This document shows, piece by piece, positions 1 through 64,000 of a stretch of 64,000 nt of DNA. This stretch comes from Parasporobacterium sp. GTDB taxonomy: Bacteria > Bacillota > Clostridia > Lachnospirales > Lachnospiraceae. The stretch's first letter is position 1. The number at the start of each line of letters is the position of its first letter. The notes under the pieces were generated by a model. It saw only the letters and a program-made list of their open reading frames with translations, was not told the origin of the DNA and searched no databases. The stretch spans positions 62,001 to 126,000 of the forward strand of contig JAFUBX010000021.1 in assembly GCA_017459985.1 (NCBI GenBank), read 5' to 3'. The position numbers and the translations under genes are program-made.

Positions 1-2
1 TT

Positions 3-371
3 GGAGAGGTGGGCGACTACGTTGCCCTGGAGGTCAATATGCGGCCCGCCGGAGGATACACGCCGGATATGATGAATTTTGCCCATTCCACGGATGTGTA
101 TCAGATCTGGGCGGATATGGTGACCGCAGACCAGAGACTCCTCCCGGACAGCAAGGATCACCACTGGTGCGTTTACGCCGGCCGGAAGGACTGGTTCGAA
201 TATGTCCACACTCATGAGGAGATCCTGGAGAAATACGGAAGCCGCATCGTGATGTGCGAGCGGATGCCGGAGCTGATGTGGGCGACCATGGGCAATCAGA
301 TGTATACGGCCCATGCGGCCAGCGAGGAAGACGCCCTGGAATTCATCCGGTTCATTCAGGAGCGGAGATAA
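3..371 (+). CDS. ATP-grasp ligase, C-terminal part (5' end outside window)
   Basis: The reading frame is open from the window edge to a TAA stop. The visible 122 residues begin with a stretch (ALEVNMRPAGGYTPDMMN) that resembles the metal- and ATP-binding end of ATP-grasp carboxylate-amine/thiol ligases, where a Glu and an Asn coordinate Mg-ATP, followed by a short helical tail. Such enzymes activate a carboxylate as an acyl phosphate and join it to an amine; the substrate cannot be told from this fragment. The first ATG inside the window (position 9) is almost certainly internal, because the motif needs the preceding ATP-grasp core. No operon partner is visible on the 3' side: 187 bp separate it from the ABC operon. 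Confidence 0.7.
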   Translation, partial: GEVGDYVALEVNMRPAGGYTPDMMNFAHSTDVYQIWADMVTADQRLLPDSKDHHWCVYAGRKDWFEYVHTHEEILEKYGSRIVMCERMPELMWATMGNQMYTAHAASEEDALEFIRFIQERR

Positions 372-558
372 GCGGTTTTGCGATCAATTTCCGCTTCATC
401 CGGGAACGGTGATAGCAGACCTGAACTGCCGGGGATATTCCCATCTGCATTTCAGGTTTGCTTTTTTACTGCACTTGATTAAAATTCTTCTTTTCTAATC
501 CTTCTATTTGTTATAAACTAAGAGCCAAATACATTTGTTATTTAATTAGGAGGAAAAT

Positions 559-1401
559 ATGAAAAAGCTAATCGTAATCGCACTTGCTCTTATGCTGCTG
601 ATCGCAACCCCTGTCTTCGCAGAGGAAGCAATCCCCGGAGTGGAAGACGGCGTACTGACCGTTGCCATGGAATGTGCCTACGCTCCCTACAACTGGGCCC
701 AGTCCGATGACTCCAACGGAGCTGTTCCGATCAAGGATTCTCTGCTGTATGCCAACGGCTATGATGTTATGACCGCTAAGGCGATCTGTGAAGCCAACGG
801 CTGGGATCTGGAAGTTCTGCAGCTGGATTGGGATTCTCTGATCCCCGCTGTACAGTCCGGCATCTGTGACGCTGTCATCGCCGGCCAGAGTATGACCTCA
901 GAACGTATGGAAGCCGTTGATTTTGCAGGCCCGTATCTGTATGCCACCATCGTCTGCCTGACAAAACAGGACAGCCCCTTCGCAGAAGCCAAGGGAATCT
1001 CCAATCTGAAGGGCGGCACCTGCACCAGCCAGAGCGGAACCATCTGGTATGATTCCTGCCTGCCTCAGATCCCGGAAGCACAGATCGGCATGCCGGCAGA
1101 ATCCGCACCGGCAATGTTAATGGCATTGGAATCCGGAATGGTGGATTTCGTCTGCACGGATATGCCGACCGCCCAGGGTGCGCTGATCGCTTATCCGGAT
1201 CTGGTCATCCTTGATTTTGCGGGAAGCGGAGATGATTTTGAAGTTTCCGACGAAGAGGTCAACATCGGCATTTCCATTCAGAAGGGAAATACCGCGCTGG
1301 TGGATGCTGTCAACAGCTATCTGAGCGACAAGACCGCAGAGGATTTCAATCAGCTGATGCAGGAAGCCATCAAGATCCAGCCGCTGAGCGAAGAAGAATA
1401 A
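559..1401 (+). CDS. Polar amino acid ABC transporter, substrate-binding protein
   Basis: Extracellular binding protein of the SBP_bac_3 family (280 aa, a typical length). Residues 1-21 form a classic signal peptide (MKK, hydrophobic core, VFA cleavage); there is no lipobox Cys, so anchoring by a lipid is not predicted. Residues about 32-270 carry the two-lobe fold, with the family-like stretch GQSMTSERMEAVDFAGPY. The start is firm: AGGAGG lies 5 nt upstream of the ATG. It is the first gene of a three-gene operon with the permease and ATPase that follow on the same strand. Substrate is probably a polar amino acid or related compound; the exact ligand cannot be read from sequence. Confidence 0.92.
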   Translation: MKKLIVIALALMLLIATPVFAEEAIPGVEDGVLTVAMECAYAPYNWAQSDDSNGAVPIKDSLLYANGYDVMTAKAICEANGWDLEVLQLDWDSLIPAVQSGICDAVIAGQSMTSERMEAVDFAGPYLYATIVCLTKQDSPFAEAKGISNLKGGTCTSQSGTIWYDSCLPQIPEAQIGMPAESAPAMLMALESGMVDFVCTDMPTAQGALIAYPDLVILDFAGSGDDFEVSDEEVNIGISIQKGNTALVDAVNSYLSDKTAEDFNQLMQEAIKIQPLSEEE

Positions 1402-1424
1402 TCGAATAAGGATGTGCAACTATT

Positions 1425-2255
1425 ATGTTTTCACAGCTTCTTTCTGATATTGGCAGTCTCTGGGAAAAATACGGGACGGTATATCTGACAGGAATTGCCA
1501 ATACATTAATCTTAGCAGTCACCGCCACATTGATCGGCTGTATCATCGGATTTTTCTGCGGCATTCTGCAGACGATCCCGTACAATTCCAACGACAATGT
1601 GTTCAAACGCTTTGTACTGAAGCTGATCCGGATCATCATCCGGGTCTATGTGGAAGTTTTCCGTGGCACGCCCATGATCCTGCAGGCCGTATTTATTTAT
1701 TACGGCCTGCCGTATTTCTTCAATGTGGCATTCAAGGATATCTGGACCGTCAGCATCATCGTCGTTTCCATCAATACCGGCGCGTACATGGCAGAATCCG
1801 TCCGCGGCGGAATCATGAGTATCGATGTGGGCCAGTTCGAAGGCGCCAAGGCCATCGGCATGAATCACTGGCAGACCATGCTCTACGTCGTCCTGCCCCA
1901 GACGCTGCGGAACATCATGCCGCAGATCGGAAACAACTATATTATCAATGTCAAGGATACGTCCGTCATGTTCATCATCGGTTTCTCCGATTTCTTTGCA
2001 GTGCACAAAATGGTGTCCGGAGCCGTGTTCAAATATTTCCCGTCCGCTTTTATGGAAATGGCGGGGTATCTGTTCCTGACTCTGCTGGCGTCCTTCCTGC
2101 TGCGCAGAATTGAGAAAAAGATGAAGGGCAAGTCGAATTACGAGCTGGTCGGCGAGGATCAGCTGGTCCTGACTGCCGGTACCTACAGTTATCCGAAATC
2201 CAACGGATCACCCTTTGATGAGGTCAGCAAAGAGTATAAAGGAGAGACAAAATGA
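1425..2255 (+). CDS. Polar amino acid ABC transporter, permease
   Basis: Integral membrane permease of the HisM/GlnP family (276 aa). An N-terminal hydrophobic segment (about residues 20-50) is followed by [11 protein letters not shown], a hallmark of amino acid permeases, and by an EAA loop around residues 135-155 ([12 protein letters not shown]) that docks on the ATPase. The C-terminal tail of about 45 residues after the last membrane segment is polar and longer than usual. It sits 23 bp after the binding protein gene and overlaps the ATPase start by 4 bp (ATGA), so the three are translationally linked. Confidence 0.92.
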
Positions 2256-2995
2256 GCGAACACATTCTGGAAATCCGTCATCTCTCAAAAGCCTTTGGAT
2301 CTCACGCCGTGCTGAAGGATATTGATTTTACAGTAGATCAGGGGGATGTGACGACCATCATCGGCGCCAGCGGCAGCGGCAAATCCACTCTGCTGCGCTG
2401 TATCAATCTGCTGGAGACCCTGACCACCGGCGAGATCTATTTCCACGGACAGGATGTTTCCAAAGGCCGCTTCAGTCCCTCCGCCTACCGGGCAAAGGTG
2501 GGCATGGTGTTCCAGAGCTTCAATCTGTTCAATAACATGACCGTGCTCGGAAACTGCATGATCGGACAGCAGAAGGTCTCCCATGTTGCGAAGGACGAAG
2601 CCCGGCAGCGCGCCATCTACTATCTGAACAAGGTCGGCATGGCGCCGTATATCAACGCCCGGCCGGATCAGATCTCCGGCGGCCAGAAACAGCGCGTGGC
2701 GATTGCCCGTGCTCTGGCCATGGAACCGGAAGTGCTTCTGTTCGATGAACCGACCTCCGCACTGGATCCCGAGATGGTCGGCGAAGTTCTGGACGTTATG
2801 AAATCCCTGGCCACCAAGGACCGGATGACCATGCTGGTCGTGACGCACGAGATGGCCTTCGCCCGGGATGTCAGCACCCACGTGGTCTACATGGCGGACG
2901 GAGTCATCGAGGAAGAAGGTCCGCCCCATAAGATCTTCACCAATCCGGAAAATCAGAAGACCCGGGATTTCCTGCGGAGGATTCTGAATGACTGA
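2252..2995 (+). CDS. Polar amino acid ABC transporter, ATP-binding protein
   Basis: Cytoplasmic ATPase of the GlnQ/HisP type, 247 aa. Walker [10 protein letters not shown] lies at residues 38-46, the Q-loop near 88, the signature [10 protein letters not shown] at 141-150, Walker B LLFDEPTS at 162-169 and the switch His in VVTHEM. It energises uptake through the permease encoded just upstream, with which it overlaps by 4 bp. A hairpin followed by a T-rich stretch begins about 58 bp after the stop, closing the operon. All catalytic motifs are intact. Confidence 0.95.
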
Positions 2996-3052
2996 TAGCC
3001 GGAAATGAACCGGCAGCCGGGCTGGACTGACCGCCATAATTGACTGATAGCC

Positions 3053-3085
3053 GAAGAGGCCGCCGCACTCAGCGACGACCTCTTC
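3053..3085 (+). terminator. Rho-independent terminator of the amino acid ABC operon
   Basis: GAAGAGG and CCTCTTC form a perfect 7-bp outer stem with further partial pairing inside, followed at once by TTTATTTAT. It lies 58 bp after the stop of the ATPase gene on the same strand and ahead of the 3.1-kb repeat element. Confidence 0.75.
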
Positions 3086-3093
3086 TTTATTTA

Positions 3094-3437
3094 TCATGTG
3101 TTTTTCGAGATTTTTATTATCTGCATGACCTTCCCTCCCGGATGTCATGCAATTTACCGCAATGCTGCAATTTTTCGTCAGCCGCTGTCAAAAATCTCAC
3201 GCAATGCTGCAATTTTTCGTCAACGGGCCCTGTTGATGGTGATTTCTGCCGAAAAACTCACGCATTGCTGCATTTTTTTGTCAAAAACAGGGTCCGCAGG
3301 AGTTGTCTGCCGAAAATCTCACGCATTGCTGCAATTTTTCGTCAAGCCCTGTCAGAAACTGCGAGCATTGCGGTGCCAGACCTCGATATTCCATTGGAAT
3401 GTCTTGCGTTTTTCGAAATTTCCATTTTTCGCATGAC
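3094..3437. repeat. Four-hairpin dispersed element, copy 1
   Basis: Non-coding element related over roughly 300 bp to the copy at 17855-18169. It contains four 23-bp units of the form CGCAWTGCTGCAATTTTTCG(TCA) starting at 3158, 3200, 3261 and 3322, a spacing of 42, 61 and 61 bp that is identical in the second copy. Upstream of several units lies TGCCGAAAA, which pairs imperfectly with TTTTTCGTCA to make a hairpin. The element is bracketed by a ~35-bp imperfect direct repeat (3094-3129 and 3401-3437) containing GTTTTTCGARATTT and ending in GCATGAC. From 3431 to about 3506 follow further short repeats built on ATGACT. Because 61 is not a multiple of three, the open frames crossing it are not a conserved protein. 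Confidence 0.85.
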
Positions 3438-3526
3438 TATCGCCATGACTGCTGCCATGACTGGCACTATGACTATCGCCATGTCTGCCGCTATGACTGG
3501 CCCTGGTTTCTGCAGGTCCGGCCGGA

Positions 3527-4342
3527 TCAGTCCAGGATCCTGCCGTCCCGGGAGATGGTGACCACCTGCCAGGGGATGAACTTCCCGCTGTTTCGGAGGG
3601 CAGTCTCTGCGGCTCTCTGCAGTCCGCCGCAGCAGGGCACTTCCATCCGGACGATCATCACGCTTTTCACTTCATTGTTTGCGATGATCTCCGTCAGTTT
3701 TTCGGAGTAATCGATGTCATCCAGCTTCGGACATCCGATCAGTGTGATCCTGCCCCTCATGAATTCTTCGTGCATGTTGGCATAGGCATAAGCGGTGCAG
3801 TCTGCTGCGATCAGCAGCTTTGCACCGTCATAAAAAGGTGCCTTTGTCGGAAGAAGTTTGATCTGGCAGGGCCACTGATTCAGCCGGGAAACCGGCTTCG
3901 CTTCATATGCTGCCCCTGCAGCCGCGTCGCCTGTACCGCCTGCTCCGGCCTGCGGCACTGCATTTTCTTCCTTCATCCGGTCAAACATCATAAACCGGGA
4001 TCCCGGACAACCCTGTCCCGCCGCATGCTGCGACATTTCCTGCATCATCCTTTTTTCATTTTCCGTCATATCCTGCTCCTCCCCGGCAGTCCTCTGCACT
4101 TTCGCTTTCCTCTGGCTCTCTTTCACCGCCGCCTCATCATAGGCTGGAGCCTCCCGCTCTTCAAACGTAATGGCACCGGTCGGACAATTCGGCAGGCAAT
4201 CTCCGAACCCGTCACAGAAATTCTCCCGGACCAGCCGGGCTTTTCCGTCCACCATATCGATGGCTCCCTCGTGGCAGGCCTGCGCACACAGACCGCAGCC
4301 GTTGCACTTCTCTTCATCTATGTGAATGATCTTGCGTATCAT
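3527..4342 (-). CDS. 4Fe-4S binding protein with Cys-rich C-terminal domain
   Basis: Cytoplasmic iron-sulfur protein of about 271 aa. Residues about 8-60 hold two ferredoxin-type clusters (CNGCGLCAQACH and a variant CDGFGDCLPNCP with spacing unlike a canonical CxxCxxC). A low-complexity linker with a Cys near the middle leads to a C-terminal domain of about 110 residues with conserved-looking Cys in LLIAADCTAYAYA, LIGCPKLDD and EVPCCGG. Similar proteins are common single genes in clostridia; their partner is not established. The start is chosen at the third codon of the longest frame: AGGAGG lies 8 nt upstream of the ATG at 4342, but only 2 nt upstream of the ATG at 4348. It stands alone, convergent with the amino acid transport operon. 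Confidence 0.85.
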   Translation of the reverse strand: MIRKIIHIDEEKCNGCGLCAQACHEGAIDMVDGKARLVRENFCDGFGDCLPNCPTGAITFEEREAPAYDEAAVKESQRKAKVQRTAGEEQDMTENEKRMMQEMSQHAAGQGCPGSRFMMFDRMKEENAVPQAGAGGTGDAAAGAAYEAKPVSRLNQWPCQIKLLPTKAPFYDGAKLLIAADCTAYAYANMHEEFMRGRITLIGCPKLDDIDYSEKLTEIIANNEVKSVMIVRMEVPCCGGLQRAAETALRNSGKFIPWQVVTISRDGRILD

Positions 4343-4467
4343 TTCCATATCCTCCTATCTCAAATATCCGTTGATGCAGCCTTTTCTTATAATGATTATA
4401 CCTGTGGACAGCCTGAAAATCTGTATCCGGAGATACACATTGCCCATTTTTGTGTCTAATGTTATTG

Positions 4468-4539
4468 TCCGGGGAAATGTCAACGTCCAGAAAAATGCCG
4501 GCAACCGGAAAATGTCAGCAGCCGGGGAAATGTCAGTAC
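4468..4539. repeat. Short degenerate tandem repeat, 17-18 bp unit
   Basis: Four imperfect consecutive copies of a unit close to CCGGGGAAATGTCAG (variants CCAGAAAAATGCCGG and CCGGAAAATGTCAGC). It lies in the 347-bp gap between two minus-strand genes. The plus-strand frames crossing it resemble no protein. The rest of the gap (4343-4467 and 4540-4689) shows nothing definite beyond AT-rich sequence near 4390-4405 that could hold the promoter of the ferredoxin-like gene. Confidence 0.5.
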
Positions 4540-4689
4540 CAGGGGCCAAAAGATCTGGACAGGAAATCCGGGAACGGCTGGCATCCGTCCGGCATCATAT
4601 TCAGCATTATGACCGGGAGGAAACGATCTTCCGCCTGCTTCCAATGCGGAGGGACGCTGATCTATATCGTTCTGCGATAATACGGTTTC

Positions 4690-5741
4690 CTAAACGTTCA
4701 TGAACTCCCGAAGGACGCTGATGCCCGCCTCCGGATACCAGTCAAAATGCAGACGCATTTCGCTGCTTTCCCATTCCTGCGGATAAATCGTCTCTTCCCA
4801 GTCCACCGGGCAGGCCGGCGGCTGCGGGGAAGCAGCCGCACGCAGAAATCCGGCCAGCTCGTCTTTTTCATTTTCTGTCAGGACGCCCGGCTTCACGGAA
4901 ACAAAGAACGGAGTTCCGCTGGAAGCCAGCAGCTGTCCCCATCGGCGGTTGTATTCCCACGGAATCTCACCGGTAATTCCCAGACAGTCCGCGTCGCAAT
5001 CGAAAAATGTATGATGCTGGGGCATCCGCATAGCAAGAGCGTTGACGCCCATCCGCATCGTTCTCTCCCATTCAAATCCGGAGGTGTCGTCCCCGGTCCG
5101 GTGCAGATGCTCCAGCCCCGCGGTCAGATGCCCTATCACATTACACCCGAGGATCAGGGTATGATACGCAGATGCCGCCTCCTGCTGCAGCCGGGCCTCT
5201 TCCGGAAGCGAAATTTCTTCTGAATTCAGACGCTTTCTTAAAATCCTTGCTTCCTCCGGAAGGTCCGCTTCTCTATCCAGCAGCGGACGGAACCAGATTC
5301 CGGGAATGGCGCCTCTGGCCCGGATTTCCCCGGCAAGCCGTTCCATGTCAGGGAAATACCGGTTCCCGCGATCCCACGGTCCTCCGTTATAGGCATCCGT
5401 CCTGCTCTTCTGCCACCCGTCATCGATCACCATATACGGCCGGTTGGGCAGGCCTTCCGTCATGCTGATCAGATAATCGGTATCCGCAAGGATCTCCTCT
5501 TCGCTGCTGTGCCCATAGGCATAATACCAGTTATTGCTGCCATACACCGGCTGCGGCGGCAGAATGGGACCCGGACACCGCAGCCGAAAACCTCATTTCC
5601 CCTGTGCATCAGAAAATACCAAGGCATTGCGCGATAGGGAACCATTCCTGACCAGCCCGCATTGCCGGGCTGTCTGCTGCATTCCCCTCCTTCATAGGAG
5701 ATCATCACCAGATCCGGCATCCGTTCCTGTATTCGTTCCAT
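4690..5741 (-). pseudogene. GH36-like alpha-galactosidase-type protein, frameshifted
   Basis: Two overlapping minus-strand frames together give one protein of about 350 aa. The first (from ATG 5741) runs through PYRAMPWYFLMHRGNEVFGCGVR; the second continues as PILPPQPVYGSNNWYYAYGH and on to the stop at 4690. A single missing base near 5565-5575 would join them. The second part has features of the catalytic barrel of alpha-galactosidase-type glycosidases: VIDDGWQ, GIWFRPL, and HHTFFDCDADCLG with acidic residues. It may hydrolyse alpha-galactosides if the frame is intact in the living strain. The start is short for the family, so the beta-sandwich N-terminal domain is lacking. It follows the anion transporter gene by 45 bp, suggesting co-transcription. 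Alternatives are another GH-D clan enzyme or a sequencing error. Confidence 0.6.
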
Positions 5742-5786
5742 ATTACCTCTCTATTTTTCATTTCCGACCGCAGAGCGATCACATAA

Positions 5787-6908
5787 CTATCGTATGGCGT
5801 AATAAAGAGCCAGCAAAAGTCCCAGACAGATCAGATTCATGAGTGTGAACCACCCCAGATAACGCCCTTTTTTCTCATTGTAATTATGCGCCAGGACCTT
5901 AAAGGAGATCAGGCTGGCCATGGATGCGATCAGGGTCCCGAGACCGCCCAGATTCACCCCGATGATCAGGCCGGAATACTCCTGCGTAAAGCGGGACAGC
6001 AGCAGAGCAGCGGGCACATTGCTGATTGCCTGGCTGGAGATCACGCCCGTGATCACCTCCCGGCCCTCGATCATGGTGGTCAGGAACTGCCGGACAGCCG
6101 GAATATTTCCAAGATTTCCGGTAAAAATAAAGAATCCTACAAAGGTCAGAAGCAGCGCGTAATCCACACTGATCAGAGCCCTCCGGCCGATCCACAGCGC
6201 AACTACGAGGACCGCACCTGCCAAAATCCAGTAAGGAATCCACCTCATCACCACAAGAAGGGCCAAAACAAACAGACAGCCATACAAAATACTGTTCCGG
6301 CCAGCCGCCTTTGCTGCCGCAGTCTTCTCCGCGGGAACTTCCCGGATCGGTTCATTCTTTCGTTTCAGGAAGCAGACGGAAATGATCAGGATCCCCAGAG
6401 TCAGTGCGCTGTAGGGCAGCATCAGTCTGAGAAACGCTCCGATGGACATCCCGGAGAGCCCGTACAGATAGAGATTCTGTGGGTTTCCCACGGGGGTCAG
6501 CATACTGCCGAGATTGGCCACTATCGTCTGCAGCACCACCACCGGGATCAGAAGATCCTCCCGGTCCGTCTGTTTCAGCATATACAGAGCGAACGGAACG
6601 AATGTGATCAGGGCCACATCATTGGTGATCAGCATGCTCAGAAAGAAGCACAGGAAAATCAGTACCGCCGCCAGCTGCCAGGCCCGGTGGGTTTTCTTCA
6701 GCACCGCGCTTCCGATCCGGGAGAAAAATCCATTTTCCTTCAATCCTTCCATAATGACCATAAGACTCCAGAGAATGCCCAGAGACCGAAGGTCAATGTA
6801 GTCCAGATAGCCCGGATCCGGCGGCACAAAAAAAGCCGAGATAATGGCTGCGGCCCATGCTATGGTGAGAACGGTTTCTTTTTTGATAAACCGGAGGATT
6901 TGTTTCAT
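5787..6908 (-). CDS. SLC13/ArsB-like anion permease
   Basis: Polytopic membrane protein of 373 aa with about ten hydrophobic segments. The segment NLGSMLTPVGNPQN near residue 140 matches the conserved TPVGNPxN signature of the ion transporter superfamily that includes ArsB, NhaD and dicarboxylate carriers, and ISNVPAALLL near 300 is the repeated counterpart. It probably moves an anion coupled to a cation gradient; no arsenic genes are nearby, so arsenite export is unlikely. The start has only a weak ribosome binding site. It precedes the GH36-like remnant by 45 bp on the same strand. Confidence 0.8.
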   Translation of the reverse strand: MKQILRFIKKETVLTIAWAAAIISAFFVPPDPGYLDYIDLRSLGILWSLMVIMEGLKENGFFSRIGSAVLKKTHRAWQLAAVLIFLCFFLSMLITNDVALITFVPFALYMLKQTDREDLLIPVVVLQTIVANLGSMLTPVGNPQNLYLYGLSGMSIGAFLRLMLPYSALTLGILIISVCFLKRKNEPIREVPAEKTAAAKAAGRNSILYGCLFVLALLVVMRWIPYWILAGAVLVVALWIGRRALISVDYALLLTFVGFFIFTGNLGNIPAVRQFLTTMIEGREVITGVISSQAISNVPAALLLSRFTQEYSGLIIGVNLGGLGTLIASMASLISFKVLAHNYNEKKGRYLGWFTLMNLICLGLLLALYYAIR

Positions 6909-6982
6909 AACTGCATTGAATTACCAGGTAAAATATAGCTTTTATTAATAGCTTCTGTTTACTTCAGGCTCCCGCCAATCCG

Positions 6983-7450
6983 TTACTCCTTCAACTCGCG
7001 GCGGGATCTCTGATAATTGCTCTGCCTCTGCGCCAGATTGGAAATGCTTCCGATGGCGACCAGCGCCAGCGGGATCAGTTTTATGGCCTGCACCCAGCTG
7101 CTGAACGCATAGAATTCCAAAAGCACTCCGCAGCCCGCTGCCGCCAGCGTCAAAAGCAAAATCACCCACATCCCCCTGCGGCGGTTCCTCCGGATCAGGC
7201 AGATGATCGCGAAAATGACCACCAGGAACAAATACAGCATTTTATACCCCAGGGCCCTCATCACGGGAACTTCAAATACGATTGCCAGATCCTCCAGAAA
7301 TGGCGTCCCCCGCACTTCGCTGAGATGCCGCACCCCAAGAAACCACGCCTGAAAATCCTCCAGGCGGATCCAGAATTCATAAACGGACAATCCCAGCAGA
7401 ATCAGCGCGCCGATTGTGAGAGGATGCCTGCCGATCAGGTTTTTTCGCAT
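6983..7450 (-). CDS. Hypothetical membrane protein, four predicted TM segments
   Basis: A 155-aa protein with hydrophobic stretches at about residues 10-28, 68-86, 95-112 and 117-137 and a basic C-terminal tail (QRQSNYQRSRRELKE). I do not recognise the family. The ATG has AAGGAG about 6 nt upstream, and the gene overlaps the end of the aldo/keto reductase gene by 16 bp, so it is probably translated from the same message. Nothing in its neighbourhood fixes a role. Confidence 0.65.
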   Translation of the reverse strand: MRKNLIGRHPLTIGALILLGLSVYEFWIRLEDFQAWFLGVRHLSEVRGTPFLEDLAIVFEVPVMRALGYKMLYLFLVVIFAIICLIRRNRRRGMWVILLLTLAAAGCGVLLEFYAFSSWVQAIKLIPLALVAIGSISNLAQRQSNYQRSRRELKE

Positions 7451-8457
7451 AAGTCGCTCCTTCCCATTTCCTCCACAATTCCGTCGATCCTGCTCAGCTC
7501 TTCTTCTGTGAATGGCGCTCTGTGAATGATCTCCAGATTCTCCAGCAGCTGGGACGGCTTCGACGCACCGACCAGCACGGAAGTCACCACATCATCCTTC
7601 AGGATCCAGTTCAGGGCCATCTGCGCCAGGCTCTGTCCCCGCTCCAGGGCCAGTTCCCGGAGCCTTCGAAGACCGTTGATTTTAGATTCCGTGATCTGCT
7701 CTTCCTGCAGAAATCTGCCGTCAGTTCGCACCCGACTGTCATCCGGAATCCCGTTCAGATACCGGTCGGTCAGAAGCCCCTGGGCCAGGGGGCTGAAAGT
7801 GATCAAGCCCTTCCGGGCCCGTGCCGCGGCCTGTTTCAGCCCATTATTTTCGATCGTGCGGTCCAGAATCGAGTACCGGTTCTGATTGATAACAAAGGGA
7901 CAGTGAAGGTCGGAGAGGATCTTCGCAGCCTGTTCCATGTGCGCTCCGTCATAATTGGAGATTCCGGCATAGATCGCTTTCCCGCTCTTCACGATATCAT
8001 TCAGGGTGTTCATAGTCTCTTCCAGCTCAGTTTCCGGATCCATCCGGTGATGATAGAAGATATCCACATAGTCAAGGCCCATTCGCTCCAGGCTTTGGTC
8101 CAGGCTGGCCATCAGATATTTCCGGCTGCCCCAGTCCCCGTAGGGGCCGTCCCACATCAGATACCCGGCCTTGGTGCTGATGATCAGTTCATCCCGGTAA
8201 GGCTGAAGATCCTCCTTCAGGATCCTGCCGAAATTGTGCTCGGCGCTTCCCGGCTCCGGACCGTAATTGTTGGCCAGATCAAAATGCGTGATCCCGTGAT
8301 CAAAAGCGGTAAACAGCAATGCCTTCATATTGGCGGGATCCCCGGTATCTCCGAAATTATGCCAGAGTCCGAAGGAAACCACCGGCAGCTTCAGTCCACT
8401 GCTGCCGCATCTTCGATATTCCATTGTGTCGTAACGTTTGCTGTCTGCTGTATACAT
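7435..8457 (-). CDS. Aldo/keto reductase, YghZ/Gpr-like
   Basis: NADPH-dependent reductase of the AKR superfamily, 340 aa. The N-terminal GSSGLKLPVVSFGLWHNFGD and the tetrad region FDLANNYGP (Asp, Tyr), STKAGY (Lys) and YHHRMDP (His) are all present. The closest known group is the YghZ / L-glyceraldehyde-3-phosphate reductase clade (AKR14), which detoxifies small aldehydes and methylglyoxal. GAGG lies 5 nt upstream of the ATG. A small membrane protein gene overlaps its 3' end. The substrate in this organism is inferred only. Confidence 0.9.
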   Translation of the reverse strand: MYTADSKRYDTMEYRRCGSSGLKLPVVSFGLWHNFGDTGDPANMKALLFTAFDHGITHFDLANNYGPEPGSAEHNFGRILKEDLQPYRDELIISTKAGYLMWDGPYGDWGSRKYLMASLDQSLERMGLDYVDIFYHHRMDPETELEETMNTLNDIVKSGKAIYAGISNYDGAHMEQAAKILSDLHCPFVINQNRYSILDRTIENNGLKQAAARARKGLITFSPLAQGLLTDRYLNGIPDDSRVRTDGRFLQEEQITESKINGLRRLRELALERGQSLAQMALNWILKDDVVTSVLVGASKPSQLLENLEIIHRAPFTEEELSRIDGIVEEMGRSDLCEKT

Positions 8458-8621
8458 GTTTCCTCGTTTCCTTCCGATCTATTTTTGACGATGTAGCGTT
8501 TTTGTTCTTTATTTCATTTTTCTGCACAAGTACATTCATTATACCCGAGAGATCCCGGCGGGACAATCAGCTGCTGTTATTATCTTTCGTTTCTTTTCGA
8601 TTTTCTGTTAATGGAAAAGGG

Positions 8622-8804
8622 GCTGGCGGGTGACTGATTGTAAATTCAACCTTTTTCCTGATTTACCGCCCACGCTCATAAGGGACTGTGGCGGGTATAT
8701 GGCTTGAAAAATCAACATTCTTCCCAGCTTACCCGCCACACCCCAAGGCAGTCGTGGCGGGTAAACGCAGGAGAATGCTTTATTCCCCATAGCTTACCCG
8801 CCAC
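8622..8804. repeat. Tandem array of three 66-bp hairpin units
   Basis: Three units begin at 8622, 8688 and 8754, an exact 66-bp period. Each is an inverted repeat GTGGCGGGTA ... TACCCGCCAC (the first slightly degenerate) around a loop of about 31 bp, with a 14-15 bp spacer between units. Loop sequences differ but share a pattern (purine-rich GAAAA or GAGAA, later TTC or CCCCATAGC). The array fills the 368-bp gap between two minus-strand genes; 8458-8621 otherwise shows nothing definite beyond a likely promoter for the reductase. Possible roles are a terminator/processing array or a REP-like mobile family. Confidence 0.85.
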
Positions 8805-8825
8805 GCCATAAACCATCTTCATAAA

Positions 8826-9938
8826 TTATCTTCGCAGAAATACCCGGAAGCCGGCCATGCCAAAGGAAGGCGCTTCTTCCCGGGCACAGCGGATCAGCGC
8901 CATGATTGCGGAGCTTATCTGCGTTCTTGTTTCCGGGTCCATGCCGGCATAGGATTTCATCATGGTGACCATCTGCCCGATTTTCTTCGGACTGATCTCG
9001 CCCAGCGACTGCACATCCGCATCCTTTAATATATTGAAGAGAACCTCCACGAACTCTTTGCGCTGCTCATAATTCATACTATGGATCCATCCGGTGATGG
9101 CGGAATCCAGAAACAGACTTTTATTGGTGACGGATTCCAGTTTGACGAAATGATCCCGCTGTACGTCCCAGGAGGTCATGCGATGCTGCGCCATTCCGCC
9201 GCTTTCGGTGCTGTGCACGACCTGGTACCCCTCCGCCTGCTCCAGAAGCATTCCGATGATTGAAGACTGGGGAACCAGCGTCCGGATCCGCCCGGCGATC
9301 TGCAGATATTCCGGCTGCGCCATGATCCAGGATTCAAATCCCGGTCCGTCAAAATTATAAATCGCCCGGATCCGCTCTTTACAGGCCGGATCGCAAAACG
9401 CCCCCGCATAGACCGCCAGATTGCCGCCCTTGGAGTGTCCGCCGAGAATAAACTCTCCCTTCAGTTTCTCCGCCAGCCCGTTGATATAGATCGCAGCCAG
9501 CTTCTGGGAGGGGACCGGAAATTCCACTGCCATGTTAAAGTCTTCCTTCCAGCCGGTCAGTGTATGGTTGGTTCCCCGGAAGGAGACATAGTATAGCTCC
9601 GGCGCCAGCCGGATCGTGATTGCCGCAAACTGAACCGTATGGCTTTCATCAAAAATATTCCGGAATTCCAGGATCGGCAGACACAGAAACCGGCCGCAGG
9701 AAGACAGTGCCTTCATCAGCATCCGGTAATGCTGCGAAGCCGCCTGTTCCAGATCCGGCAGCTGCAGAAAATCGCCGACCGCGGTTTTGATATCGCTCTC
9801 CGTATGGGAATGAATCCCCAGGCGGTCAAACGGGAAATATGACACCTCCGCCAGGATCGCACTGTCAATCTCGTTGAAAGGCGCCTGGTCAAGGGACAGA
9901 TCCCCTCTCCAGTTCAGATAATCATAATAATTTGCCAT
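8826..9938 (-). CDS. Mbeg1-like (DUF2974) alpha/beta hydrolase, paralogue A
   Basis: A 370-aa protein beginning NYYDYLNWRGDLSLDQAPFNEID, the hallmark of the Mbeg1-like family, followed by an alpha/beta hydrolase core with the strand SFRGTNHTLTGWKEDF and the nucleophile elbow GHSKGGNLAV near residue 178. A C-terminal helical region of about 120 residues follows. The family is common in gut Firmicutes; the substrate is unknown and is presumed to be an ester or lipid. AGGAGG precedes the ATG by 4 nt. It lies 45 bp after paralogue B on the same strand, a likely tandem duplication with strong divergence. Confidence 0.85.
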   Translation of the reverse strand: MANYYDYLNWRGDLSLDQAPFNEIDSAILAEVSYFPFDRLGIHSHTESDIKTAVGDFLQLPDLEQAASQHYRMLMKALSSCGRFLCLPILEFRNIFDESHTVQFAAITIRLAPELYYVSFRGTNHTLTGWKEDFNMAVEFPVPSQKLAAIYINGLAEKLKGEFILGGHSKGGNLAVYAGAFCDPACKERIRAIYNFDGPGFESWIMAQPEYLQIAGRIRTLVPQSSIIGMLLEQAEGYQVVHSTESGGMAQHRMTSWDVQRDHFVKLESVTNKSLFLDSAITGWIHSMNYEQRKEFVEVLFNILKDADVQSLGEISPKKIGQMVTMMKSYAGMDPETRTQISSAIMALIRCAREEAPSFGMAGFRVFLRR

Positions 9939-9983
9939 CGTTCCTCCTGCCGCGGATCAGCCCCGCGGGAACTTCATTCGTTT

Positions 9984-11114
9984 TTATCCGGAAATGTTTC
10001 CGTTCCTCCCCAGAAGTGTTTCCAGTTCCTTCACGGTCTCTGACACAAGGGTATCCTTCCCTGCCGTGAAAATATTCCGGAATGTTCCGGCGATCTCCCT
10101 GCGCCGATCCGGATCAACCTGCAGGCCTGCCTTCAGGACAGACAGGGCGACCGCGGTTTTCTGACTGCCAAGATCTTTCACCGTTTCTGCCCCGGAGGAT
10201 TCCAGCGCATCAAACAGCGTGTCAATGATCAGCTGCTTATCCCGGGGCTCAAGTGATGTGATCCAGGAACTCAGCGCGCTGTCAAGCAGCAGACTGGAAA
10301 GATTCCGGCCGTCTGCCTCCTCAAACCCGGCTGCCTGTACATTCCAGGAGTAGGGATTGTGCTGGGCGATTCCCTTCGCCGTGCTGGTGATCACCTTTCT
10401 TCTTGCCCGGCTGGACAATAAGATTCCCACGATGGAGGACTCCGGAATGATTTTGACCAGCTTTCCCAGTATAGAAAGATACTCCGCCGATCCGGCGATA
10501 TCAGAGTTAAACCCGGGGCCGTCGTTGGAATAGACCTGCAGAATGCGGCTGCTTCGGACCGGTTCCCCGCAGAACGCGGATCCGTAAACGGCAAAATTGC
10601 CGCCTTTGGAATGTCCTCCGACGAAGAACAGATCCTCGGTCATTGCGGCGACTTTTCGGATATATTCTGCGGCTGCCGACTGTCCGGGCGTTTGGACAAG
10701 ATAACTGAAATTGCAGTCTTCCCGCCAGCCCACCAGGGTGTTGTCTGTTCCCCGGAAAGCGATATAGGATCTGTCCGGGCCATAGCGGAAGGTCACCGCC
10801 GCGAACTGTACCACCTGGGAAGAATCGCTCAGGCTGGTATAGCAGCAGACCTGAACCGGACGGAACCGCTCGGTATCCGCCGCCCTCTGCAGCAGCCTCA
10901 TCGGATCGCAGGCGGTATCCGAAGTATCAATGCCCGCAGCAGCGCAGGCGTCCCGCAGTTCCCCGATGGTAAGTGAGCGTCGTCCATCCGGGGAAATGTA
11001 TCCCTCCATGCGCAGATAGGCCAGCGTCGAAAAGATCAGGTTATCGACCTCATTCAAGTCCCTCTCCTGAAAGGTAAGGTCTCCCCTCCAGTCCAGATAA
11101 TCCAGCATATTCAT
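9984..11114 (-). CDS. Mbeg1-like (DUF2974) alpha/beta hydrolase, paralogue B
   Basis: Same family and architecture as the next gene downstream: MLDYLDWRGDLTFQERDLNEVD, then AFRGTDNTLVGWREDCNF and the nucleophile motif GHSKGGNFAVYGSAF, with a helical C-terminus. I place the start at 11114, where GGAGGAG lies 8 nt upstream; a longer frame to 11153 has no such site. The two paralogues share motifs but differ throughout, so the duplication is old. It begins about 40 bp after the UvrA-type gene on the same strand, and the three may be one transcription unit. Function is not established. Confidence 0.85.
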   Translation of the reverse strand: MNMLDYLDWRGDLTFQERDLNEVDNLIFSTLAYLRMEGYISPDGRRSLTIGELRDACAAAGIDTSDTACDPMRLLQRAADTERFRPVQVCCYTSLSDSSQVVQFAAVTFRYGPDRSYIAFRGTDNTLVGWREDCNFSYLVQTPGQSAAAEYIRKVAAMTEDLFFVGGHSKGGNFAVYGSAFCGEPVRSSRILQVYSNDGPGFNSDIAGSAEYLSILGKLVKIIPESSIVGILLSSRARRKVITSTAKGIAQHNPYSWNVQAAGFEEADGRNLSSLLLDSALSSWITSLEPRDKQLIIDTLFDALESSGAETVKDLGSQKTAVALSVLKAGLQVDPDRRREIAGTFRNIFTAGKDTLVSETVKELETLLGRNGNISG

Positions 11115-11153
11115 TTGCAGTTCTCCTCCGTCCCCGGTCACAGAAATGATCAT

Positions 11154-13637
11154 TTAAATAAATCGTCCGGTCACGCTTTCGCGGCAGGAGCGGATCTCAT
11201 CCGGCGTCCCGCACGCAACGATCCTTCCGCCCTCTTCACCGCCCTCCGGTCCCATATCGATGATGTAATCAGCAGACCGGATCACATCCAGATCATGCTC
11301 GATCACTACGACAGTCGCGCCATGATCGATCAGCGTCTGGAAAACATTCAGCAGTGTTTCCACGTCCTTCGGATGAAGTCCGATAGTTGGCTCATCGAAA
11401 ACGAAAACCGAATCATCCTGCTGCCTTCCCATTTCAGACGCGAGCTTCAGTCTCTGGGCTTCGCCGCCGGACAATCCCGGCGTTTCTTCCCCCAGCGTCA
11501 GATAACCGAGGCCAAGGTCCCGCAGGATTTCCAGCCTTGGCTGTACGTTTTTCATCTCACTGCAGAAATCAAGCGCCGTATTGACATCCATATCCATCAG
11601 TTCCGGCAGGGATCGTTCCTCTCCGGACCGGTTCTGACAGCCGATCTTCCTGGCATCTTTCCCATATCGGGAGCCGTGGCAGTCCGGACACGGGATTTCC
11701 ACGTCCGGCAGGAACTGCACATCAAGAGAGATCTGCCCTGTCCCGTCGCAGACCGGGCACCGGAGGGAGCCGGTATTATAGGAAAAATCTCCTGCCTTGT
11801 ACCCTTGCTGCTTTGCGGATTTCGTCCTGGCGTAGATCTTGCGGAGCTCGTCGTGGACGTTTGCATAGGTGGCGACCGTAGACCGGACGTTAATGCCGAT
11901 CGGCGTCGCATCAATCAGTTTGACATGCCTGATGCCTTCCGCTTCGATTGCTTTGACATGCTCCGGCATTTTCCCGCCGCTGCAGAGGGCCTCCAGCGCC
12001 GGAACAAGGCTCTCCAGAACCAGAGTCGTTTTGCCGGACCCGGATACGCCGGTAATGACCGTCAGACCGTTTTTCGGAATGCGGACCGACAGTGGTTTGA
12101 CCGTATGGATCTGACCGGTCTGCATGAAAATAGCTCCCTGTTCAAAGGCACCGTTCCCTGCGCCGCGCCTCAGGGGTGCCTGTTTTCCGGAGAGATACCT
12201 GCCAATGACCGAACTGCCGCTGCTTACAATCTCCTCTACAGTTCCCTGGGCAATGACCGTTCCGCCCTTTTCCCCTGCTTCCGGTCCCATCTCAATGAGC
12301 CAGTCCGATTCCTTCAGGATCTGCGTATCATGATCAACCAGCAGAACCGAATTTCCGTCTCTGACCAGATCGTGCATCACCCCATTCAGGCCGACGATAT
12401 TTGCCGGATGCAGTCCGATCGACGGTTCATCCAGGACATACAGGACGCCCGTCGTCCGGTTGCGCACCGCCCGTGCCAGCTGCATCCGCTGCCGTTCGCC
12501 GGTAGAGAGTGTAGAAGAAGCCCTGTCCAGCGTCAGATATCCAAGCCCCAACTCCAGCAGCCGGGCTGCGGTCTCCAGATACGATTCACAGATATTCTGC
12601 GCCATCGGACGCATTTCCTCCGGCAGAGAGGCCGGAACCAGCTTCACCCATTCCACAGATTCCTTCAGCGTCATTTCGCAGGCCTGATCAAGAGAAAGGC
12701 CCATCAGCTTCGGCGCTCTGGCTTCCTCCGACAGACGGGTGCCATGACACTCCGGACAGACGTCTTCCTTCAGGAACTTTTCAACCCGCTTCATGCCCTT
12801 CTCATCCTTCACTTTTTTTAGCGCGTTCCGCACCGTGGCTGCAGCACTGTAGTAGGTGAAATCCAATTCTCCGGCACTGACGCTTTCTTTGTTCTTCGGC
12901 TTATAGAAGATATGTCTCTTTTCCATGGGACCGTCGTAGACGATCTCTTTTTCCTGATCGGTCAGGTCCTTAAACGGAATATCCGTCCGCACGCCCATGG
13001 CTCTGCACACATCGGTCATCAGGGACCACATGAGAGAATTCCACGGGGCAACAGCGCCGTCATCGATGGAAAGATTCTCATCGGGCACCAGCGTGCTCCG
13101 GTCCACGGTCCTCACCGTACCGGTTCCGCCGCAGCATTTGCAGGCCCCCTGGGAGTTGAAGGCAAGCTCCTCTGCTCCCGGGCCGTAAAAATGTTCCCCG
13201 CATTCCGGACAGACGATCTCCTGCATCAGTGCGACCTGAAATCCCGGCTTCACATAGTGACCATTCGGACACCTGTGGGAGGACAGCCGCGAAAACATCA
13301 GGCGCAGACTGTTCAGCAGTTCTGTGCCTGTGCCAAAGGTCGACCGGATCCCCGGAACGCCGGGCCTCTGATGCAATGCAAGTGACGCGGGAACATACAG
13401 CACCTCGTCCACGTCGGCCCTGGAAGCCTGCGTCATACGCCGCCTGGTGTAGGTGGAAAGAGATTCCAGATACCTTCTTGACCCTTCCGCGTATAACACG
13501 CCCAAGGCAAGGGAGGATTTCCCGGAACCGGATACTCCCGCGATTCCGACAATCCCGTGAAGCGGGATGTCCACATCAATATTCTTCAGGTTGTGCACCC
13601 GGGCTCCCCGGACTTTTATTTTCTCTGGCTGATCCAT
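11154..13637 (-). CDS. Short UvrA-type ABC ATPase (UvrA2/DrrC-like)
   Basis: Double ABC ATPase of 827 aa related to excinuclease subunit UvrA but about 110 residues shorter than canonical UvrA. Walker A GVSGSGKSS is at residues 34-42 and a second GVSGSGKTT near 530; signatures include STGERQRMQLA and LSGGEAQRLKLA. A zinc module CPVCDGTGQ ... CPDC sits near 640, and CPECGEHF with CKCCGGTG near 145. The length and the direct run from the first Walker A region to RRRMTQASRADVD suggest that the UvrB-binding domain is reduced or absent, as in class II UvrA proteins linked to drug tolerance. Start 13637 is supported by GGGAG 8 nt upstream; a TTG 6 nt earlier is less likely. Confidence 0.88.
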   Translation of the reverse strand: MDQPEKIKVRGARVHNLKNIDVDIPLHGIVGIAGVSGSGKSSLALGVLYAEGSRRYLESLSTYTRRRMTQASRADVDEVLYVPASLALHQRPGVPGIRSTFGTGTELLNSLRLMFSRLSSHRCPNGHYVKPGFQVALMQEIVCPECGEHFYGPGAEELAFNSQGACKCCGGTGTVRTVDRSTLVPDENLSIDDGAVAPWNSLMWSLMTDVCRAMGVRTDIPFKDLTDQEKEIVYDGPMEKRHIFYKPKNKESVSAGELDFTYYSAAATVRNALKKVKDEKGMKRVEKFLKEDVCPECHGTRLSEEARAPKLMGLSLDQACEMTLKESVEWVKLVPASLPEEMRPMAQNICESYLETAARLLELGLGYLTLDRASSTLSTGERQRMQLARAVRNRTTGVLYVLDEPSIGLHPANIVGLNGVMHDLVRDGNSVLLVDHDTQILKESDWLIEMGPEAGEKGGTVIAQGTVEEIVSSGSSVIGRYLSGKQAPLRRGAGNGAFEQGAIFMQTGQIHTVKPLSVRIPKNGLTVITGVSGSGKTTLVLESLVPALEALCSGGKMPEHVKAIEAEGIRHVKLIDATPIGINVRSTVATYANVHDELRKIYARTKSAKQQGYKAGDFSYNTGSLRCPVCDGTGQISLDVQFLPDVEIPCPDCHGSRYGKDARKIGCQNRSGEERSLPELMDMDVNTALDFCSEMKNVQPRLEILRDLGLGYLTLGEETPGLSGGEAQRLKLASEMGRQQDDSVFVFDEPTIGLHPKDVETLLNVFQTLIDHGATVVVIEHDLDVIRSADYIIDMGPEGGEEGGRIVACGTPDEIRSCRESVTGRFI

Positions 13638-13848
13638 AAACAAATCTCCCGCTTCAGCACTGTTTTTTCGTATATTATGAGTTCAGCTATGGCTGCAAAA
13701 TCTTTTATAATTTTACTATGCCACGAAACGATCGGGATTGCATCTTTTTTCTTTGATCCTGTCAACTTTTTTCGGTCGATTTCACAGCAGACTCCCTTCT
13801 GCATCTTCTACAGAAAATGCTACGCATACAATGAAAATGCCATTTTGA

Positions 13849-14082
13849 GAACATTTAAAATGCATCTTAAATCCGGAATTCGCTAAGGATATCGACGATT
13901 TCAAGATCTACCTTTTTGATATGGGACTTTTTGCCGCTCAGAAGGATATCCGGGCCGAAGACATCTTATTCATGGAGGAAGAACTTGCGGATTTCAAAAG
14001 CGGCATGACAGAAAACTATGTGAATACACAGCTTGTCAGAGCCGGGTTTAAGCCCTATGTATGCGGTTTTTTGCATTCATAA
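13849..14082 (+). pseudogene. Remnant of a DUF4143-type AAA ATPase (C-terminal piece)
   Basis: Translating the plus strand gives IDDFKIYLFDMGLFAAQKDI followed by LADFKSGMTENYVNTQLVRA and GFKPY, then a stop. This resembles the C-terminal DUF4143 domain of the archaeal-type ATPases common in anaerobes (pattern F-K-Y-L-D-G-L ... F-x-G-x-x-x-E-N-Y-V-x-Q-L). No start codon or ATPase core is present upstream, where stops occur, so it is a relic of about 77 codons. It occupies the middle of a 583-bp gap; 13638-13848 shows nothing else definite. Confidence 0.6.
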
Positions 14083-14171
14083 GGATTGATACAGAGAGTT
14101 ACCAGTTTCAGAGGGATGCGTTATGCCTCCTCGTTTCATAGACCCTTCTGCAAAGCCTGCAGAAAGAAGAA

Positions 14172-14204
14172 AGCCCGGCCACGATTTCGTATCGCAGCCG
14201 GGCT
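14172..14204 (-). terminator. Intrinsic terminator after the sirtuin gene
   Basis: AGCCCGGC and GCCGGGCT form a perfect 8-bp stem around a 17-nt loop. Read on the minus strand it is followed by TTCTTCTTTC. It lies 23 bp beyond the stop of the sirtuin gene and closes the Rrf2 operon. Confidence 0.8.
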
Positions 14205-14226
14205 ATGTAATCGGAGGATTCGGTTT

Positions 14227-15141
14227 TTATTTGAGTTTGGCCAGGATATCCCCAATATCACCGTTGATACAGATGGATTTTGACTTGATCTCGTCCGGGG
14301 CAAAGGCTTGCCCATAGTTCAGGCAGGCATACGTCGCATCCGGCCAGCTCTCTGTCATTTGCCAGAAGGGCACTTTGAAAATGATTGGCGTATTGAAGCC
14401 GGTGCCTGCATCAAGGAAAAGGGTCTTCATGTTGTTGTGCCTGCGGAGGAAATCCGAATATCGTTCCGAAGCAGCATACCAGCCCTCATCCTGAACAAAG
14501 GTATCATCTGCCCGAAGGTTCATCGTCATATCCGATCCGTCATCAGGGCACTTAGGAATCAGGTCTGCAGGGATTTGCATTTTCAGCTCACCGTCAGCCG
14601 GAACCTGGAACACACCGTTCTCATCTCTGACGAAACCCTGTGCCTCCATTGCTTTCATGACCCATTCCTCATTATCAAAGGTCTTCTGGATTCTGGGGTT
14701 CACACTCTGAAACAGGCCGTAATCGCCCTGCGTATAGTAAAGGCGTTTTTTATCAAAGCCTGCTGCCTGGAACCGGTGATCCACATTCGTCGTAATCACG
14801 AAGTAGTCTTTGTCCTTAACCAGCTCCAATAGCTCCTGATATACAGGCTTAGGTGTCTCGATATATCGGTTGTAGTAAATGTGTCTGGCCCACCAGGCCC
14901 AACGTGTTTCCTCATCCGGAAAGGGATAGAAGCCGCCGGAATACATATCACTGATTCCGAACCGCTTTGCAAAGTCGAAGAAATACTTGTCAAAGCGCTC
15001 TCCGCTGTAAGTGAATCCGGCTGATGTAGATAAACCAGCGCCTGCTCCTATGATGACTGCATCTGCTTCTTTGAGTGCAGTACGGAGCTTCTCAACTCCA
15101 TTCGGTGTGTCATATGGCCGGATATAAACCTGTCCTCGCAT
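14227..15141 (-). CDS. SIR2-family (class M-like) sirtuin
   Basis: NAD-dependent protein of about 304 aa. The Rossmann motif GAGAGLSTSAGF is at residues 32-43 and the catalytic loop TTNVDHRF at 117-124, with the His of the active site at 122. The variant TTNVDHxF (instead of TQNID) and the following YYTQGDYGLFQ recall SirTM, the class M sirtuins of Firmicutes that ADP-ribosylate a lipoylated carrier protein in oxidative stress. The usual SirTM partners (macrodomain, GcvH-like carrier, LplA) are not visible here. Start 15141 is chosen because AGGAGG lies 8 nt upstream; the GTG at 15150 lies inside that site. It is the last gene of the Rrf2-flavodoxin-PNPOx operon. Confidence 0.82.
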   Translation of the reverse strand: MRGQVYIRPYDTPNGVEKLRTALKEADAVIIGAGAGLSTSAGFTYSGERFDKYFFDFAKRFGISDMYSGGFYPFPDEETRWAWWARHIYYNRYIETPKPVYQELLELVKDKDYFVITTNVDHRFQAAGFDKKRLYYTQGDYGLFQSVNPRIQKTFDNEEWVMKAMEAQGFVRDENGVFQVPADGELKMQIPADLIPKCPDDGSDMTMNLRADDTFVQDEGWYAASERYSDFLRRHNNMKTLFLDAGTGFNTPIIFKVPFWQMTESWPDATYACLNYGQAFAPDEIKSKSICINGDIGDILAKLK

Positions 15142-15146
15142 TAAGC

Positions 15147-15776
15147 TCACCTCCTGACAACAGCCCCTACCGGGCAGACCGTCATACAGTTCCCGCAGTG
15201 CAGGCAGTTCTCCTGCCGGATCACATGCGGAATATTACTGGTGTCGATGCACTGCTGTGGACAGACAGCCGCACAGCTGCCGCAGCCGATGCAGGCATCC
15301 GTGATAAAGTAGCCCTCCGGTTTCTTTTCTGCTCCGCCAAAAGTAAAGCTGTCACGCTCGATCGGTTTCTTTGACAGATCAAACCATTCACCGCTTCCCT
15401 CATAGATCTGAAACACCGTCAGCGCCTGCATGGATTCCTCCGTTGGGTAGATCATCTTCATGTATGGATTTTTCTCGAAAAGAACCGGGATCTTTTCGTA
15501 ACCCAATTCTCTGACTTTTCCCCGTACCGACACCGCCACAGAGGACATGGTATCTTCACCCTTTATGGCAGTCAGGGACAGAAAGCCTCTTTTTATCAGG
15601 CGGTCATAAAAGGCCTTGCCTTTTGCCGTGAGGAAATACAATCCGTTCTCATCGCTGTCCATCATGTCGATGGCTGCTGTAACGGGCAGGCCTTCATCAT
15701 CGACGGTCGCCACGATCGTTCTGTGAATCACATCACTGATATAATAAAGATATTCCTTTGCTTCCAAGCCCTCCAA
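15147..15776 (-). CDS. PNPOx-like flavin domain fused to a 2x[4Fe-4S] ferredoxin
   Basis: A 209-aa two-domain protein. Residues about 1-145 form a pyridoxamine-phosphate-oxidase-like split barrel that usually binds FMN or F420 (TIVATVDDEGLPVTAAIDMM, LYFLTAKGKAFYDRL). Residues about 155-209 carry two clusters, CIGCGSCAAVCP and CLHCGNCMTVCP. The fusion suggests electron transfer between a flavin and ferredoxin-type clusters in the cytoplasm. The start is a TTG with AAGGGAG close upstream; a second in-frame TTG three codons later is also possible. It precedes the sirtuin with only 5 bp between the stop and that gene's ATG. Confidence 0.85.
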   Translation of the reverse strand: MEGLEAKEYLYYISDVIHRTIVATVDDEGLPVTAAIDMMDSDENGLYFLTAKGKAFYDRLIKRGFLSLTAIKGEDTMSSVAVSVRGKVRELGYEKIPVLFEKNPYMKMIYPTEESMQALTVFQIYEGSGEWFDLSKKPIERDSFTFGGAEKKPEGYFITDACIGCGSCAAVCPQQCIDTSNIPHVIRQENCLHCGNCMTVCPVGAVVRR

Positions 15777-15804
15777 AACTCCCTTCTGTTATGTCCGCAG
15801 CCCG

Positions 15805-16374
15805 TTACGCCAGCAGCCACTCACAGACTTCATCTGCAGCCTTCAGATCATCCGCCTTGTCCATAATGGAGCCGGGTACATTTGCATCCCCTGCCACATG
15901 TGCTTTGTAATCACGGAAACCTGCAGTCGCGAAGCTCTTTAGATTGGTTTCCACCATTCCCGTATAAACATCCACCGGGCCGAAGCCAGCGAAGAAATAG
16001 CCTGCCAGCTTCTTGTCCTTCCGGCCGGCCATGGAGAAATCAGGCTGGGTGAAGTCCATGAAAGAGTATGTTCTGTCAAGAAATGCCTTAAGCTGTGCCG
16101 GGAACTGATCCCAGTAAACCGGAGCAAGAATCAGCATGGCGTCACAGCTGTCGATCTCAGGAATCAGTGCCGTGAAATCATCCTTCTGCACGCAGTTCGG
16201 GTTATTCTGTCTCTTTCATCCGTCACAGGCAAGACATGCCCGGACATCCTTTTCTCCGATGTTGAAAACGGTCACTTCGGCTTTTCCTTCCAGCTGCTCC
16301 GCAAATCTCTTCGAAAGCGCATAGGAATTGCCGTTTCTTCTCTTGCTGGTGTTTACAATTAAGATCTTCTTCAT
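15805..16374 (-). CDS. Flavodoxin-like NAD(P)H/FMN oxidoreductase with an in-frame TGA
   Basis: From an ATG at 16374, with AGGAGG 8 nt upstream, the frame reads MKKILIVNTSKRRNGNSYA (flavin-binding N-terminus), runs to ACLACDG, meets TGA at 16218-16216, and continues unshifted as KRQNNPNCVQKDDF to the stop at 15805. Total length with the TGA read through is 189 codons, the normal size of such flavoproteins, and LAPVYWDQFPAQLKAFLDRTY is the conserved second flavin-site region. The TGA falls where related proteins have the third Cys of a C-x2-C-x2-C motif. It could be a selenocysteine codon or a recent nonsense mutation of a Cys codon. It sits between the Rrf2 regulator (27 bp) and the PNPOx-ferredoxin gene (28 bp). 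Confidence 0.7.
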
Positions 16375-16401
16375 CACAGGTGCCTCCTTCTTGATTGGTG
16401 T

Positions 16402-16845
16402 TCATGTAGTTTCTTTTATTATTTCCCGGCGTGCTTTATTTACGATATCCGAAAGCCTGACTTTCTTCATCCGTGCTTCCATCGCATCCTGCACGCCCAG
16501 AAGCTCTTCGTCTAAAACCCTATGGATGTTTCTTCCCACCGGGCATTCCATGTTGGGCTGTTCATGAAAATGGAACAGACCCTCCCCGCTGACGCAGTCC
16601 ACTGCCTTATACACATCATAAAATGTGATATCCTCCAGCTTTTTCGCCAGGTCTATCCCGCTCTTTCCCCTGCTGACATCAATGATCCCGGCATTTTTAA
16701 GATCTCCCATAACATTCCGAACAATCACAGGATTGGCCCCCACACTGCCTGCGAGGAATTTGCTGGTGACCGTTTCACTATCCCTGAAATAGTCGATGGC
16801 TGTTATTATATGGATTGCGATTGTAAATTTACTTGTGATCTGCAT
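16402..16845 (-). CDS. Rrf2-family transcriptional regulator
   Basis: A 147-aa winged-helix regulator of the Rrf2 family. The N-terminus QITSKFTIAIHIITAID, the recognition region SVGANPVIVRNVMGDLKNAGI at about 34-54, and the wing VSRGKSGIDLAK are typical. Only one Cys (residue about 100, NMECPVGRN) is present, so it may not hold an Fe-S cluster and could sense a thiol, electrophile or quinone like YwnA-type members. It heads the redox operon and probably represses its own promoter: a perfect palindrome lies between the -10 box and its ATG. Confidence 0.92.
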   Translation of the reverse strand: MQITSKFTIAIHIITAIDYFRDSETVTSKFLAGSVGANPVIVRNVMGDLKNAGIIDVSRGKSGIDLAKKLEDITFYDVYKAVDCVSGEGLFHFHEQPNMECPVGRNIHRVLDEELLGVQDAMEARMKKVRLSDIVNKARREIIKETT

Positions 16846-16863
16846 TTCTTGTTCCTGTTATCC

Positions 16864-16882
16864 TGTAATAATTTTTATTACA
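16864..16882. promoter_or_regulatory. Probable Rrf2 operator
   Basis: Perfect inverted repeat TGTAATAA-TTT-TTATTACA, 19 bp, located just downstream of the -10 box and 19 bp upstream of the Rrf2 ATG. A further half-site TTATTACA lies at 16923-16930, just beyond the -35 box. The arrangement fits autorepression of the redox operon. Confidence 0.75.
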
Positions 16883-16888
16883 TGTTGG

Positions 16889-16917
16889 ATTATAATGGTT
16901 CCGCGTCAGCTTGTCAA
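16889..16917 (-). promoter_or_regulatory. Consensus sigma-A promoter of the Rrf2 redox operon
   Basis: Read on the minus strand: TTGACA (16917-16912), a 17-bp spacer, then TATAAT (16894-16889). Both boxes match consensus exactly. The palindromic operator starts 6 bp downstream of the -10 box. Confidence 0.85.
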
Positions 16918-16959
16918 CAATTTTATTACATCTTTCTGAGGGATTTGTCCATGATAATT

Positions 16960-17826
16960 TTATATGGGTACATTTCTGCGACGGTCATCCTGCAAAGAAG
17001 GCTGCGCTGCGAAATAATGGGCTGCCGCATAAAGGTACTGCTCTTCAAACCGCTTCCCCGCCTGCCTTCCCGACTCGCTGTCCGGCTGCAGCATATCAAA
17101 GGCATGCATGTCTGTGTGGTAGACATCACACTGGGCAGGAACCCCGGCTTCCCGGAGTCTTTGGATATAATTCATTGTTTCCGTATAGAAGGGTTCCCCG
17201 TCCCCGACAAAAGTATAGGCCGGAGGCAGCTGCGAATAATCGGTCTGCCATGCGGGTGCGGCATAAGGAGGCACCTCCTGTTTTGCTGCTTTCCGCAGAT
17301 ACATCCGCCATCCGATATGATTCCTCCGGGTATTCCAGATCCGGCCGTGATTATCACCGGATGATTCGGTGTCCACGTTGCTGAGCATTGGATACAATGG
17401 CATCTGGAAAGCAACCGAAACGTCCCCCCGGTCTCTTGCCATCATGCATACCGCCGCTGCCAGTCCCCCTCCGGCACTTTCTCCTCCGACCATGATCTGA
17501 TCTTCCCGGACGCCCAGTTCCCGGGCATGGGCTTTCAGATACAGAAGCGCCTGATAGCAGTCCTTGGCTGCTGCCGGATAGGGGGCTCGCCATGCCAGGC
17601 GGTACCCCGGGGAGACCACAACCGCTCCGTACTTCCGGACCAGTTCTGCGGCACGGCTCATGTACACCATCTCTTTCATGCCCAGAAAATAGCCTCCGCC
17701 ATGGATCCACAATATGCCCGGCTCTTCCTGCAGTCCGGACTTGTTTCTGAGAATCAGGGAGGAGATCTTCCCGGTTTTTACTTTGCTGACCCGGATATCC
17801 CGGTCAGGTCTTAACTGTATCCGCAT
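16960..17826 (-). CDS. HSL-family alpha/beta-hydrolase (esterase)
   Basis: A 288-aa serine esterase of the hormone-sensitive lipase family. The oxyanion-hole motif HGGG is at 42-45, the nucleophile Ser 117 lies in GESAGG, and the catalytic Asp 209 (VGDGEPF) and His 241 (TDMHAFD) complete the triad. No signal peptide, so it acts in the cytoplasm, likely on short-chain acyl or acetyl esters. It is a single gene, and repeat element copy 2 begins 28 bp upstream of its ATG, where its promoter and ribosome binding site should lie; no good Shine-Dalgarno is visible. Confidence 0.88.
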   Translation of the reverse strand: MRIQLRPDRDIRVSKVKTGKISSLILRNKSGLQEEPGILWIHGGGYFLGMKEMVYMSRAAELVRKYGAVVVSPGYRLAWRAPYPAAAKDCYQALLYLKAHARELGVREDQIMVGGESAGGGLAAAVCMMARDRGDVSVAFQMPLYPMLSNVDTESSGDNHGRIWNTRRNHIGWRMYLRKAAKQEVPPYAAPAWQTDYSQLPPAYTFVGDGEPFYTETMNYIQRLREAGVPAQCDVYHTDMHAFDMLQPDSESGRQAGKRFEEQYLYAAAHYFAAQPSLQDDRRRNVPI

Positions 17827-17854
17827 ATCGCATACCGCTCCATTTTCCGCTTTC

Positions 17855-18169
17855 CCGCCCGGATGTCATGTAATTTACCGCAATGCTGCAATTTTTCGTC
17901 AGTCCTTGTCGAAAATCGCACGCATTGCTGCAATTTTTCGTCAAGGAGGCTCTCAGAGGGCAATTTCTGCCAAATATCTCACACAATGCTGCATTTTTTC
18001 GTCAAAAGCCGGGGCTTCAGAGGTGGTCTGCCGAAAATCGCACGCATTGCTGCATTTTTTCGGCAAGCACTGTCAGAAACTGCAAGCATTGCGGGAATCC
18101 TCCCATCCTTGACATCGATATCCCGCCCGGATGTCATGCGTTTTTCGGAGTTTCCATTTTCCGCATGAC
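17855..18169. repeat. Four-hairpin dispersed element, copy 2
   Basis: Homologue of the element at 3094-3437, in the same orientation. The four 23-bp units start at 17879, 17921, 17982 and 18043, again 42, 61 and 61 bp apart. The shared left part reads GATGTCATGYAATTTACCGC and the shared right part CTGTCAGAAACTGC, followed by GCGTTTTTCGRARTTTCCATT and GCATGAC. Differences between copies are point substitutions and very few indels. It fills much of the 504-bp gap upstream of the esterase; 18170-18330 shows nothing else definite. Confidence 0.85.
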
Positions 18170-18330
18170 TCCGCACGACTACCGCCATGACTTTCTTCGC
18201 CAGCGACACCTGTATTATAGGAAATAAACCTGGTCTTGTCACTTAGAAAACCGGAAGCCGTACGGAACGACTTCCGGGTTGTATCATTGTATTTATCCGC
18301 ATTACTTCGCGTTACTCTGCGTTGCCGGAA

Positions 18331-20289
18331 TTATGATAATTTGAAAATATATTTCACGGTGCTGTCCAATTCTTCTGCTGCCGTCGTAAAAGAGGTGTTG
18401 GATTCTGCCAGGTCAATGATTTCCTTCAACCGGTCTTTTACCCGGGGCAGATCCTGATCGATAAAGTCTGTCAGTTTCTGCACGCCTTCTTCCTGAAATT
18501 CCGTCAGTCCGTCCGCCAGCTCCTGTGCACCGTCAGCCAATTCATTTACTCCTGAGATCAGATCCGGCATATTCCCGTTTAATGCGGAAGCTCCCTCTGC
18601 AGCATCGGCAACTCCGCCGGTGTACTCTGCCAATCCGTCATAGAATGCCAGGAATGCTGCCAACTGATCTTTCAGTTCTGTGATCCGGATTTTCCCATCC
18701 GCCGCCTGCTGCACCGCCGCTGCGATCTGGCTCTGCACCTCCCCGGATGCATAATTTTCCTCCACCAGCGCAGCTTTCTGCTCTTTCACATTTTGATCGA
18801 TCGTATTCAGAACTTCTTCGGTCTGCATCTGCACTTCCGTGTTGGAAGTAATGGCAGTCTGTATTTCTTCGGTTCTCATTTGCTCCTGCACAGCAGCATC
18901 CAGCAAGGCCTGTACCTCTTCTGTTTCCATCTGCGTGTCCACTGCGGCCTGTAAGGCGTTTTGCTGTTCTTCCCCAATGAGCCCTGCTGCCAGTGCCTGC
19001 TCATAGCCGTCTTCTTCCAGTCCCTGAGATGCCAGAACCTGTACCCTGACCTGTTCCCTGACTGCTGCCAATACTTTTGCGGTCACTTCTTCCTGAACAA
19101 CGGCTGTCACCTGCCTGGTTACCTCTTCCTGAACTGCCTGAACAACCGCCTCCTTCACGTCCTCCTCATGATCATTGACAGAGGCTTCTACCTGGTTCAT
19201 GGCAGTCTGCCGGGCCAGTTCATCCGCGCCGTCCAGATATTCCAGCAGGTCATCCAGAGTGGTCTCATAAGTTTCGGTCGTCAGATCTTCCACTTCCAGA
19301 CCGGCGGCTTTGATCTGATCCTGGGCAGCCAAAAGCAGGGTTTCAAAGATCTGCTCCGCACCCTGATTCAGTTCTTCACTATGGGTGTCCAGGGCTGCAA
19401 GGCCATCGGAAAGCTGACTGACTCCGTCAGACAGATCCCCACAGCCATCCTGCAGATCTTTGAGACCATCGGAAAGTTCCGAAGATCCATCCGTAAGCTG
19501 TGCCATGGCATCTGTAAGGGTATCCAGGTCTTCCTTCCATTCCGTATCCTCAAACAGATCCTCCACAGACGAGGAATCCACTTCCCGGAACAGAGCATTG
19601 CTCACTACCACGTACAGATCTGCCGATTCATAGTCTTCCACATCGGCAGAAATCTCCACATAATCCGGGATATCCAGTACTTCCGTCCAGTCCTCCTGCA
19701 GATCCTCCGTCAGATCCATTTGCAGATCTTCCCGCAGCCCGGGGAAGGCAAACCCGAGAATCAGGTTCCTGTCCCCATACGCAGTCAGCTGTCCATTCGT
19801 CACCTCCACCTGTTCTGCAGTATTTCCATCCAGGATGGTTCCGGTCAGCACCATCAGCGGCGCATAGAGAATCTCCCCGTCCGGCGTTTCGGTCTGCAGC
19901 GTATTTTCGAACTCATACCGCAGCACCAGGTGTCCGCTCACGCCTTGCAGCCTGGCTGCATCCACAGCCATTCCATCCAGCGTACAGGTGACGGAAATGT
20001 TCACCGGCAGATTCCGGGTGCCTTCAGAAATCCCCTGCCAGTAATCCTCCCCTTTGACATTCTGCACCTCAGCAAGATCCGACATATATATCTCTGCCTC
20101 TTCCGCCGGTACATTGGAAAAATGATCGCTGACTATGATTTTCTCCGCATTGCCGTTGGCATCCGCCAGAACATATACGGTTTCCTCTTTGGAGGGGTTC
20201 TCCTCTCCGGAAGCCAGGACCGGCTGGGCAGCAGCACTGCAAAGAAGTGTGACGGTTATCAGAATTGCAATGAAACGATATTTCTTCAT
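18331..20289 (-). CDS. Secreted coiled-coil partner of the MMPL transporter
   Basis: A 652-aa acidic protein with a signal peptide (residues 1-26, ending VLASGEEN). Residues about 30-230 are a globular beta-rich domain. From about 240 there are heptad-type repeats with a Leu-Asp/Ser-Gly pattern (LTDGSSELSDGLKDLQDG, LSDGVSQLSDGLAAL), then a long Gln/Glu-rich coiled coil to about 530, and a second short Leu-x-x-Gly set near 570-600 (LADGAQELADGL). Such repeats are typical of YhgE/Pip and MMPL-associated proteins of Firmicutes. Its start overlaps the end of the MMPL gene by 4 bp, so it is made with the transporter and probably forms its extracytoplasmic periplasm-equivalent component. Exact role unknown. 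Confidence 0.8.
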   Translation of the reverse strand: MKKYRFIAILITVTLLCSAAAQPVLASGEENPSKEETVYVLADANGNAEKIIVSDHFSNVPAEEAEIYMSDLAEVQNVKGEDYWQGISEGTRNLPVNISVTCTLDGMAVDAARLQGVSGHLVLRYEFENTLQTETPDGEILYAPLMVLTGTILDGNTAEQVEVTNGQLTAYGDRNLILGFAFPGLREDLQMDLTEDLQEDWTEVLDIPDYVEISADVEDYESADLYVVVSNALFREVDSSSVEDLFEDTEWKEDLDTLTDAMAQLTDGSSELSDGLKDLQDGCGDLSDGVSQLSDGLAALDTHSEELNQGAEQIFETLLLAAQDQIKAAGLEVEDLTTETYETTLDDLLEYLDGADELARQTAMNQVEASVNDHEEDVKEAVVQAVQEEVTRQVTAVVQEEVTAKVLAAVREQVRVQVLASQGLEEDGYEQALAAGLIGEEQQNALQAAVDTQMETEEVQALLDAAVQEQMRTEEIQTAITSNTEVQMQTEEVLNTIDQNVKEQKAALVEENYASGEVQSQIAAAVQQAADGKIRITELKDQLAAFLAFYDGLAEYTGGVADAAEGASALNGNMPDLISGVNELADGAQELADGLTEFQEEGVQKLTDFIDQDLPRVKDRLKEIIDLAESNTSFTTAAEELDSTVKYIFKLS

Positions 20290-22382
20290 GATCGAACCTC
20301 CTGTTTTTCTATTTTCCGAATGCCTGTCATGCCCAGGGTGGTGGCGCAGATGACCCGGTCAAACAGCAGCAGCATGGCCGGCAGGATCAGCAGAACCATC
20401 AGAACACTGATCAGAGCGCCACGGGCCATGAGCATACACATGGAGCTGACAATATCGATATTGGAATACATCGCAACGCCGAAGGTGGCGGCAAAGAGCC
20501 CCAGTCCGCTGATGATCACCGACCGGGCCGACGCCCGAAGGGCTGTCACCACAGCCTCCTTTTTATGCATTCCGCCGATCCGGTTTTCCTTATATTTGGT
20601 GGTCATCAAAATGGCGTAGTCCACGGTGGCACCCAGCTGGATCGTACTGATGCAGATCGGTGCGATAAATGGCAGTGACTGCCCCAGATAATGGGGAAGT
20701 CCCAGATTGATGAAAATGGCCAGCTCGATCACCGCGATCAGAATCACCGGAAGGGTCAGGCTGCGTTCCACCAGCAGGATGATCACGAAGATCGCCAGGA
20801 TAGAGATCCAGGTCACCACCTGGAAATCATAATCCGTGGTTTCGATCATATCCTTCATGCAGGAAGCTTCCCCGATCAGCATACCTGAGGGATCATACTG
20901 TTTCAGAATCCGTCCCAGTTCGTCAATCTGTACGCTGACCTCATCGCTTGCCGCATGGTACTCGGAATTGATCAACATCAGTTCCCATTTTCCGGATTTC
21001 AAAAGTTCTGTGACGGACTGCGGCAGGATCTCCTCCGGCACCTGGGTGCCGATCACGCTTTCCAGGCTCAGGACATATTTCACGCCATCCACATCCTGCA
21101 TTTCTTTCAGCATCTGCTCCATGTTTTTCGATGCAAGATTCGCATCTACCAGCAGCATATGGGTCGATGCAATGTCAAAATCCTCCGACAGTTTGCTGTT
21201 CGCGATCACGCATTCCATATCCCGGGGCAGACAGTCTCCCATGTCGTAATAAACTTCCCGGTTGGTCTGCGCATAGCCGTAATAGGCCGGTGCCACCAGC
21301 AGCACGAAAAGAACCAGAAACACCGGAAACGCCTTGCATATACCGGAAGCGAATTTTCCCATATCCGGAAGCAGGGATCTGTGGGTGGTTTTCTGCAGCG
21401 GTCTGTCCAGCAGCAATATCAGGGCCGGCAGGATGGTTACGCAGCCTATTACGCCCAACAGCACGCCTTTCGCCATGACAATGCCCAGATCCCTGCCTAT
21501 GGTAAAGGACATAAAGCACAGGGCGATGAATCCGGCGATGGTGGTAACGGAACTTCCCAGAACCGATGTGAAGGTGCTGCGGATCGCCAGCGCCATGGCT
21601 TCTTTATGATCGGTGGTTTTCATCCGTTCCTGATTGTAACTGTGCCAGAGGAAGATGGAATAATCCATGGTCACAGCCAGCTGCAGTACGGCAGCCATCG
21701 CCTTGGTGATATAGGAAATCTCTCCCAGAAAATAATTGCTGCCCAGATTGATGACGATGCAAATGCCGATGCTGATCAGGAAAACGATAGGAATCAGCCA
21801 GCTGTCCATAAACAGCATCATGATCAGCAGCGCACAGGCCACTGCCAGTCCCACATAGATCGGCTCCTCCTGCTCGCACAGATCCTTCAGATCGGTAACC
21901 ACCGCAGACATGCCGGAAACGAAACACCGTCTTCCGGTAATCTCCCGGATCTGCCGAATAGCCTCCATAGTGACATCCTCCGATGTGGAAGAGTCAAAAA
22001 ATACCGCCATCAACGTGGAATGGTCCGTATTAAATGCTTCATAGACATCATCCGGTAATAGTTCCATCGGTACCTGGGGATCCAGGATCGAATCATACCA
22101 GATGACACTGTCCACATGAGGCACTTCCCCGATTTTCGCCTTCAGGTCTGCTGCCTCCTTCACAGACAGATCTTCAGCAATCACAAAGGAGAAGGCCCCC
22201 TTTCCGAATTCGTCCAGCAAAATATCCTGTCCGATGACAGTTTCCATATCTTCCGGCAAATAGGTCAGCATGTCATAATTAACCCTGGTGTTGATCATCC
22301 CCAGTACGGAAGCTGCCAGCAGAACCAGTCCGATGATCAGAATCACGATCCGGTATTTTACAATTGCCCTTGCAGCACGCAT
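20286..22382 (-). CDS. MMPL/RND-family membrane transporter
   Basis: A 698-aa polytopic membrane protein of the MMPL/RND superfamily, with an N-terminal membrane segment, a large extracytoplasmic loop, about five membrane segments near 175-360, and the same plan repeated in the second half (12 segments in all). Recognisable pieces are NYDMLTYLPEDMETV, VTMDYSIFLWH and its counterpart GATVDYAILMTTKYKE, which hold the intramembrane Asp-Tyr pair for proton coupling. It probably exports lipids or hydrophobic compounds. Start 22382 is supported by GGAAGGA upstream; a frame extending to 22469 crosses a terminator-like hairpin. It overlaps the coiled-coil gene by 4 bp. Confidence 0.9.
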   Translation of the reverse strand: MRAARAIVKYRIVILIIGLVLLAASVLGMINTRVNYDMLTYLPEDMETVIGQDILLDEFGKGAFSFVIAEDLSVKEAADLKAKIGEVPHVDSVIWYDSILDPQVPMELLPDDVYEAFNTDHSTLMAVFFDSSTSEDVTMEAIRQIREITGRRCFVSGMSAVVTDLKDLCEQEEPIYVGLAVACALLIMMLFMDSWLIPIVFLISIGICIVINLGSNYFLGEISYITKAMAAVLQLAVTMDYSIFLWHSYNQERMKTTDHKEAMALAIRSTFTSVLGSSVTTIAGFIALCFMSFTIGRDLGIVMAKGVLLGVIGCVTILPALILLLDRPLQKTTHRSLLPDMGKFASGICKAFPVFLVLFVLLVAPAYYGYAQTNREVYYDMGDCLPRDMECVIANSKLSEDFDIASTHMLLVDANLASKNMEQMLKEMQDVDGVKYVLSLESVIGTQVPEEILPQSVTELLKSGKWELMLINSEYHAASDEVSVQIDELGRILKQYDPSGMLIGEASCMKDMIETTDYDFQVVTWISILAIFVIILLVERSLTLPVILIAVIELAIFINLGLPHYLGQSLPFIAPICISTIQLGATVDYAILMTTKYKENRIGGMHKKEAVVTALRASARSVIISGLGLFAATFGVAMYSNIDIVSSMCMLMARGALISVLMVLLILPAMLLLFDRVICATTLGMTGIRKIEKQEVRS

Positions 22383-22451
22383 ATGTATCCTTCCTTTCCT
22401 TCCATATTTGATTTTGTTTGTGGCGAAGAGTATAAAGCTGATTTGGAAGCA

Positions 22452-22479
22452 AAAAAACAGGCATTCCATTTCGAATGCC
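22452..22479 (-). terminator. Terminator-like hairpin in the MMPL leader
   Basis: On the minus strand GGCATTC and GAATGCC pair around a 6-nt loop and are followed by TGTTTTTTTG. It lies 70 bp upstream of the MMPL ATG, with no minus-strand gene before it, so it is either an attenuator in the MMPL leader or a barrier to antisense transcription from the XRE promoter region. Confidence 0.7.
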
Positions 22480-22570
22480 TAAAATTTATGCACAACAGAA
22501 AATGTGTCTGATACGGCTTTATTTACTCGATCCCGGAAGATGCTTGCAGAAATATCATTGACGAAAGTAC

Positions 22571-22612
22571 CCATTTCGGATATATTATCAAAATATATAA
22601 CCATATTGGATA
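22571..22612. promoter_or_regulatory. Direct-repeat operator candidate upstream of the XRE gene
   Basis: CCATTTCGGATA (22571) and CCATATTGGATA (22601) repeat 30 bp apart, flanking an AT-rich stretch with TATATTAT and ATATATAA that can serve as a -10 region. The position just before the XRE start fits autoregulation. Confidence 0.5.
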
Positions 22613-22627
22613 CCGAGGTATGATTCA

Positions 22628-23032
22628 TTGAATAAACAAATCAGGGAACTCCGGAAATCAACCGGGCTTACACAGAAAAACTTTGCCAAAATGTTTGACA
22701 TTCCACTTAGCACACTTCGCAAATGGGAACAGGGAGAGTCATCACCGTCTCCTTATGTGATCCAGCTCCTTGCCCGAATGATCCCGGCAACAGACGAACA
22801 TCTTATCACTATAAATGGCCGCAATGGTGAAATCTACTATTATGATAGAGTTAAAAAAACGGTTTCCGATTCCTATCATAATGTAATCACGATTCAGGAA
22901 GATCTGGACAAGGTAAATCCAAAGAATCTGGGACTATACCTGCAGGAATTATATGATGATTTCCATGATATTCAGGAACGGTTCAACAGGGATTGCAGAT
23001 ATGATATAAAGGAAGGCATCCTATGGTCTTAA
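22628..23032 (+). CDS. XRE-family helix-turn-helix regulator
   Basis: A 134-aa DNA-binding protein. The helix-turn-helix lies at residues 5-55: IRELRKSTGLTQKNFAKMFD, then IPLSTLRKWEQGESSPSPY. The C-terminal part (YYYDRVKKTVSDSYHNVITIQEDL...) is helical and unfamiliar. The only start giving the full HTH is TTG at 22628; an ATG 6 bp upstream is out of frame and stops at once. GAGG lies about 11 nt upstream. It is followed 22 bp later by a HipA-like fragment, the arrangement of an antitoxin-toxin or regulator-kinase pair. Confidence 0.85.
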   Translation: MNKQIRELRKSTGLTQKNFAKMFDIPLSTLRKWEQGESSPSPYVIQLLARMIPATDEHLITINGRNGEIYYYDRVKKTVSDSYHNVITIQEDLDKVNPKNLGLYLQELYDDFHDIQERFNRDCRYDIKEGILWS

Positions 23033-23054
23033 CGGTTCGCAGAGGTTACAATCT

Positions 23055-23318
23055 ATGAAAGTTGTTGGAAATGAATACTGGTTAATGCATAAGAATATCC
23101 GGGTATGTCTGATGGAGATCTCTGAAGAAGGGATGCTTGGAAATGTTCGGAGAAATGAGGCTGCCTCTGCACATTTCCCATTAGGCGGGCAAATGAATCC
23201 GATGAAATTCCATGAATGGTGGAGAGATCGCGCAATCCCCAAGACCAGACATGGTGCTAAAACCGCGCTTCAGAAACAGGGAAAGGATATCTGGAAGGAT
23301 TCTGTTTTGTGGAAATAA
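23055..23318 (+). CDS. HipA-like N-terminal fragment, 87 aa
   Basis: The sequence YWLMHKNIRVCLMEISEEGM and FHEWWRDRAIPKTRHGAKTAL resembles the N-terminal portion of Firmicutes HipA-like kinases that follow a small XRE gene, where this region precedes the kinase core. Here the frame ends after KDSVLWK and no kinase motifs follow, since the next 28 bp lead directly into a convergent gene. It is either a truncated toxin or a free-standing domain. The gene starts 22 bp after the XRE regulator. Family assignment is by pattern only. Confidence 0.55.
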   Translation: MKVVGNEYWLMHKNIRVCLMEISEEGMLGNVRRNEAASAHFPLGGQMNPMKFHEWWRDRAIPKTRHGAKTALQKQGKDIWKDSVLWK

Positions 23319-23346
23319 CTGCTGCAGCATGTATTCCTTTAATAAA

Positions 23347-24693
23347 CTATAACAGATAATGAAATTGCCAATCTAGAAGACGCAGGAATGCAAACAGGCA
23401 TTTCTTATGAAATGACAAAGGCTTTCTCAAGGCTTGTATAGAGTCACTTTCGATTTTCTCAAACATTTCTTCCAGTTGTTTCACAAATTCCGTGCTCTCA
23501 ATCAGCAACATAAGCTCTGTATCCAGATAAGCACTGCGCATATCCAAATTAAATGATCCGCTGATGCAGATTCTTCCATCAATCAGAAATGTTTTCGTGT
23601 GAAGAGAATGTCTGCCGTTATATTCTGCTACGGTAACCCCTGTCTGCTGAATCTTCGTTTTCTGATTCAGATAATCCGAGCACCCAAAATAGTTTGCTCC
23701 GTTACTGACCGCATTTGTTAATACCCGGATATGGATGCCCTGCGCTGTCAGATTCCGGAGATCCTGATACATGTTTTTGCTGCAGATCAAATAAGGTGTC
23801 TGGATCAGGACATCAGATCCTTTCTGCATCTGTGCACAAAGCGTATTCCACAGAATCGGTTCTTTATTACAATTTTTCACGGGATTCGTCAGTAACGAAA
23901 TACGATCCACAAGGCAAGTATGTTCCTCCCAATGACAGTATCCAGAAATTGCATACCGCTTTTCAAGGTCCTGGTACCGCTGGTGCAATGCACCCCTGTT
24001 ACGAAGGTTTTTCTGTCCGATTTTTCCAGGCATGAAAAGACGGCAGCAGGGCAGCTGCCAGATCTTTTCAAAATACGCCCGAAGTTCTTTCAGGGAGGTG
24101 GAGCCTTCAGGCGCTGTTTCATAAACCAGAATATCCCGGTCTGTGTTCTGCCGGGCCTGATAATTCCCCAGAAACAGATCATTGGCATTGCGGCCTCCAA
24201 GTATGTACAGGTGATCGTCCGCAAGGATGTATTTATCATGCATCCGGTAATTCATTCTCCAGAAGCAGACCAGCCGGACCTGATTATAAATTTTGATCTC
24301 GACGTTTGGATGACTGGCCAGCGCACGAAAATATACATTCCATTTCATTTTGGTGCCATTCATCAGGCCGTCCACCAAAAGAGATACTTTTACGCCCCGA
24401 TCCGCTGCATGCAGCAACCCTGCCAACAGATCCTTTCCACTGTGGTTCGTCCGAAAATCATGGTTGCTCATTACCAGTGTATGTTCCGCCGCTGCAATCA
24501 CCCGCAGCCACCAGACCAGTGCTTCCTGATTGGTTTCCAGACAGCGTACCCGCTCACCGGCCTGTCTGGTGGAATCGCTGATCTGCTGTGTATCCTGTAC
24601 TTTCCGGTACCGGCTTTTCCCAATCACCGGCGGAATCGCCACACACAACGCAAGATACAGAAGTATAAGAAAAATCAGGATCAGAATTATCAT
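23347..24693 (-). CDS. Phospholipase D-family enzyme, cardiolipin synthase-like
   Basis: A 448-aa protein with one N-terminal membrane segment (residues 1-22) and two phospholipase D motifs: MHDKYILADDHLYILGGRN near 150 (HxK(x)4D) and LHTKTFLIDGRICISGSFN near 385. This is the layout of membrane-bound cardiolipin synthases, which join two phosphatidylglycerol molecules, but the intervening region (ELRAYFEKIWQLPCCRLF) also fits other PLD-type transphosphatidylases. It starts immediately after the oleate hydratase remnant (TAACGATG), so it may be transcribed from further upstream. Confidence 0.85.
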   Translation of the reverse strand: MIILILIFLILLYLALCVAIPPVIGKSRYRKVQDTQQISDSTRQAGERVRCLETNQEALVWWLRVIAAAEHTLVMSNHDFRTNHSGKDLLAGLLHAADRGVKVSLLVDGLMNGTKMKWNVYFRALASHPNVEIKIYNQVRLVCFWRMNYRMHDKYILADDHLYILGGRNANDLFLGNYQARQNTDRDILVYETAPEGSTSLKELRAYFEKIWQLPCCRLFMPGKIGQKNLRNRGALHQRYQDLEKRYAISGYCHWEEHTCLVDRISLLTNPVKNCNKEPILWNTLCAQMQKGSDVLIQTPYLICSKNMYQDLRNLTAQGIHIRVLTNAVSNGANYFGCSDYLNQKTKIQQTGVTVAEYNGRHSLHTKTFLIDGRICISGSFNLDMRSAYLDTELMLLIESTEFVKQLEEMFEKIESDSIQALRKPLSFHKKCLFAFLRLLDWQFHYLL

Positions 24694-24695
24694 CG

Positions 24696-25211
24696 TTATC
24701 TCGTTCTGGGATTGTCCGCATACTCCAGTTCCCCATCCCGGGCATACATATAGGGCATCATGACCGGTACCGTATTGGCACTGTTGGCTGCCATATTTTC
24801 GATCTCATTTTCCGGGACTCCGATATGATACAGCCACTCCATGCAGATCTCTTTGCCGGTACACTCCCGCATGGGCTTCCTTACAAAATCTCCCGGCCGG
24901 TCATTAAAGAGGGTATAAAGCCATACCAGGCAATGATCCTTTGGCTGATTCCGGAACTGGGGCTGACGGTTAATAGTCCAGCTTAGCAGCCAGCTGGAGT
25001 CTTTTACGGTAACAATACCGCCCGTGACGACCTTTCCGGTAAACGGATCTCTCTGACAGATTTTCTTTATGTAAGGAATGATCCGCTCGTCCAGGGTTTC
25101 CACGGTTGCGCTCATCCAATTACACAGTTCACTGTCATAGCAGAACGATACCTCCTGTCTGAAATTGATATACTCAGGCAGTTCCTGCTCTTGAATCTGC
25201 CGTATTGTTAT
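24696..25211 (-). pseudogene. Oleate hydratase remnant, truncated at both ends
   Basis: The conceptual frame reads LPEYINFRQEVSFCYDS, then RDPFTGKVVTGGIVTVKDSS, NRQPQFRNQPKDHCLVWLY and CTGKEICMEWLYHIGVPENE, closely matching the C-terminal half of oleate hydratase (FAD enzyme forming 10-hydroxystearate). The FAD-binding N-terminal half (about 350 residues) is absent, and after VMMPYM the frame changes to an unrelated tail and stops. The open frame begins after a TAG at 25212. It is therefore a relic; it cannot bind FAD. Lying just upstream of the phospholipase D gene, it may only act as leader sequence. Confidence 0.75.
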
Positions 25212-25264
25212 CTATTCTTCAATATCTCCAGTTCCCAATAGCTGCTTTTTACCTGCTTCAACGC

Positions 25265-25861
25265 TCATAGTCTTTCCGAAAATTCCACATCAAGGGGATC
25301 GGTGAAGTTGCCTGCAGAGGTATTGACGGTTTTCGCTGCTACAAAAATATTCAGAATTCCTTCTGCCAGAAGACTGATCCCCAGGATGACGGTAACCACT
25401 TTTACGCTGGTCCATGGATAAACTGCAAGAACAACCCCCGCCGCTCCTGTCAGTATGGCTGTCATCAGAAGCATCCACCAAAGAGAGATTCCGAACTTTT
25501 TTGCATCCATGCAGATGCGGATTTTAAACAACGAATCCGTAATTGCCAGGATCCCGGAAAGGACAAATACCAGGCTTAAGGATTCCTCGGTTTTTGTCAT
25601 CATCAGGATTCCAAAAATCATACACAGAATGCCCAGTTCCAGATCATACTGGAATGCCAGCCGGAACAGGTCTCTGGAAAAATAGCCAATGATCCGGATG
25701 ATTCCGAATGCGGTTATGACAGCTCCGAGAATGATTCCTGTCACCGCCGCCGCACTGGCAGGCCACAGGATAAAGAGGATTCCCATAACGCATAATGCTG
25801 CGGATAAGATAAAATAACCGATTTTTGCGGTCTTTACGATTCCCGCCGTATTCTTTTTCAT
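25265..25861 (-). CDS. HdeD-like (DUF308) membrane protein
   Basis: About 198 aa with six hydrophobic segments in three pairs (residues about 12-30, 37-57, 69-85, 92-110, 126-146, 150-170), the plan of the DUF308/HdeD family. In enterobacteria HdeD takes part in acid resistance; in Firmicutes the role is unknown. I start at ATG 25861 (AAGGAG about 12 nt upstream); a longer frame to 25933 would run into the strong hairpin at 25927-25979. It is convergent with nothing and probably has its own promoter in the gap below TetR. Confidence 0.75.
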   Translation of the reverse strand: MKKNTAGIVKTAKIGYFILSAALCVMGILFILWPASAAAVTGIILGAVITAFGIIRIIGYFSRDLFRLAFQYDLELGILCMIFGILMMTKTEESLSLVFVLSGILAITDSLFKIRICMDAKKFGISLWWMLLMTAILTGAAGVVLAVYPWTSVKVVTVILGISLLAEGILNIFVAAKTVNTSAGNFTDPLDVEFSERL

Positions 25862-25926
25862 GTCTTTTTTGAGCTCCTTCCCATGCTTCCTGTTTTTTTC
25901 ATAACATACCTGCATATGCAATAAAA

Positions 25927-25979
25927 CAGGCAAAAAGCCTCCTGTGTCTGTATTTTAAACACAGGAGGCTTTTTGCCTG
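25927..25979. terminator. Long perfect hairpin terminator (21-bp arms)
   Basis: Arms 25927-25947 and 25959-25979 are perfectly complementary over 21 bp around an 11-nt loop. The core AAAAAGCCTCCTGTGT ... GGAGGCTTTTT is a standard bidirectional intrinsic terminator. It lies 17 bp after the TetR stop and ends that transcript ahead of the DUF308 gene. Confidence 0.92.
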
Positions 25980-25995
25980 AATGACAGGGAAATAA

Positions 25996-26553
25996 TTATT
26001 TCTGTATGCAGCGATTGATCATTTCATCCAGCAATCCCTGATACAGACTGCAGAAACGATCGATCTCTTTCTGAACATCCGGTTCCATATCGCTGTCCAG
26101 CCATTCAATCGCCACGCCAAAGCAGAAGCATTTGAAGGTTCTTTTCAGTATACCCCGGTCAAACTCGCTGACCGGCTTGCCTTCCAGAAAATGGTTTTCA
26201 TACGAAGATACCACATAATCGCAAACCTTCCACAGATACCGTTCGAAAATGTCCCGGTTCACGGAATTATAGATATGAAGGATTGCCCGGCGCTTGTCCG
26301 AAATAAACTTTGCAATCGCATTCAGAGCACTGCTGTCAGACAGTACCAACGGATTCTCCGCAATGATCCGGTCCGCCTCTCTCATCACGATATCTTCCAC
26401 AAGATCCGGCAGATCCTGGTAATGATAATAGAAGGAATTCCTGTTGATGCCGCACTTCTCCACCACCATCTTTACTGTGATCTGATGCAGCGGCTTTTGC
26501 TCCAGCAATTGAAGGAATGTTTCCCGGATGGCATTTTTCGTGTAAGACTGCAT
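25996..26553 (-). CDS. TetR-family transcriptional regulator
   Basis: A 185-aa regulator. The N-terminal HTH covers residues 5-50 (AIRETFLQLLEQKPLHQITV, then KMVVEKCGINRNSFYYHYQD), and the C-terminal domain fits the TetR_C family seen in clostridia. No ligand can be inferred. It is a single gene: a 21-bp hairpin follows its stop, and 125 bp separate it from the PhlG-like gene upstream on the same strand. It may control that gene, the DUF308 gene or the distant MMPL operon; none is shown by sequence. Confidence 0.9.
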   Translation of the reverse strand: MQSYTKNAIRETFLQLLEQKPLHQITVKMVVEKCGINRNSFYYHYQDLPDLVEDIVMREADRIIAENPLVLSDSSALNAIAKFISDKRRAILHIYNSVNRDIFERYLWKVCDYVVSSYENHFLEGKPVSEFDRGILKRTFKCFCFGVAIEWLDSDMEPDVQKEIDRFCSLYQGLLDEMINRCIQK

Positions 26554-26678
26554 GCAATATCCACCTTCCCTGAAAAGATTCTGATATTCTATTTTACTTT
26601 TTCAGAGTCTGGATATCTATAGACAAACCGCCGAAAATGCCTAAATTCGCCTCAGTGGTTCTTCACGCCTGCGATGCG

Positions 26679-27416
26679 TCAGGCGAATGTGCGGGGATGC
26701 GCTTTGGCGCTGTCGTTCGATTTGCCGAAGGGTTCCGGCGCTCCAAGGTCACTCCAGCGGTCCTTCAGATAGAAGGAGGGAATGACTTTGCCCAGAATAT
26801 GGAACTCGTTCAGACCGTGGTTCATGATTCCCAGGCCCAGCTCTGCAGGGAACATTTTTTCCACCTCTTCCTTCGGCAGCGGCACATCGCTGCCCAGCCA
26901 GAAATGCAGGCGCACCGCCAGCCCGAAGGGGGTATCCCGTCCAATGATAAACTGATGATCTCCGATCACCCGTCCCTTTTCGTCCCTTCGCAGGTTTTCC
27001 CGGGGTTCCATGCCGCAGGACGCATACAGAACCACATCCGCGCCGCCTGCCCGTTTCGCTTCGTCGAGGGCTTCCTTCCCGAGGATCTCTGCCGGATCAA
27101 TGAACGAAAGGGTCGCGTCCGAAGCGCCCATTCCCACATCCTCTGTACTGTAATGGGTCGAGCCGTGGACTTTTCCCGGGACATGATCCGGGGTAAATTC
27201 CTTCCATTCGGAGGAAATGTGTGCGCCGGGATGCCACAACTGATACATCAGGGTGTCCGGGGCCGCGCCGAACCAGTAGTCCAGCATGTCCGCGGTGCAA
27301 TGCTCCATAAGAAACTGCATGGCTACATGGAGCCCTCCGTTTTGGGTTCTCTCCACACCGGTTTCCAGCATCATCGGCGCCGGATCCAGCAGTCTTTTTG
27401 CTTCTGAAAATTCCAT
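26679..27416 (-). CDS. PhlG-like C-C hydrolase (DAPG hydrolase family)
   Basis: A 245-aa protein that resembles the 2,4-diacetylphloroglucinol hydrolase (PhlG) family, Zn-dependent enzymes cleaving C-C bonds of acylated phenolics. Visible features are LDYWFGAAPDTLMYQLWHPGAH, VHGSTHYSTED and the C-terminal MNHGLNEFHILGKVIP, whose His and Glu residues are candidates for the metal site. Start 27416 has GGAGG 6 nt upstream; ATGs at 27422 and 27434 do not. It is the second gene of an operon with the double-hotdog protein (67 bp apart), divergent from a LysR gene. The substrate is probably an acyl-phenol or a related beta-diketone, but this is inference. Confidence 0.7.
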   Translation of the reverse strand: MEFSEAKRLLDPAPMMLETGVERTQNGGLHVAMQFLMEHCTADMLDYWFGAAPDTLMYQLWHPGAHISSEWKEFTPDHVPGKVHGSTHYSTEDVGMGASDATLSFIDPAEILGKEALDEAKRAGGADVVLYASCGMEPRENLRRDEKGRVIGDHQFIIGRDTPFGLAVRLHFWLGSDVPLPKEEVEKMFPAELGLGIMNHGLNEFHILGKVIPSFYLKDRWSDLGAPEPFGKSNDSAKAHPRTFA

Positions 27417-27483
27417 AATCATCCTCCAATTCATCTTTCAGGAATCCAGGTCTTTTATCCGGGTTCCGGTCTTCGATCCGGAT

Positions 27484-28863
27484 TCAGATCTTCTCCAGAA
27501 GATCTGTCGGGACAGCGACCACATTCCCCATGGAAAGGGGCTTGTCGTGCTTCGTGATCTTCAGGCTGGTATACCCTCCGAAGGGATGGAAGTCCGCCGC
27601 CTGCCACTGGAAGCGGTACTGTACGATTCCCTCGGCGCCGGCCAGCGGATAGCCCGTTGGGAATACATACTCAGGAAGGCCGCTGATTCGCACCTTATCT
27701 CCAGCCTGAAAGCCCTGATTGATATCCATTTCTCCGAATCCTTTTTCCAGTTCCTGCGCCGATGCCCGGGTGGGGAGGGCCACGGTGATCACTGCGGTTT
27801 CCGAAAGATTTCCCCTGCATTCGTTCAGCAGGAACACCTGGATATCCACACAGTATTCGTCCCCCCGTTTATATTTTCTGACAACCCTGCCATATCCGAT
27901 AGTGCAGTCGCCATGATGCGTTCTGGTGACGTGCCTCCAGTTCAATACCCGTACCTGACCGTCATCCCCGCACCAGTTGGTTGCCAGACGCAGCATCTGG
28001 TTCGCTCCGGAACCGCCAAAGTTAAAGGGCCGCGCGTTTCCCACCAGCCTGGATCTTTCGGCGCTGAAATGCCAGCAAAGCGGAACGAAGGTGTTGTGGG
28101 TGATCTCATCCTCAATCAGTCCTCCGCCGCCGGGCAGACTCCGGAAAAACCGGGAGGGATGGAAGGGGATCTCGTGTCTTGCTGCGCAGAAGGCCACCAT
28201 ATCCCAGATGGTTGTCGGGCCGATAGTCACGGGCGTGATCTTTTCGCCCAGCCGCACGTCCTCCCAATAGCGGGGCTTCTGTCCCCGGATCTGCTCCCCA
28301 TCAATGATGCTGTTAATGTACTCCCACTCTTCCGGCGTATAAATATGATCGGAATAGGGGAATTGATCCGGATCCGGAACATTGGGCTGAGGACGCAGGG
28401 TAAGTCCCACCAACGTTTCCGAACGTCCGACTCTCCTGCCTGCGGCATCAAAAACATCGCAAAAATTATTACAGAATGCGAAATGCCTCAGACCGTCCCC
28501 CACCTGTTCCGAAATATCCTCAATGATATTTCTTGAGCGGCTGACAGTGAAGGAATCCCCCGCCCGGATGGGCCTGTCATACTCAAAGTAATCCCCCGCA
28601 TAATCATGATCCAGAAAGCCTTCCGCCGGATGGGGCGGCCATACGGTAAGCGAATTGACCGATTCCAGAAAATGGGGCGGCGCAATCGTTCCGTCTTTGA
28701 ACAGGGGGTTCCACGGATCCACCCATTCTGTAAAATTCCGGATCGCATCCTGCGTCGCGACCGGGACGTTCACGGTCTTATTCGCGGCTGTCGCAGGACT
28801 TATGATATTATTTACTTCATCCACAATCGCCTGTTCGACCGCATTGTACACTCCATTTTTCAT
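27484..28863 (-). CDS. Double-hotdog MaoC-like dehydratase-type protein
   Basis: A 459-aa protein with two hotdog-like halves. The first (about residues 40-200) contains WVDPWNPLFKDG, AGDYFEYDRPIRAGDSFTVSRS and VGRSETLVGLTLRP, as in MaoC/FAS1-type N-terminal dehydratase domains; the second (about 210-360) contains GPTTIWDMVAFCAARHEI and FVPLCWHF. Such proteins hydrate or dehydrate CoA thioesters. The C-terminal 90 residues (RISGLPEYVFPTGYPLAG...) form an extra beta-rich domain. It is the first gene of a two-gene operon with the PhlG-like hydrolase and is divergent from the LysR regulator. The pairing suggests breakdown of an aromatic or polyketide-like compound, not a known pathway. Confidence 0.7.
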   Translation of the reverse strand: MKNGVYNAVEQAIVDEVNNIISPATAANKTVNVPVATQDAIRNFTEWVDPWNPLFKDGTIAPPHFLESVNSLTVWPPHPAEGFLDHDYAGDYFEYDRPIRAGDSFTVSRSRNIIEDISEQVGDGLRHFAFCNNFCDVFDAAGRRVGRSETLVGLTLRPQPNVPDPDQFPYSDHIYTPEEWEYINSIIDGEQIRGQKPRYWEDVRLGEKITPVTIGPTTIWDMVAFCAARHEIPFHPSRFFRSLPGGGGLIEDEITHNTFVPLCWHFSAERSRLVGNARPFNFGGSGANQMLRLATNWCGDDGQVRVLNWRHVTRTHHGDCTIGYGRVVRKYKRGDEYCVDIQVFLLNECRGNLSETAVITVALPTRASAQELEKGFGEMDINQGFQAGDKVRISGLPEYVFPTGYPLAGAEGIVQYRFQWQAADFHPFGGYTSLKITKHDKPLSMGNVVAVPTDLLEKI

Positions 28864-28921
28864 GATTGTTTCCTCTCCTATTCCGGTTTCATTGCCAACA
28901 AAAACGCTTTCTTATATAATA

Positions 28922-28948
28922 ATTTCCGGAAATACAAATTGGAAATTC
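28922..28948. promoter_or_regulatory. LysR-type operator candidate
   Basis: Perfect 12-bp palindrome ATTTCCGGAAAT at 28922-28933, followed by AATTGGAAATT at 28938-28948, in the 140-bp divergent gap between the double-hotdog gene and the LysR gene. The TTTCC-GGAAA core fits the T-N-A dyad bound by LysR-type regulators. Confidence 0.6.
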
Positions 28949-29003
28949 ACTTTTTACGCCGGTTATCCGTTTTTTGAATAACCGCAGCGGATTCTATCTC
29001 ATT

Positions 29004-29903
29004 ATGGATATTACACATCTGAAAAGTTTTCTCGCCATTGCCGACACCGGCAGTTTTACCAAGGCCGCGGAAGGGCTGTTCTCGACCCAGCCCACCCTTT
29101 CCCGGCATGTCGCCCTGCTGGAATCAGAGCTGGGGGTAAAGCTGATCGACCGGGACAAGCACCATGTCAGACTGACAAAGGCAGGAGAAGTGTTATTTGC
29201 AGAGGGCAAACGATGGATTGCCGACATGATCTCCATCGAACGCAGACTTTCCATGTATTCCGAAGCCAACAGCAACCATCTGGATATTATCTGCTCTCCC
29301 ATGTATTCCCAGATCCTCCGGACGGCCTATCAGAAATTCCGGGAGCAGTATCCGGACATCACCTGTAATATCCGCCAGGTCGTAAGCGGTATGGAACTGA
29401 GCGTGGTGGAACAAAATGACGCCGACATCGGCATTCTGTTTTGGAGTCCAGAAATCACCAGCATTCCCTCCTTGGACTACCGCGTGATATCAAGAGAAAA
29501 AATGTGTCTGGTGAGCGGCGCCGATGCCGCCATTGCGCAGAAAGGGAGCCTTCGGCTGAAGGATTTCCGGAATGAAACGCTGCTCATCGCAAGATCTCCC
29601 ATGACGCCCTGGCTCAAAAAGATTCATTCTTCTGTAGAAGCTTATTTTAAAAGCATTATCTATGTGGACAATCTGGAGACCATTACCCTGAATCTCTCGA
29701 CAAATCAGGGGATCTCAATCTGGCCCGAAATCGTAGTCAAAGATACCCAGAACTACAGCAAGGCCCTGAATGTCCCCGAATTTTCGGAATACACCACCCT
29801 TTACGCCGTCTGGGTAAAAGAGAATCCCAATCAGAACATCCGCAGATTTCTGGAGATGTTCCCCAAAGAAGATCAGGCCTCCCTAAGGTGTCTTTTTCAT
29901 TGA
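29004..29903 (+). CDS. LysR-family transcriptional regulator
   Basis: A 299-aa LTTR. The winged HTH occupies residues 1-60 (MDITHLKSFLAIADTGSFTK, then AAEGLFSTQPTLSRHVALLE) and the ligand-binding domain the remainder. The start at 29004 fits the usual LTTR N-terminus; a TTG-started longer frame from 28974 adds ten unlikely residues. It is divergent from the PhlG/double-hotdog operon with a palindrome in the shared promoter, so it is the probable regulator of that operon with the operon substrate as coinducer. Confidence 0.93.
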   Translation: MDITHLKSFLAIADTGSFTKAAEGLFSTQPTLSRHVALLESELGVKLIDRDKHHVRLTKAGEVLFAEGKRWIADMISIERRLSMYSEANSNHLDIICSPMYSQILRTAYQKFREQYPDITCNIRQVVSGMELSVVEQNDADIGILFWSPEITSIPSLDYRVISREKMCLVSGADAAIAQKGSLRLKDFRNETLLIARSPMTPWLKKIHSSVEAYFKSIIYVDNLETITLNLSTNQGISIWPEIVVKDTQNYSKALNVPEFSEYTTLYAVWVKENPNQNIRRFLEMFPKEDQASLRCLFH

Positions 29904-29993
29904 TTCCTGTGATGGAAAATACAAATAATTGTGTCAGATATTGCATGGAATAATTCCGATTTGCCGTCATAAAATGGTTTTGCTGAAAAACAG

Positions 29994-30013
29994 ATCCGCA
30001 TCCAGATGCGGAT
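29994..30013. terminator. Hairpin after the LysR gene
   Basis: ATCCGCATC and GATGCGGAT pair perfectly around CA, 91 bp after the LysR stop. On the minus strand it is followed by CTGTTTTTC, so it may stop transcripts running through from the metY side; on the plus strand there is no T tract. Confidence 0.45.
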
Positions 30014-30042
30014 TCGGGCGAAGTTTGGAAAATGGAGGTTGG

Positions 30043-30285
30043 AATGAAAAAGAAATTAACAGGTATGCTTGCAGTTCTGCTTGCCCTGGCCATGATTGGA
30101 ACTTCGGTGACAGCCTGGGCTGCTCCGGAGGGGGAAGCAGCGTCATCATGGTCGCAAATGGTTCCGTCTGGAATGTGACCGAAACCAGCTATCTCTCCGT
30201 TCTGAACACAGACGAAACTTCTGTGGTGAATGGCACCGTTACCGTGCTTGACAGCGGCATCATCATGGTGGAACCGAAGGAATGA
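30043..30285 (+). pseudogene. Small secreted protein, frameshifted
   Basis: From ATG 30043 (GGAGG upstream) the frame encodes a clear signal peptide (MKKKLTGMLAVLLALAMIGT, then SVTAWA) and stops early as MVPSGM. The other frame continues without interruption as VIMVANGSVWNVTETSYLSV and ends SGIIMVEPKE at 30285. A one-base change in the run GAGGGGGAAG near 30130 would join them into an exported protein of about 80 residues. The mature part has a beta-strand pattern but no known motif. It could be a small cell-surface or secreted peptide. Frameshift may be real or a sequencing error at the G-run. Confidence 0.5.
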
Positions 30286-30321
30286 CCGAAGGCTGAAATG
30301 TCAGGCTGCTAAACAAACAGG

Positions 30322-30355
30322 TGTCCCCGGCCCCCCGTCAGGATGGCCGGGGACA
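30322..30355. terminator. Bidirectional terminator between the secreted-protein ORF and metY
   Basis: TGTCCCCGGCC and GGCCGGGGACA form a perfect 11-bp stem around a 12-nt loop, located 37 bp after the plus-strand ORF and 8 bp after the metY stop on the minus strand. Confidence 0.8.
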
Positions 30356-30362
30356 TTTGCGT

Positions 30363-31655
30363 TTACTTCAGAGCCTGCTCCAGGTCCGCGATCAGATCCT
30401 CTGCATCTTCTATCCCAATCGACAGCCGCAGGGTGTCTTCATAGACGCCGGCTGCCTGCTGCTCCTCCCGGGTATGGCCAAAATGAGTGGAGGACGCAGG
30501 ATGTACGATCAGTGATTTAGCGTCCCCGACATTTACCATATAATCAAAGATTTCCACCCGCTCCAGAACCTTCAGAGCTGCCGGCTGCCCTCCCCGGATC
30601 CGGACCGCCATCATGGCACCCGGCCCTTTCGGAAAGTATTTTTCTGCCAGTGCATGATACGGACTGGAGGAAAGTCCCGGATAGGACACCTCCAGCACCC
30701 TGGGATGTCCGGAAAGAAACTCTGCGACAGCCTGCGCATTCTTCACATGGCGTTCCATTCTGAGAGACAGCGTTTCCATTCCCTGCAGCACATAGAAAGC
30801 AGTCTGCGGACTCATATGCCCTCCCAGATCGGTCAGATACCGCATACGAAGACGCTTCGTAAACATTTCACGCTGAAGCACCTCTGCTCCGATCAGATCC
30901 ACATTTTCCTTGTAAAAGCTGTCAAATTCCGGGAACCTGCCGTTCAGCCAGGGGAAATCGCCCTTTTCCACTGCAATCCCCGCGATCACGGTTCCATGTC
31001 CGGAAAGATATTTGGTTGCAGAATAGCAGGCGATATCCGCCCCATGTTCAAAGGGCCGGAACAAATACGGCGTCGCGAAGGTATTATCTATGACCACCGG
31101 AATGCCATAGGCATGGGCCAGTCTGGAAACCTCCCCGATATCGATGATATTAATTCTGGGATTTCCGATACATTCCAGATAGATGGCTTTGGTGCGGTCT
31201 GTGATCAGTTTCCGGTAGGATTCAATGTCGTTCTCGTCTTCCACAAACCGGGTGGTGATTCCATAAGAAGGAAACAGGGACTGAAACAACGTGGTGCTGC
31301 CTCCGTACAGCGTTTTCACAGCGATGATTTCATCCCCCTGATGGGCAAGATTCAATAAAGTACTGGAGATTGCCGCCATCCCGGAGCTGAAGGTCACTGC
31401 CGCGCTGCCTCCTTCCAGAGATGAAATCCTCTTTTCCAGCACCTGATTGGTCGGATTGGAAAAACGCACATAGGAATGGCCTTCCTCCGCGTATTCAAAC
31501 AGCCTCAGACAGCGTTCATAATCCCCCAGTTCAAATACCGCTGTCTGATAAACGGGAACTGCCTTGGATCGGTAATGCTCCGCCGGATTATACCCTGCAT
31601 GGAGCTGTCTTGTTGTAAATCCCAGATTCTCATTGTTATATGCTTTATAGCTCAT
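30363..31655 (-). CDS. metY: O-acetylhomoserine sulfhydrylase (Cys/Met metabolism PLP enzyme)
   Basis: PLP enzyme of 430 aa. The N-terminus FTTRQLHAGYNPAEHYRSKA and AVPVYQTAVFEL, the YVRFSNPTNQVLEKRISSLEGG segment, and the Schiff-base Lys in CYSATKYLSGHG identify the MetY branch that makes homocysteine from O-acetylhomoserine and sulfide (or methionine with methanethiol). Length matches MetY rather than MetB. AGAGG lies 8 nt upstream of ATG 31655, which follows the stop of the Fe-S protein gene by 4 bp. It ends a cluster of methionine and OpuC-type transporters, pointing to sulfur or methyl-group scavenging. Confidence 0.92.
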   Translation of the reverse strand: MSYKAYNNENLGFTTRQLHAGYNPAEHYRSKAVPVYQTAVFELGDYERCLRLFEYAEEGHSYVRFSNPTNQVLEKRISSLEGGSAAVTFSSGMAAISSTLLNLAHQGDEIIAVKTLYGGSTTLFQSLFPSYGITTRFVEDENDIESYRKLITDRTKAIYLECIGNPRINIIDIGEVSRLAHAYGIPVVIDNTFATPYLFRPFEHGADIACYSATKYLSGHGTVIAGIAVEKGDFPWLNGRFPEFDSFYKENVDLIGAEVLQREMFTKRLRMRYLTDLGGHMSPQTAFYVLQGMETLSLRMERHVKNAQAVAEFLSGHPRVLEVSYPGLSSSPYHALAEKYFPKGPGAMMAVRIRGGQPAALKVLERVEIFDYMVNVGDAKSLIVHPASSTHFGHTREEQQAAGVYEDTLRLSIGIEDAEDLIADLEQALK

Positions 31656-31659
31656 TGCG

Positions 31660-32589
31660 TTATCCTCTGATCTCTTCTGATTCCCCGTTACGCTCCACAA
31701 GCTTTAACGCATTTGCAGGACACGTACTGACACAGATGCCGCAGCCGACGCATTTGCTGCGGTCCATGGAAATCCCCTGCTCCCGGTTCCGCCGGAACAC
31801 GCCCAGCCGGCACCTGGTCACACACCTGGAACATCCGATACACTGGTCCTCATCCATATGGATTCTGTATTTGGAAATCGGCCATGTACCGTAACTTTGC
31901 AGCCTTCTCTGACTGCGGAACAGATAACAGCAATCGTTACAGCAGTTGCAGATGCTCTGCCCCATCGTAGTATGCATCAGACCTTCTTTATCCAGGTCCC
32001 GCAGAATCTCCTTCGCCGTTTCCTTGTCAATTGGCTCCGCGAGCCCCCGGTCGACGAAGCTGTTGATGCCGTTTTTGTATGTGATACAGGTACGCACCGG
32101 AAATCCGCAGTTTCCTGTCAATGATCTGCAGTCACAATAATTCAGATACAAGGGCCTTGGATCCGCGTCGATCTCCGCAAGCAGCTCCTCCAGAGGGATC
32201 ACCCGGTCCGGGGTCGGACATTGCTGCGTCTTATCCAGGGAATCGAAATACGCATCAAAATACCAGTCGTCCAATGCTGTCTTTTGCGCAGGAGATAACT
32301 GTCCATACTCAGGACGGCTCACGCAGAATACATCCAGAAATCCGTAAAAATGATTCAGGACAAACTCCTTTCCCCTTTCATCTGTTTTGGAAAGAACGCC
32401 GCGATGGTATTCCAGTTCCAGAAACGGAGCCGGAAAATCCGCTTCGGTGATCCGTTTTCCTCCGTATTCCGCAATCAGTTTCTGCTCTTTCTCATCGAAA
32501 AAGAAATCGACAAAATCCCTGGCCGCATCCGGAATTTCAAAATTCCGCACAATCCGCTCCAGACAATCCCCTTTTTCTGCTCCCTGCAT
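31660..32589 (-). CDS. Cys-rich protein with C-terminal 2x[4Fe-4S] ferredoxin domain
   Basis: A 309-aa cytoplasmic protein. The first about 150 residues are helical with no motif. The middle holds an unusual Cys set: NYCDCRSLTGNCGFPVRTC, then later MGQSICNCCNDCCYLF. The C-terminus carries two ferredoxin motifs CIGCSRCVTRCR and CVGCGICVSTCP. Start 32589 has GGAG 6 nt upstream. It lies between the OpuC-type permease gene and metY, 4 bp from the latter, so it most likely serves reductive release or transfer of sulfur or methyl groups from an imported compound. No published function is known to me for this architecture. Confidence 0.75.
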   Translation of the reverse strand: MQGAEKGDCLERIVRNFEIPDAARDFVDFFFDEKEQKLIAEYGGKRITEADFPAPFLELEYHRGVLSKTDERGKEFVLNHFYGFLDVFCVSRPEYGQLSPAQKTALDDWYFDAYFDSLDKTQQCPTPDRVIPLEELLAEIDADPRPLYLNYCDCRSLTGNCGFPVRTCITYKNGINSFVDRGLAEPIDKETAKEILRDLDKEGLMHTTMGQSICNCCNDCCYLFRSQRRLQSYGTWPISKYRIHMDEDQCIGCSRCVTRCRLGVFRRNREQGISMDRSKCVGCGICVSTCPANALKLVERNGESEEIRG

Positions 32590-32633
32590 AGGGTTCTCCT
32601 TCCCGTTAACGCCTTCTCCCCAGCGCCTGTTCT

Positions 32634-33248
32634 TCAGCGCCGGATCCGCTTCTCCAGCTGTCTCAGGCCAACGTCCGCGATTAATGCAATGATGACACTC
32701 AAAATTGTTCCCCAAAGGATCTTATTCACATTCATGGTTCTGAGGCCTGACAGCAGGATCTTTCCCAGGCCCCCGGCATTAATGCTGGCAGCAATGACCG
32801 CAATGCCGGTGGTGGACACAATCGAAAGGCGGATGCCCGCAACAATCGACGGCATCGCCAGCGGCAGCTGCACTCTGGTCACCAGCTGCCAGTGGCTCAT
32901 TCCCATTCCGGTCCCGGCTTCCAGCATGCTTTTATCCACCTGCTGCATGCCGGACATAATATTCCGGATCAACAGGTATTGATTGTACGCAACCAGCACC
33001 GGGATCGCGGTGGCATTTCCCAATCCCAGAAGCGGGATCAGCATGGCAAACAGCGCCATGGATGGGATGGAATACACTGCGCTGAATATCTGTATGACCA
33101 TATTGGTGGCCTTTTCCGATTTCAATAAGAAATAGGAAATCACGGCAGCCAGAATGACCGAAAGAAATAAGGTTTCAAAAACAATCAGCAGATGTTCTGC
33201 AAAGGCTCCCAGCAGCATATCCGCATGCTTTGCGAAATAGGAAAACAT
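32634..33248 (-). CDS. OpuC-type ABC transporter, permease 2
   Basis: A 204-aa permease of the glycine betaine/carnitine/choline (OpuCB/ProW) type with about five hydrophobic segments and the EAA loop GTGMGMSHWQLVTRVQLPLA (near residue 112) that meets the ATPase. The gene directly follows the ATPase gene (3 bp). It pairs with the second permease gene at 34960-35595, completing a PABC arrangement in the order permease, binding protein, ATPase, permease, an established layout of Opu transporters. Confidence 0.92.
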   Translation of the reverse strand: MFSYFAKHADMLLGAFAEHLLIVFETLFLSVILAAVISYFLLKSEKATNMVIQIFSAVYSIPSMALFAMLIPLLGLGNATAIPVLVAYNQYLLIRNIMSGMQQVDKSMLEAGTGMGMSHWQLVTRVQLPLAMPSIVAGIRLSIVSTTGIAVIAASINAGGLGKILLSGLRTMNVNKILWGTILSVIIALIADVGLRQLEKRIRR

Positions 33249-33251
33249 GGC

Positions 33252-34025
33252 TCAGATCCCCTCTCCTCCGGAAACATAATCTTTGGATACATCTGTGGTT
33301 GTCTGAATCAGTTCCTTCACAAACCGGTCAGCCGGTTTGCAGATAATTTCCTGTGCCGTGGCATACTGAAGAATTTTTCCCTGATTCATAATGATGATTT
33401 TTGTTCCCAGCTTAAACGCCTCCCGGATATCATGGGTGACAAACAGATAGGTTTTGTGGGATTCGGCATGAATCTTTTTCAGCTCATTCTGCAGCTTTTC
33501 CCTGTTAATGGCGTCAATTGCCCCAAAGGGCTCATCCAAAAGCATTACCTTCGGATCTGCAATCAATGCCCGGGCCAGCCCGATTCTTTGCTGCTGTCCT
33601 CCGGAGAGCTGGGATGGATAGCGGTTCCGGAATTCTGCAGGATCCAGCTGAACCAGGGAAAGAAGACGATCCACCTGCTCATCCGTTTTTGCCTTGTCCC
33701 ATTTCAGCAGCTTCGGGATAGTCGCAATATTATCCCGCACGGTCATATGGGGAAACAGTCCAATCTGCTGAATGACATAGCCGATGCTCCTGCGAAGCTC
33801 CACCGGATTGGTGTCTCTGATATTTTTCCCATAGAGAAAGATATCGCCGGAATCCGGTTCGTACAGCCGGTTAATGGTCTTGATCAACGTGGTTTTTCCA
33901 CAGCCGGAAGAACCGAGGATGGTGATAAACTCACCCTCCTCGATCGTTACACTGACATTGTCCAGCGCCTTATAACTCATTCCGGGAAATTGCTTATTTA
34001 CGTTTTTTAATTCAACTGCTGTCAT
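33252..34025 (-). CDS. OpuC-type ABC transporter, ATP-binding protein
   Basis: A 257-aa ATPase of the ProV/OpuCA class. Walker A GSSGCGKTT is near residue 38, signature LSGGQQQRIGLA near 140, Walker B VMLLDEPFGAID, and His in FVTHDI. It lacks the C-terminal CBS domains that ProV/OpuCA proteins use to sense ionic strength (those are about 370-400 aa), so the transporter is probably not regulated as an osmolyte system. It overlaps the binding protein gene by 4 bp. Confidence 0.92.
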   Translation of the reverse strand: MTAVELKNVNKQFPGMSYKALDNVSVTIEEGEFITILGSSGCGKTTLIKTINRLYEPDSGDIFLYGKNIRDTNPVELRRSIGYVIQQIGLFPHMTVRDNIATIPKLLKWDKAKTDEQVDRLLSLVQLDPAEFRNRYPSQLSGGQQQRIGLARALIADPKVMLLDEPFGAIDAINREKLQNELKKIHAESHKTYLFVTHDIREAFKLGTKIIIMNQGKILQYATAQEIICKPADRFVKELIQTTTDVSKDYVSGGEGI

Positions 34026-34930
34026 TTGGATGATTTTACGGTCTCTTCGTAAAAAGCTCTTGCAACGTCTGTAAATTCCTCTCCTTCAATATCAACCTGC
34101 GCATTCAGGGCCGTGATGTTTTCTGTGGTGAAAGCAGCGCTGACGGCATTCAGGATCTCCGCGATTTCCGGATTTGCCTCCAGAACTTCGTCTCTTACAA
34201 CCGGAGCCAGATTGTAGGGCGGCCATACCTGTTTATCATCCTCCAGAAGGGTAAACTGTTCTTCCGTCAGCCGTCCTTCGGTTGTATAGGCAGGACTTAC
34301 GTCCGCTTCATCGCTTGCCAGCACCTGGTATTTCAGAGAGTTGTCATATACCTTGCTGCTCTTCCAGTCAAACGGCCCGTACAGTGCTTCCAGAGCCGGA
34401 ATTCCATCTGCCCGTTCGTCGAATTCTCCCTGGGAAGCAAACCGCAGCTTTGTTGCATACTTTTGCAGATCGCTGATGGTAACAATGCCGTATTCTTCGG
34501 CTGCTGCAGTGCGGATCACCAGTCCCTGGCCGTCATTGGCTGAGGAATAATCCAGCCATGTCACCTGAAACTGTTCTTCATAGGCATCTTTGACCGTGTC
34601 ATATACTTCCTGGGGATCTGTAATGGGGTCAAGGCCCAGAATGGAAATCAGCCCGGTGCCTGTATATTCGGGATAAATATCAATTTCATTACTGATCAGG
34701 GATGTATGGATCACTGAGGATCCCACATCAAAGATGCGTTCCACTGCGAGCCCCGCGTCCTCCAGCGCCAGTGCGTAAACTTCTGCTACAATCTCATTTT
34801 CTGTAAAGTCCTTGGATGCAACGCGGATCTTGTCTGCCGCCTGCGTGCTCAGTGCGCTCCCGATCAGGACAGATATGCTTAATGTTAAGATGATGATTCC
34901 TTTTGCTGCTTTTCTGATTCTGTTTTTCAT
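34022..34930 (-). CDS. OpuC-type ABC transporter, substrate-binding protein
   Basis: A 302-aa binding protein of the OpuAC family. Residues 1-32 give a signal peptide ending STQAADK, with no lipobox Cys. The mature part begins IRVASKDFTENEIVAEVYAL, the typical start of betaine/choline binders, and EIDIYPEYTGTG is the conserved ligand-lobe segment. The quaternary-ammonium aromatic cage cannot be judged from sequence alone. In this sulfur-related neighbourhood a sulfonium compound (S-methylmethionine or DMSP-like) is an alternative to betaine or choline. Confidence 0.9.
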   Translation of the reverse strand: MKNRIRKAAKGIIILTLSISVLIGSALSTQAADKIRVASKDFTENEIVAEVYALALEDAGLAVERIFDVGSSVIHTSLISNEIDIYPEYTGTGLISILGLDPITDPQEVYDTVKDAYEEQFQVTWLDYSSANDGQGLVIRTAAAEEYGIVTISDLQKYATKLRFASQGEFDERADGIPALEALYGPFDWKSSKVYDNSLKYQVLASDEADVSPAYTTEGRLTEEQFTLLEDDKQVWPPYNLAPVVRDEVLEANPEIAEILNAVSAAFTTENITALNAQVDIEGEEFTDVARAFYEETVKSSK

Positions 34931-34959
34931 GATGCCTCCTGTCTTGTTTTGTTTGTTTT

Positions 34960-35595
34960 TCAGGCTCTTTGATATCTGGTCATCCGGCGAAATATTCTGT
35001 CCAGTACAAATCCGGTCAGCAAAGATAATATGGCTACCGAGCCTCCGCCTATAATCAGCAGATGATATCTTAAGAGGGCCAGCCCTGTAAAAATCAGATC
35101 TCCCAGTCCGCCTGCCCCGATATAGGAAGCCAGGGTCGCCGACGCAATTACCTCAATTGCCGCGGTCCGGATCCCTGCATACATCAGGGGAAATGCCAGA
35201 GGCAGTTTCACCTTAAAGAAGGTCTGCAAAGGACTCATCCCCATCCCGGTCGCCGCCTCGATCATTGACTGCGGCAATCCCTGAAAGGCCTGAACCGTAT
35301 TGATCAGAATTGGCGGAACTGCCAATATCACCAGAGCCACAACGCTGGGCTTTACGCCGGTTCCCATGATTGGAATCAGAATGATCAGAACCGCCAGAGA
35401 CGGGATAATCCGCAGGATTCCAAATGCCCGTTCCGAGACTGCCCTGGCAATCGGATGTTTATAAACCAATATGCCAATCCCTGTTCCAATCAGAAGAGCA
35501 ATCAATACGGAAAGCAGGCTGATCCTGATATGGCCCAGCAAAAGCCCGATATAGTCTTGTCCATGAGCCTCAAAATACTCGAAAAACACATCCAT
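34960..35595 (-). CDS. OpuC-type ABC transporter, permease 1
   Basis: A 211-aa permease similar to the second one, with the EAA loop ATGMGMSPLQTFFKVKLPLA and IRTAAIEVIASATLASYIGA. First gene of the OpuC-type unit; the start ATG at 35595 corresponds to the canonical MDVFFEYF beginning and is preferred over an upstream extension to 35673 that adds unlikely residues. The 221 bp upstream include a motif AGTTATAGCTAA (35691-35702) resembling one ahead of the fused binding protein gene, suggesting shared control. Confidence 0.9.
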   Translation of the reverse strand: MDVFFEYFEAHGQDYIGLLLGHIRISLLSVLIALLIGTGIGILVYKHPIARAVSERAFGILRIIPSLAVLIILIPIMGTGVKPSVVALVILAVPPILINTVQAFQGLPQSMIEAATGMGMSPLQTFFKVKLPLAFPLMYAGIRTAAIEVIASATLASYIGAGGLGDLIFTGLALLRYHLLIIGGGSVAILSLLTGFVLDRIFRRMTRYQRA

Positions 35596-35816
35596 AACTA
35601 CTGATTCTTCCCGGTAAAGAAACAAAAAAAATAATGCTGCGTTTACTTTATAACTACGCAGCATTATTGACAAATACCAGAATCCAATATCCAGTTATAG
35701 CTAATTTCTATCTGTACAAGGTACGCAGAAGGTCGAAAGCGCCCGGTACAGATCAGTCAGAGTGCGGATACTCCGGTGCATAGTACACTGCAAATACAGA
35801 CGGGCTGATTTTGCCT

Positions 35817-36479
35817 CTAGCCTCTCCTGCGGTCCAGTTTCTTGGCCAGGAGATTGCCAGCCCACTGGAACAGCTGCATCAGGATCACCAGAACGACTAC
35901 GGTGATAATCATGATTTCCGTCTCATATCGGTAATAGCCGTATCGGATTGCGATATCTCCCAATCCGCCGCCACCTACAACTCCGGACATTGCAGAATAT
36001 CCCAGAATCGTTCCCAATGCAATCGTAACGCCCACCAGCAGGGAGATCCTTGCCTCCGGAATCAGGACTTTCAGGATAACGGCCATCTTACCGGAGCCCA
36101 TGCTGCGGGCTGCCTCAATCACACCCTTATCCACTTCTTTCAGAGAACTCTCCACCATACGGGCGATAAAAGGAATGGCAGCTACGGTCAATGGCACAAT
36201 CGTTGCCGTGGTTCCATAGCTTTTCCCAACCACCAGCTTGGTAAATGGCTGGATCAGGATCAGCAGGATCAGGAACGGAATACTTCTGGTAATATTTACG
36301 ATCAGATCTAAAATCTTGTATAACACCGGATGGGCACTGATCCCGTCTGTATCTGTGATTGTCAGCAGGACGCCCAGCGGAAGCCCGCCCAGATAACCAA
36401 TCGCGGTGGATGCAAGGACCATCCACAGGGTTTCGCCGGTTCCTCCCCAGAGCATGGATACAATATCAGAAAATGCCAT
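35817..36479 (-). CDS. metI: Methionine-type ABC transporter, permease
   Basis: A 220-aa MetI-family permease: five hydrophobic segments, with KGVIEAARSMGSGKMAVILK as the EAA loop and GVVGGGGLGDIAIRYGYYRY as the conserved C-terminal region of MetI. It overlaps the MetN gene by 14 bp and must work with it and with the fused binding protein encoded at the head of this operon. The substrate is probably methionine, its sulfoxide or related sulfur amino acids. Confidence 0.92.
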   Translation of the reverse strand: MAFSDIVSMLWGGTGETLWMVLASTAIGYLGGLPLGVLLTITDTDGISAHPVLYKILDLIVNITRSIPFLILLILIQPFTKLVVGKSYGTTATIVPLTVAAIPFIARMVESSLKEVDKGVIEAARSMGSGKMAVILKVLIPEARISLLVGVTIALGTILGYSAMSGVVGGGGLGDIAIRYGYYRYETEIMIITVVVLVILMQLFQWAGNLLAKKLDRRRG

Positions 36480-37257
36480 GTTCTACCTCCTCTTTATCGG
36501 CTTCTCCCCAGTCATCGTCTTTCGTAAACAGAAGTCTTCTGGCCGCCGGTGTTTTCGGATTTTCAAATACTTCTTTCACTGTTCCCATTTCCGCAAGCCG
36601 TCCCTGATCCAGTACTGCCACGCGGGTACAGATTTCTTCCACAACCCGCATTTCATGGGTAATGATGACAATCGTGATCCCGTATAACTGATTGATTTCT
36701 TTTAACAGGGCCAGAATGGTCCGGGTTGTCTGCGGATCCAGCGCGCTGGTGGCCTCATCACACAGAATAATCCTGGGTTCGCAGGCCAGCGCTCTGGCAA
36801 TGGCCACCCGTTGTTTCTGCCCGCCGGAGAGCTGCACGGGATACGCACGGGCCTTATCCTCAAGTCCCACGGTCCGAAGATATTCCAGGGCTTTCTGCCG
36901 GGCTTCTTTTTTCTCCACCTTGCGTATCTCCATAGGATAACAGACATTACGCAGGACGCTGCGCTGCATCAGCAGATGAAAATGCTGAAAGATCATTCCG
37001 ATATGCCGGCGTTCCAGACTCAGTTCCCGTTCCGAAAGTTCCAGCAGATCCCTGCCGTCGATCAATACCTTCCCGGAGTTTGGCCGTTCCAGCAGATTCA
37101 GGCACCGGACAAAGGTGCTTTTTCCTGCTCCGGAAAGACCGATGACGCCGAAGATTTCCCCTTCCTCAATGGAAAGATTGATATCCTGCAGCGCCTGTAC
37201 TTCACCGGTCTTACTCTGATAGGTTTTATATAAATGTTCTACTTCTATAATTGCCAT
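36466..37257 (-). CDS. metN: Methionine-type ABC transporter, ATP-binding protein without NIL domain
   Basis: A 263-aa ATPase with Walker A GLSGAGKST near residue 40, signature [12 protein letters not shown], Walker B ILCDEATSALD and switch His in IITHEM; the sequence MRVVEEICTRVAVLDQGRLAE is MetN-like. Canonical MetN has about 340 residues with a C-terminal NIL domain that binds methionine and inhibits transport from inside; here the protein ends soon after the ABC core, so that feedback appears missing. Start 37257 has GGAG 9 nt upstream. It precedes metI, 148 bp after the fused binding protein gene. Confidence 0.9.
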   Translation of the reverse strand: MAIIEVEHLYKTYQSKTGEVQALQDINLSIEEGEIFGVIGLSGAGKSTFVRCLNLLERPNSGKVLIDGRDLLELSERELSLERRHIGMIFQHFHLLMQRSVLRNVCYPMEIRKVEKKEARQKALEYLRTVGLEDKARAYPVQLSGGQKQRVAIARALACEPRIILCDEATSALDPQTTRTILALLKEINQLYGITIVIITHEMRVVEEICTRVAVLDQGRLAEMGTVKEVFENPKTPAARRLLFTKDDDWGEADKEEVEHGIF

Positions 37258-37297
37258 GCTTATTGACTCCTGCTTCAAATTGTCCTCTAATCACATG

Positions 37298-37330
37298 GAT
37301 ATCCCCAGGCAGATTCTGCCTGAGGATATC
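37298..37330. other. Intergenic hairpin between binding protein and metN
   Basis: GATATCCCCAGGCAG and CTGCCTGAGGATATC pair over 15 bp with one mismatch around a 3-nt loop. There is no T tract on the minus strand. It may be an mRNA stabilising or partial-termination structure giving more binding protein than ATPase. Confidence 0.7.
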
Positions 37331-37405
37331 TGTTTTGGCAATAGTGAAAAGTGTATATGATAATTTGTTTGTCTAAAGGAGGGGTTTTATGGATCTTGTA
37401 CCGGC

Positions 37406-39019
37406 TTATCCTTCAAAGGGAATTACGGATCCGGCATAGGTTTCGTTAATGAAATCCTTGATCGCATCGGATTTTAGCGCATTTACCAGAGCAACAATTC
37501 CCTCTGCGTTTTCATTTCCGGCTTTTACTGCGATGACATTTACAAAGGTCTGAGCTGCTTCGGATTCAGAAGATTCAAATGCGATGGCATCCTCTGCGGT
37601 AAATCCGGCTTCCAGAGCATAGTTTCCGTTCACAACCAGGAAAGCTACCTCATCTGCAACTCTGGATACCTGGGCTGCTTCCAGTTCCTGAATCTTCAGA
37701 TCCTGCGGGTTATCCACAATATCCAGAACCGTGGCTTCCAGTCCGACACCTTCCTTCAGTGTGATCAGTCCGTTGTCTGCCAGAAGCTGCAGGGCTCTTG
37801 CTTCGTTTGTAACATCATTGGGAACTGCGATGGTATCGCCGCTTGCCAGTTCATCCAGGGAGGATTTGGTCCCGACATAGAGTCCGAGAGGCTCATAGTG
37901 GATACCGCCTGCATTTACCAGCTCGGTGCCGTTCTCTGCGTTGAAATTCTCCAAATACGGAATGTGCTGGAAATAGTTGGCGTCAATCTCGCCGCTGTCT
38001 ACCACCAGGTTAGGCTGCACATAATCTTCGAATTCAATGATCTCCAGTTCCCAGCCTTCGTCGGCAAGGATTTTGGCTGCTTCCGCAAGAATCTCCGCAT
38101 GAGGTGTGGGAGATGCTGCTACCGAGATGGTTCCCTTAGGCTCTGCCGGTTCTGCCGGCTCTGCTGCTGCCACAACGCCGCCTTCTACCACAAGGGTATC
38201 CTCATAGTCGGTTCCGTAGGTATCTACCAGAGTTGCTTCATAGTCTGCATGGAAGAAGTTCTCCTCACCCAATGCAACGATTTCGTCATTCAGCCAGTTC
38301 AGAAGAGACTCATTGCCCTTGCTGACCGCAGGTGCGATGGTATCGGCACTGCCCAGGGAATCAATTCCTACGGTATAACCTTCATTTTCAATGGCAAAAG
38401 CAATTACTTCGGTGTTGTCATTGGCCCACGCGATACCGGTTCCGTTTTCAAAAGCACTCTTGGCTGCCGCATAGGTGTCAAAACGCTGCAAGGTAATCTC
38501 CGGATTGTTCTTCACCAGATAGGTCTCCGCTGTGGTTCCGGATATAACAATGATCTGATCGTCTGCGCTGATCTGCGAAAGATCGGTAACCACATTGTCA
38601 TCGTGGGAAACAACTCCCAATGCCACATTCATGTATGGAAGCGCGAAATCCACAACTTCCGCGCGTTCTTCCGTAACCGTAAAGTTGGCCAGGATAATAT
38701 CCACTTTTCCGGTCTCCAGATACTCGATTCTGCTGGCTGCCTCTGTGGATACATAATTGATCTCTACACCCAGATCCTGTCCGATCCGTTCTGCCAGGTA
38801 TACATCGTATCCCTGATATTCGCCGTATTCATCCACATATCCGAAGGGAGATTTGTCGGAGAACACTCCGATATTAATGGTTCCGGATTCTTTAATTTCC
38901 TCCAGGGAGCGATAAATGGTATTTGCCTCTTCCGCAAAGGCTGTTCCTGCAAGAAGTCCGGCTGCAGTCACTGCGGCCAGTCCGATAGTTCCAAGTTTTT
39001 TCCATATATTTCTCTTCAT
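37406..39019 (-). CDS. Fused binding protein: polar amino acid SBP + NlpA/MetQ domain
   Basis: A 537-aa exported protein joining two complete binding domains. Residues 1-29 form a signal peptide ending LLAGTAFAEE, without a lipobox. Residues about 45-275 are an SBP_bac_3 domain (INIGVFSDKSPFGYVDEYGE, KVDIILANFTVTEERAEVVD). A short linker repeats AEPAEPAEP (about 285-294). Residues about 296-537 are an NlpA/MetQ domain (ISVAASPTPHAEILAEAAKI, GEIDANYFQHIPYLENFNAE). Standard binding proteins have one domain, so one permease pair (MetNI) may receive two ligand classes, or one domain may feed a distant transporter. Start 39019 is preceded by AAAGGA about 10 nt upstream; a 22-codon leader ORF lies ahead. 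Confidence 0.92.
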   Translation of the reverse strand: MKRNIWKKLGTIGLAAVTAAGLLAGTAFAEEANTIYRSLEEIKESGTINIGVFSDKSPFGYVDEYGEYQGYDVYLAERIGQDLGVEINYVSTEAASRIEYLETGKVDIILANFTVTEERAEVVDFALPYMNVALGVVSHDDNVVTDLSQISADDQIIVISGTTAETYLVKNNPEITLQRFDTYAAAKSAFENGTGIAWANDNTEVIAFAIENEGYTVGIDSLGSADTIAPAVSKGNESLLNWLNDEIVALGEENFFHADYEATLVDTYGTDYEDTLVVEGGVVAAAEPAEPAEPKGTISVAASPTPHAEILAEAAKILADEGWELEIIEFEDYVQPNLVVDSGEIDANYFQHIPYLENFNAENGTELVNAGGIHYEPLGLYVGTKSSLDELASGDTIAVPNDVTNEARALQLLADNGLITLKEGVGLEATVLDIVDNPQDLKIQELEAAQVSRVADEVAFLVVNGNYALEAGFTAEDAIAFESSESEAAQTFVNVIAVKAGNENAEGIVALVNALKSDAIKDFINETYAGSVIPFEG

Positions 39020-39060
39020 CTCTATTTTGTCCTTTCTGATTTTATCCATCCATGTGATTT

Positions 39061-39126
39061 CTATCTGTTCTGTAAGCCTCCGAGAGGCATTCGACATCGA
39101 TGGTTCAGAAACATGATCTCTTTCAT
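39061..39126 (-). CDS. Leader ORF upstream of the fused binding protein, 21 aa
   Basis: An ATG at 39126 preceded by AAAGGAG at 5 nt encodes 21 residues (MKEIMFLNHRCRMPLGGLQN ending in Arg) and stops 41 nt before the main ATG. It contains three Met and one Cys. A small hairpin GCCTC-CGA-GAGGC (39076-39088) lies within the ORF. The position, strong ribosome binding site and sulfur amino acid codons suggest a translational or attenuation leader sensing methionine or cysteine supply. This is inference; no known leader family is matched with certainty. Confidence 0.55.
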   Translation of the reverse strand: MKEIMFLNHRCRMPLGGLQNR

Positions 39127-39274
39127 CCTGGCTCCTTTCTACCGGAAATTTCCAATGTTATACCCGCGGATGAAATGAATTGCTGATTGCAGATTTTTCC
39201 GTGGTATCTATAGCTGTACTGCATTTATACCCAATTCCTTCGAAAAAATCCAATACATTTGATCATTAGCTAGT

Positions 39275-39291
39275 TATAGGTTAATCCTATA
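39275..39291. promoter_or_regulatory. Palindrome ahead of the methionine transport operon
   Basis: TATAGG-TTAAT-CCTATA, a perfect 6+6 dyad, about 256 bp upstream of the fused binding protein ATG and overlapping the last bases of folA. The adjoining AGTTATAG recurs upstream of the OpuC-type operon (near 35691). Candidate operator of a sulfur regulator. Confidence 0.4.
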
Positions 39292-39802
39292 TCCTATATT
39301 GGCTTGAAGATCGCCTGCGCAGATAGGTGCAGAACTGATACTCCATGCCTTCATGGATCCCGCCTTTTCTGATATATCGTAATTTCCAGTCCGGGGCTTC
39401 ATCGAGGTTTGGGAAGGTGGTATCCGCCTCACAGCACACATGGACTTTTGTGATATATGCGGTGTCACAGAACGGAAGGAGCTGTCGGTAAATGCTCCCG
39501 CCTCCGATCACAAAAATATCATTCTGCTCATAATCAGATAAAACGCCGATCAGTTCTTCCACACTGTGGACCAGGGTAACCGGTCCTTCTGCCTGATAGT
39601 CCCGGTCCGTCGTAAGGACAATGTTCGTACGGCCCTTCAAAGGCTTTTTCCCGGGAAAGCTTTCCAGGGTTTTCCTTCCCATTACCACAATTTTTCCCAG
39701 AGTTTTTTCTCTGAAAAACTTCATGTCCTGCGGGATATGAACCAGCAGTCCGCCGTCTTTTCCGATATTCCAGTTCTCATCAATCGCTGCGATCAGTTTC
39801 AA
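39287..39802 (-). CDS. folA: Dihydrofolate reductase
   Basis: A 171-aa enzyme reducing dihydrofolate to tetrahydrofolate with NADPH. Typical features are AIDENWNIGKDGGLLVHIPQ (N-terminal loop, substrate site), KIVVMGRKTLESFPGKKPLK (cofactor site) and FVIGGGSIYRQLLP. It lies 13 bp downstream of thyA on the same strand, a common pairing since thymidylate synthase makes the dihydrofolate. The C-terminal tail RRRSSSQYRI overlaps a palindrome at its end. Confidence 0.96.
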   Translation of the reverse strand: MKLIAAIDENWNIGKDGGLLVHIPQDMKFFREKTLGKIVVMGRKTLESFPGKKPLKGRTNIVLTTDRDYQAEGPVTLVHSVEELIGVLSDYEQNDIFVIGGGSIYRQLLPFCDTAYITKVHVCCEADTTFPNLDEAPDWKLRYIRKGGIHEGMEYQFCTYLRRRSSSQYRI

Positions 39803-39815
39803 TTATTTTCTCTCC

Positions 39816-40739
39816 TTACACTGCAATCGGGATATTTGTGATCTGGGGACCAGTCTGATAATCATCCAGACGCACATCATCTTTGGTAAATTGGTAGAAG
39901 TCTTTGATGTCCGGATTTAGTCGGAACTTCGGAGCTTCAAATGGTTCTCTGGAGAGTAATTCCCGGATCGCGTCCACATGTCTGTCGTAGATATGGCAGT
40001 CCGCCATGACATGAACAAACTCTCCGACTTCCATATCGCACACCTGTGCAAACATATGGATCAGTACCGCGTACTGGCACACATTCCAGTTATTTGCAGC
40101 AAGGACATCCTGGGAGCGCTGGTTCAGAATGCCGTTCAATACCAGTTTCCCTGTTTCATCGTTCTTCGTAACATTGAATGTCATGGAGTAAGCGCAGGGA
40201 TAAAGATGCATGTCACTCAGATCATAGAAATTATAAATATTGGTCATGATCCGGCGGCTGTACGGGTTGTTTCTGAGGTCATAGAGAACCCCATCCGTCT
40301 GATCCAGCTTCACATACAGCTTTCCGTCTTTTTCCACCGTCTCCGCGCTCGGGTAGGAGGAAAGATCTTCTCCGCCCTCAGGAAGTTTGTGATGAATATA
40401 TTTCAGACCGATTTGGTAACCGTAAGCACTTCCGATGGAACCGTTTTCATCCGCCCATTCGTCCCAGACATGGCTTGCCAGGTCTTTAATGTTGTTGGAC
40501 TTTTTCTGCCAGATCCACAGAAGCTCGTCGGTTGCGCTTTTAATGGGCGTTTTCCTTAAGGTCAGCGCCGGAAATTCCTTTTTCAGATCGTAGCGGTTGA
40601 CAACCCCGAATCTCTTAATTGTATAAGCCTTTTCCCCGGTATCGGTCCATACGGGACGGACTTTCTCTCCCTTTGTATCATAGCCGTTTTCCAGAATATC
40701 ACGGCACATTTCTTTAAAAACGATATCTGCATATGCCAT
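39816..40739 (-). CDS. thyA: Thymidylate synthase
   Basis: A 307-aa enzyme that methylates dUMP using methylenetetrahydrofolate. The catalytic Cys 182 lies in LYPCAYSMTF, and the phosphate-binding RSQD is at 208-211; LNQRSQDVLAANNWNVCQYA and HVMADCHIYDRHVDAI are conserved. The length, longer than the 264-aa E. coli enzyme, fits the insertion-bearing Firmicutes type. It is followed by folA and is divergent from the patatin gene across a 217-bp gap in which no definite site was seen. Confidence 0.96.
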   Translation of the reverse strand: MAYADIVFKEMCRDILENGYDTKGEKVRPVWTDTGEKAYTIKRFGVVNRYDLKKEFPALTLRKTPIKSATDELLWIWQKKSNNIKDLASHVWDEWADENGSIGSAYGYQIGLKYIHHKLPEGGEDLSSYPSAETVEKDGKLYVKLDQTDGVLYDLRNNPYSRRIMTNIYNFYDLSDMHLYPCAYSMTFNVTKNDETGKLVLNGILNQRSQDVLAANNWNVCQYAVLIHMFAQVCDMEVGEFVHVMADCHIYDRHVDAIRELLSREPFEAPKFRLNPDIKDFYQFTKDDVRLDDYQTGPQITNIPIAV

Positions 40740-40956
40740 CGTAAATCTCCTTATCCTATACCCCTATGATTGATCTTCCTATTTATAACATTTGTGGTCC
40801 GTTTTTATCAAGAGTCCTTTACCAGTTTCGTTCCAGTTTATCTTGTTGTGGAATAATGGCTGAATTGACATTGGCAGGATCTTCCAATCTCATCCGCAGA
40901 TCCTGCTGTTACCTTTAAATGTTTCGTAAAGAAGCGTGTCATGACAGGAGGAACAC

Positions 40957-41811
40957 ATGCTGGGAATCATAGATGTGGGAGGAGCGAACCGGGCGGTATT
41001 TGCAGATGGCGTTTTTGATCGGCTTCTGGAGGAAGGTATTATGGCCGATTACTGCATTGGTGTTTCCGCCGGCGCCGCTAATTGCATTTCCTATATTGCT
41101 AAGCAAAAGGGCCGGAACCTGGAATTTTATACGAAATACAACTTTTCTTCCCGCTCCATCGGACTCTTCGCCTGGCTGAAAACCGGGGGTTCCTTTGTGG
41201 ATCTGAACTATATTTACGGTACCTTAAGCAACAGTAACGGAAAATGCCCTCTGGATTTTGAGGCTGTGAAAGCCTCTCCTGCACAATTCAAGATCGTCGC
41301 CACGGATTCGGAAACCGCCGAGCCGGTATATTTTGATAAGTCCCTGCTGCAGCAGGATGATTACCGGGCCATCTGTGCCTCTTCCTGCACGCCGGAGGTC
41401 TGTAAACCCTACCCTTATAACGGAAGGCGCTACTTTGACGGCTATGTCTCGGATCCGCTTCCGGTGGAACGGGCTCTTTCCGATGGCTGCGATCGGCTGG
41501 TCATCATTCTTACCCTTCCTAAAACGCACATGCGCAGCAGCAGATCCTTCGAAAGGCAGGCGGAGAAGCTGAAAAAGTATCCGGCAATTTCCGGGAAACT
41601 GAAGCAGGGTGCCGATCTCTATAATCGGGAGCTGCAGCTCTGCCTGGAACTGGAAGAAGCCGGAAAGGCTCTGATTCTCCATCCGGAATTCGTGCAGCTG
41701 CATCCTCTGGAAAAAGATAAATCGAAGATTCTGGCACTTTATCAGGAAGGATATGAGAAGGGTGCGAAAGTGAAAGACTTTCTAAAAGCCAGCCAGTGTA
41801 CATGGGAGTAA
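40957..41811 (+). CDS. Patatin-like phospholipase
   Basis: A 284-aa protein of the RssA-like patatin family. The nucleophile Ser 37 is in GVSAG, and the Asp of the dyad is in RYFDGYVSDPLP. The glycine-rich oxyanion motif is changed: IIDVGGANRAVFADG in place of the usual GGGGxRG, leaving only two adjacent glycines. It probably hydrolyses phospholipid or fatty-acyl esters in the cytoplasm. AGGAGG is 5 nt upstream of the ATG. A 78-aa membrane protein gene follows within 3 bp. Confidence 0.92.
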   Translation: MLGIIDVGGANRAVFADGVFDRLLEEGIMADYCIGVSAGAANCISYIAKQKGRNLEFYTKYNFSSRSIGLFAWLKTGGSFVDLNYIYGTLSNSNGKCPLDFEAVKASPAQFKIVATDSETAEPVYFDKSLLQQDDYRAICASSCTPEVCKPYPYNGRRYFDGYVSDPLPVERALSDGCDRLVIILTLPKTHMRSSRSFERQAEKLKKYPAISGKLKQGADLYNRELQLCLELEEAGKALILHPEFVQLHPLEKDKSKILALYQEGYEKGAKVKDFLKASQCTWE

Positions 41812-41814
41812 GAT

Positions 41815-42051
41815 ATGGAGAAAGAGGCTCTGGATACTTTATATGGTGTCGAGGGGATGGTAAAGAACCGGAAAGAAAAATTCCGGAGTATCTACACAAG
41901 ACAGCTGACTGCAGGCATTGTCCTTGCAGCTTACCTTGCCTGGAGTTTTATTTCCTCTTCCTGGGACCGTTCCTGGATCATATGGCCTGTCGCCGGCGTC
42001 GCTTACGGAGCTTTTTATGCGGTTATAAAAGCAGTACATCAAAAACATTAA
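41815..42051 (+). CDS. Small membrane protein with two TM segments
   Basis: A 78-aa protein: an amphipathic basic N-terminus (GVEGMVKNRKEKFRSIYTRQ) followed by two hydrophobic segments at about 32-48 and 52-70. It begins 3 bp after the patatin gene and is clearly co-transcribed. I do not recognise a named family; similar short membrane proteins often flank patatin-like lipases in clostridia. No catalytic residues are visible. Confidence 0.6.
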   Translation: MEKEALDTLYGVEGMVKNRKEKFRSIYTRQLTAGIVLAAYLAWSFISSSWDRSWIIWPVAGVAYGAFYAVIKAVHQKH

Positions 42052-42150
42052 TATACGGATTTCAAAGCCTGGCTTTCCAACGAATTTGTCAATTTGTTTC
42101 AAATTCACTATTTACAGAATCAAAAAAAAGATTATACTAATTATTGTTTT

Positions 42151-42223
42151 GGGGTATTAGCTCAGCTGGGAGAGCGCCAGGTTCGCAATCTGGAGGCCAG
42201 GGGTTCGATCCCCCTATGCTCCA
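42151..42223 (+). tRNA. tRNA-Ala (anticodon CGC)
   Basis: A 73-nt cloverleaf: acceptor GGGGTAT paired with ATGCTCC, D arm GCTC..GAGC, anticodon stem CCAGG/TCTGG with loop TTCGCAA giving anticodon CGC, and T arm GGGG-TTCGATC-CCCC. The CCA end is not encoded. A hairpin terminator begins 6 bp after it. Confidence 0.93.
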
Positions 42224-42228
42224 TAAAT

Positions 42229-42269
42229 ATTTGGGGAGGGTTCGCATAACCTGCGGACCCTCCCCAAAT
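42229..42269 (+). terminator. Terminator of tRNA-Ala
   Basis: ATTTGGGGAGGGT and ACCCTCCCCAAAT form a perfect 13-bp stem with a further inner CGCA/TGCG pairing. A T tract is lacking, so its efficiency as an intrinsic terminator is uncertain. Confidence 0.7.
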
Positions 42270-42393
42270 GCATTCAGAAAGATGCAGAGCATGAATCCTG
42301 ATTACTTTATATTGATAGAATTTGAAAATGACGGTTGCACTTTTACATATAGTTTTCTAATACAATGATCTGACGATGCAGGGAAATATCATT

Positions 42394-42515
42394 CGGAAGG
42401 TATATTCTGAAAAAGCCTATAAATTCCATATGCTGCCTTCCGTTTTCCGGGCAAAACATCAAAAATCCGGAAGGTAATCTCAGAAAAAGCATGTAAACTC
42501 CATACCCGACCTTCC
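42394..42515. repeat. Pair of ~50-bp hairpin repeats, related to the 8.6-kb array
   Basis: Unit 1 at 42394-42442 has ends CGGAAGGTA and CTGCCTTCCG; unit 2 at 42468-42515 has CGGAAGGTA and GACCTTCC. Their loops resemble each other (CTGAAAAAGCCTATAAATTC against CAGAAAAAGCATGTAAACTC) and, more weakly, those of the three units at 8622-8804, while the stem sequences differ but still pair. They lie in the gap between tRNA-Ala and an acetyltransferase gene. Confidence 0.75.
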
Positions 42516-42637
42516 ACATATCTGCTGAAGGCCGGGATTGCGGATGGCCGAGGTGTATTTTCCCACAAAAGGATCGAAAATCAGGAATAATGTTCTTCGT
42601 CATTAAAAAGGGCATTGCAATATACATCTGGCCTCCT

Positions 42638-43216
42638 TTATGATCTGATCTTAACAAATGTCTGATACATCGGTGCAGGGACCATGCCCTTGTATATTTC
42701 CGAATAGATTCCCCGGATCTCCTCATCCGGATGGGGACCTGTCGCAAAGACTTCCAGAAGGAGATAGTCCACGCCAAAGACCCTGGCCGTGACACCGGTT
42801 TCCCGGTAGCCATTCCGGAGATAAACCCGGAGCCTCCGCTCCCTTTCCAGTTTCTCCTTCCTGTCCGGAGCATAATCCGGATCCTCCACTTCGGCAATCA
42901 TAGAGGAGGCATCCGATATCAGGTTAGCAAGCTGTTCAAGAAGCTGTGATCCATATCCCCGGTTCCGGTTTCCGTCTACAACTGCCAGGTAATCCAGAAG
43001 ATAATGGAATTTTCCCACTGCAGGGAGCTTCACAAAGAAAGCATATCCGGCCAGTACATCCCCTTCATACATCCCATAGCAGTCATACCGTCCCTGCTTT
43101 CTTGCCTTACGGATCATGGCCAGAGGTTTTAACTCGCTGGCCGGGAAATCTTGTTTCATATAGGTATTGTAAATCTGCCGGATGGTTTCATATTCCGTCA
43201 GCAGGATAGTTTTCAT
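42638..43216 (-). CDS. GNAT-family N-acetyltransferase
   Basis: A 192-aa GCN5-type acetyltransferase. The acetyl-CoA pyrophosphate loop is visible as GNRNRGYGSQLLEQLANLI (Q/RxxGxG/A pattern), preceded by the strand YLAVVDGN and followed by IAEVEDPDYA and RVYLRNGYRETG. The substrate (small amine, aminoglycoside or protein N-terminus) cannot be deduced. It lies between the hairpin repeat pair and the large lipase-like membrane protein; 66 bp separate it from that gene, suggesting cotranscription. Confidence 0.88.
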   Translation of the reverse strand: MKTILLTEYETIRQIYNTYMKQDFPASELKPLAMIRKARKQGRYDCYGMYEGDVLAGYAFFVKLPAVGKFHYLLDYLAVVDGNRNRGYGSQLLEQLANLISDASSMIAEVEDPDYAPDRKEKLERERRLRVYLRNGYRETGVTARVFGVDYLLLEVFATGPHPDEEIRGIYSEIYKGMVPAPMYQTFVKIRS

Positions 43217-43282
43217 GTCGTATCGGTTCCTTTGTGTAATCCGGCGAAAAAATCCTCATCCAGGTCATCTTCTGCAAATGAA

Positions 43283-45490
43283 TTATTTATGCTTTCGCCT
43301 GCCGATCCAGAAGGTGGATGAGGCAAGAGCTGTCAGTCCTGCCATGATGACACAATACAGGACATTGATCCCTGTGCCTGCTCCTGCAATCTGACTTGGC
43401 TGATACAGGAGAACGTTCAGCGCGGAACTTCCCAGCATACCCATGGTAATCAGAACATTCGGCAGGTTCCGGTTCCGGATCAGGCCCCGAAGAGCCAGCA
43501 ATAACAGAACAAGCCCACTGGCGGCTGCAAATCCCATCCTTGCATAACGGATCATGTACAGGGTCTTTGTAAAGTAGATCGTCAGCCAGACGAACAAAAG
43601 CAATACCAGGCAGTGAGGAATGATCACATACAGGGGTGAGTAAGGCCCATGTACTTTCTTTCTCACTGCATGAACAATTGCAATGATCAGACACACCAGC
43701 AAAAACAGCAGAAATAAAAGGGAAAAACCGGTCATTCCTGCCAGAATTGTGGTGACCGTCAGATGATGATCAGATTCTGTCTGGAGCTGCATTGTCAGCG
43801 TGGGAGAATACTCCCTGTCACTTACCGTGTCGCTGAGAATTGTTCCTTCCAGGGCCGATAAATCCCCCGGTTCATCCTGGTACTTGAAGAAATCCAGTTC
43901 ATAGGTTCCCGGAGTGGCAAGTACCACATGATAGCCATTGGAGGCGCCATACGTTGAAGGAAGATAGCAGGTATCGGAACGGAAACTGAATCCGGTTGGA
44001 TTCCTGGTAATTATCCGCACCTGGAAATCATCATTGGCTGGGAGAAAAACCATTGTCTCCAGACCACTCCGCTCAGCAAACACCGACCGATAATCCTCAC
44101 CGGCAGTCCACTTCCCGTTCTGATCGATCCTGTTCAGGAATTGATCCCCCTGCCAGATCTCGACATCCACATCTCCGATGATCGCAAGGCGCTGGGTTGC
44201 GAAGCTTCCTTCGAACAGCTGATCATCGGGAAGATCAGAGAATATCCAGGACAGATAGATATAAGGCATATGCTCGCGCATCAGATTGGCTCCCATCCCC
44301 TGATCCGATGCCCACGCAATATCCCGCTGTTCCGAAGATCCTCTGGTATCCTGCATTCTTAATGCGGCCAGATACTGCAGGTAGGATATAATGACATCCC
44401 GGGAGTATTCCTGCCGGAGATCCAGGTCATCCAGGGAAGTAAAGACAGCACTCAGAATCTGAAAAATCTGATCCGGATTGGCCTCCGTCCACAGCGACAC
44501 GATCTCCTCCTGCAGCTTTTCGGCATATTCTTCTGTCGTCGGAAACATCTCCCCCAGAAATTCCAGAATCAGATGGATCTGGTAATTCCATTCCGGATTA
44601 TTCCGGAAATAATCATGCGCTGCAGTCATGGTCACATCATTGACATGGTTAATCAACGATTCATAATCTGCATCCGTTTCTGCTGCCGGCAGATACAGAT
44701 CCCAGCCATTTCGAAAATAACCCCAGCTCTCCAGGGGAATCTGCGTAACCGGATCAAAGGCGCCGCAGATGTTAATGATATTGACATAGCCGACCTCTTT
44801 TTTTGTTGTTCTCGGAACCGCATATAAATAGGCGTAAACATCTTCAAACTGTCCGCTTTCGGTCAGATCCGCCGCTGCCAGATTGGACACCGCCGATCCG
44901 CGGGAAAAACTGGAAATCCACAGCTTCAGCTTACCGGACAGATGATGCGCTTCGAGATAAGAATCGATTTCCTGCTCCAGGATCCGTGCTCCATGATCAA
45001 AACCTGCGTGCCGTTCTCCATCTCCCAGATAAAAATTCGATCCCCACTCTTTTCCATATCCCTGTCCGCAGGGCGATACCGCAATGAGCGTAAAATCATT
45101 GATCTTCTTAGAGGCGATTACCCCGGAAAGGGTTTCCGTCGAAGTTGGCTGGTCATATCCGAAGGAATAAATATCGGTAAATCCTGCTGTACCGAGATAG
45201 GTCTCATACTGATTGAGGATATCCGATGCTACTTCTTCCCGGAAAGCAGAGATGGTAAGTCCCAGAGATGCTTTTGCGAGATCCCGGGAAAAAACATCGG
45301 ACGATCCCAGAAAATAGTCGTCGGAATATGGAAAATCCCACTTCATATCCCACATGCCTGCAGAATAAAACGGCACGGTAATCATGATTTCTTCGGCTGC
45401 TTTTCCGCTAAAAGGAATCGCCAGGATCAGGATCATCACAGCCAGAACTGCACCGGTTATTTTTCTGTATTTGTAATTTCTTGTTCTCAT
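43283..45490 (-). CDS. Exported lipase-like protein with C-terminal membrane domain
   Basis: A 735-aa protein. A signal peptide spans residues about 1-32 (MILILAIPFSGKAAEE). Residues about 35-500 carry an alpha/beta hydrolase with the elbow ISSFSRGSAVSN (SxSRG, a variant of GxSxG) near 203, and a likely catalytic Asp in NICGAFDPVTQ. A beta-sandwich-like region follows, and the last 180 residues hold about six hydrophobic segments. A surface-anchored lipase or esterase facing outward is likely. The changed nucleophile motif and C-terminal membrane domain are unlike ordinary class 3 lipases. Confidence 0.7.
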   Translation of the reverse strand: MRTRNYKYRKITGAVLAVMILILAIPFSGKAAEEIMITVPFYSAGMWDMKWDFPYSDDYFLGSSDVFSRDLAKASLGLTISAFREEVASDILNQYETYLGTAGFTDIYSFGYDQPTSTETLSGVIASKKINDFTLIAVSPCGQGYGKEWGSNFYLGDGERHAGFDHGARILEQEIDSYLEAHHLSGKLKLWISSFSRGSAVSNLAAADLTESGQFEDVYAYLYAVPRTTKKEVGYVNIINICGAFDPVTQIPLESWGYFRNGWDLYLPAAETDADYESLINHVNDVTMTAAHDYFRNNPEWNYQIHLILEFLGEMFPTTEEYAEKLQEEIVSLWTEANPDQIFQILSAVFTSLDDLDLRQEYSRDVIISYLQYLAALRMQDTRGSSEQRDIAWASDQGMGANLMREHMPYIYLSWIFSDLPDDQLFEGSFATQRLAIIGDVDVEIWQGDQFLNRIDQNGKWTAGEDYRSVFAERSGLETMVFLPANDDFQVRIITRNPTGFSFRSDTCYLPSTYGASNGYHVVLATPGTYELDFFKYQDEPGDLSALEGTILSDTVSDREYSPTLTMQLQTESDHHLTVTTILAGMTGFSLLFLLFLLVCLIIAIVHAVRKKVHGPYSPLYVIIPHCLVLLLFVWLTIYFTKTLYMIRYARMGFAAASGLVLLLLALRGLIRNRNLPNVLITMGMLGSSALNVLLYQPSQIAGAGTGINVLYCVIMAGLTALASSTFWIGRRKHK

Positions 45491-45583
45491 TAAAAAATGG
45501 TTCCTGTTATACTGTCCGTATTATTGAAGAATCTCTTTTATTTCAGTTCCCAGACTCCCCAGTGCTCATTCGCAGCTTCTTTC

Positions 45584-46390
45584 TCATATTTTATATTCTG
45601 TGGCAGAACAATGCCGGTTCTCTTCGATCCATTTGACGGCGAAATCAACCAGTTCTCGCTGCCGCATAAACCGGAGCTCTGCCCCGCCCAGCATTCCGTG
45701 TCTTACTTCGTGTTCCTTTTCGAAAGCAGCACCGATCTCCTTAAAATCTTCCCCGTCTACAAAGAGCGTTTCATATTCTTTCCAAATGCGATGGCCATTT
45801 TCCATAATTGCGCTGTGCTCCATGCAATTATGCTTTCCCGGATATTCCGCCCTTGCATCGGCCAAATGAAGGGATGTATTTTTATCATAATCTACGCCGA
45901 TCATCAAAACGGAACCATCCAGCTCATATAGTTTTCCGACCGGAGAACCATCGCCAAAGATATTGGACAGATCATGATTAGAAGCCAGGTAAGAAGCATA
46001 TTTTCCCCAGGCACTGACAGACCTTGCAGGATGGTCACTCCGGATTGTACCTGGCCATAAACGGAACATCTCTGCAACAGCACCCATGGAGTTGGTTGGA
46101 GTCAGATTTTTATCATAGGCAGGCCAGTTGTCCCGGATAATCTGCCAGTCCTCCTCCGCTACGGTCCAATGAACCCCGTCTTCCGGATCCAGATTCTTCC
46201 AGGACTGGGTCGGCATCATAATCGTCCCCTCCGTCCCGACAATCTCCATCAGCGTTTCAATGACAGCCTGAGCCCCTCCGCACACATAGCCAATCGAACC
46301 CAAAGAAGTATGTACCATGACAATACTTCCTTCTTTCAATCCAACCTGGTATAGGGCATCCTTAATCTCATTCTTTGTTATGGGCTTCAT
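45584..46390 (-). CDS. AAC(3)-family N-acetyltransferase
   Basis: A 268-aa protein of the Antibiotic_NAT family. The coenzyme-A region VMVHTSLGSIGYVCGGAQAV is at 25-44 with the conserved His 27, and GTIMMPTQSWKNLDP, DHPARSVSAWGKYA and GSPVGKLYELDGSVLMIGVD follow. Family members acetylate the 3-amino group of aminoglycosides, but many chromosomal homologues (YokD-like) have no resistance activity. It is on the minus strand between two hydrolase genes with no mobile element nearby, so a housekeeping role is as likely as resistance. Confidence 0.9.
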   Translation of the reverse strand: MKPITKNEIKDALYQVGLKEGSIVMVHTSLGSIGYVCGGAQAVIETLMEIVGTEGTIMMPTQSWKNLDPEDGVHWTVAEEDWQIIRDNWPAYDKNLTPTNSMGAVAEMFRLWPGTIRSDHPARSVSAWGKYASYLASNHDLSNIFGDGSPVGKLYELDGSVLMIGVDYDKNTSLHLADARAEYPGKHNCMEHSAIMENGHRIWKEYETLFVDGEDFKEIGAAFEKEHEVRHGMLGGAELRFMRQRELVDFAVKWIEENRHCSATEYKI

Positions 46391-46435
46391 ATCATTTTTC
46401 CTTTGGTCTTTTTCAGCTCGTGAAATCCTTTGAAT

Positions 46436-47350
46436 TCATGAATCCATCATCGCGATCAGCTCAATCTGTTTATTAAAATCCCTCTTACTCTCAGGAAACA
46501 CCGGGACACAGGCATAGCAATGCATCATGCCAGGTTCCTTGTGCATGTGAAGCACCGCACCATCCCGCCTATAGGCCTTCTGGATCACATCTGATACGCA
46601 GGCACAGGCTTCTTCCGCATAGAAAATATACGTCTCCGGAGCACGATGGAAATCCATTTTGTCAGGATACAGGGCGTAATCAGGCGTTTGAGGATCAGCC
46701 CGCATCACTCCATCCATCATGAGCCTGAACGAGCCTTCGGGCACCATCAGATCGGCTTTTTCATACTCCCGGGCCAGCGCCCACTCTTCCTTTGTCTCGG
46801 GGAAAGCAAAAGGAGAATTCATGATCAGGAGGCGCGGCATATTCACCGCATTTCCATTTCTGTTTATCCATGTAATGAGCTGCATTGCCAGAAAGCCTCC
46901 ATATGAGCCGCCGACCACTGCAATATTTCCAGCACCGTATTTGTTCTCAACAGCCTTATAAACCTCGTAGATGAACTCAATTGTAACTGCAACAGGCGCT
47001 TCTGTGAAGGGTGGATAGATGGGGTAAAAAACATCCGCACCGGTTTGTTTTCCATACCTGCGTGCTATGGACACCTCTGGCTTCCAGGTATCCTTATTGC
47101 CGCCACCGTGCAGGAATAGAAGTGCCTTTTTGGGGGAAGACTCATTCTGCCTGATCACAAGCACCGGATACCCCTTGATGTGATCTGTACTGTACAAGGC
47201 CTTGTGATCCGAGGGTTCCTTGTACGGATTCTTTTGATTGTATATTCTGGCCTTAGATATTTCACAATCTATGTCACCAGGTTTAGGGAACAATCCTAAT
47301 CGCTTTATAAAATGCAGCACCGAAACCGCTGCTTTTGCACTAAGACTCAT
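46436..47350 (-). CDS. Alpha/beta hydrolase, esterase/lipase family
   Basis: A 304-aa hydrolase. The oxyanion motif HGGG lies in LLFLHGGGNKDTW, the nucleophile in VVGGSYGGFLAMQ, and the catalytic His probably in PGMMHCYACVPV; ETYIFYAEEACACVSD holds the Asp/Glu position. It resembles acetyl-hydrolases and sterol-deacetylase type esterases. The gene begins exactly one base before the stop of the membrane protein gene that precedes it, so translation is coupled. Confidence 0.85.
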   Translation of the reverse strand: MSLSAKAAVSVLHFIKRLGLFPKPGDIDCEISKARIYNQKNPYKEPSDHKALYSTDHIKGYPVLVIRQNESSPKKALLFLHGGGNKDTWKPEVSIARRYGKQTGADVFYPIYPPFTEAPVAVTIEFIYEVYKAVENKYGAGNIAVVGGSYGGFLAMQLITWINRNGNAVNMPRLLIMNSPFAFPETKEEWALAREYEKADLMVPEGSFRLMMDGVMRADPQTPDYALYPDKMDFHRAPETYIFYAEEACACVSDVIQKAYRRDGAVLHMHKEPGMMHCYACVPVFPESKRDFNKQIELIAMMDS

Positions 47351-48076
47351 TTAGCTCACTTCTCCTGACTTAACCATGCCCCTAAGCAAGATCAGGCCAA
47401 GTATCAACACAAGAGCATGTCCGAAGGATTCTGTTCCATGATCCAGTTGGTTTACTGGCCAAGGGAAGAGAGCCACAAGATTTCCAATAACACCGGAGAG
47501 CATAATCGGATTGCAGAGGGTCGCAAGAACTCTTGCGCCAATGCTTTTTAGTGGGATAATTCTCTTCCAGACCATTGCTATCATAGTGACGGTCAGACCA
47601 ATATCGCAAACGATATATGCAATCAGCATTCCCGGCGCATTGGCGTAGAGGACCCTGTTTGCTATATCCGCCGCCTCCTGCATATCGCCATAGGCCTGAT
47701 ACACAAACTTAAATATCAGCGCATTTGTCATGAACATGGCGTGAACCCAGGCCCATGCTACAGTTCCCATGATGTACGCCACATGAAACAGCTTTACCCA
47801 GATCTGGTTTTTTTGTTCAGTCACATGGATCTTCAGAAGCCCATACATCTGATGGAAACCCATGTAATACAGAATCGTCCCGGCAAAGCCGCAGAAAATG
47901 CTTGCCCACATACGCCATGTCGCCATATCGAGGTAGGCGACCTTCGTGAACAATCCAATCGTCTCGGTCGTCTGTCCCCTGGCGGTTGCAGCATATAAAA
48001 AGTCGCCGATCACATACAGCAGGCATCCAATAATACCAGCTATCATTAGCTTTCTGGTTTTTCTGTCAGATTTCAT
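47351..48076 (-). CDS. Six-TM membrane protein (DUF6796-like)
   Basis: A 241-aa protein with hydrophobic segments at about 10-28, 58-78, 95-118, 150-175, 183-205 and 215-235. It resembles a family seen beside alpha/beta hydrolases in clostridia; I have no function for it. The stop codon abuts the ATG of the following hydrolase gene, so the pair forms an operon. A hairpin terminator of the upstream butyrate kinase unit lies 57 bp before its start. Confidence 0.65.
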   Translation of the reverse strand: MKSDRKTRKLMIAGIIGCLLYVIGDFLYAATARGQTTETIGLFTKVAYLDMATWRMWASIFCGFAGTILYYMGFHQMYGLLKIHVTEQKNQIWVKLFHVAYIMGTVAWAWVHAMFMTNALIFKFVYQAYGDMQEAADIANRVLYANAPGMLIAYIVCDIGLTVTMIAMVWKRIIPLKSIGARVLATLCNPIMLSGVIGNLVALFPWPVNQLDHGTESFGHALVLILGLILLRGMVKSGEVS

Positions 48077-48132
48077 CAGATTGACCTTCCTTGATGATTG
48101 TTAGAAACCTCTAACCTACATCCATAAAGAAA

Positions 48133-48182
48133 GCCCATCAACAGCCGTCCATCGGATGAACCCGGATCACTGTATGATGGGC
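48133..48182 (-). terminator. Terminator after the butyrate kinase unit
   Basis: GCCCATCA and TGATGGGC form an 8-bp stem around a 34-nt structured loop (with CATCCGATGGACGG inside). On the minus strand it is followed by TTTCTTTATGG. It lies between the small ORF at 48265 and the membrane protein gene. Confidence 0.6.
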
Positions 48183-48264
48183 GAAAGTTCGGTTAACCGC
48201 CGCTTACTATTTTAACGTATGAAACGTATTTTTTCAAGGCAGAATGCGGAGAAAGCTCACCTTC

Positions 48265-48387
48265 TCAGTGCCCCAGCTCCGGGAATTTATCCAGTCTGCG
48301 GAGTTTCTTCCTAATCTCACGGGCTTCCTGGGTATTTCCGAAGAAGTAAATGGCAGAGTTCATCCGAATATGCTCCGACATAAGCAT
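48265..48387 (-). CDS. Small ORF after butyrate kinase, 40 aa
   Basis: In the minus-strand frame from ATG 48387 the sequence is MLMSEHIRMNSAIYFFGNTQ followed by EAREIRKKLRRLDKFPELGH and TGA. The amino acid composition is protein-like and has no match I can name. AGGAG occurs about 17 nt upstream, which is too far for a good start; a frame open to 48420 could also make it the C-terminal end of a lost gene. It lies 31 bp after the butyrate kinase stop. The remainder of the 342-bp gap shows only the terminator. Confidence 0.3.
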   Translation of the reverse strand: MLMSEHIRMNSAIYFFGNTQEAREIRKKLRRLDKFPELGH

Positions 48388-48418
48388 AGCACAATGGCAG
48401 TACAAAACTCCTGCCTCA

Positions 48419-49522
48419 CTACCGCAGCAGATCCTCGATCCCTTTAAAGGTGAAATCCTCTGTATAATCCCGGATTTCTTCTTCCCCCGTCAGGACACGA
48501 AGGGCTCCGGCTGCCAGCGCCTCCATTTCAAATTCCCCGGCAATCACTTCTATGTTAGCCAGATAACCGCACATTTCACGGATCTTTGACACCAGATATT
48601 CGTCTCTGGAAATGCCGCCGGTCAGAATCACCGCATCTACCTGACCATGCAGAACAGCGCCCATCATTCCAATGTATTTTCCGATCTGATAGATCATGGC
48701 GTCATAAACAAGAGCGGCATATTTGTCTCCTCTGGCGATCCGTTCTTTGATCTCCATAACATCCGCCGTTCCCAGATGATCCATCAAACCGCCCGACATA
48801 TTAACACGGTTTTCCAGCTCTTTCCGGGTCCACTTGCCCGAAAATGCCATATCCAGAATGGTCATGGCCTGGATCTCCCCGCTTCTGGTGGGGGCCATGG
48901 GGCCATCTCCCTTGATCAAGTTCGTGGAATCAATAATCTTTCCTTTTTTGTGCGCAGAAACCGAGACGCCTCCTCCGATATGAGCGACTACCAGATTCAG
49001 ATTCTCATATTTTGTCTGATGATTCTCCGCATAGAACCGGCAGACTGCCTTCTGGTTGAGGGTGTGGGTACTGCAGACTTTATAAACGCCCTTCCATCCG
49101 GTGATCCTTGCCACCGGCTGCAGCTCATCCGTTTCCGGGGAATCCACAAAAAATGCAGGACACCCGTGCTGGCGGGCAAGCATATCAGCCAGGATACCTC
49201 CCAGATCCGCATTATGCTTGTGGGTGGAAGGGTCTGTAAGGCGTTTTAACAGGGTATCATTGATTCGATAGGTGCCGCCTTCCAGAGGACCGGTACCGCC
49301 GCATCTGGCAACAATGGCGCTGCAGCCGTCCAGGGAAAGTCCCTGCACGGACAGAACCTCCTGAATCCCCTCAGCCCGGATGTCTTTCTGATCAATCACG
49401 GATGGGAAGGATGCCAGAACCGCCGGATCATGTTCGACTTTTCCTTCAAATATCTTTTTTTTGTCCTCAAACAAAGCAATTTTTGTGGAGGTGGACCCGA
49501 TATTCAATGCGAATATTTTCAT
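48419..49522 (-). CDS. buk: Butyrate kinase
   Basis: A 367-aa acyl phosphate kinase of the ASKHA fold that makes ATP and butyrate from butyryl phosphate. The N-terminus FALNIGSTSTKIALFEDKKK, the phosphate loop VVAHIGGGVSVSAHKKGK, the DGPMAPTRSGE segment and VILTGGISRDEYLV are typical of Buk. No phosphotransbutyrylase is in the window; branched homologues (isobutyrate kinase) are possible, given the keto-acid oxidation genes at the far end. It is 130 bp downstream of the DUF6506 gene. Confidence 0.93.
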   Translation of the reverse strand: MKIFALNIGSTSTKIALFEDKKKIFEGKVEHDPAVLASFPSVIDQKDIRAEGIQEVLSVQGLSLDGCSAIVARCGGTGPLEGGTYRINDTLLKRLTDPSTHKHNADLGGILADMLARQHGCPAFFVDSPETDELQPVARITGWKGVYKVCSTHTLNQKAVCRFYAENHQTKYENLNLVVAHIGGGVSVSAHKKGKIIDSTNLIKGDGPMAPTRSGEIQAMTILDMAFSGKWTRKELENRVNMSGGLMDHLGTADVMEIKERIARGDKYAALVYDAMIYQIGKYIGMMGAVLHGQVDAVILTGGISRDEYLVSKIREMCGYLANIEVIAGEFEMEALAAGALRVLTGEEEIRDYTEDFTFKGIEDLLR

Positions 49523-49654
49523 CTTAATCTTACCTTTCTATTTTCAAAACAATTGCCATTAAAACAGCTAATGTTAGATTAGCGCTGCTGCAGACACAGT
49601 TCAATACTATTTTCATCATCTGATACCGGACAAATTAATATCTCAGCTTCTCTT

Positions 49655-49957
49655 CTACTGAAACATATCATCCCCGCTCTTGAATCCAAAAGCCGGATGG
49701 AAATCGAACTTAACCGCACCGACTGCGATGCCCGAGCCTACCGCTTTCTTAATACGGTATATTCCCTCATTGCCAAAACCGGCACATAGTTCAACTGCGG
49801 TACAGCCATTTGCAACAAGTTCCCTGACGACATCTTCCGCCTGGTCATAATTGGAACATCCGATAACTGTCATGTTGATGTCACTGGATGGGATCACGGC
49901 ACGCTGCTTCTCCGGATCCAGTCCTGGTGCTACATAAATAAATCCACATTCAAACAT
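49655..49957 (-). CDS. DUF6506-like small protein
   Basis: A 100-aa protein (MFECGFIYVAPGLDPEKQRA..., GCSNYDQAEDVVRELVANGC, GFGNEGIYRIKKAVGSGIAV). The Rossmann-like repeats around two Cys-containing segments (GCTAVELCAGFG) and a terminal HPAFGFKSGDD resemble the DUF6506 family, whose function is not known. GGAGG lies 7 nt upstream of ATG 49957. It may be cotranscribed with buk. Confidence 0.65.
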   Translation of the reverse strand: MFECGFIYVAPGLDPEKQRAVIPSSDINMTVIGCSNYDQAEDVVRELVANGCTAVELCAGFGNEGIYRIKKAVGSGIAVGAVKFDFHPAFGFKSGDDMFQ

Positions 49958-49974
49958 TGTTTTTCCTCCCGTTT

Positions 49975-50172
49975 TCACTGGTATTGTTTCCTGAGAAATA
50001 ACCCGGATCCCAGCCATAAGTATTCGAATCCCCATAACAGACAATTTTCATTTTTTCCGGCCTCTCTCATTTTCTTTTGATTATATATGCATTCCAGTCT
50101 TACCGTCCACATTAAAATACTTAGATACGCACCGATCAGTTCACAATATTTCGACTCCACCGGCCTGATCAC
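49975..50172 (-). CDS. Possible small ORF, 65 aa, GTG start
   Basis: A GTG at 50172 preceded by GGAAGGA at 4-5 nt opens a 65-codon frame (VESKYCELIGAYLSILMWTV, RLECIYNQKK...) ending 17 bp before the DUF6506 gene. The first half is hydrophobic, the second basic. No homologue is recognised, so this is only supported by the ribosome binding site and position. The rest of the 573-bp gap to the HepT gene holds the two repeats described separately and AT-rich DNA. Confidence 0.25.
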   Translation of the reverse strand: MIRPVESKYCELIGAYLSILMWTVRLECIYNQKKMREAGKNENCLLWGFEYLWLGSGLFLRKQYQ

Positions 50173-50340
50173 GATTCCTTCCTTCTTTCCGCCATTCGGA
50201 TAATTGCCGTCAGCACGTTCAAGAAGTACTTATACTGTTGAGTACTTGGATGGTATTTTGTGAATGAAAAAGGATCTCATTTTAATGTTCCTCATCTACA
50301 TTCTGCCGTTCAGTGTAACCAAAACCCCGAAAATGAAAAC

Positions 50341-50373
50341 AGCCAGGAATGTTGAATTTTCAACGTTTCCTGG
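50341..50373. repeat. Flanking hairpin of the HepT/MntA pair, left copy
   Basis: AGCCAGGAATGTTGAATTTT then CAACGTTTCCTGG forms a hairpin. A near-identical hairpin is at 51263-51294 in the same orientation, so the two bracket the toxin-antitoxin pair 50531-51149. Confidence 0.7.
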
Positions 50374-50389
50374 ATGCTGCCGAGCGGAG

Positions 50390-50422
50390 AAGGAGTCGCG
50401 CGCGCACCGCGCACGGAAATGG
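50390..50422. repeat. GC-rich repeat, short copy
   Basis: GAGTCGCGCGCGCACCGCG followed by CACGGAAATGGA resembles the ends of the 83-bp repeat at 57324 and 57876 with the middle (TCCGCAAGCTCCTC...) missing. Dispersed family in the accessory zone. Confidence 0.6.
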
Positions 50423-50530
50423 AGGGATTTGAAAATTTCTCGCTTTCAGAATTCCGTATAAAATCAATGTTTTTTGAGGCTGATTTTCAAAAGTAACCAA
50501 AAAGTAATCATTTTCTTAACTAAAAGTGTC

Positions 50531-50869
50531 TTATGAAACAATAGATTCCAACTCATCACATAATTCTGGAATATCTTTTTTCACTGTATCCCAGACAATC
50601 TGCATATTAACTCCATCATATCCATGCACAATTCGATTTCGCATTCCGTAAAGCTGATTCCATGGTATCGAGGTAATCTGCTTTTTCAGTTCTACACTCA
50701 AAGAAAATTTTGCAAGTTCTCCAATTTGCATTAGATTGAAAACTGTGGCTTCAACGCACATGGGATTTTCTTCAAAATGAATCATATCATTATATGATCC
50801 TGTATACTCCATAACTCTTTTACAATGTTTAATTATTTTCAGAAGAATTTCTTTATCTTTATTATCCAT
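50531..50869 (-). CDS. hepT: HepT-type toxin (HEPN, DUF86)
   Basis: A 112-aa HEPN RNase with the catalytic motif RNRIVHGYDG (R-x4-H-x-Y) near residue 77. HepT toxins cleave tRNA or mRNA and are silenced by the MntA partner through AMPylation of the Tyr of the motif. The ATG at 50869 overlaps the end of the MntA gene by 8 bp, the standard order (antitoxin first). Both ends of the pair are bracketed by similar hairpins. A frame upstream to 50938 is out of phase with the MntA gene and was not used. Confidence 0.9.
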   Translation of the reverse strand: MDNKDKEILLKIIKHCKRVMEYTGSYNDMIHFEENPMCVEATVFNLMQIGELAKFSLSVELKKQITSIPWNQLYGMRNRIVHGYDGVNMQIVWDTVKKDIPELCDELESIVS

Positions 50870-51149
50870 ATATCGTAATCCCCGTTTTATTAATCTCACG
50901 CATAACCTTTGAGTCCTTCTGAACCTGAGAGGAATCAATCAGATCAACCGAGCGGTTCAAACTGGTCGTAACATCTTCGAGCAATCCAAAAAATTGCAGC
51001 CCTTTTAAACCACTATCAACAAAGATATCTATGTCGCTATTATCTTTGGCCGTTCCTTTTGCAAATGATCCAAATAAGATCGCTTTTTTTACGTGATAAC
51101 TTTTGAAGACAGGTTCCAACGTTTCTTTGATACTATCAACTGTTGTCAT
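50862..51149 (-). CDS. mntA: MntA-type antitoxin (minimal nucleotidyltransferase)
   Basis: A 95-aa nucleotidyltransferase with the signature GSFAKGTAKDNSDIDIFVDS (GS-x-ARG-like motif followed by DxD) at residues 27-46. MntA AMPylates HepT and thereby neutralises it. It is the first gene of the overlapping pair, transcribed from a promoter in the AT-rich stretch near 51160-51240. The active-site Asp pair and Ser are intact. Confidence 0.9.
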   Translation of the reverse strand: MTTVDSIKETLEPVFKSYHVKKAILFGSFAKGTAKDNSDIDIFVDSGLKGLQFFGLLEDVTTSLNRSVDLIDSSQVQKDSKVMREINKTGITIYG

Positions 51150-51262
51150 TTTTGAGCCTCCTGTTTCACGAATTCTGTTGTTTTAATTTTACTTTGATTA
51201 ACTGAAATAATCAACATTATCTACAGCGCCTTTGAAATTTAAAAAAAGGTGTATACAACAAA

Positions 51263-51294
51263 CAGCCAGGAATGTTACTTCAACATTTCCTGGC
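51263..51294. repeat. Flanking hairpin of the HepT/MntA pair, right copy
   Basis: AGCCAGGAATGTTACTTCAA then CATTTCCTGGCT forms a hairpin, the direct copy of 50341-50373. Upstream, AACAAACAG also matches the left flank in part (AAAACAG). Confidence 0.7.
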
Positions 51295-51308
51295 TATCCA
51301 TATAACGT

Positions 51309-51340
51309 GAAAGAAGGGATTTGAACCCTCGCGCCGCTTA
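51309..51340 (-). other. tRNA T-arm-like segment
   Basis: Read on the minus strand: TAAGCGGCGCGAGGGTTCAA then ATCCCTTCTTTC, with the T-loop signature GGTTCAAATCC and a 5-bp T-stem. Only the 3' part of a tRNA-Ser-like molecule can be made; no acceptor or anticodon partner is found within the next 200 bp. It may be a scar of an integration at a tRNA gene. Confidence 0.45.
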
Positions 51341-51373
51341 GAAAACATTGATTTTGAGCGAAGTGAGGGCAGC

Positions 51374-51445
51374 GGATGCCACGCTTGCGTGAGCATCCAT
51401 TGCCCGATGCTGAGGCTCTTGGAAGCGAAGCGACGTAGAGCCTCA
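51374..51445. other. Two strong hairpins in a structured non-coding region
   Basis: GGATGC CACGC-TT-GCGTG A GCATCC (51374-51398, with one bulged base) is followed by TGAGGCTCT (51411) pairing with AGAGCCTCA (51437-51445). Together with flanking GAGCGAAGTGAGGGC and CGAGCGACAGCGAG repeats this suggests a folded RNA or a protein-binding DNA site. The gap 51150-51557 has no credible protein frame. Confidence 0.6.
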
Positions 51446-51557
51446 CATACACCGTAGAACGGACATCGAGCGACAGCGAGATATAAGGGTTTAGAGCATC
51501 GTCCATTTTGCTGTGTTCAGTTCTGTGTTCAAAAAATATTTGAAGATTGTTCATCTA

Positions 51558-52126
51558 TCATTCCTTGCTGTCAAATAATTTCGAATACCATTCAGGAATA
51601 TTATAATTGTTTATTTTTACAAGCTTGCCATTCTGAAAAATAGCAAATCTTTGAAAGATGGTTGTATTATCATACAACACTGCCATATCACATAAAGGCA
51701 ATACTTGCTTCAACCGCTTGAAACTTTCAGAATACCTTCTCTCGATATCTTCATCCGGAATTCCATGTCCACCATGTGCAACCCGCCAGGCTACCCTTTC
51801 TTTGGCCACCTGAACTGATTCAACCCCCACATAATGAATTTCTATAAAATATCCAAGTTCTCTTGCACGCCCTATATTTCTTAAGATACTTCTCCCGCAT
51901 AAAGTGGTTTCCTGACTGAAAGAAACGCCTTTTTCAAAATACTCACGGATTCTTTGGATTGCGATTTTACCTGCTTTTGTAACATCAGAAATGTTTGTCC
52001 AGTTCCCAAATGATCGGACAATATCATCTGTATTAACCCATGCAGTATTCTTCAAAGAATCCTGAGTCTCATATAAAGTTGATTGCCGACACCATTTGTG
52101 CCGGCAACAATTATATACCTTTTCAT
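51558..52126 (-). pseudogene. Zeta toxin-like P-loop kinase, frameshifted in Walker A
   Basis: The minus strand from ATG 52126 reads MKRYIIVAGTNGVG, then needs one extra A (GGCAATCAACT should be GGCAAATCAACT) to continue as KSTLYETQDSLKNTAWVNTD, giving a kinase of about 190 residues with Walker A GTNGVGKST. Further family features are SFSQETTLCGR and VAWRVAHGGHGIPDEDIERR, which fit UDP-GlcNAc kinase-type zeta toxins. As given, the protein is truncated; the deletion is in a run of A. The ATG overlaps the stop of the small partner gene (TAATG). Confidence 0.7.
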
Positions 52127-52305
52127 TAAAACAGGTTCCCTTCAATTGCAATCTTCTGCCTTTGCTGAAGCAGAAAATCTCCTATCATGAAATAGAAATC
52201 CTGTTCTTCTTTGTTATCTGCCTCCAGGACTAACTGCAGGGTATCCTCCGGAGTCAGATTCTTAATATCCTGATATATCTGAAAATACTTTTTTGTGTCA
52301 CACAT
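52126..52305 (-). CDS. Probable antitoxin partner of the zeta-like kinase
   Basis: A 59-aa helical, acidic protein (MCDTKKYFQIYQDIKNLTPE, DTLQLVLEADNKEEQDFYFM, IGDFLLQQRQKIAIEGNLF). Small helical proteins in this position are epsilon-like antitoxins. I start at ATG 52305, which has GGAAG about 8 nt upstream; a longer frame to 52416 has weaker support. It overlaps the kinase ATG by one base. Confidence 0.6.
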   Translation of the reverse strand: MCDTKKYFQIYQDIKNLTPEDTLQLVLEADNKEEQDFYFMIGDFLLQQRQKIAIEGNLF

Positions 52306-52426
52306 AATGGCCTTCTTCCTTGCTTTCTTATTTACATCATCCACACAAGAGGGGATTCCAATAACTACTTCCATTTGTTGTAATGACATTATAACAAAAT
52401 CATTCCCTGCTGTCACTCTGCGTCTT

Positions 52427-52633
52427 TTTCAGCATCTTTCTTCATGCTGTTTTCATTGTTCTGGCATTGGCCCTGAAACCGGACTCCGGCCCGCTGTACA
52501 TCGACTGGCTCGGAGCCGTGCATGCCTTGGGGCCGTGGGGCTGGTATGTGGGCTTGTGCTGAAAATCCATTTTCTCATCGGGGCAAACCGGAACCGTGAT
52601 TTATTTTATTACATCATGAAGGAATTCCTGTAA
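52427..52633 (+). pseudogene. Membrane protein remnant, frameshifted
   Basis: The plus strand gives FFSIFLHAVFIVLALALKPD then SGPLYIDWLGAVHALGPWGW and YVGLC followed by a stop. The next frame continues as GLVLKIHFLIGANRNRDLFY and YIMKEFL to a TAA at 52631. This is the tail of a hydrophobic protein joined by one indel near 52555. No start or family is identified. The region 52634-52815 shows no gene. Confidence 0.45.
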
Positions 52634-52815
52634 ACTCCTGATTCCCTGCAGGGGATTCACATATTTTTCACAACAGGTTCATAAATCATTCACCAGCATC
52701 CTGTAACATACAAACAGTTGCAAGAGCAATGCAGAAAGCAAACGAATTTTTCATAATCCGGGTGCCGCGAAAGCACCCACCTCCCCTTTTAAGTTATACG
52801 TTTAACACAAACCAG

Positions 52816-52847
52816 AAAACAGCATCCTGACCAGAGGGTGCTGTTTT
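52816..52847. terminator. Bidirectional terminator after the CmpB-like gene
   Basis: AAAACAGCATCC pairs with GGGTGCTGTTTT (9 perfect base pairs plus a wobble and two more pairs), 18 bp after the CmpB-like stop on the minus strand. Confidence 0.75.
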
Positions 52848-52865
52848 ACTGTAATTTGCCATGCT

Positions 52866-53534
52866 TTATCTTTTTCTCGGTTTTCTTGTTTCGATTGCTT
52901 CATGCGCGGCTTTCAGGTGCTCGAATATATGCAGTTCACTCTTGAACGGGAACAGGAAGTGCACTTTTTCCCTGGCCTCATCCTGCCTGTGGCGGATCTG
53001 CGCCTTTAATGTTTCATACCTTACAACCACATCATTCTCTATGGCAAACTGCCTGAGTTTTACTACCAGCTGTGAGGAATACGCCACATCAATCAGGAAA
53101 ACACCGAAGAACATCCCGATCACAAACGAAAACGCCAGGTTTTCAGACAGCCATTCTATCGCATCCAGAATATACGGATGCACCAGGAAATAGTACCCTG
53201 CCGAACAGGCTGCCCAGATAAGGGAAAACTTCGGGCAGATAAGCCCCATGATATTTCCCCATTCATGGGAATAATCCCATAAGCGAAGATGGGATACCTT
53301 TAACACCAGCAACCCCGCAAGAAACTCCAGGACAGTCATTGCCACTGCCATCATCAGTATGACAAGCACTGTTCCCCATGAAGATCCTGCAGCAAGCCTT
53401 GCATCAATACTCGCCAGAAGGTACATGGTACACAGTCCAAATCCGTATAGCGGAACATAAGGGCCAACACAGAACCCCGGGTTGATCCACTTGCGTTCCG
53501 GGTTCTTACTGGACAGGAACCTGCTGATAATTCC
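52866..53534 (-). CDS. CmpB-type putative ABC permease, 5' end lost
   Basis: The frame is open from 53534 after a TAG and reads NPERKWINPGFCVGPYVPLY then GFGLCTMYLLASIDARLAAG. The region NPGFCVGPYVPLYGFG and the later LWDYSHEWGNIMGLICPKFS match the CmpB (PF06541) family, which normally begins with an extra membrane helix not present here. The ATG at 53426 gives a 186-aa product but drops the conserved PYVPLYGFG; the true start is unclear. It has five predicted membrane segments and a charged coiled C-terminal tail. Probably a truncated relic. Confidence 0.6.
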   Translation of the reverse strand, partial: GIISRFLSSKNPERKWINPGFCVGPYVPLYGFGLCTMYLLASIDARLAAGSSWGTVLVILMMAVAMTVLEFLAGLLVLKVSHLRLWDYSHEWGNIMGLICPKFSLIWAACSAGYYFLVHPYILDAIEWLSENLAFSFVIGMFFGVFLIDVAYSSQLVVKLRQFAIENDVVVRYETLKAQIRHRQDEAREKVHFLFPFKSELHIFEHLKAAHEAIETRKPRKR

Positions 53535-53543
53535 CTAATGATT

Positions 53544-53569
53544 ACAGGACCCGGTCCCCTGGGTCCTGT
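53544..53569. terminator. Hairpin upstream of the CmpB-like gene
   Basis: ACAGGACCC and GGGTCCTGT pair perfectly (9 bp) around an 8-nt loop, between the CmpB-like relic and the small ORF at 53606. T tract is weak on both strands. Confidence 0.55.
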
Positions 53570-53605
53570 TCATCAAATAATCGTTTCCCTTTTTAGAGTT
53601 CTGTC

Positions 53606-53794
53606 TTAATCAGCAGTTTTATAATCCTTCCCACCTTCAAAAGCTTTCTGCACGGTTTCATAATCACCATTCATCTGTTCTTCCGATACAACTTCCACCA
53701 GGTTGATTTTTCCATCATACAAGCCTTCAATCACAAAGGTTCCATCCTCACAGAACGTTCCGGTAACCAGCATGGTAAAGTCCTGGCCTTCCAT
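53606..53794 (-). CDS. Small hypothetical protein, 62 aa
   Basis: From ATG 53794 the frame reads MEGQDFTMLVTGTFCEDGTF, VIEGLYDGKINLVEVVSEEQ and MNGDYETVQKAFEGGKDYKT then AD. The upstream part of the same frame overlaps the end of the DPD-like gene out of phase. The protein is beta-rich and acidic; its family is unknown. It may be the C-terminal end of a lost protein, since no ribosome binding site stands out. Confidence 0.35.
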   Translation of the reverse strand: MEGQDFTMLVTGTFCEDGTFVIEGLYDGKINLVEVVSEEQMNGDYETVQKAFEGGKDYKTAD

Positions 53795-53823
53795 ATTCTG
53801 TCCAGTCTTTTTTTCTTGTTCTT

Positions 53824-55322
53824 TCAGTTTCTTTTTCTGATCCGTTTCCGGCTGGAGGATATCGCCCGTTCCGGGCAGACCAGCACACAGAGGTGACAGC
53901 CCACACATTTCTTTCCATCCAGGATAGGCCATCTGTCTTCACTCAAATGGATGGCCTGATGGCCGCCATCCGCGCAGGAGATCACGCAGCGTCCGCAGCC
54001 GATGCACTTCTCCCGATGGAATTTCGGGAAGACCACCGTGTCGCGTTCCAGCACATCCGTCGTCTCGCTGACAGAGCCCAGAGCAAGGCCACGCGCCTCC
54101 TCCACACTGGAAAAGCCTTTTTCCGCGAGATACAGGTTGAGTCCGGCTTTGAGATCGTCGATGATGCGGTAGCCGTACTGCATCACCGCCGTCGTGACCT
54201 GGATGCTGCCTGCTCCCAGCAGAATATACTCCAATGCGTCGGACCAGCTCTCCACGCCACCCATGGCGCTGATGTGCATGTCCTGAAGCGCCGGATTCTG
54301 TCCCAGCTCGGCGATGAAGCGCAGCGCGATGGGTTTGACGGCATTGCCGCTGTAGCCGCCCACCGCTGACATGCCGTGTACCGCGGGGCGGAGATATAGG
54401 TATGGGGATTGACCCCGATAATACTCTTTATCGTATTGATGGCGGCGATCCCATCCGCACCGCCGCGTCCGGCCGCCTCGGCGGCGGGACTCATGACCGC
54501 AACGTTGGGCGTGAGCTTGGCGAGGATCGGAAGCTTTGTTCCCTGTCTCGCCGCAGCAGTGAAGCGCTCCACCAGCTCCGGTACCTGGCCGATATCCGAG
54601 CCCAGACCGCCGTTCGCCATGTTAGGGCAGGAGAAGTTCAGTTCGATGGCATCCGCGCCATTTTCCTCGCAGAGCCTGGAGAGCTCCTCCCACTCTGCAT
54701 CATTTTGGCCCATGACGGAGGCCAGAATGAATTTTATTGGATATTTCTCTTTCAGACGGCGGAAGATCTCCATGTTCTCCGCCACGCTGTGGTCGGAGAG
54801 CTGTTCGATATTCTTGAAGCCGATAATGCTTCCATTATCTCCCGAGATAGCGGAGAATCGGGGCGAAGCCTCATGAATATCAAAGGAACAGATGGTCTTG
54901 AAGGCCGCACCTGCCCAGCCCGCCTCAAAAGCGCGGGCGCACATATCATAGGTGCTGGCTACCACGGAGGACGATAGCAGGAAGGGGTTTTCCAGCGGCA
55001 CGCCGCAGAGATCTGTGCGGAGTCTGTTTTCATCCTCTGGCAGGGGGATTTCCAGTTCCGGCTTCACCTCTTCGTGCAACCGCGTCATCAGGATACGGAT
55101 CGGCACTTCACCAGCGCGGACACATGCTGATTCGCAGGGCGCAGGGCAATCCAGGCAGAGATTGACCGCCGGGAAGCGGGAGGCCGCAGCCTTCTCATCG
55201 TCAAACCAGATACTGCGCAGCAGTCCGGCAGGATCGATTCTGCCGCAGGCTTTAGTACATGGTGCGTCCTGACACAGCGCGCAGCGGAGTATGTCAATGC
55301 GATAGAGCTTTCTTTCAAACAT
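53824..55322 (-). pseudogene. DPD/PreA-like FMN dehydrogenase with an N-terminal Cys-rich domain, frameshifted
   Basis: The first frame (from ATG 55322) has an N-terminal Cys-rich domain (RCALCQDAPCTKACGRIDPA, VNLCLDCPAPCESACVRAGE) that in mammalian DPD and PreT binds two [4Fe-4S], then a DHOD-type barrel (FNLSFSCPNMANGG-like region, AKLTPNVAVMSPAAEAAGRG). It breaks at GCCCCGCGG near 54390, where one C is missing; the second frame continues HGMSAVGGYSGNAVKPIALR to two ferredoxin motifs CIGCGRCVISCA and CVGCHLCVLVCP. Full length would be about 500 aa. The enzyme class reduces uracil/thymine. It lacks the FAD/NADPH domains of DPD between the two parts. Confidence 0.75.
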
Positions 55323-55333
55323 ACAGATCCCTC

Positions 55334-55993
55334 CTATCTTTTCAGATACGCCGACGAGACCGGGAAATCAAAATATGTGTCGGGATAGGGCTCGTTTTCG
55401 AGGCAGAAATGCCACCACTCGCATTCGAAAGGCCAGAATCCATTGCGGACCATCAAACGCTGAAGGAGCATCCGGTTTTCGAACTGCTCCTCGGTGACGC
55501 CTCGATGATCCGGATGGGACACTTCGCTGAACAGGTCAAAGGGGCTGCCCATATCCAGCTCCTTGCCGGTCTTCATGTCCAGCAACGTCAGATCGATGGC
55601 ACTGCCCCGGCTGTGGCTGGACTGCCTGGCGATATAGCCTTTGGCAAACAGCTCCTGTTTCTCCAGTTCCGGATAGAAGTAGGGTTTCATGCGGACGTCG
55701 GTATCTTCGATGCCCCAGAGGACGAATTGCTTCACCGCGCAGGCCGGACGATAAGCGTCAAAGACCTTGAGCCGATAGCCCTGGACAAAGGCCTCATTGC
55801 TGACGGCTTTCAATGCCCGGGCCGCTTCCCTGGTCAGCAGCGCGCAGGGCTCCTCATAGCCGTCGATCCGCTCGCCGATGAAATTATAGGTGGAATAGTA
55901 GCGGATCTCCTGTACGATATGCGGGACAAAATTCGCCAGGAGAACGAATCCGGATGGATCCATGGTAAGGTCATTTTTGTAGTAAGTTTTCAT
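55334..55993 (-). CDS. D-alanyl-D-alanine dipeptidase (VanX/DdpX family)
   Basis: A 219-aa Zn metallopeptidase. The metal ligands are visible as SSHSRGSAID (His 127, Asp 134) and EWWHF (Glu 192 catalytic, His 195), and YRP holds Arg 82 that stabilises the transition state. It cleaves D-Ala-D-Ala, in the VanX/DdpX manner. No vanHA ligase genes are present, so cell-wall turnover or peptidoglycan scavenging is more likely than glycopeptide resistance. Start 55993 has AGGGAG 7 nt upstream. No signal peptide. Confidence 0.9.
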   Translation of the reverse strand: MKTYYKNDLTMDPSGFVLLANFVPHIVQEIRYYSTYNFIGERIDGYEEPCALLTREAARALKAVSNEAFVQGYRLKVFDAYRPACAVKQFVLWGIEDTDVRMKPYFYPELEKQELFAKGYIARQSSHSRGSAIDLTLLDMKTGKELDMGSPFDLFSEVSHPDHRGVTEEQFENRMLLQRLMVRNGFWPFECEWWHFCLENEPYPDTYFDFPVSSAYLKR

Positions 55994-56072
55994 CGTTTGC
56001 TCCCTGATCAACTAATGTCCGGAGAGACAAATTCCCTTTTGCTTTGTTTCTTATCAAGTATTAGTCAGATCT

Positions 56073-56369
56073 TTATGTTTTTTTGATCATCAGACGCAGA
56101 TGGTTTTGCAGTTCTGCTCCTTCGTTCCACTGATATTCCATGGAGGACGCGGCAGCCTTCAATACCGACAGAGCCAGATCATCGCCCGACACCGTTATGT
56201 TCAGCTCCAGCACCTTGAGCTTCTCGATGAAGCGGCGCGTATTCTCCCTTTGCGGATGCTCGAAAATCTGCTCCGGGGTGCCGTCTTCGTAAATACCGCC
56301 TTCATCCATGTAGAAGATGCGGTTGGAGATGGCTCGTGCGAAGTTCATTTCGTGGGTCACGATCATCAT
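56073..56369 (-). pseudogene. C-terminal remnant of a polar amino acid ABC ATPase
   Basis: Begins MMIVTHEMNFARAISNRIFY and contains DEGGIYEDGTPEQIFEHPQR, which is the segment after Walker B in GlnQ-type ATPases (the switch His included). The Walker A and signature regions (about 150 residues) are missing. It abuts the STAS fragment with no spacer. A relic of a lost transporter; the C-terminal part from about residue 50 (ELNITVSGDDLAL...) is unlike GlnQ and may be added by the rearrangement. Confidence 0.65.
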
Positions 56370-56379
56370 TTTCGTTTTC

Positions 56380-56673
56380 TTAAATGCGTTTATGTATGGT
56401 CAGGATGTCCGTAAAGCCGGTGACCTCAAAAATCTCCATGATTGTCTCATTCACATGCGTGACCTTCATTTCTCCCTGCTGATTCATGGTCTTCTGCGCG
56501 GCCAGCAGCACCCGCAGTCCCGCGGAGGAGATGTACTCCAGCTTCTCAAAATCGAAGGTGAGCGACGTCACGCCGTCCAGCGACGTCTTCAGCTCGTCCT
56601 CCAGCTCCGGCGCAGTAGTGGTGTCCAGCCTGCCCTCCAGGGCAAGTGTCAGCTGGAAGTTCCTGATAGCTTT
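56380..56673 (-). pseudogene. STAS-domain anti-sigma antagonist, 5' end lost
   Basis: The open frame begins after a TGA as KAIRNFQLTLALEGRLDTTT, APELEDELKTSLDGVTSLTF and DFEKLEYISSAGLRVLLAAQ, a full STAS fold with the phosphorylatable Ser in ISSAGLR. The protein has no start codon other than non-standard ones and the usual C-terminal Glu of TDILTIE has become TDILTIHKRI. Anti-sigma antagonists release sigma factors. This copy appears cut at both ends by the same rearrangement as the ABC ATPase remnant. Confidence 0.7.
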
Positions 56674-56832
56674 TCAGGACCGTTCATATAGATCGGTATC
56701 CAGAAAGTTCATAAGAACTCCGTGTGACCTGTGCACCTGTTTCATTTTCAGAAGCTGCCGGCAATTCGGGCTCAGCCTGTGCACTAATTTCATATGAAGC
56801 GCTGTCATCCAGAGCATTTCAATAAAGCTCAT
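56674..56832 (-). CDS. Small ORF coupled to the 95-aa protein gene
   Basis: A 52-aa frame from ATG 56832 (MSFIEMLWMTALHMKLVHRL, SPNCRQLLKMKQVHRSHGVL, MNFLDTDLYERS). Its ATG overlaps the stop of the preceding ORF (ATGA) and its stop is immediately followed, in the same frame, by the STAS coding sequence. It is basic and resembles no family I know. A fragment of a longer protein is also possible. Confidence 0.35.
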   Translation of the reverse strand: MSFIEMLWMTALHMKLVHRLSPNCRQLLKMKQVHRSHGVLMNFLDTDLYERS

Positions 56833-57116
56833 AGAAGTCTATCCTCAGCACTTTCCAAACGGTATTTCACCAAATCATCCAATCCGGATCCCTTCCTCTG
56901 CGATATTCCTGTAATCAGGTTCCCCCCATAGACTGCTTTGTATTTTTCCGATATGAGATTTTGGATCGTTATCAGTTGGTTTTCTGTACACATATAAGCA
57001 TTCTCCATCAGTATTGATATTATAGCAAATCCATTCTCAGGTGTCATCTTGTTATCAGACATATGGAACATACAGTAATCATGAAATAACTCCTGTATCT
57101 GATATTCCCATTTCAT
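56829..57116 (-). CDS. Hypothetical protein, 95 aa
   Basis: A soluble helical protein (MKWEYQIQELFHDYCMFHMS, DNKMTPENGFAIISILMENA, YMCTENQLITIQNLISEKYK). Two Cys and a helical pattern are seen, but I do not recognise the family. AAAAGG stands close before the ATG. It overlaps the following 52-aa ORF by 4 bp, so both are probably translated together. Confidence 0.5.
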   Translation of the reverse strand: MKWEYQIQELFHDYCMFHMSDNKMTPENGFAIISILMENAYMCTENQLITIQNLISEKYKAVYGGNLITGISQRKGSGLDDLVKYRLESAEDRLL

Positions 57117-57323
57117 ACCTTTTCATGCCCGCCACGGCCTCTACGGCTCACACGGCTGCCATGGCTTCATCTCACCTCCACTATCCACTCATTCTGTTGG
57201 ATCCATTCCCACGGCTTCCACGGCCATTGTTAGCGCTGTTACTGCTGTTACACTGTTACAATGTTTGATGGATACTGTTTTTCATTTTCCGTCCGGTTTC
57301 TTTCTCTTCCCTACAGAACCTGC

Positions 57324-57406
57324 TTCAGCTATAATTCATCCCATGAAGCCAAGGAGTCGCCCGCGCACCGCGTCCGCAAGCTCCTCGCGCACCGCGCACG
57401 GAAATG
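57324..57406. repeat. 83-bp repeat, copy 1
   Basis: From TTCAGCTATAATTCATCCCA to CACCGCGCACGGAAATG, about 90 percent identical to 57876-57958. It contains the GC-rich CGCGCACCGCGTCCGCAAGC and an inner near-repeat CACCGCG. A shortened copy is at 50390. Function unknown; the copies flank the methyltransferase remnant. Confidence 0.75.
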
Positions 57407-57427
57407 AACAGAAAACCAGCTCTCTGA

Positions 57428-57835
57428 ACGGACTGGGACAGGAAACTGAATATCCACACCACCGGAAGGGATGAATCCGATTCCGATGAACAGAATTTTC
57501 CCTATGAACCGACACCTTATGCGGTTCTGGAACGGCTGGTTGCCAGCGGATACATCGGCGGTGATAACCATGTCCTTGACTATGGCTGCGGAAAAGGCCG
57601 GGTATGCTTCTTCCTGGCAGCTGCCTGCGGATGCAGGACAACCGGAATTGACCTGTCAGAGAAACTGCTGGCAACTGCAGAAGGCAACCGCCTCCAGTTC
57701 CGGAAGAAGAATCTTGTCCGGTTTCAGAAATGTATGGCTGAGCATTTTGAGGTCACGGACGAAGATACCTTTTTCTTCAACCCGTTTAAGGAAGTGGTAT
57801 TACGCAGTGTGCTCGGACAGATCCGGATCTTTTGA
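57428..57835 (+). pseudogene. SAM-dependent methyltransferase remnant
   Basis: After a TGA the frame reads WDRKLNIHTTGRDESDSDEQ then YEPTPYAVLERLVASGYIGG and VLDYGCGKGRVCFFLAAACG, containing SAM motif I (DYGCGKGR) and the FNPF segment typical of the catalytic site. It ends at VVLRSVLGQIRIF, about 60-90 residues before the expected end, and lacks a start. It is bounded on both sides by the 83-bp repeats, which suggests that a recombination event removed both ends. Confidence 0.65.
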
Positions 57836-57875
57836 AGGGGAGCTTTCTCGCAATCCCCTTCCCTCCGGCTATCAT

Positions 57876-57958
57876 TTCAGCTATAATCCTTCCCATGAAA
57901 CCAAGGTGTTGCGCGCGCACCGCGTCCGCAAGCTCCTCTCACACCGCGCACGGAAATG
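57876..57958. repeat. 83-bp repeat, copy 2
   Basis: Same unit as 57324-57406 in the same orientation, 552 bp further on. Immediately after it a frame reads ALSKELYGLMFSRGYPEGFC, a likely piece of a small helical protein, but no complete gene is present. The gap 57959-58146 holds nothing else definite. Confidence 0.75.
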
Positions 57959-58146
57959 GACTGCTTTAAGTAAGGAACTATACGGCCTGATGTTCTCCCG
58001 AGGATATCCGGAAGGGTTTTGTGACGCTGTGACATGGAGACCACCCAGGTGAAATGGAACCTGATCCTGTCGGAAGGGTTCAGGGAGGACGAATCAGAAG
58101 ATTAAAAAATATATTTCGGATTCTTAGGATGCAATAAATCCGGAAT

Positions 58147-58356
58147 TTACTTTGAAAATTGAGGCTGACCTTCCTCGTCGTGATTGTTGCAGGTGGAAAG
58201 GGTGATCAATTCGTCACCATAAACGGTATCAAAGTCAGTATCATAGATCGCAGCGGCCTCGACCTGCCGAACGCACTCGGTAAAGGTGGATTCGTCTGTT
58301 AAATCTGCGTAATCGTAATAAGAAGGCGCTTTTATACTGCTTATTGTTGTTCTTTT
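58147..58356 (-). pseudogene. Sortase B remnant (C-terminal piece)
   Basis: The minus strand frame reads YYDYADLTDESTFTECVRQV then EAAAIYDTDFDTVYGDELIT and LSTCNNHDEEGQPQFSK. LSTC with the preceding TL is the catalytic-Cys motif of sortases, and the layout matches the class B C-terminal third. The active-site Arg region and the whole N-terminal part are absent upstream, where a TGA occurs at 58357. A relic of about 70 residues. Confidence 0.6.
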
Positions 58357-58444
58357 TCATTGGGACTTTTTTCACAGCCCCTTTTCTTTGTTTACACACT
58401 TGATAGTTGGAAAAGAATCAGTTTTTTGAAGAAGGGAGACACAG

Positions 58445-58912
58445 ATGACAAGGGCGGAACTCATCCGGGAAAAATACAAGATGGAGAAACATGTTGAAGG
58501 CGGCGCGTTTTCCGTAGTATATACCGCTCCGTACAAACTTAATGAAAGGCCTTCAGCGGGGAGTATTTTTTTCCTGCTGGAAGGACAGGAATTCTCTTGT
58601 ATGCATGAATTGGATTGCGATGAGGTATGGTATTATCATGAAGGTTGCGGGTTGAAGATTACAGTCTTGACAGCAGAAGGGAAAAATGAAATCCTGCTCG
58701 GGAGTGATATCCTGAATGGTGAACAACATATAGCAATAATCCCCAAAGGCTGCGTATTTGCCGCTAATAATCTGGATAAAGACGGATACACGCTTGTTTC
58801 AACTATGACAACCCCCAGTTTTGAGTATTCGGGTTTCAAGATGCTCCATCAACAGGAAATGGCACAAAGGTTCCCTTCAGCAATGAATGAAATAGGTCAC
58901 TTGATCAAGTGA
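58445..58912 (+). CDS. Cupin_5 (DUF985) protein
   Basis: A 155-aa cupin with EGGAFSVVYTAPYKLNERPS then GSIFFLLEGQEFSCMHELDC and DEVWYYHEGCGLKI, the family pattern for the DUF985 (Cupin_5) fold that often binds a metal. The catalytic function is unknown. GGGAG lies before the ATG at the right spacing. It stands alone on the plus strand between the sortase remnant and the convergent aminotransferase. Confidence 0.85.
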   Translation: MTRAELIREKYKMEKHVEGGAFSVVYTAPYKLNERPSAGSIFFLLEGQEFSCMHELDCDEVWYYHEGCGLKITVLTAEGKNEILLGSDILNGEQHIAIIPKGCVFAANNLDKDGYTLVSTMTTPSFEYSGFKMLHQQEMAQRFPSAMNEIGHLIK

Positions 58913-58987
58913 TGAAAACCTGAAGTTAATCTGACAAATTCCAGCTTACAGGAGAAGGAAATGGAACACAGATGCAAAGTAACCGTT

Positions 58988-60172
58988 CTAATATTTTCTT
59001 TTTCCTGTTTTCGGGAAAATCTTCCGCCGCAAATCCGAAAGCCGATTCAGCGCTTCATACAGGGTCTCGTCTTTCTTGGCAAAATGCACACGAATCAAAT
59101 GATTGACATCCTCCCGGAAAAAGCTGGATCCCGGCACTGCGCCTACTCCGACATCCCGGGCCAGCACTTCGCAGAATTCCAGATCGCTTTCAAAGCCAAA
59201 TTCAGAAATATCCAGCAGAATATAATAGGCTCCCTGCGGTGTTGTATGCGGAATGTGCAAATCATCCAGTCCCTTCAGAAAGAGATTACGCTTTCGTTCA
59301 TAGGTTTCGGCCAGTGTCCGGTAATATGCATCCCCGAATTTAAGTCCTGTCACCGCGGCCTCCTGCAGGGGAGCGGCAGCCCCCACGGTCAGAAAATCAT
59401 GCACTTTTTTCGCCGCGTCAATGATCGTAGGCGGAGCAATCATATACCCCAGGCGCCAGCCTGTGATGGAATATGTCTTAGAAAGTGAGGAACAGGTGAT
59501 GGTTCGCTGCCACATACCCGGCAGAGAAGCAAAATACACATGCTGATAAGGGGCGTAAACGATATGCTCATAGACCTCATCGGTAATGACAAAAATATCA
59601 TATCGTTGTACCAGATCCGCTATAATCTGCAGTTCCTCCCGGGTAAACACTTTACCGCTGGGATTGGATGGATTGCATAAGATCAGCGCTTTGACCCCTT
59701 GACGGAAGGCTGCTTCCAACTCTTCGGTCTTAAAATGGAACTCCGGCGGATAAAGGGGCACATAGATGGGTTCTGCGCCGGACAGAATCGCGTCAGCACC
59801 ATAGTTTTCGTAAAACGGGGAGAAGACAATCACCTTATCCCCCGGATTCACCGCCGTCATCATAGCGGCCATCATAGCCTCTGTGCTGCCACAGGTCACC
59901 ACAATCTCCGCATTGGGATCGATGGTCCGTCCCATCAATCTGGATTGTTTCTGCGCCAATGCCTCCCGGAAATTCTGGGCACCCCAGGTAATGGAATACT
60001 GGTGAAAATCCTCATGCGCCACCTCCCGCAGTCTTTCCAGGATCGGTGCCGGAGGCTCAAAATCCGGAAACCCCTGGGACAAATTGATTGCCCCGTATTG
60101 CAGCGAAACGCGTGTCATCCTGCGGATGACGGAATCCGTGAAGCTTTCTGTTCTGTGTGAAATCTGAGGCAT
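58988..60172 (-). CDS. PLP-dependent aminotransferase, class I/II
   Basis: A 394-aa fold type I transaminase. The PLP-binding Lys lies in SSLSKTYSITGWRLGY (about 235), with LCNPSNPSGKVFTREEL and VITDEVYEHIVY preceding it, as in aspartate/methionine/aromatic aminotransferases of the ykrV-mtnE or kynurenine type. In this operon-like group with PaaK and Por enzymes it probably deaminates an aromatic or branched-chain amino acid to the 2-oxoacid. GGAGGAG precedes the ATG. It follows PaaK by 27 bp on the same strand. Confidence 0.88.
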   Translation of the reverse strand: MPQISHRTESFTDSVIRRMTRVSLQYGAINLSQGFPDFEPPAPILERLREVAHEDFHQYSITWGAQNFREALAQKQSRLMGRTIDPNAEIVVTCGSTEAMMAAMMTAVNPGDKVIVFSPFYENYGADAILSGAEPIYVPLYPPEFHFKTEELEAAFRQGVKALILCNPSNPSGKVFTREELQIIADLVQRYDIFVITDEVYEHIVYAPYQHVYFASLPGMWQRTITCSSLSKTYSITGWRLGYMIAPPTIIDAAKKVHDFLTVGAAAPLQEAAVTGLKFGDAYYRTLAETYERKRNLFLKGLDDLHIPHTTPQGAYYILLDISEFGFESDLEFCEVLARDVGVGAVPGSSFFREDVNHLIRVHFAKKDETLYEALNRLSDLRRKIFPKTGKRKY

Positions 60173-60199
60173 AAATGCTCCTCCCCCTCGCTTAAATGC

Positions 60200-61540
60200 T
60201 TATATATCATAGCTTAATTTTCGCTCATCGATAACCCGTTTTGATTTATGTTCGCTTCGGGTGTCGAGCCCACCATCCTGGTGAACAACCACTCTGGCCG
60301 GTTTTACACCGATTCGCGCCTTCAGTGCATTGGCTACCAGCTCCGCCACCGTCTCATCCGTCTGGGTATTATCCGTATTCTTTTCAATTTCCACAGCATA
60401 TTTACAGGTATAATTCTGCTCAAAGATCCGGATCAGATACTCTCCGGTAATTCCCTCCTGTTCCCGGATGACTGCCTCAATGTCGCTGGGGAATACATTT
60501 ACGGCAGATACGATAAACATATCATCCTTACGTCCGTTTATATGAATTCTACCATGGGTACGTCCGCAGGAACAGGGAGTATTATCAATCCAACCGATGT
60601 CGCCGGTGCGGAACCGGATCAACGGACGGGCATGCTTGCGCAGCGTGGTGAACACCAGCTCTCCGACCTGTCCGGGCGGAAGCACTTCGCCGGTATGGAT
60701 GTCAATGGTTTCCACCAGAATATGGTTTTCTGCGATGTGAAGTCCATTCTTCGCCTCGCACATAGCCGCACAGGCGCCAAAGATATCAGACAGACCATAG
60801 AAGTCATACACTTCAGCTCCCCACAGTTCCTCAATGGCATGCCGGGTTGCTTCAATAGAGCCTCCCAGCTCTCCGGCAACGATGATCTTCTTAATATTTA
60901 AATCCTTTCTCGGATCGATACCGCTTTTCAGCGCCTTTTCTCCCAACTGCCATGCATAGGACGGACTCGTCCAGATGACTGTCGGCTGGTAGGTCTTAAG
61001 AACGAATAACAGCCGTTCGCTGGGAAGCGTACCGCCCCAGATGCACAGTGCTCCTAAATTCTGGGCGCCAATAACATCCGGCCCGCCGACATAGAGAGAA
61101 AAATTCAGTGCATGTACATAACGGTCATTGGGCCTCATGCCCACCTGCCAGAACCAGCGGCTTTCCGTTTCCTGAAACTCATCAAAATCTTTTTTTGTAA
61201 ACGGGCTCATGGTTGGAACGCCGGTGGATCCTGAAGAAGTGGAAATGAAGATGACATCTTCTTCTGGAACCGCGCAAAGCTCGCCCAGAAAAGAACCTAC
61301 CCCCTGTGTATCCCTTTGAGTCTTTTTATCAATAAACGGAAACTTCTGAATGTCCTTCAGTTCCCGGATATCCGCGGGGCCTACCCCTGCCGCATCGAAG
61401 GACCGTTTATAATACGGCGCGTGCTCATAGGCAAACTGCACGATTTCCTTCAGATCCTCCAATTGCCGTTTTTCCAGCTCCTCCCGGGGAAGTGTTTCCA
61501 GTTCCTCATCCCAGTATTTATTATTCACATCTCTGCTCAT
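60200..61540 (-). CDS. paaK: Phenylacetate-CoA ligase-like enzyme
   Basis: A 446-aa acyl-adenylating enzyme of the PaaK family. The ATP-binding loop appears as FISTSSGSTGVPTMSPFTKK, followed by YGLSDIFGACAAMC and RFRTGDIGWIDNTPCSCGRT, which close the adenylation core, and the C-terminal lid VSAVNVFPSDIEAVIREQEG. It interconverts an arylacetate and its CoA thioester. With a 2-oxoacid:ferredoxin oxidoreductase next door, the reverse direction (thioester to acid with ATP or AMP recovery) is plausible. GGAG lies 8 nt before the ATG. Confidence 0.92.
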   Translation of the reverse strand: MSRDVNNKYWDEELETLPREELEKRQLEDLKEIVQFAYEHAPYYKRSFDAAGVGPADIRELKDIQKFPFIDKKTQRDTQGVGSFLGELCAVPEEDVIFISTSSGSTGVPTMSPFTKKDFDEFQETESRWFWQVGMRPNDRYVHALNFSLYVGGPDVIGAQNLGALCIWGGTLPSERLLFVLKTYQPTVIWTSPSYAWQLGEKALKSGIDPRKDLNIKKIIVAGELGGSIEATRHAIEELWGAEVYDFYGLSDIFGACAAMCEAKNGLHIAENHILVETIDIHTGEVLPPGQVGELVFTTLRKHARPLIRFRTGDIGWIDNTPCSCGRTHGRIHINGRKDDMFIVSAVNVFPSDIEAVIREQEGITGEYLIRIFEQNYTCKYAVEIEKNTDNTQTDETVAELVANALKARIGVKPARVVVHQDGGLDTRSEHKSKRVIDERKLSYDI

Positions 61541-61603
61541 GTCGTTGCTCCTTTCTCGCCCGCCGGCCGGTTTCTGCTCCGGACCGGGCTTCCTGTTTCT
61601 GCT

Positions 61604-62494
61604 TTATCGGTTCTGTAATGCCTCAAGCTGTTTCCATTTGTCATCCCGTGAACGCTGTATGACTTCCACATCCTCCTGTGTCAGATGGCGGAAACGGCTC
61701 TGCCGGGAAAGATAATGCGTAATCTCTGTAAATTCCGAAGGTCTGCGGTTCAAGGTATAGTGCCCTTGTTCATATTCCGCCAGATACCACAGTCCACAGT
61801 CCACAACCTCCCGGGCAATATCCACCGTCTCATCAACTGCAATTCCCCATCCCGTAGGGCATGGCGCGATTACATGAATGTAACGGGTTCCCCGGATCCG
61901 GGAGGCTTTGTCTACTTTATTAATAAAATCCTGCAAATAACCGATGCTTGCAGTGGCGGCATAAGGAATATTATGGGAGGCCACAATCTCAAACATGTTC
62001 TTTTTGGGACGTATATTTCCCCGGATCCTCTGACCTGCCGGCGTCGTTGTGGTACGTGCGCCAAAAGGGGTCAGCGAGCTTTTCTGTATTCCCGTATTCA
62101 TATATGCTTCGTTGTCATAGCAGATGTAAAGGACGTCATCATCCCGGTCAATCGCTCCTGACAGCGCCTGCAGACCAATGTCCGCCGTTCCTCCGTCTCC
62201 TGCAAAGCCCACCACATAACAGTCTGTAATCCCCTGGGCCTGAAGCCCTGCCCTGACTCCGGTCAGCATGGACGCTGTTCCCGCAAATGTGGAAATAATG
62301 GCATTGTTTCCGAAACACAGCTGTGGAAAATTGAATCCCACTGCTGACATACAGCCTGCCGGAAGGATGGCGAAAGCTCTCTCTCCCAGAACCTTCAGAG
62401 CGATCCGGACAGCCAGCGCACCGCCGCAGCCGGCACAGGCTTTATGTCCGTAAAAAAATTCCTCCTCACTGAGCGTTCGTGCATTCAAACTCAT
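61604..62494 (-). CDS. 2-oxoacid:ferredoxin oxidoreductase, beta subunit (TPP-binding)
   Basis: A 296-aa TPP subunit of the PorB/VorB/KorB type. It contains the Cys pair in GHKACAGCGGALAVR, the TPP-Mg motif GFAGDGGTADIGLQALSGA (GDG-xn-N/I), and NTGIQKSSLTPFGARTTTTP. These form the catalytic half that decarboxylates a 2-oxoacid to an acyl-CoA while reducing ferredoxin. The stop of the alpha subunit gene overlaps its start by 4 bp. The substrate could be pyruvate, a branched 2-oxoacid or an aryl-pyruvate; aromatic is favoured by PaaK nearby. Confidence 0.9.
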   Translation of the reverse strand: MSLNARTLSEEEFFYGHKACAGCGGALAVRIALKVLGERAFAILPAGCMSAVGFNFPQLCFGNNAIISTFAGTASMLTGVRAGLQAQGITDCYVVGFAGDGGTADIGLQALSGAIDRDDDVLYICYDNEAYMNTGIQKSSLTPFGARTTTTPAGQRIRGNIRPKKNMFEIVASHNIPYAATASIGYLQDFINKVDKASRIRGTRYIHVIAPCPTGWGIAVDETVDIAREVVDCGLWYLAEYEQGHYTLNRRPSEFTEITHYLSRQSRFRHLTQEDVEVIQRSRDDKWKQLEALQNR

Positions 62495-63678
62495 TTCGCA
62501 TGCACCTCCTCCTGCTCTTCTTCCGGGGCAATGCCAATAAAATGAAGGCCCTGCCCCCCATTTGCCAGATCGGTAAAAATCTGAGTAATCTCCTGCTCTG
62601 AAATATTCCGCCCTCCCAGTCCGCCGATATAATTGGCAGAAGGTACCCGGATGCCTGCCTGAAACAAGGATGCCGTCACATTGGTATACACCGTGCCTTC
62701 CTTTCCGAAGGAAATATCCTTTTCCAACACAGCCAGCGCTTTCACCCCCTGCAGGGCCTCTTTCAGTTCTGCTTCCGGGAAAGGCCGCAGATACCGAAGC
62801 CTGATAATTCCAACTCTGATGTCTTTGCTTCTTAGCGTATCTACAACTTCCCGGGCAAGGCCGGCAATACTCCCGAGCGTAATCAGGATATATTCCGCAT
62901 CCTCCGTTTTATATTGTTCCAGAAGACCGCTGTAACGCCTTCCGATGATCTGCGCAAAACGTTCTTCGGCTTCCAGAATGGCATCTCTGGCTGCAAGCAG
63001 GCCCTTATGTTCTTTGTAATTGAACTGGATATTGTAGTCCGGTCCTGCCGTGAACCCCAGGTTCCGGGGTTGCTCCAGCGACATCTTGTTGTCCGTTTGG
63101 AAGGGAGGCAGAAACGCATCCGCCTGCTCCTGATCCGGAATGTCTACCACCTCATAAGTATGCGTCAGAATAAAGCCGTCCAGGTTTGCCATGAAGGGCG
63201 TGGAAACCTGCTTTTTTTCTGCGATATAATAGCTCATCAGCGCCAGATCCAGGGCTTCCTGCGCATCGCCGGCATAGGCCTGGATCCATCCGCTGTCCAG
63301 CTGGGAAATGCTGTCCCGCTGGTCGCCGTAAATGTTCCAGGGAAGGGCCGTAGAACGATTCGCATTCATCATGACAATGGGAAAACGCCCTCCTGCCGCG
63401 TAATAGAGGCATTCTGCCATATAAAGCAGGCCCTGGGATGACGTTGCTGTGAAGGTTCTTGCCCCCACAGAGGAAGCTCCCATGGCGCAGGAAAGCGCAG
63501 AATGCTCCGACTCCACATGGACAAACTGAGCGTCCAGGCTGCCGTCCTCCACCATATCGGCAAGACGTTCCACCACGATTGTCTGGGGCGTAATCGGATA
63601 GGCAGAGATCACCTGTGCCCGGGCCAGACGTACACCCTCGGCAAAGGCTTCATTGCCGGAGAGAAATTTCTTAGCCAT
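62491..63678 (-). CDS. 2-oxoacid:ferredoxin oxidoreductase, alpha subunit
   Basis: A 395-aa protein of the PorA/VorA type with SGNEAFAEGVRLARAQVISA then AYPITPQTIVVERLADMVED and VESEHSALSCAMGASSVGAR (pyruvate-binding Thr/Glu region), and a transketolase-C-like C-terminus (LITLGSIAGLAREVVDTLR...ALAVLEKDISFGKEG). Start 63678 has AAAGGAG 9 nt upstream; it overlaps the delta subunit gene by 8 bp. Frames starting upstream to 63825 run out of phase with that gene. Confidence 0.92.
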   Translation of the reverse strand: MAKKFLSGNEAFAEGVRLARAQVISAYPITPQTIVVERLADMVEDGSLDAQFVHVESEHSALSCAMGASSVGARTFTATSSQGLLYMAECLYYAAGGRFPIVMMNANRSTALPWNIYGDQRDSISQLDSGWIQAYAGDAQEALDLALMSYYIAEKKQVSTPFMANLDGFILTHTYEVVDIPDQEQADAFLPPFQTDNKMSLEQPRNLGFTAGPDYNIQFNYKEHKGLLAARDAILEAEERFAQIIGRRYSGLLEQYKTEDAEYILITLGSIAGLAREVVDTLRSKDIRVGIIRLRYLRPFPEAELKEALQGVKALAVLEKDISFGKEGTVYTNVTASLFQAGIRVPSANYIGGLGGRNISEQEITQIFTDLANGGQGLHFIGIAPEEEQEEVHAK

Positions 63679-64000
63679 GCTGCCCGCTCCTTTCCTGTGA
63701 CGCCTCCTGCGCCAATGCCTGTTTTTCATCAACCATAGAGATTGCCCCGGTTTTGCAGATGCGACGGCAGATCCCGCAGCCCTTGCAGAAATCATAATCA
63801 ACGGCAACCTTCCCCCTGCCCGCATCCTCGTTCCATTTATAGATCACTCCGTCCGGACAATACAGATAGCATTGCAGGCAGCCAACGCACTTTTCAGGGT
63901 TTATAACCGGCCGGATGCTTCTCCAGCCCGCATTTTTCGTCACCAGATAGCCGGCTTCATAGGAGGTATCCTCCGGAAGCTCTGAAAGGGTGCGGGGAAT
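63671..64000 (-). CDS. 2-oxoacid:ferredoxin oxidoreductase, delta subunit (5' end outside window)
   Basis: Frame open to the window edge; the last 110 residues are visible. Two ferredoxin motifs, CVGCLQCYLYCPDGVI and CKGCGICRRICKTGAI, form the electron-accepting [4Fe-4S] pair of PorD. The upstream residues (ELPEDTSYEAGYLVTKNAGW) match the linker that precedes this domain, which in some enzymes is the gamma subunit fused to delta. A GTG at 63943 is unlikely to be the real start because the family linker continues beyond it. Confidence 0.85.
   Translation of the reverse strand: MPRTLSELPEDTSYEAGYLVTKNAGWRSIRPVINPEKCVGCLQCYLYCPDGVIYKWNEDAGRGKVAVDYDFCKGCGICRRICKTGAISMVDEKQALAQEASQERSGQHG

What the first reader, a model, noticed from the sequence alone, without database searches (positions are those of the whole stretch)
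3094..3437. Dispersed element with four hairpins at a fixed 42-61-61 bp spacing, present twice
Seen directly: the units CGCAWTGCTGCAATTTTTCG start at 3158, 3200, 3261, 3322 here and at 17879, 17921, 17982, 18043 in the second copy, an identical spacing. Each copy has a conserved left end (GATGTCATGYAATTTACCG), a conserved right end (CTGTCAGAAACTGC) and GTTTTTCGARATTT near the border; the 61-bp period is not a codon multiple. Conserved spacing with drifting sequence between units suggests a folded RNA, a protein-binding array or a non-autonomous mobile element. I know no named family.
Basis: seen in the sequence. Interest (0 to 1): 0.72.

Follow-up and report, generated by a model that had tools for sequence, protein, structure and literature searches.

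The report
Modular spaced palindrome repeats between genes
A gut bacterium carries about forty copies of a 219-base non-coding DNA element scattered among unrelated genes, mostly with five short palindromes at the same mirror-symmetric spacing, and the pattern of change suggests a DNA-binding array kept by selection rather than an RNA or decaying junk.

Summary
The window copies are 219-bp elements (3156-3374, 17877-18095) with five GCAWTGC dyads, not four, at a mirror-symmetric 42-61-61-42 spacing; the last unit is inverted. The "border" motifs belong to a second 37-bp palindrome family.

The window's genome has 40 listed sites; 30 keep the exact geometry. Others have 0, 1, 2 or 5 internal units, and a second architecture (42-40-31-41-42) recurs. 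The family was not found in 13 same-genus genomes (one weak hit without units), 298 other genomes of the family, phages, plasmids, or, by exact pattern, the 84,980-species and viral collections.

"Folded RNA" is not supported: paired changes do not exceed shuffles, and copies lie in every gene orientation. No target-site duplication or linked transposase was found.

Unit sequence is nearly frozen (JC distance 0.09) while spacers have diverged (0.62); truncated fragments carry about four times more core changes than intact copies. I read it as a new modular dispersed repeat, BOX/BIME-like in organisation, whose intact copies are kept by selection on double-stranded protein-binding dyads at rigid spacing. 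The protein and the mode of spread are unknown.

The parts
3156..3374 (+). Copy 1 of the 219-bp element: half-unit, 5-nt linker, unit, 24-nt spacer, unit, 24-nt spacer, unit, 5-nt linker, inverted half-unit
   Evidence: aligned with 28 other 219-bp copies
3156..3180 (+). Left half-unit ACCGCAATGCTGCAATTTTTCGTCA; first dyad centred at 3162
3186..3222 (+). Internal 37-bp unit 1, dyad centre 3204
3247..3283 (+). Internal 37-bp unit 2, dyad centre 3265 = symmetry centre of the whole element
3308..3344 (+). Internal 37-bp unit 3, dyad centre 3326
3350..3374 (-).
17877..18095 (+). Copy 2 of the 219-bp element, same layout; third dyad degenerate (ACAATGC) but in register
3094..3129 (.). Degenerate palindrome of the second family left of copy 1 (TCATGTG...GCATGAC); not part of the element
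   Evidence: family
3401..3437 (.). Degenerate palindrome of the second family right of copy 1 (GTCTTGCG...CGCATGAC); not part of the element
   Evidence: family
18133..18169 (.). Intact 37-bp palindrome of the second family right of copy 2; not part of the element

Best explanation
It is a species-restricted (as far as searched), modular, dispersed non-coding DNA repeat, organised like pneumococcal BOX elements or bacterial interspersed mosaic elements (BIMEs). It is built from a 37-bp near-palindromic unit: two facing TGNCRAAAA boxes around a GCAWTGC centre, closed at both ends by inverted half-units. Shown: the layout, the copy number, the fixed geometry, and the frozen units against diverged spacers. 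Inferred: a dimeric DNA-binding protein recognises each dyad on double-stranded DNA; the five dyads at 42-61-61-42 let it assemble one symmetric nucleoprotein complex per element. The modules spread in the past as a non-autonomous element, and intact copies are now kept by selection for that complex. Whether the complex serves chromosome organisation, local gene control or the element's own movement is not known.
For: 40 sites listed; 30 keep the 42-61-61-42 registers exactly (3 of these with one degenerate dyad) and 5 more are off by 1-2 bp at one spacing. Over 28 non-duplicate 219-bp copies the mean JC distance is 0.089 in the 161 unit columns and 0.62 in the 58 spacer/linker columns; 108 invariant columns against 7.4 expected. 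13 truncated fragments deviate at 6.3% of strict unit columns against 1.45% for held-out intact copies, in 200 of 200 splits, copy-level median p 0.001. The centres of the three internal dyads are A or T in all 84 cases, split 35/49, as expected of a dyad read from either strand. No covariation above shuffles. 36 copies examined: 34 clear of or barely touching predicted genes, 2 overlapped by a weakly scored frame, in all gene orientations. Nearest genes are diverse: no transposase family in 30 scanned. Modular variants with 0, 1, 2 or 5 internal units and a second fixed architecture.
Against: No binding protein was identified and no binding was measured. 61 bp is 5.8 helical turns, so the dyads are not all on one face of the helix. 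Each unit is only pseudo-palindromic (CTCAC on one side, TGCAG on the other). No empty site or target-site duplication proves past movement. The fragment/intact contrast rests on 13 fragments chosen by hand, two of them (L083a, L092) with no deviation. The spacers could be hypermutable instead of neutral. The covariation tests have few doubly varying pairs in the unit hairpins (2), so they cannot exclude that invariant positions pair.
Confidence: 0.52

Rival explanations
1. A purely parasitic miniature mobile element (MITE or REPIN-like). Its units are conserved because only copies with intact units can be copied by a transposase acting in trans; single copies have no function where they sit.
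For: Dispersed copies with sharp borders and 11-bp terminal inverted repeats; fusion with and truncation by other repeats; found in one species only in everything searched; one copy (L035) has a perfect 25-bp terminal inverted repeat.
Against: No target-site duplication in 35 copies. The two Y1 transposases found are IS605-type TnpA genes beside a TnpB-like gene, without the element around them by eye. Copies are not young: the nearest relative in the spacers is at most 86% identical, median about 71%, yet unit columns are almost unchanged, which recent copying without in-place selection does not explain. Other transposase families were not searched for, and distant pairs of these ends (a longer element) were not searched systematically.
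Confidence: 0.27
2. A structured RNA or a single-stranded DNA hairpin array, transcribed and folded.
For: Copy 1 folds better than dinucleotide shuffles as DNA (z -3.1) and copy 2 as RNA (z -4.3), as any long imperfect palindrome would. The covariation score of the cloverleaf-like pairing is a little above shuffles (0.026 against 0.024, reached by 40 of 500).
Against: Paired cells equal the shuffled expectation in unit hairpins, inter-unit hairpins, the whole dyad, both spacers and the linkers. Unit hairpins have 0, 0 and 1 pairs with both-sided change. Contexts of 36 copies: 15 and 8 same-strand, 7 convergent, 6 divergent. No Rfam match at the window copies at gathering threshold.
Confidence: 0.08
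3. Fixed chromosomal sites for a nucleoid or segregation protein that never were mobile.
For: Fixed geometry, selection on units, scattered over many contigs, no evident gene class preference.
Against: Not found in the other 13 genomes of the genus, whereas known segregation sites are widely shared (general knowledge); fragments, fusions and modular copy-number variants point to duplication and spread.
Confidence: 0.1

Closest known systems
BOX elements of Streptococcus pneumoniae (boxA-boxB(n)-boxC)
   Same: End modules around a variable number of internal modules; terminal inverted repeats; clustered with and inserted into other small repeats (passages of PMC3049150)
   Different: Other host; here one 37-bp near-palindromic unit makes up interior and, as halves, both ends; one copy number (three internal units) and one spacing dominate; no target-site duplication is seen. 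Sequences were not compared
REP/BIME mosaics with RAYT transposases
   Same: Imperfect palindromes in regularly spaced mosaics between genes, species-specific, binding sites for several proteins in known cases (abstract and passages of PMC2817692)
   Different: No GTAG tag, no RAYT recognised; internal units share one orientation instead of alternating; no excess of complementary changes
CGTC-tagged REPs
   Same: Short palindromic repeats that lack a dedicated transposase (passages of PMC3733652)
   Different: CGTC occurs inside the right arm in only part of the units (K = T or G), not as an end tag; the passage lists CGTC repeats in five phyla, Firmicutes not among them
MITEs
   Same: Terminal inverted repeats, short, non-coding, dispersed
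   Different: No target-site duplication and no cognate insertion sequence found; units too conserved relative to spacers for decaying insertions

Membership tests
BOX element | end modules flanking a variable number of internal modules | tested here: met
   0, 1, 2, 3 and 5 internal units: L098, L097, L033/L038, the 219-bp class, L036
BOX element | sequence of boxA/boxB/boxC | not tested
   no BOX sequence was fetched for comparison
BOX element | target-site duplication | tested here: not met
   35 copies scanned, word lengths 2-11; the 15 best excesses are words of 2-3 bases, best 7 of 35 against 2.9 expected
REP/BIME | RAYT (Y1 transposase) gene with cognate repeats | tested here: not met
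   two PF01797 genes, both followed by a TnpB-like frame; element sequence not seen in 3,300 bases read around each; genome 94.75% complete
REP/BIME | GTAG or CGTC tag at the foot of the palindrome | tested here: not met
   borders are TTT|ACCGCAATGCT and AGCATTGCGGT|A; CGTC only as a variant inside the right arm
REP/BIME | palindromic units in mosaics with regular spacing | tested here: met
MITE | terminal inverted repeats | tested here: met
   ACCGCAATGCT/AGCATTGCGGT; columns 2-10 pair with 210-218 in 29 of 29 copies
MITE | target-site duplication and empty sites | tested here: not met
   no duplication; no empty site seen: no syntenic relative, and one flank repeat searched occurs only with the element, 4 of 4
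Structured RNA family | covariation of paired positions or an Rfam match | tested here: not met
   few informative pairs in the unit hairpins
CRISPR | near-identical repeats with unique, longer spacers | tested here: not met
   second family only: 37-bp repeats but similar 15-bp linkers

The most novel reading that the evidence does not exclude
A new class of chromosome-architecture element: some forty fixed five-dyad docking sites for an unknown protein that builds an identical symmetric complex at each, formed from a once-mobile modular repeat and domesticated within one species.
Probability: 0.2. Interest if true: 0.78.

Novelty: new variant of a known kind. Interest (0 to 1): 0.52.

Why it matters
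Small dispersed repeats are usually explained as parasites or as hairpins. Here one genome offers about forty natural replicates in which unit sequence and spacing are held while the spacers drift, and broken copies decay faster. That makes the question "parasite or functional site?" testable from strain data alone, and it names a precise duplex probe with which to find the binding protein.

Tried and rejected
RNA or hairpin covariation: no excess in seven pairing schemes or in the count tool (where the covariation score was reached by 40 of 500 shuffles). An earlier scan of many overlapping offsets in the spacers gave a best z of 4.2 in spacer 1 and 1.9 in spacer 2; I did not accept the first because it is the best of hundreds of overlapping tests and the symmetric spacer pairing showed nothing.

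Target-site duplications: none. Complementary flanks: individual copies look convincing (L033, L040, L041) but the set is not above shuffled pairs, p 0.15-0.30.

Empty sites: of 80 loci of relatives found by a window protein (up to 89% amino-acid identity), one (L134) matched window DNA outside the query gene, and none showed the copies' surroundings. The 128-position sequence model gave one weak hit in a sister genome (E 0.0017), which by eye is an AT-rich coding stretch without units. The search used stricter filters that lose weak matches. Second-family matches in two viral contigs (the same sequence twice) and in G006 are single and differ inside; I take them as chance.

A-tract phasing was considered by hand and does not fit 10.5 bp. 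Known segregation sites were compared only from memory: no resemblance.

Rows dropped: a key collision lost two of 40 sites (C127:5695 and C127:22924), seen again but not in the alignments, contexts or rate tests. The tests use 28 of 29 aligned 219-bp copies; L062 was left out as a near-identical copy on another contig. L065 (contig end) and L036 were skipped. Copies of other lengths and the composite forms are not in the rate tests. The fragments were picked by hand; L095-L098, L102, L212, L213 and L215, among others, were not used. The column choice was circular, so repeats it with held-out copies.

Full report
Observation. Scanning for GCAWTGC shows a fifth dyad, in inverted context, 42 bp after the fourth, so that the spacing is 42-61-61-42 and the element is symmetric about the centre of its middle unit. 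The element proper is 219 bp (3156-3374 and 17877-18095). It is bordered by ACCGCAATGCT and AGCATTGCGGT, usually preceded by TTT and followed by A.

Copy number. BLAST in the window's genome (3.53 Mb, 131 contigs, 94.75% complete, 4.98% contamination) gives 71 matching pieces, which I reduced to 40 sites. Of these, 30 have the exact registers (three with one degenerate dyad), five differ by 1-2 bp at one spacing, and the other five are a 198-bp copy, two 158-bp copies with two internal units, one with five internal units and one cut by a contig end. Two sites are probably second readings of the same place: L058 and L062 differ at one base in 219, and L065 repeats the window copy. Further forms are a 55-bp minimal one, half-unit plus inverted half-unit (L098), and a 97-bp one with a single internal unit (L097). 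Seven loci, of which L085 and L090 look like the same place on two contigs, have another architecture; six of the seven read 41/42-40-31-41-42 and L093 differs. The unit pattern with up to three mismatches has 206 matches, reversed control 0 (only the first part is listed).

Distribution. BLAST: 0 of 60 relatives, 13 of them of the genus. Sequence model: 1 of 13 other genomes of the genus, a weak hit that by eye is coding and has no units; 0 of 298 other genomes of the family, with stricter filters. Exact unit pattern: 0 in the 84,980-species collection and 0 in viral contigs, with the proviso that near records may be left out. Phage and plasmid collections: no match. The host is related to Clostridia metagenome assemblies, many from ruminant guts by their titles; a family with nearly 300 genera suggests Lachnospiraceae, which is my inference.

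Not RNA, as far as tested. In 29 aligned copies the three unit hairpins have 0, 0 and 1 pairs with a change on both sides, the outer stem five; the total of 6 pairs and 15 cells compares with 5.8 and 11.8 in shuffles. Counting doubly varying pairs in 28 copies against shuffles gives 31 paired cells of 56 (31.0 expected) for the unit hairpins, 61 of 140 (61.1) across the 5-nt linkers, 10 of 28 (10.0) across the spacers, 430 of 952 (433.4) for the whole dyad, and no excess in the spacers or linkers. The unit hairpins offer only two such pairs, so the power there is low. Copy 1 as DNA and copy 2 as RNA fold better than shuffles, which imperfect palindromes must. Contexts of 36 copies: 15 and 8 between same-strand genes, 7 convergent, 6 divergent; two overlap a weakly predicted frame and one (L039) touches a predicted gene end by a few bases (a home-made gene finder).

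Selection. Between 28 copies the mean JC distance is 0.089 in 161 unit columns and 0.62 in 58 spacer and linker columns. 108 columns are invariant against 7.4 expected under uniform change. About four fifths of the variation in the units sits in 22 columns, largely two-letter choices. The centres of the three internal dyads are A or T in all 84 cases. The closest pair in the spacers, L047/L053, is 86% identical, all others at most 78%. If copies were recent insertions, sources close to them should exist; if they were old and unselected, their units should have drifted like the spacers. Truncated fragments, most of them fused to another repeat, do drift more: 6.3% of strict unit columns against 1.45% in held-out intact copies (first, circular count 34 of 555 against 38 of 3,752). 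The 13 fragments were chosen by hand. I conclude that intact copies are selected where they are, unless spacers are hypermutable.

What is selected. A/T-only dyad centres, independent variation of the two arms and rigid spacing fit double-stranded recognition by a dimeric protein at several registered sites better than base pairing. The protein is unknown. Spacing of 61 bp does not put all dyads on one helical face.

Origin. Dispersal over unrelated places, terminal inverted repeats, copy-number variants, fusions with other repeat families and absence from relatives suggest past spread. Against an active transposon: no target-site duplication, no transposase family among the 30 nearest genes scanned of 35 drawn up (three of the 30 had no match at all), only two unrelated IS605-type genes by PF01797 (no other transposase family was sought), and no empty site.

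Literature. The BOX, BIME, CGTC-REP and HuH-endonuclease papers were seen as passages, others only as listings. Of two searches aimed at such repeats in Lachnospiraceae or Clostridia, one listed 12 of 300 papers, none on bacteria by title, and one found no paper. That is all I can say about earlier description.

Noticed in passing
G000, e.g. L074-L082; in the window 18133-18169, degenerate at 3094-3129 and 3401-3437: Second palindrome family GTCATGCG-N21-CGCATGAC, 37 bp, 43 forward and 47 reverse pattern matches in the genome, in tandem arrays of mostly 52-bp period with similar 15-bp linkers; no match in 12 of 13 same-genus genomes and one dissimilar match in G006.
   Followed up: partly
L082 about 1750-2040: Variant of the 52-bp array whose ends read TCATGTAAA...TTTACATGA, so both arms have changed together relative to GTCATGCG...CGCATGAC; arm complementarity seems kept through change here.
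   Followed up: no
L092, L096, L100, L091, L209-L214: Other intergenic repeats fused to truncated copies: a CTTCTGCACC...GGGTGGGTG module, a GGACCATCC...CTATCCCTG module, and a GGAAGGT...ACCTTCC palindrome; the genome looks like a mosaic of palindromic modules.
   Followed up: partly
L035:2536-2754: One copy has a perfect 25-bp terminal inverted repeat because its left end carries the right-end sequence, as if one end had been copied from the other.
   Followed up: no
L032, L042, L047, L053: Four copies share flanking sequence (GGTCCGATCAGGYGGAG before the element); the L047 upstream flank matches only at these four places, so they may have duplicated as a larger unit.
   Followed up: partly
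57324-57409 and 57876-57961: Unrelated 86-bp direct repeat, 90% identical, 552 bp apart.
   Followed up: no
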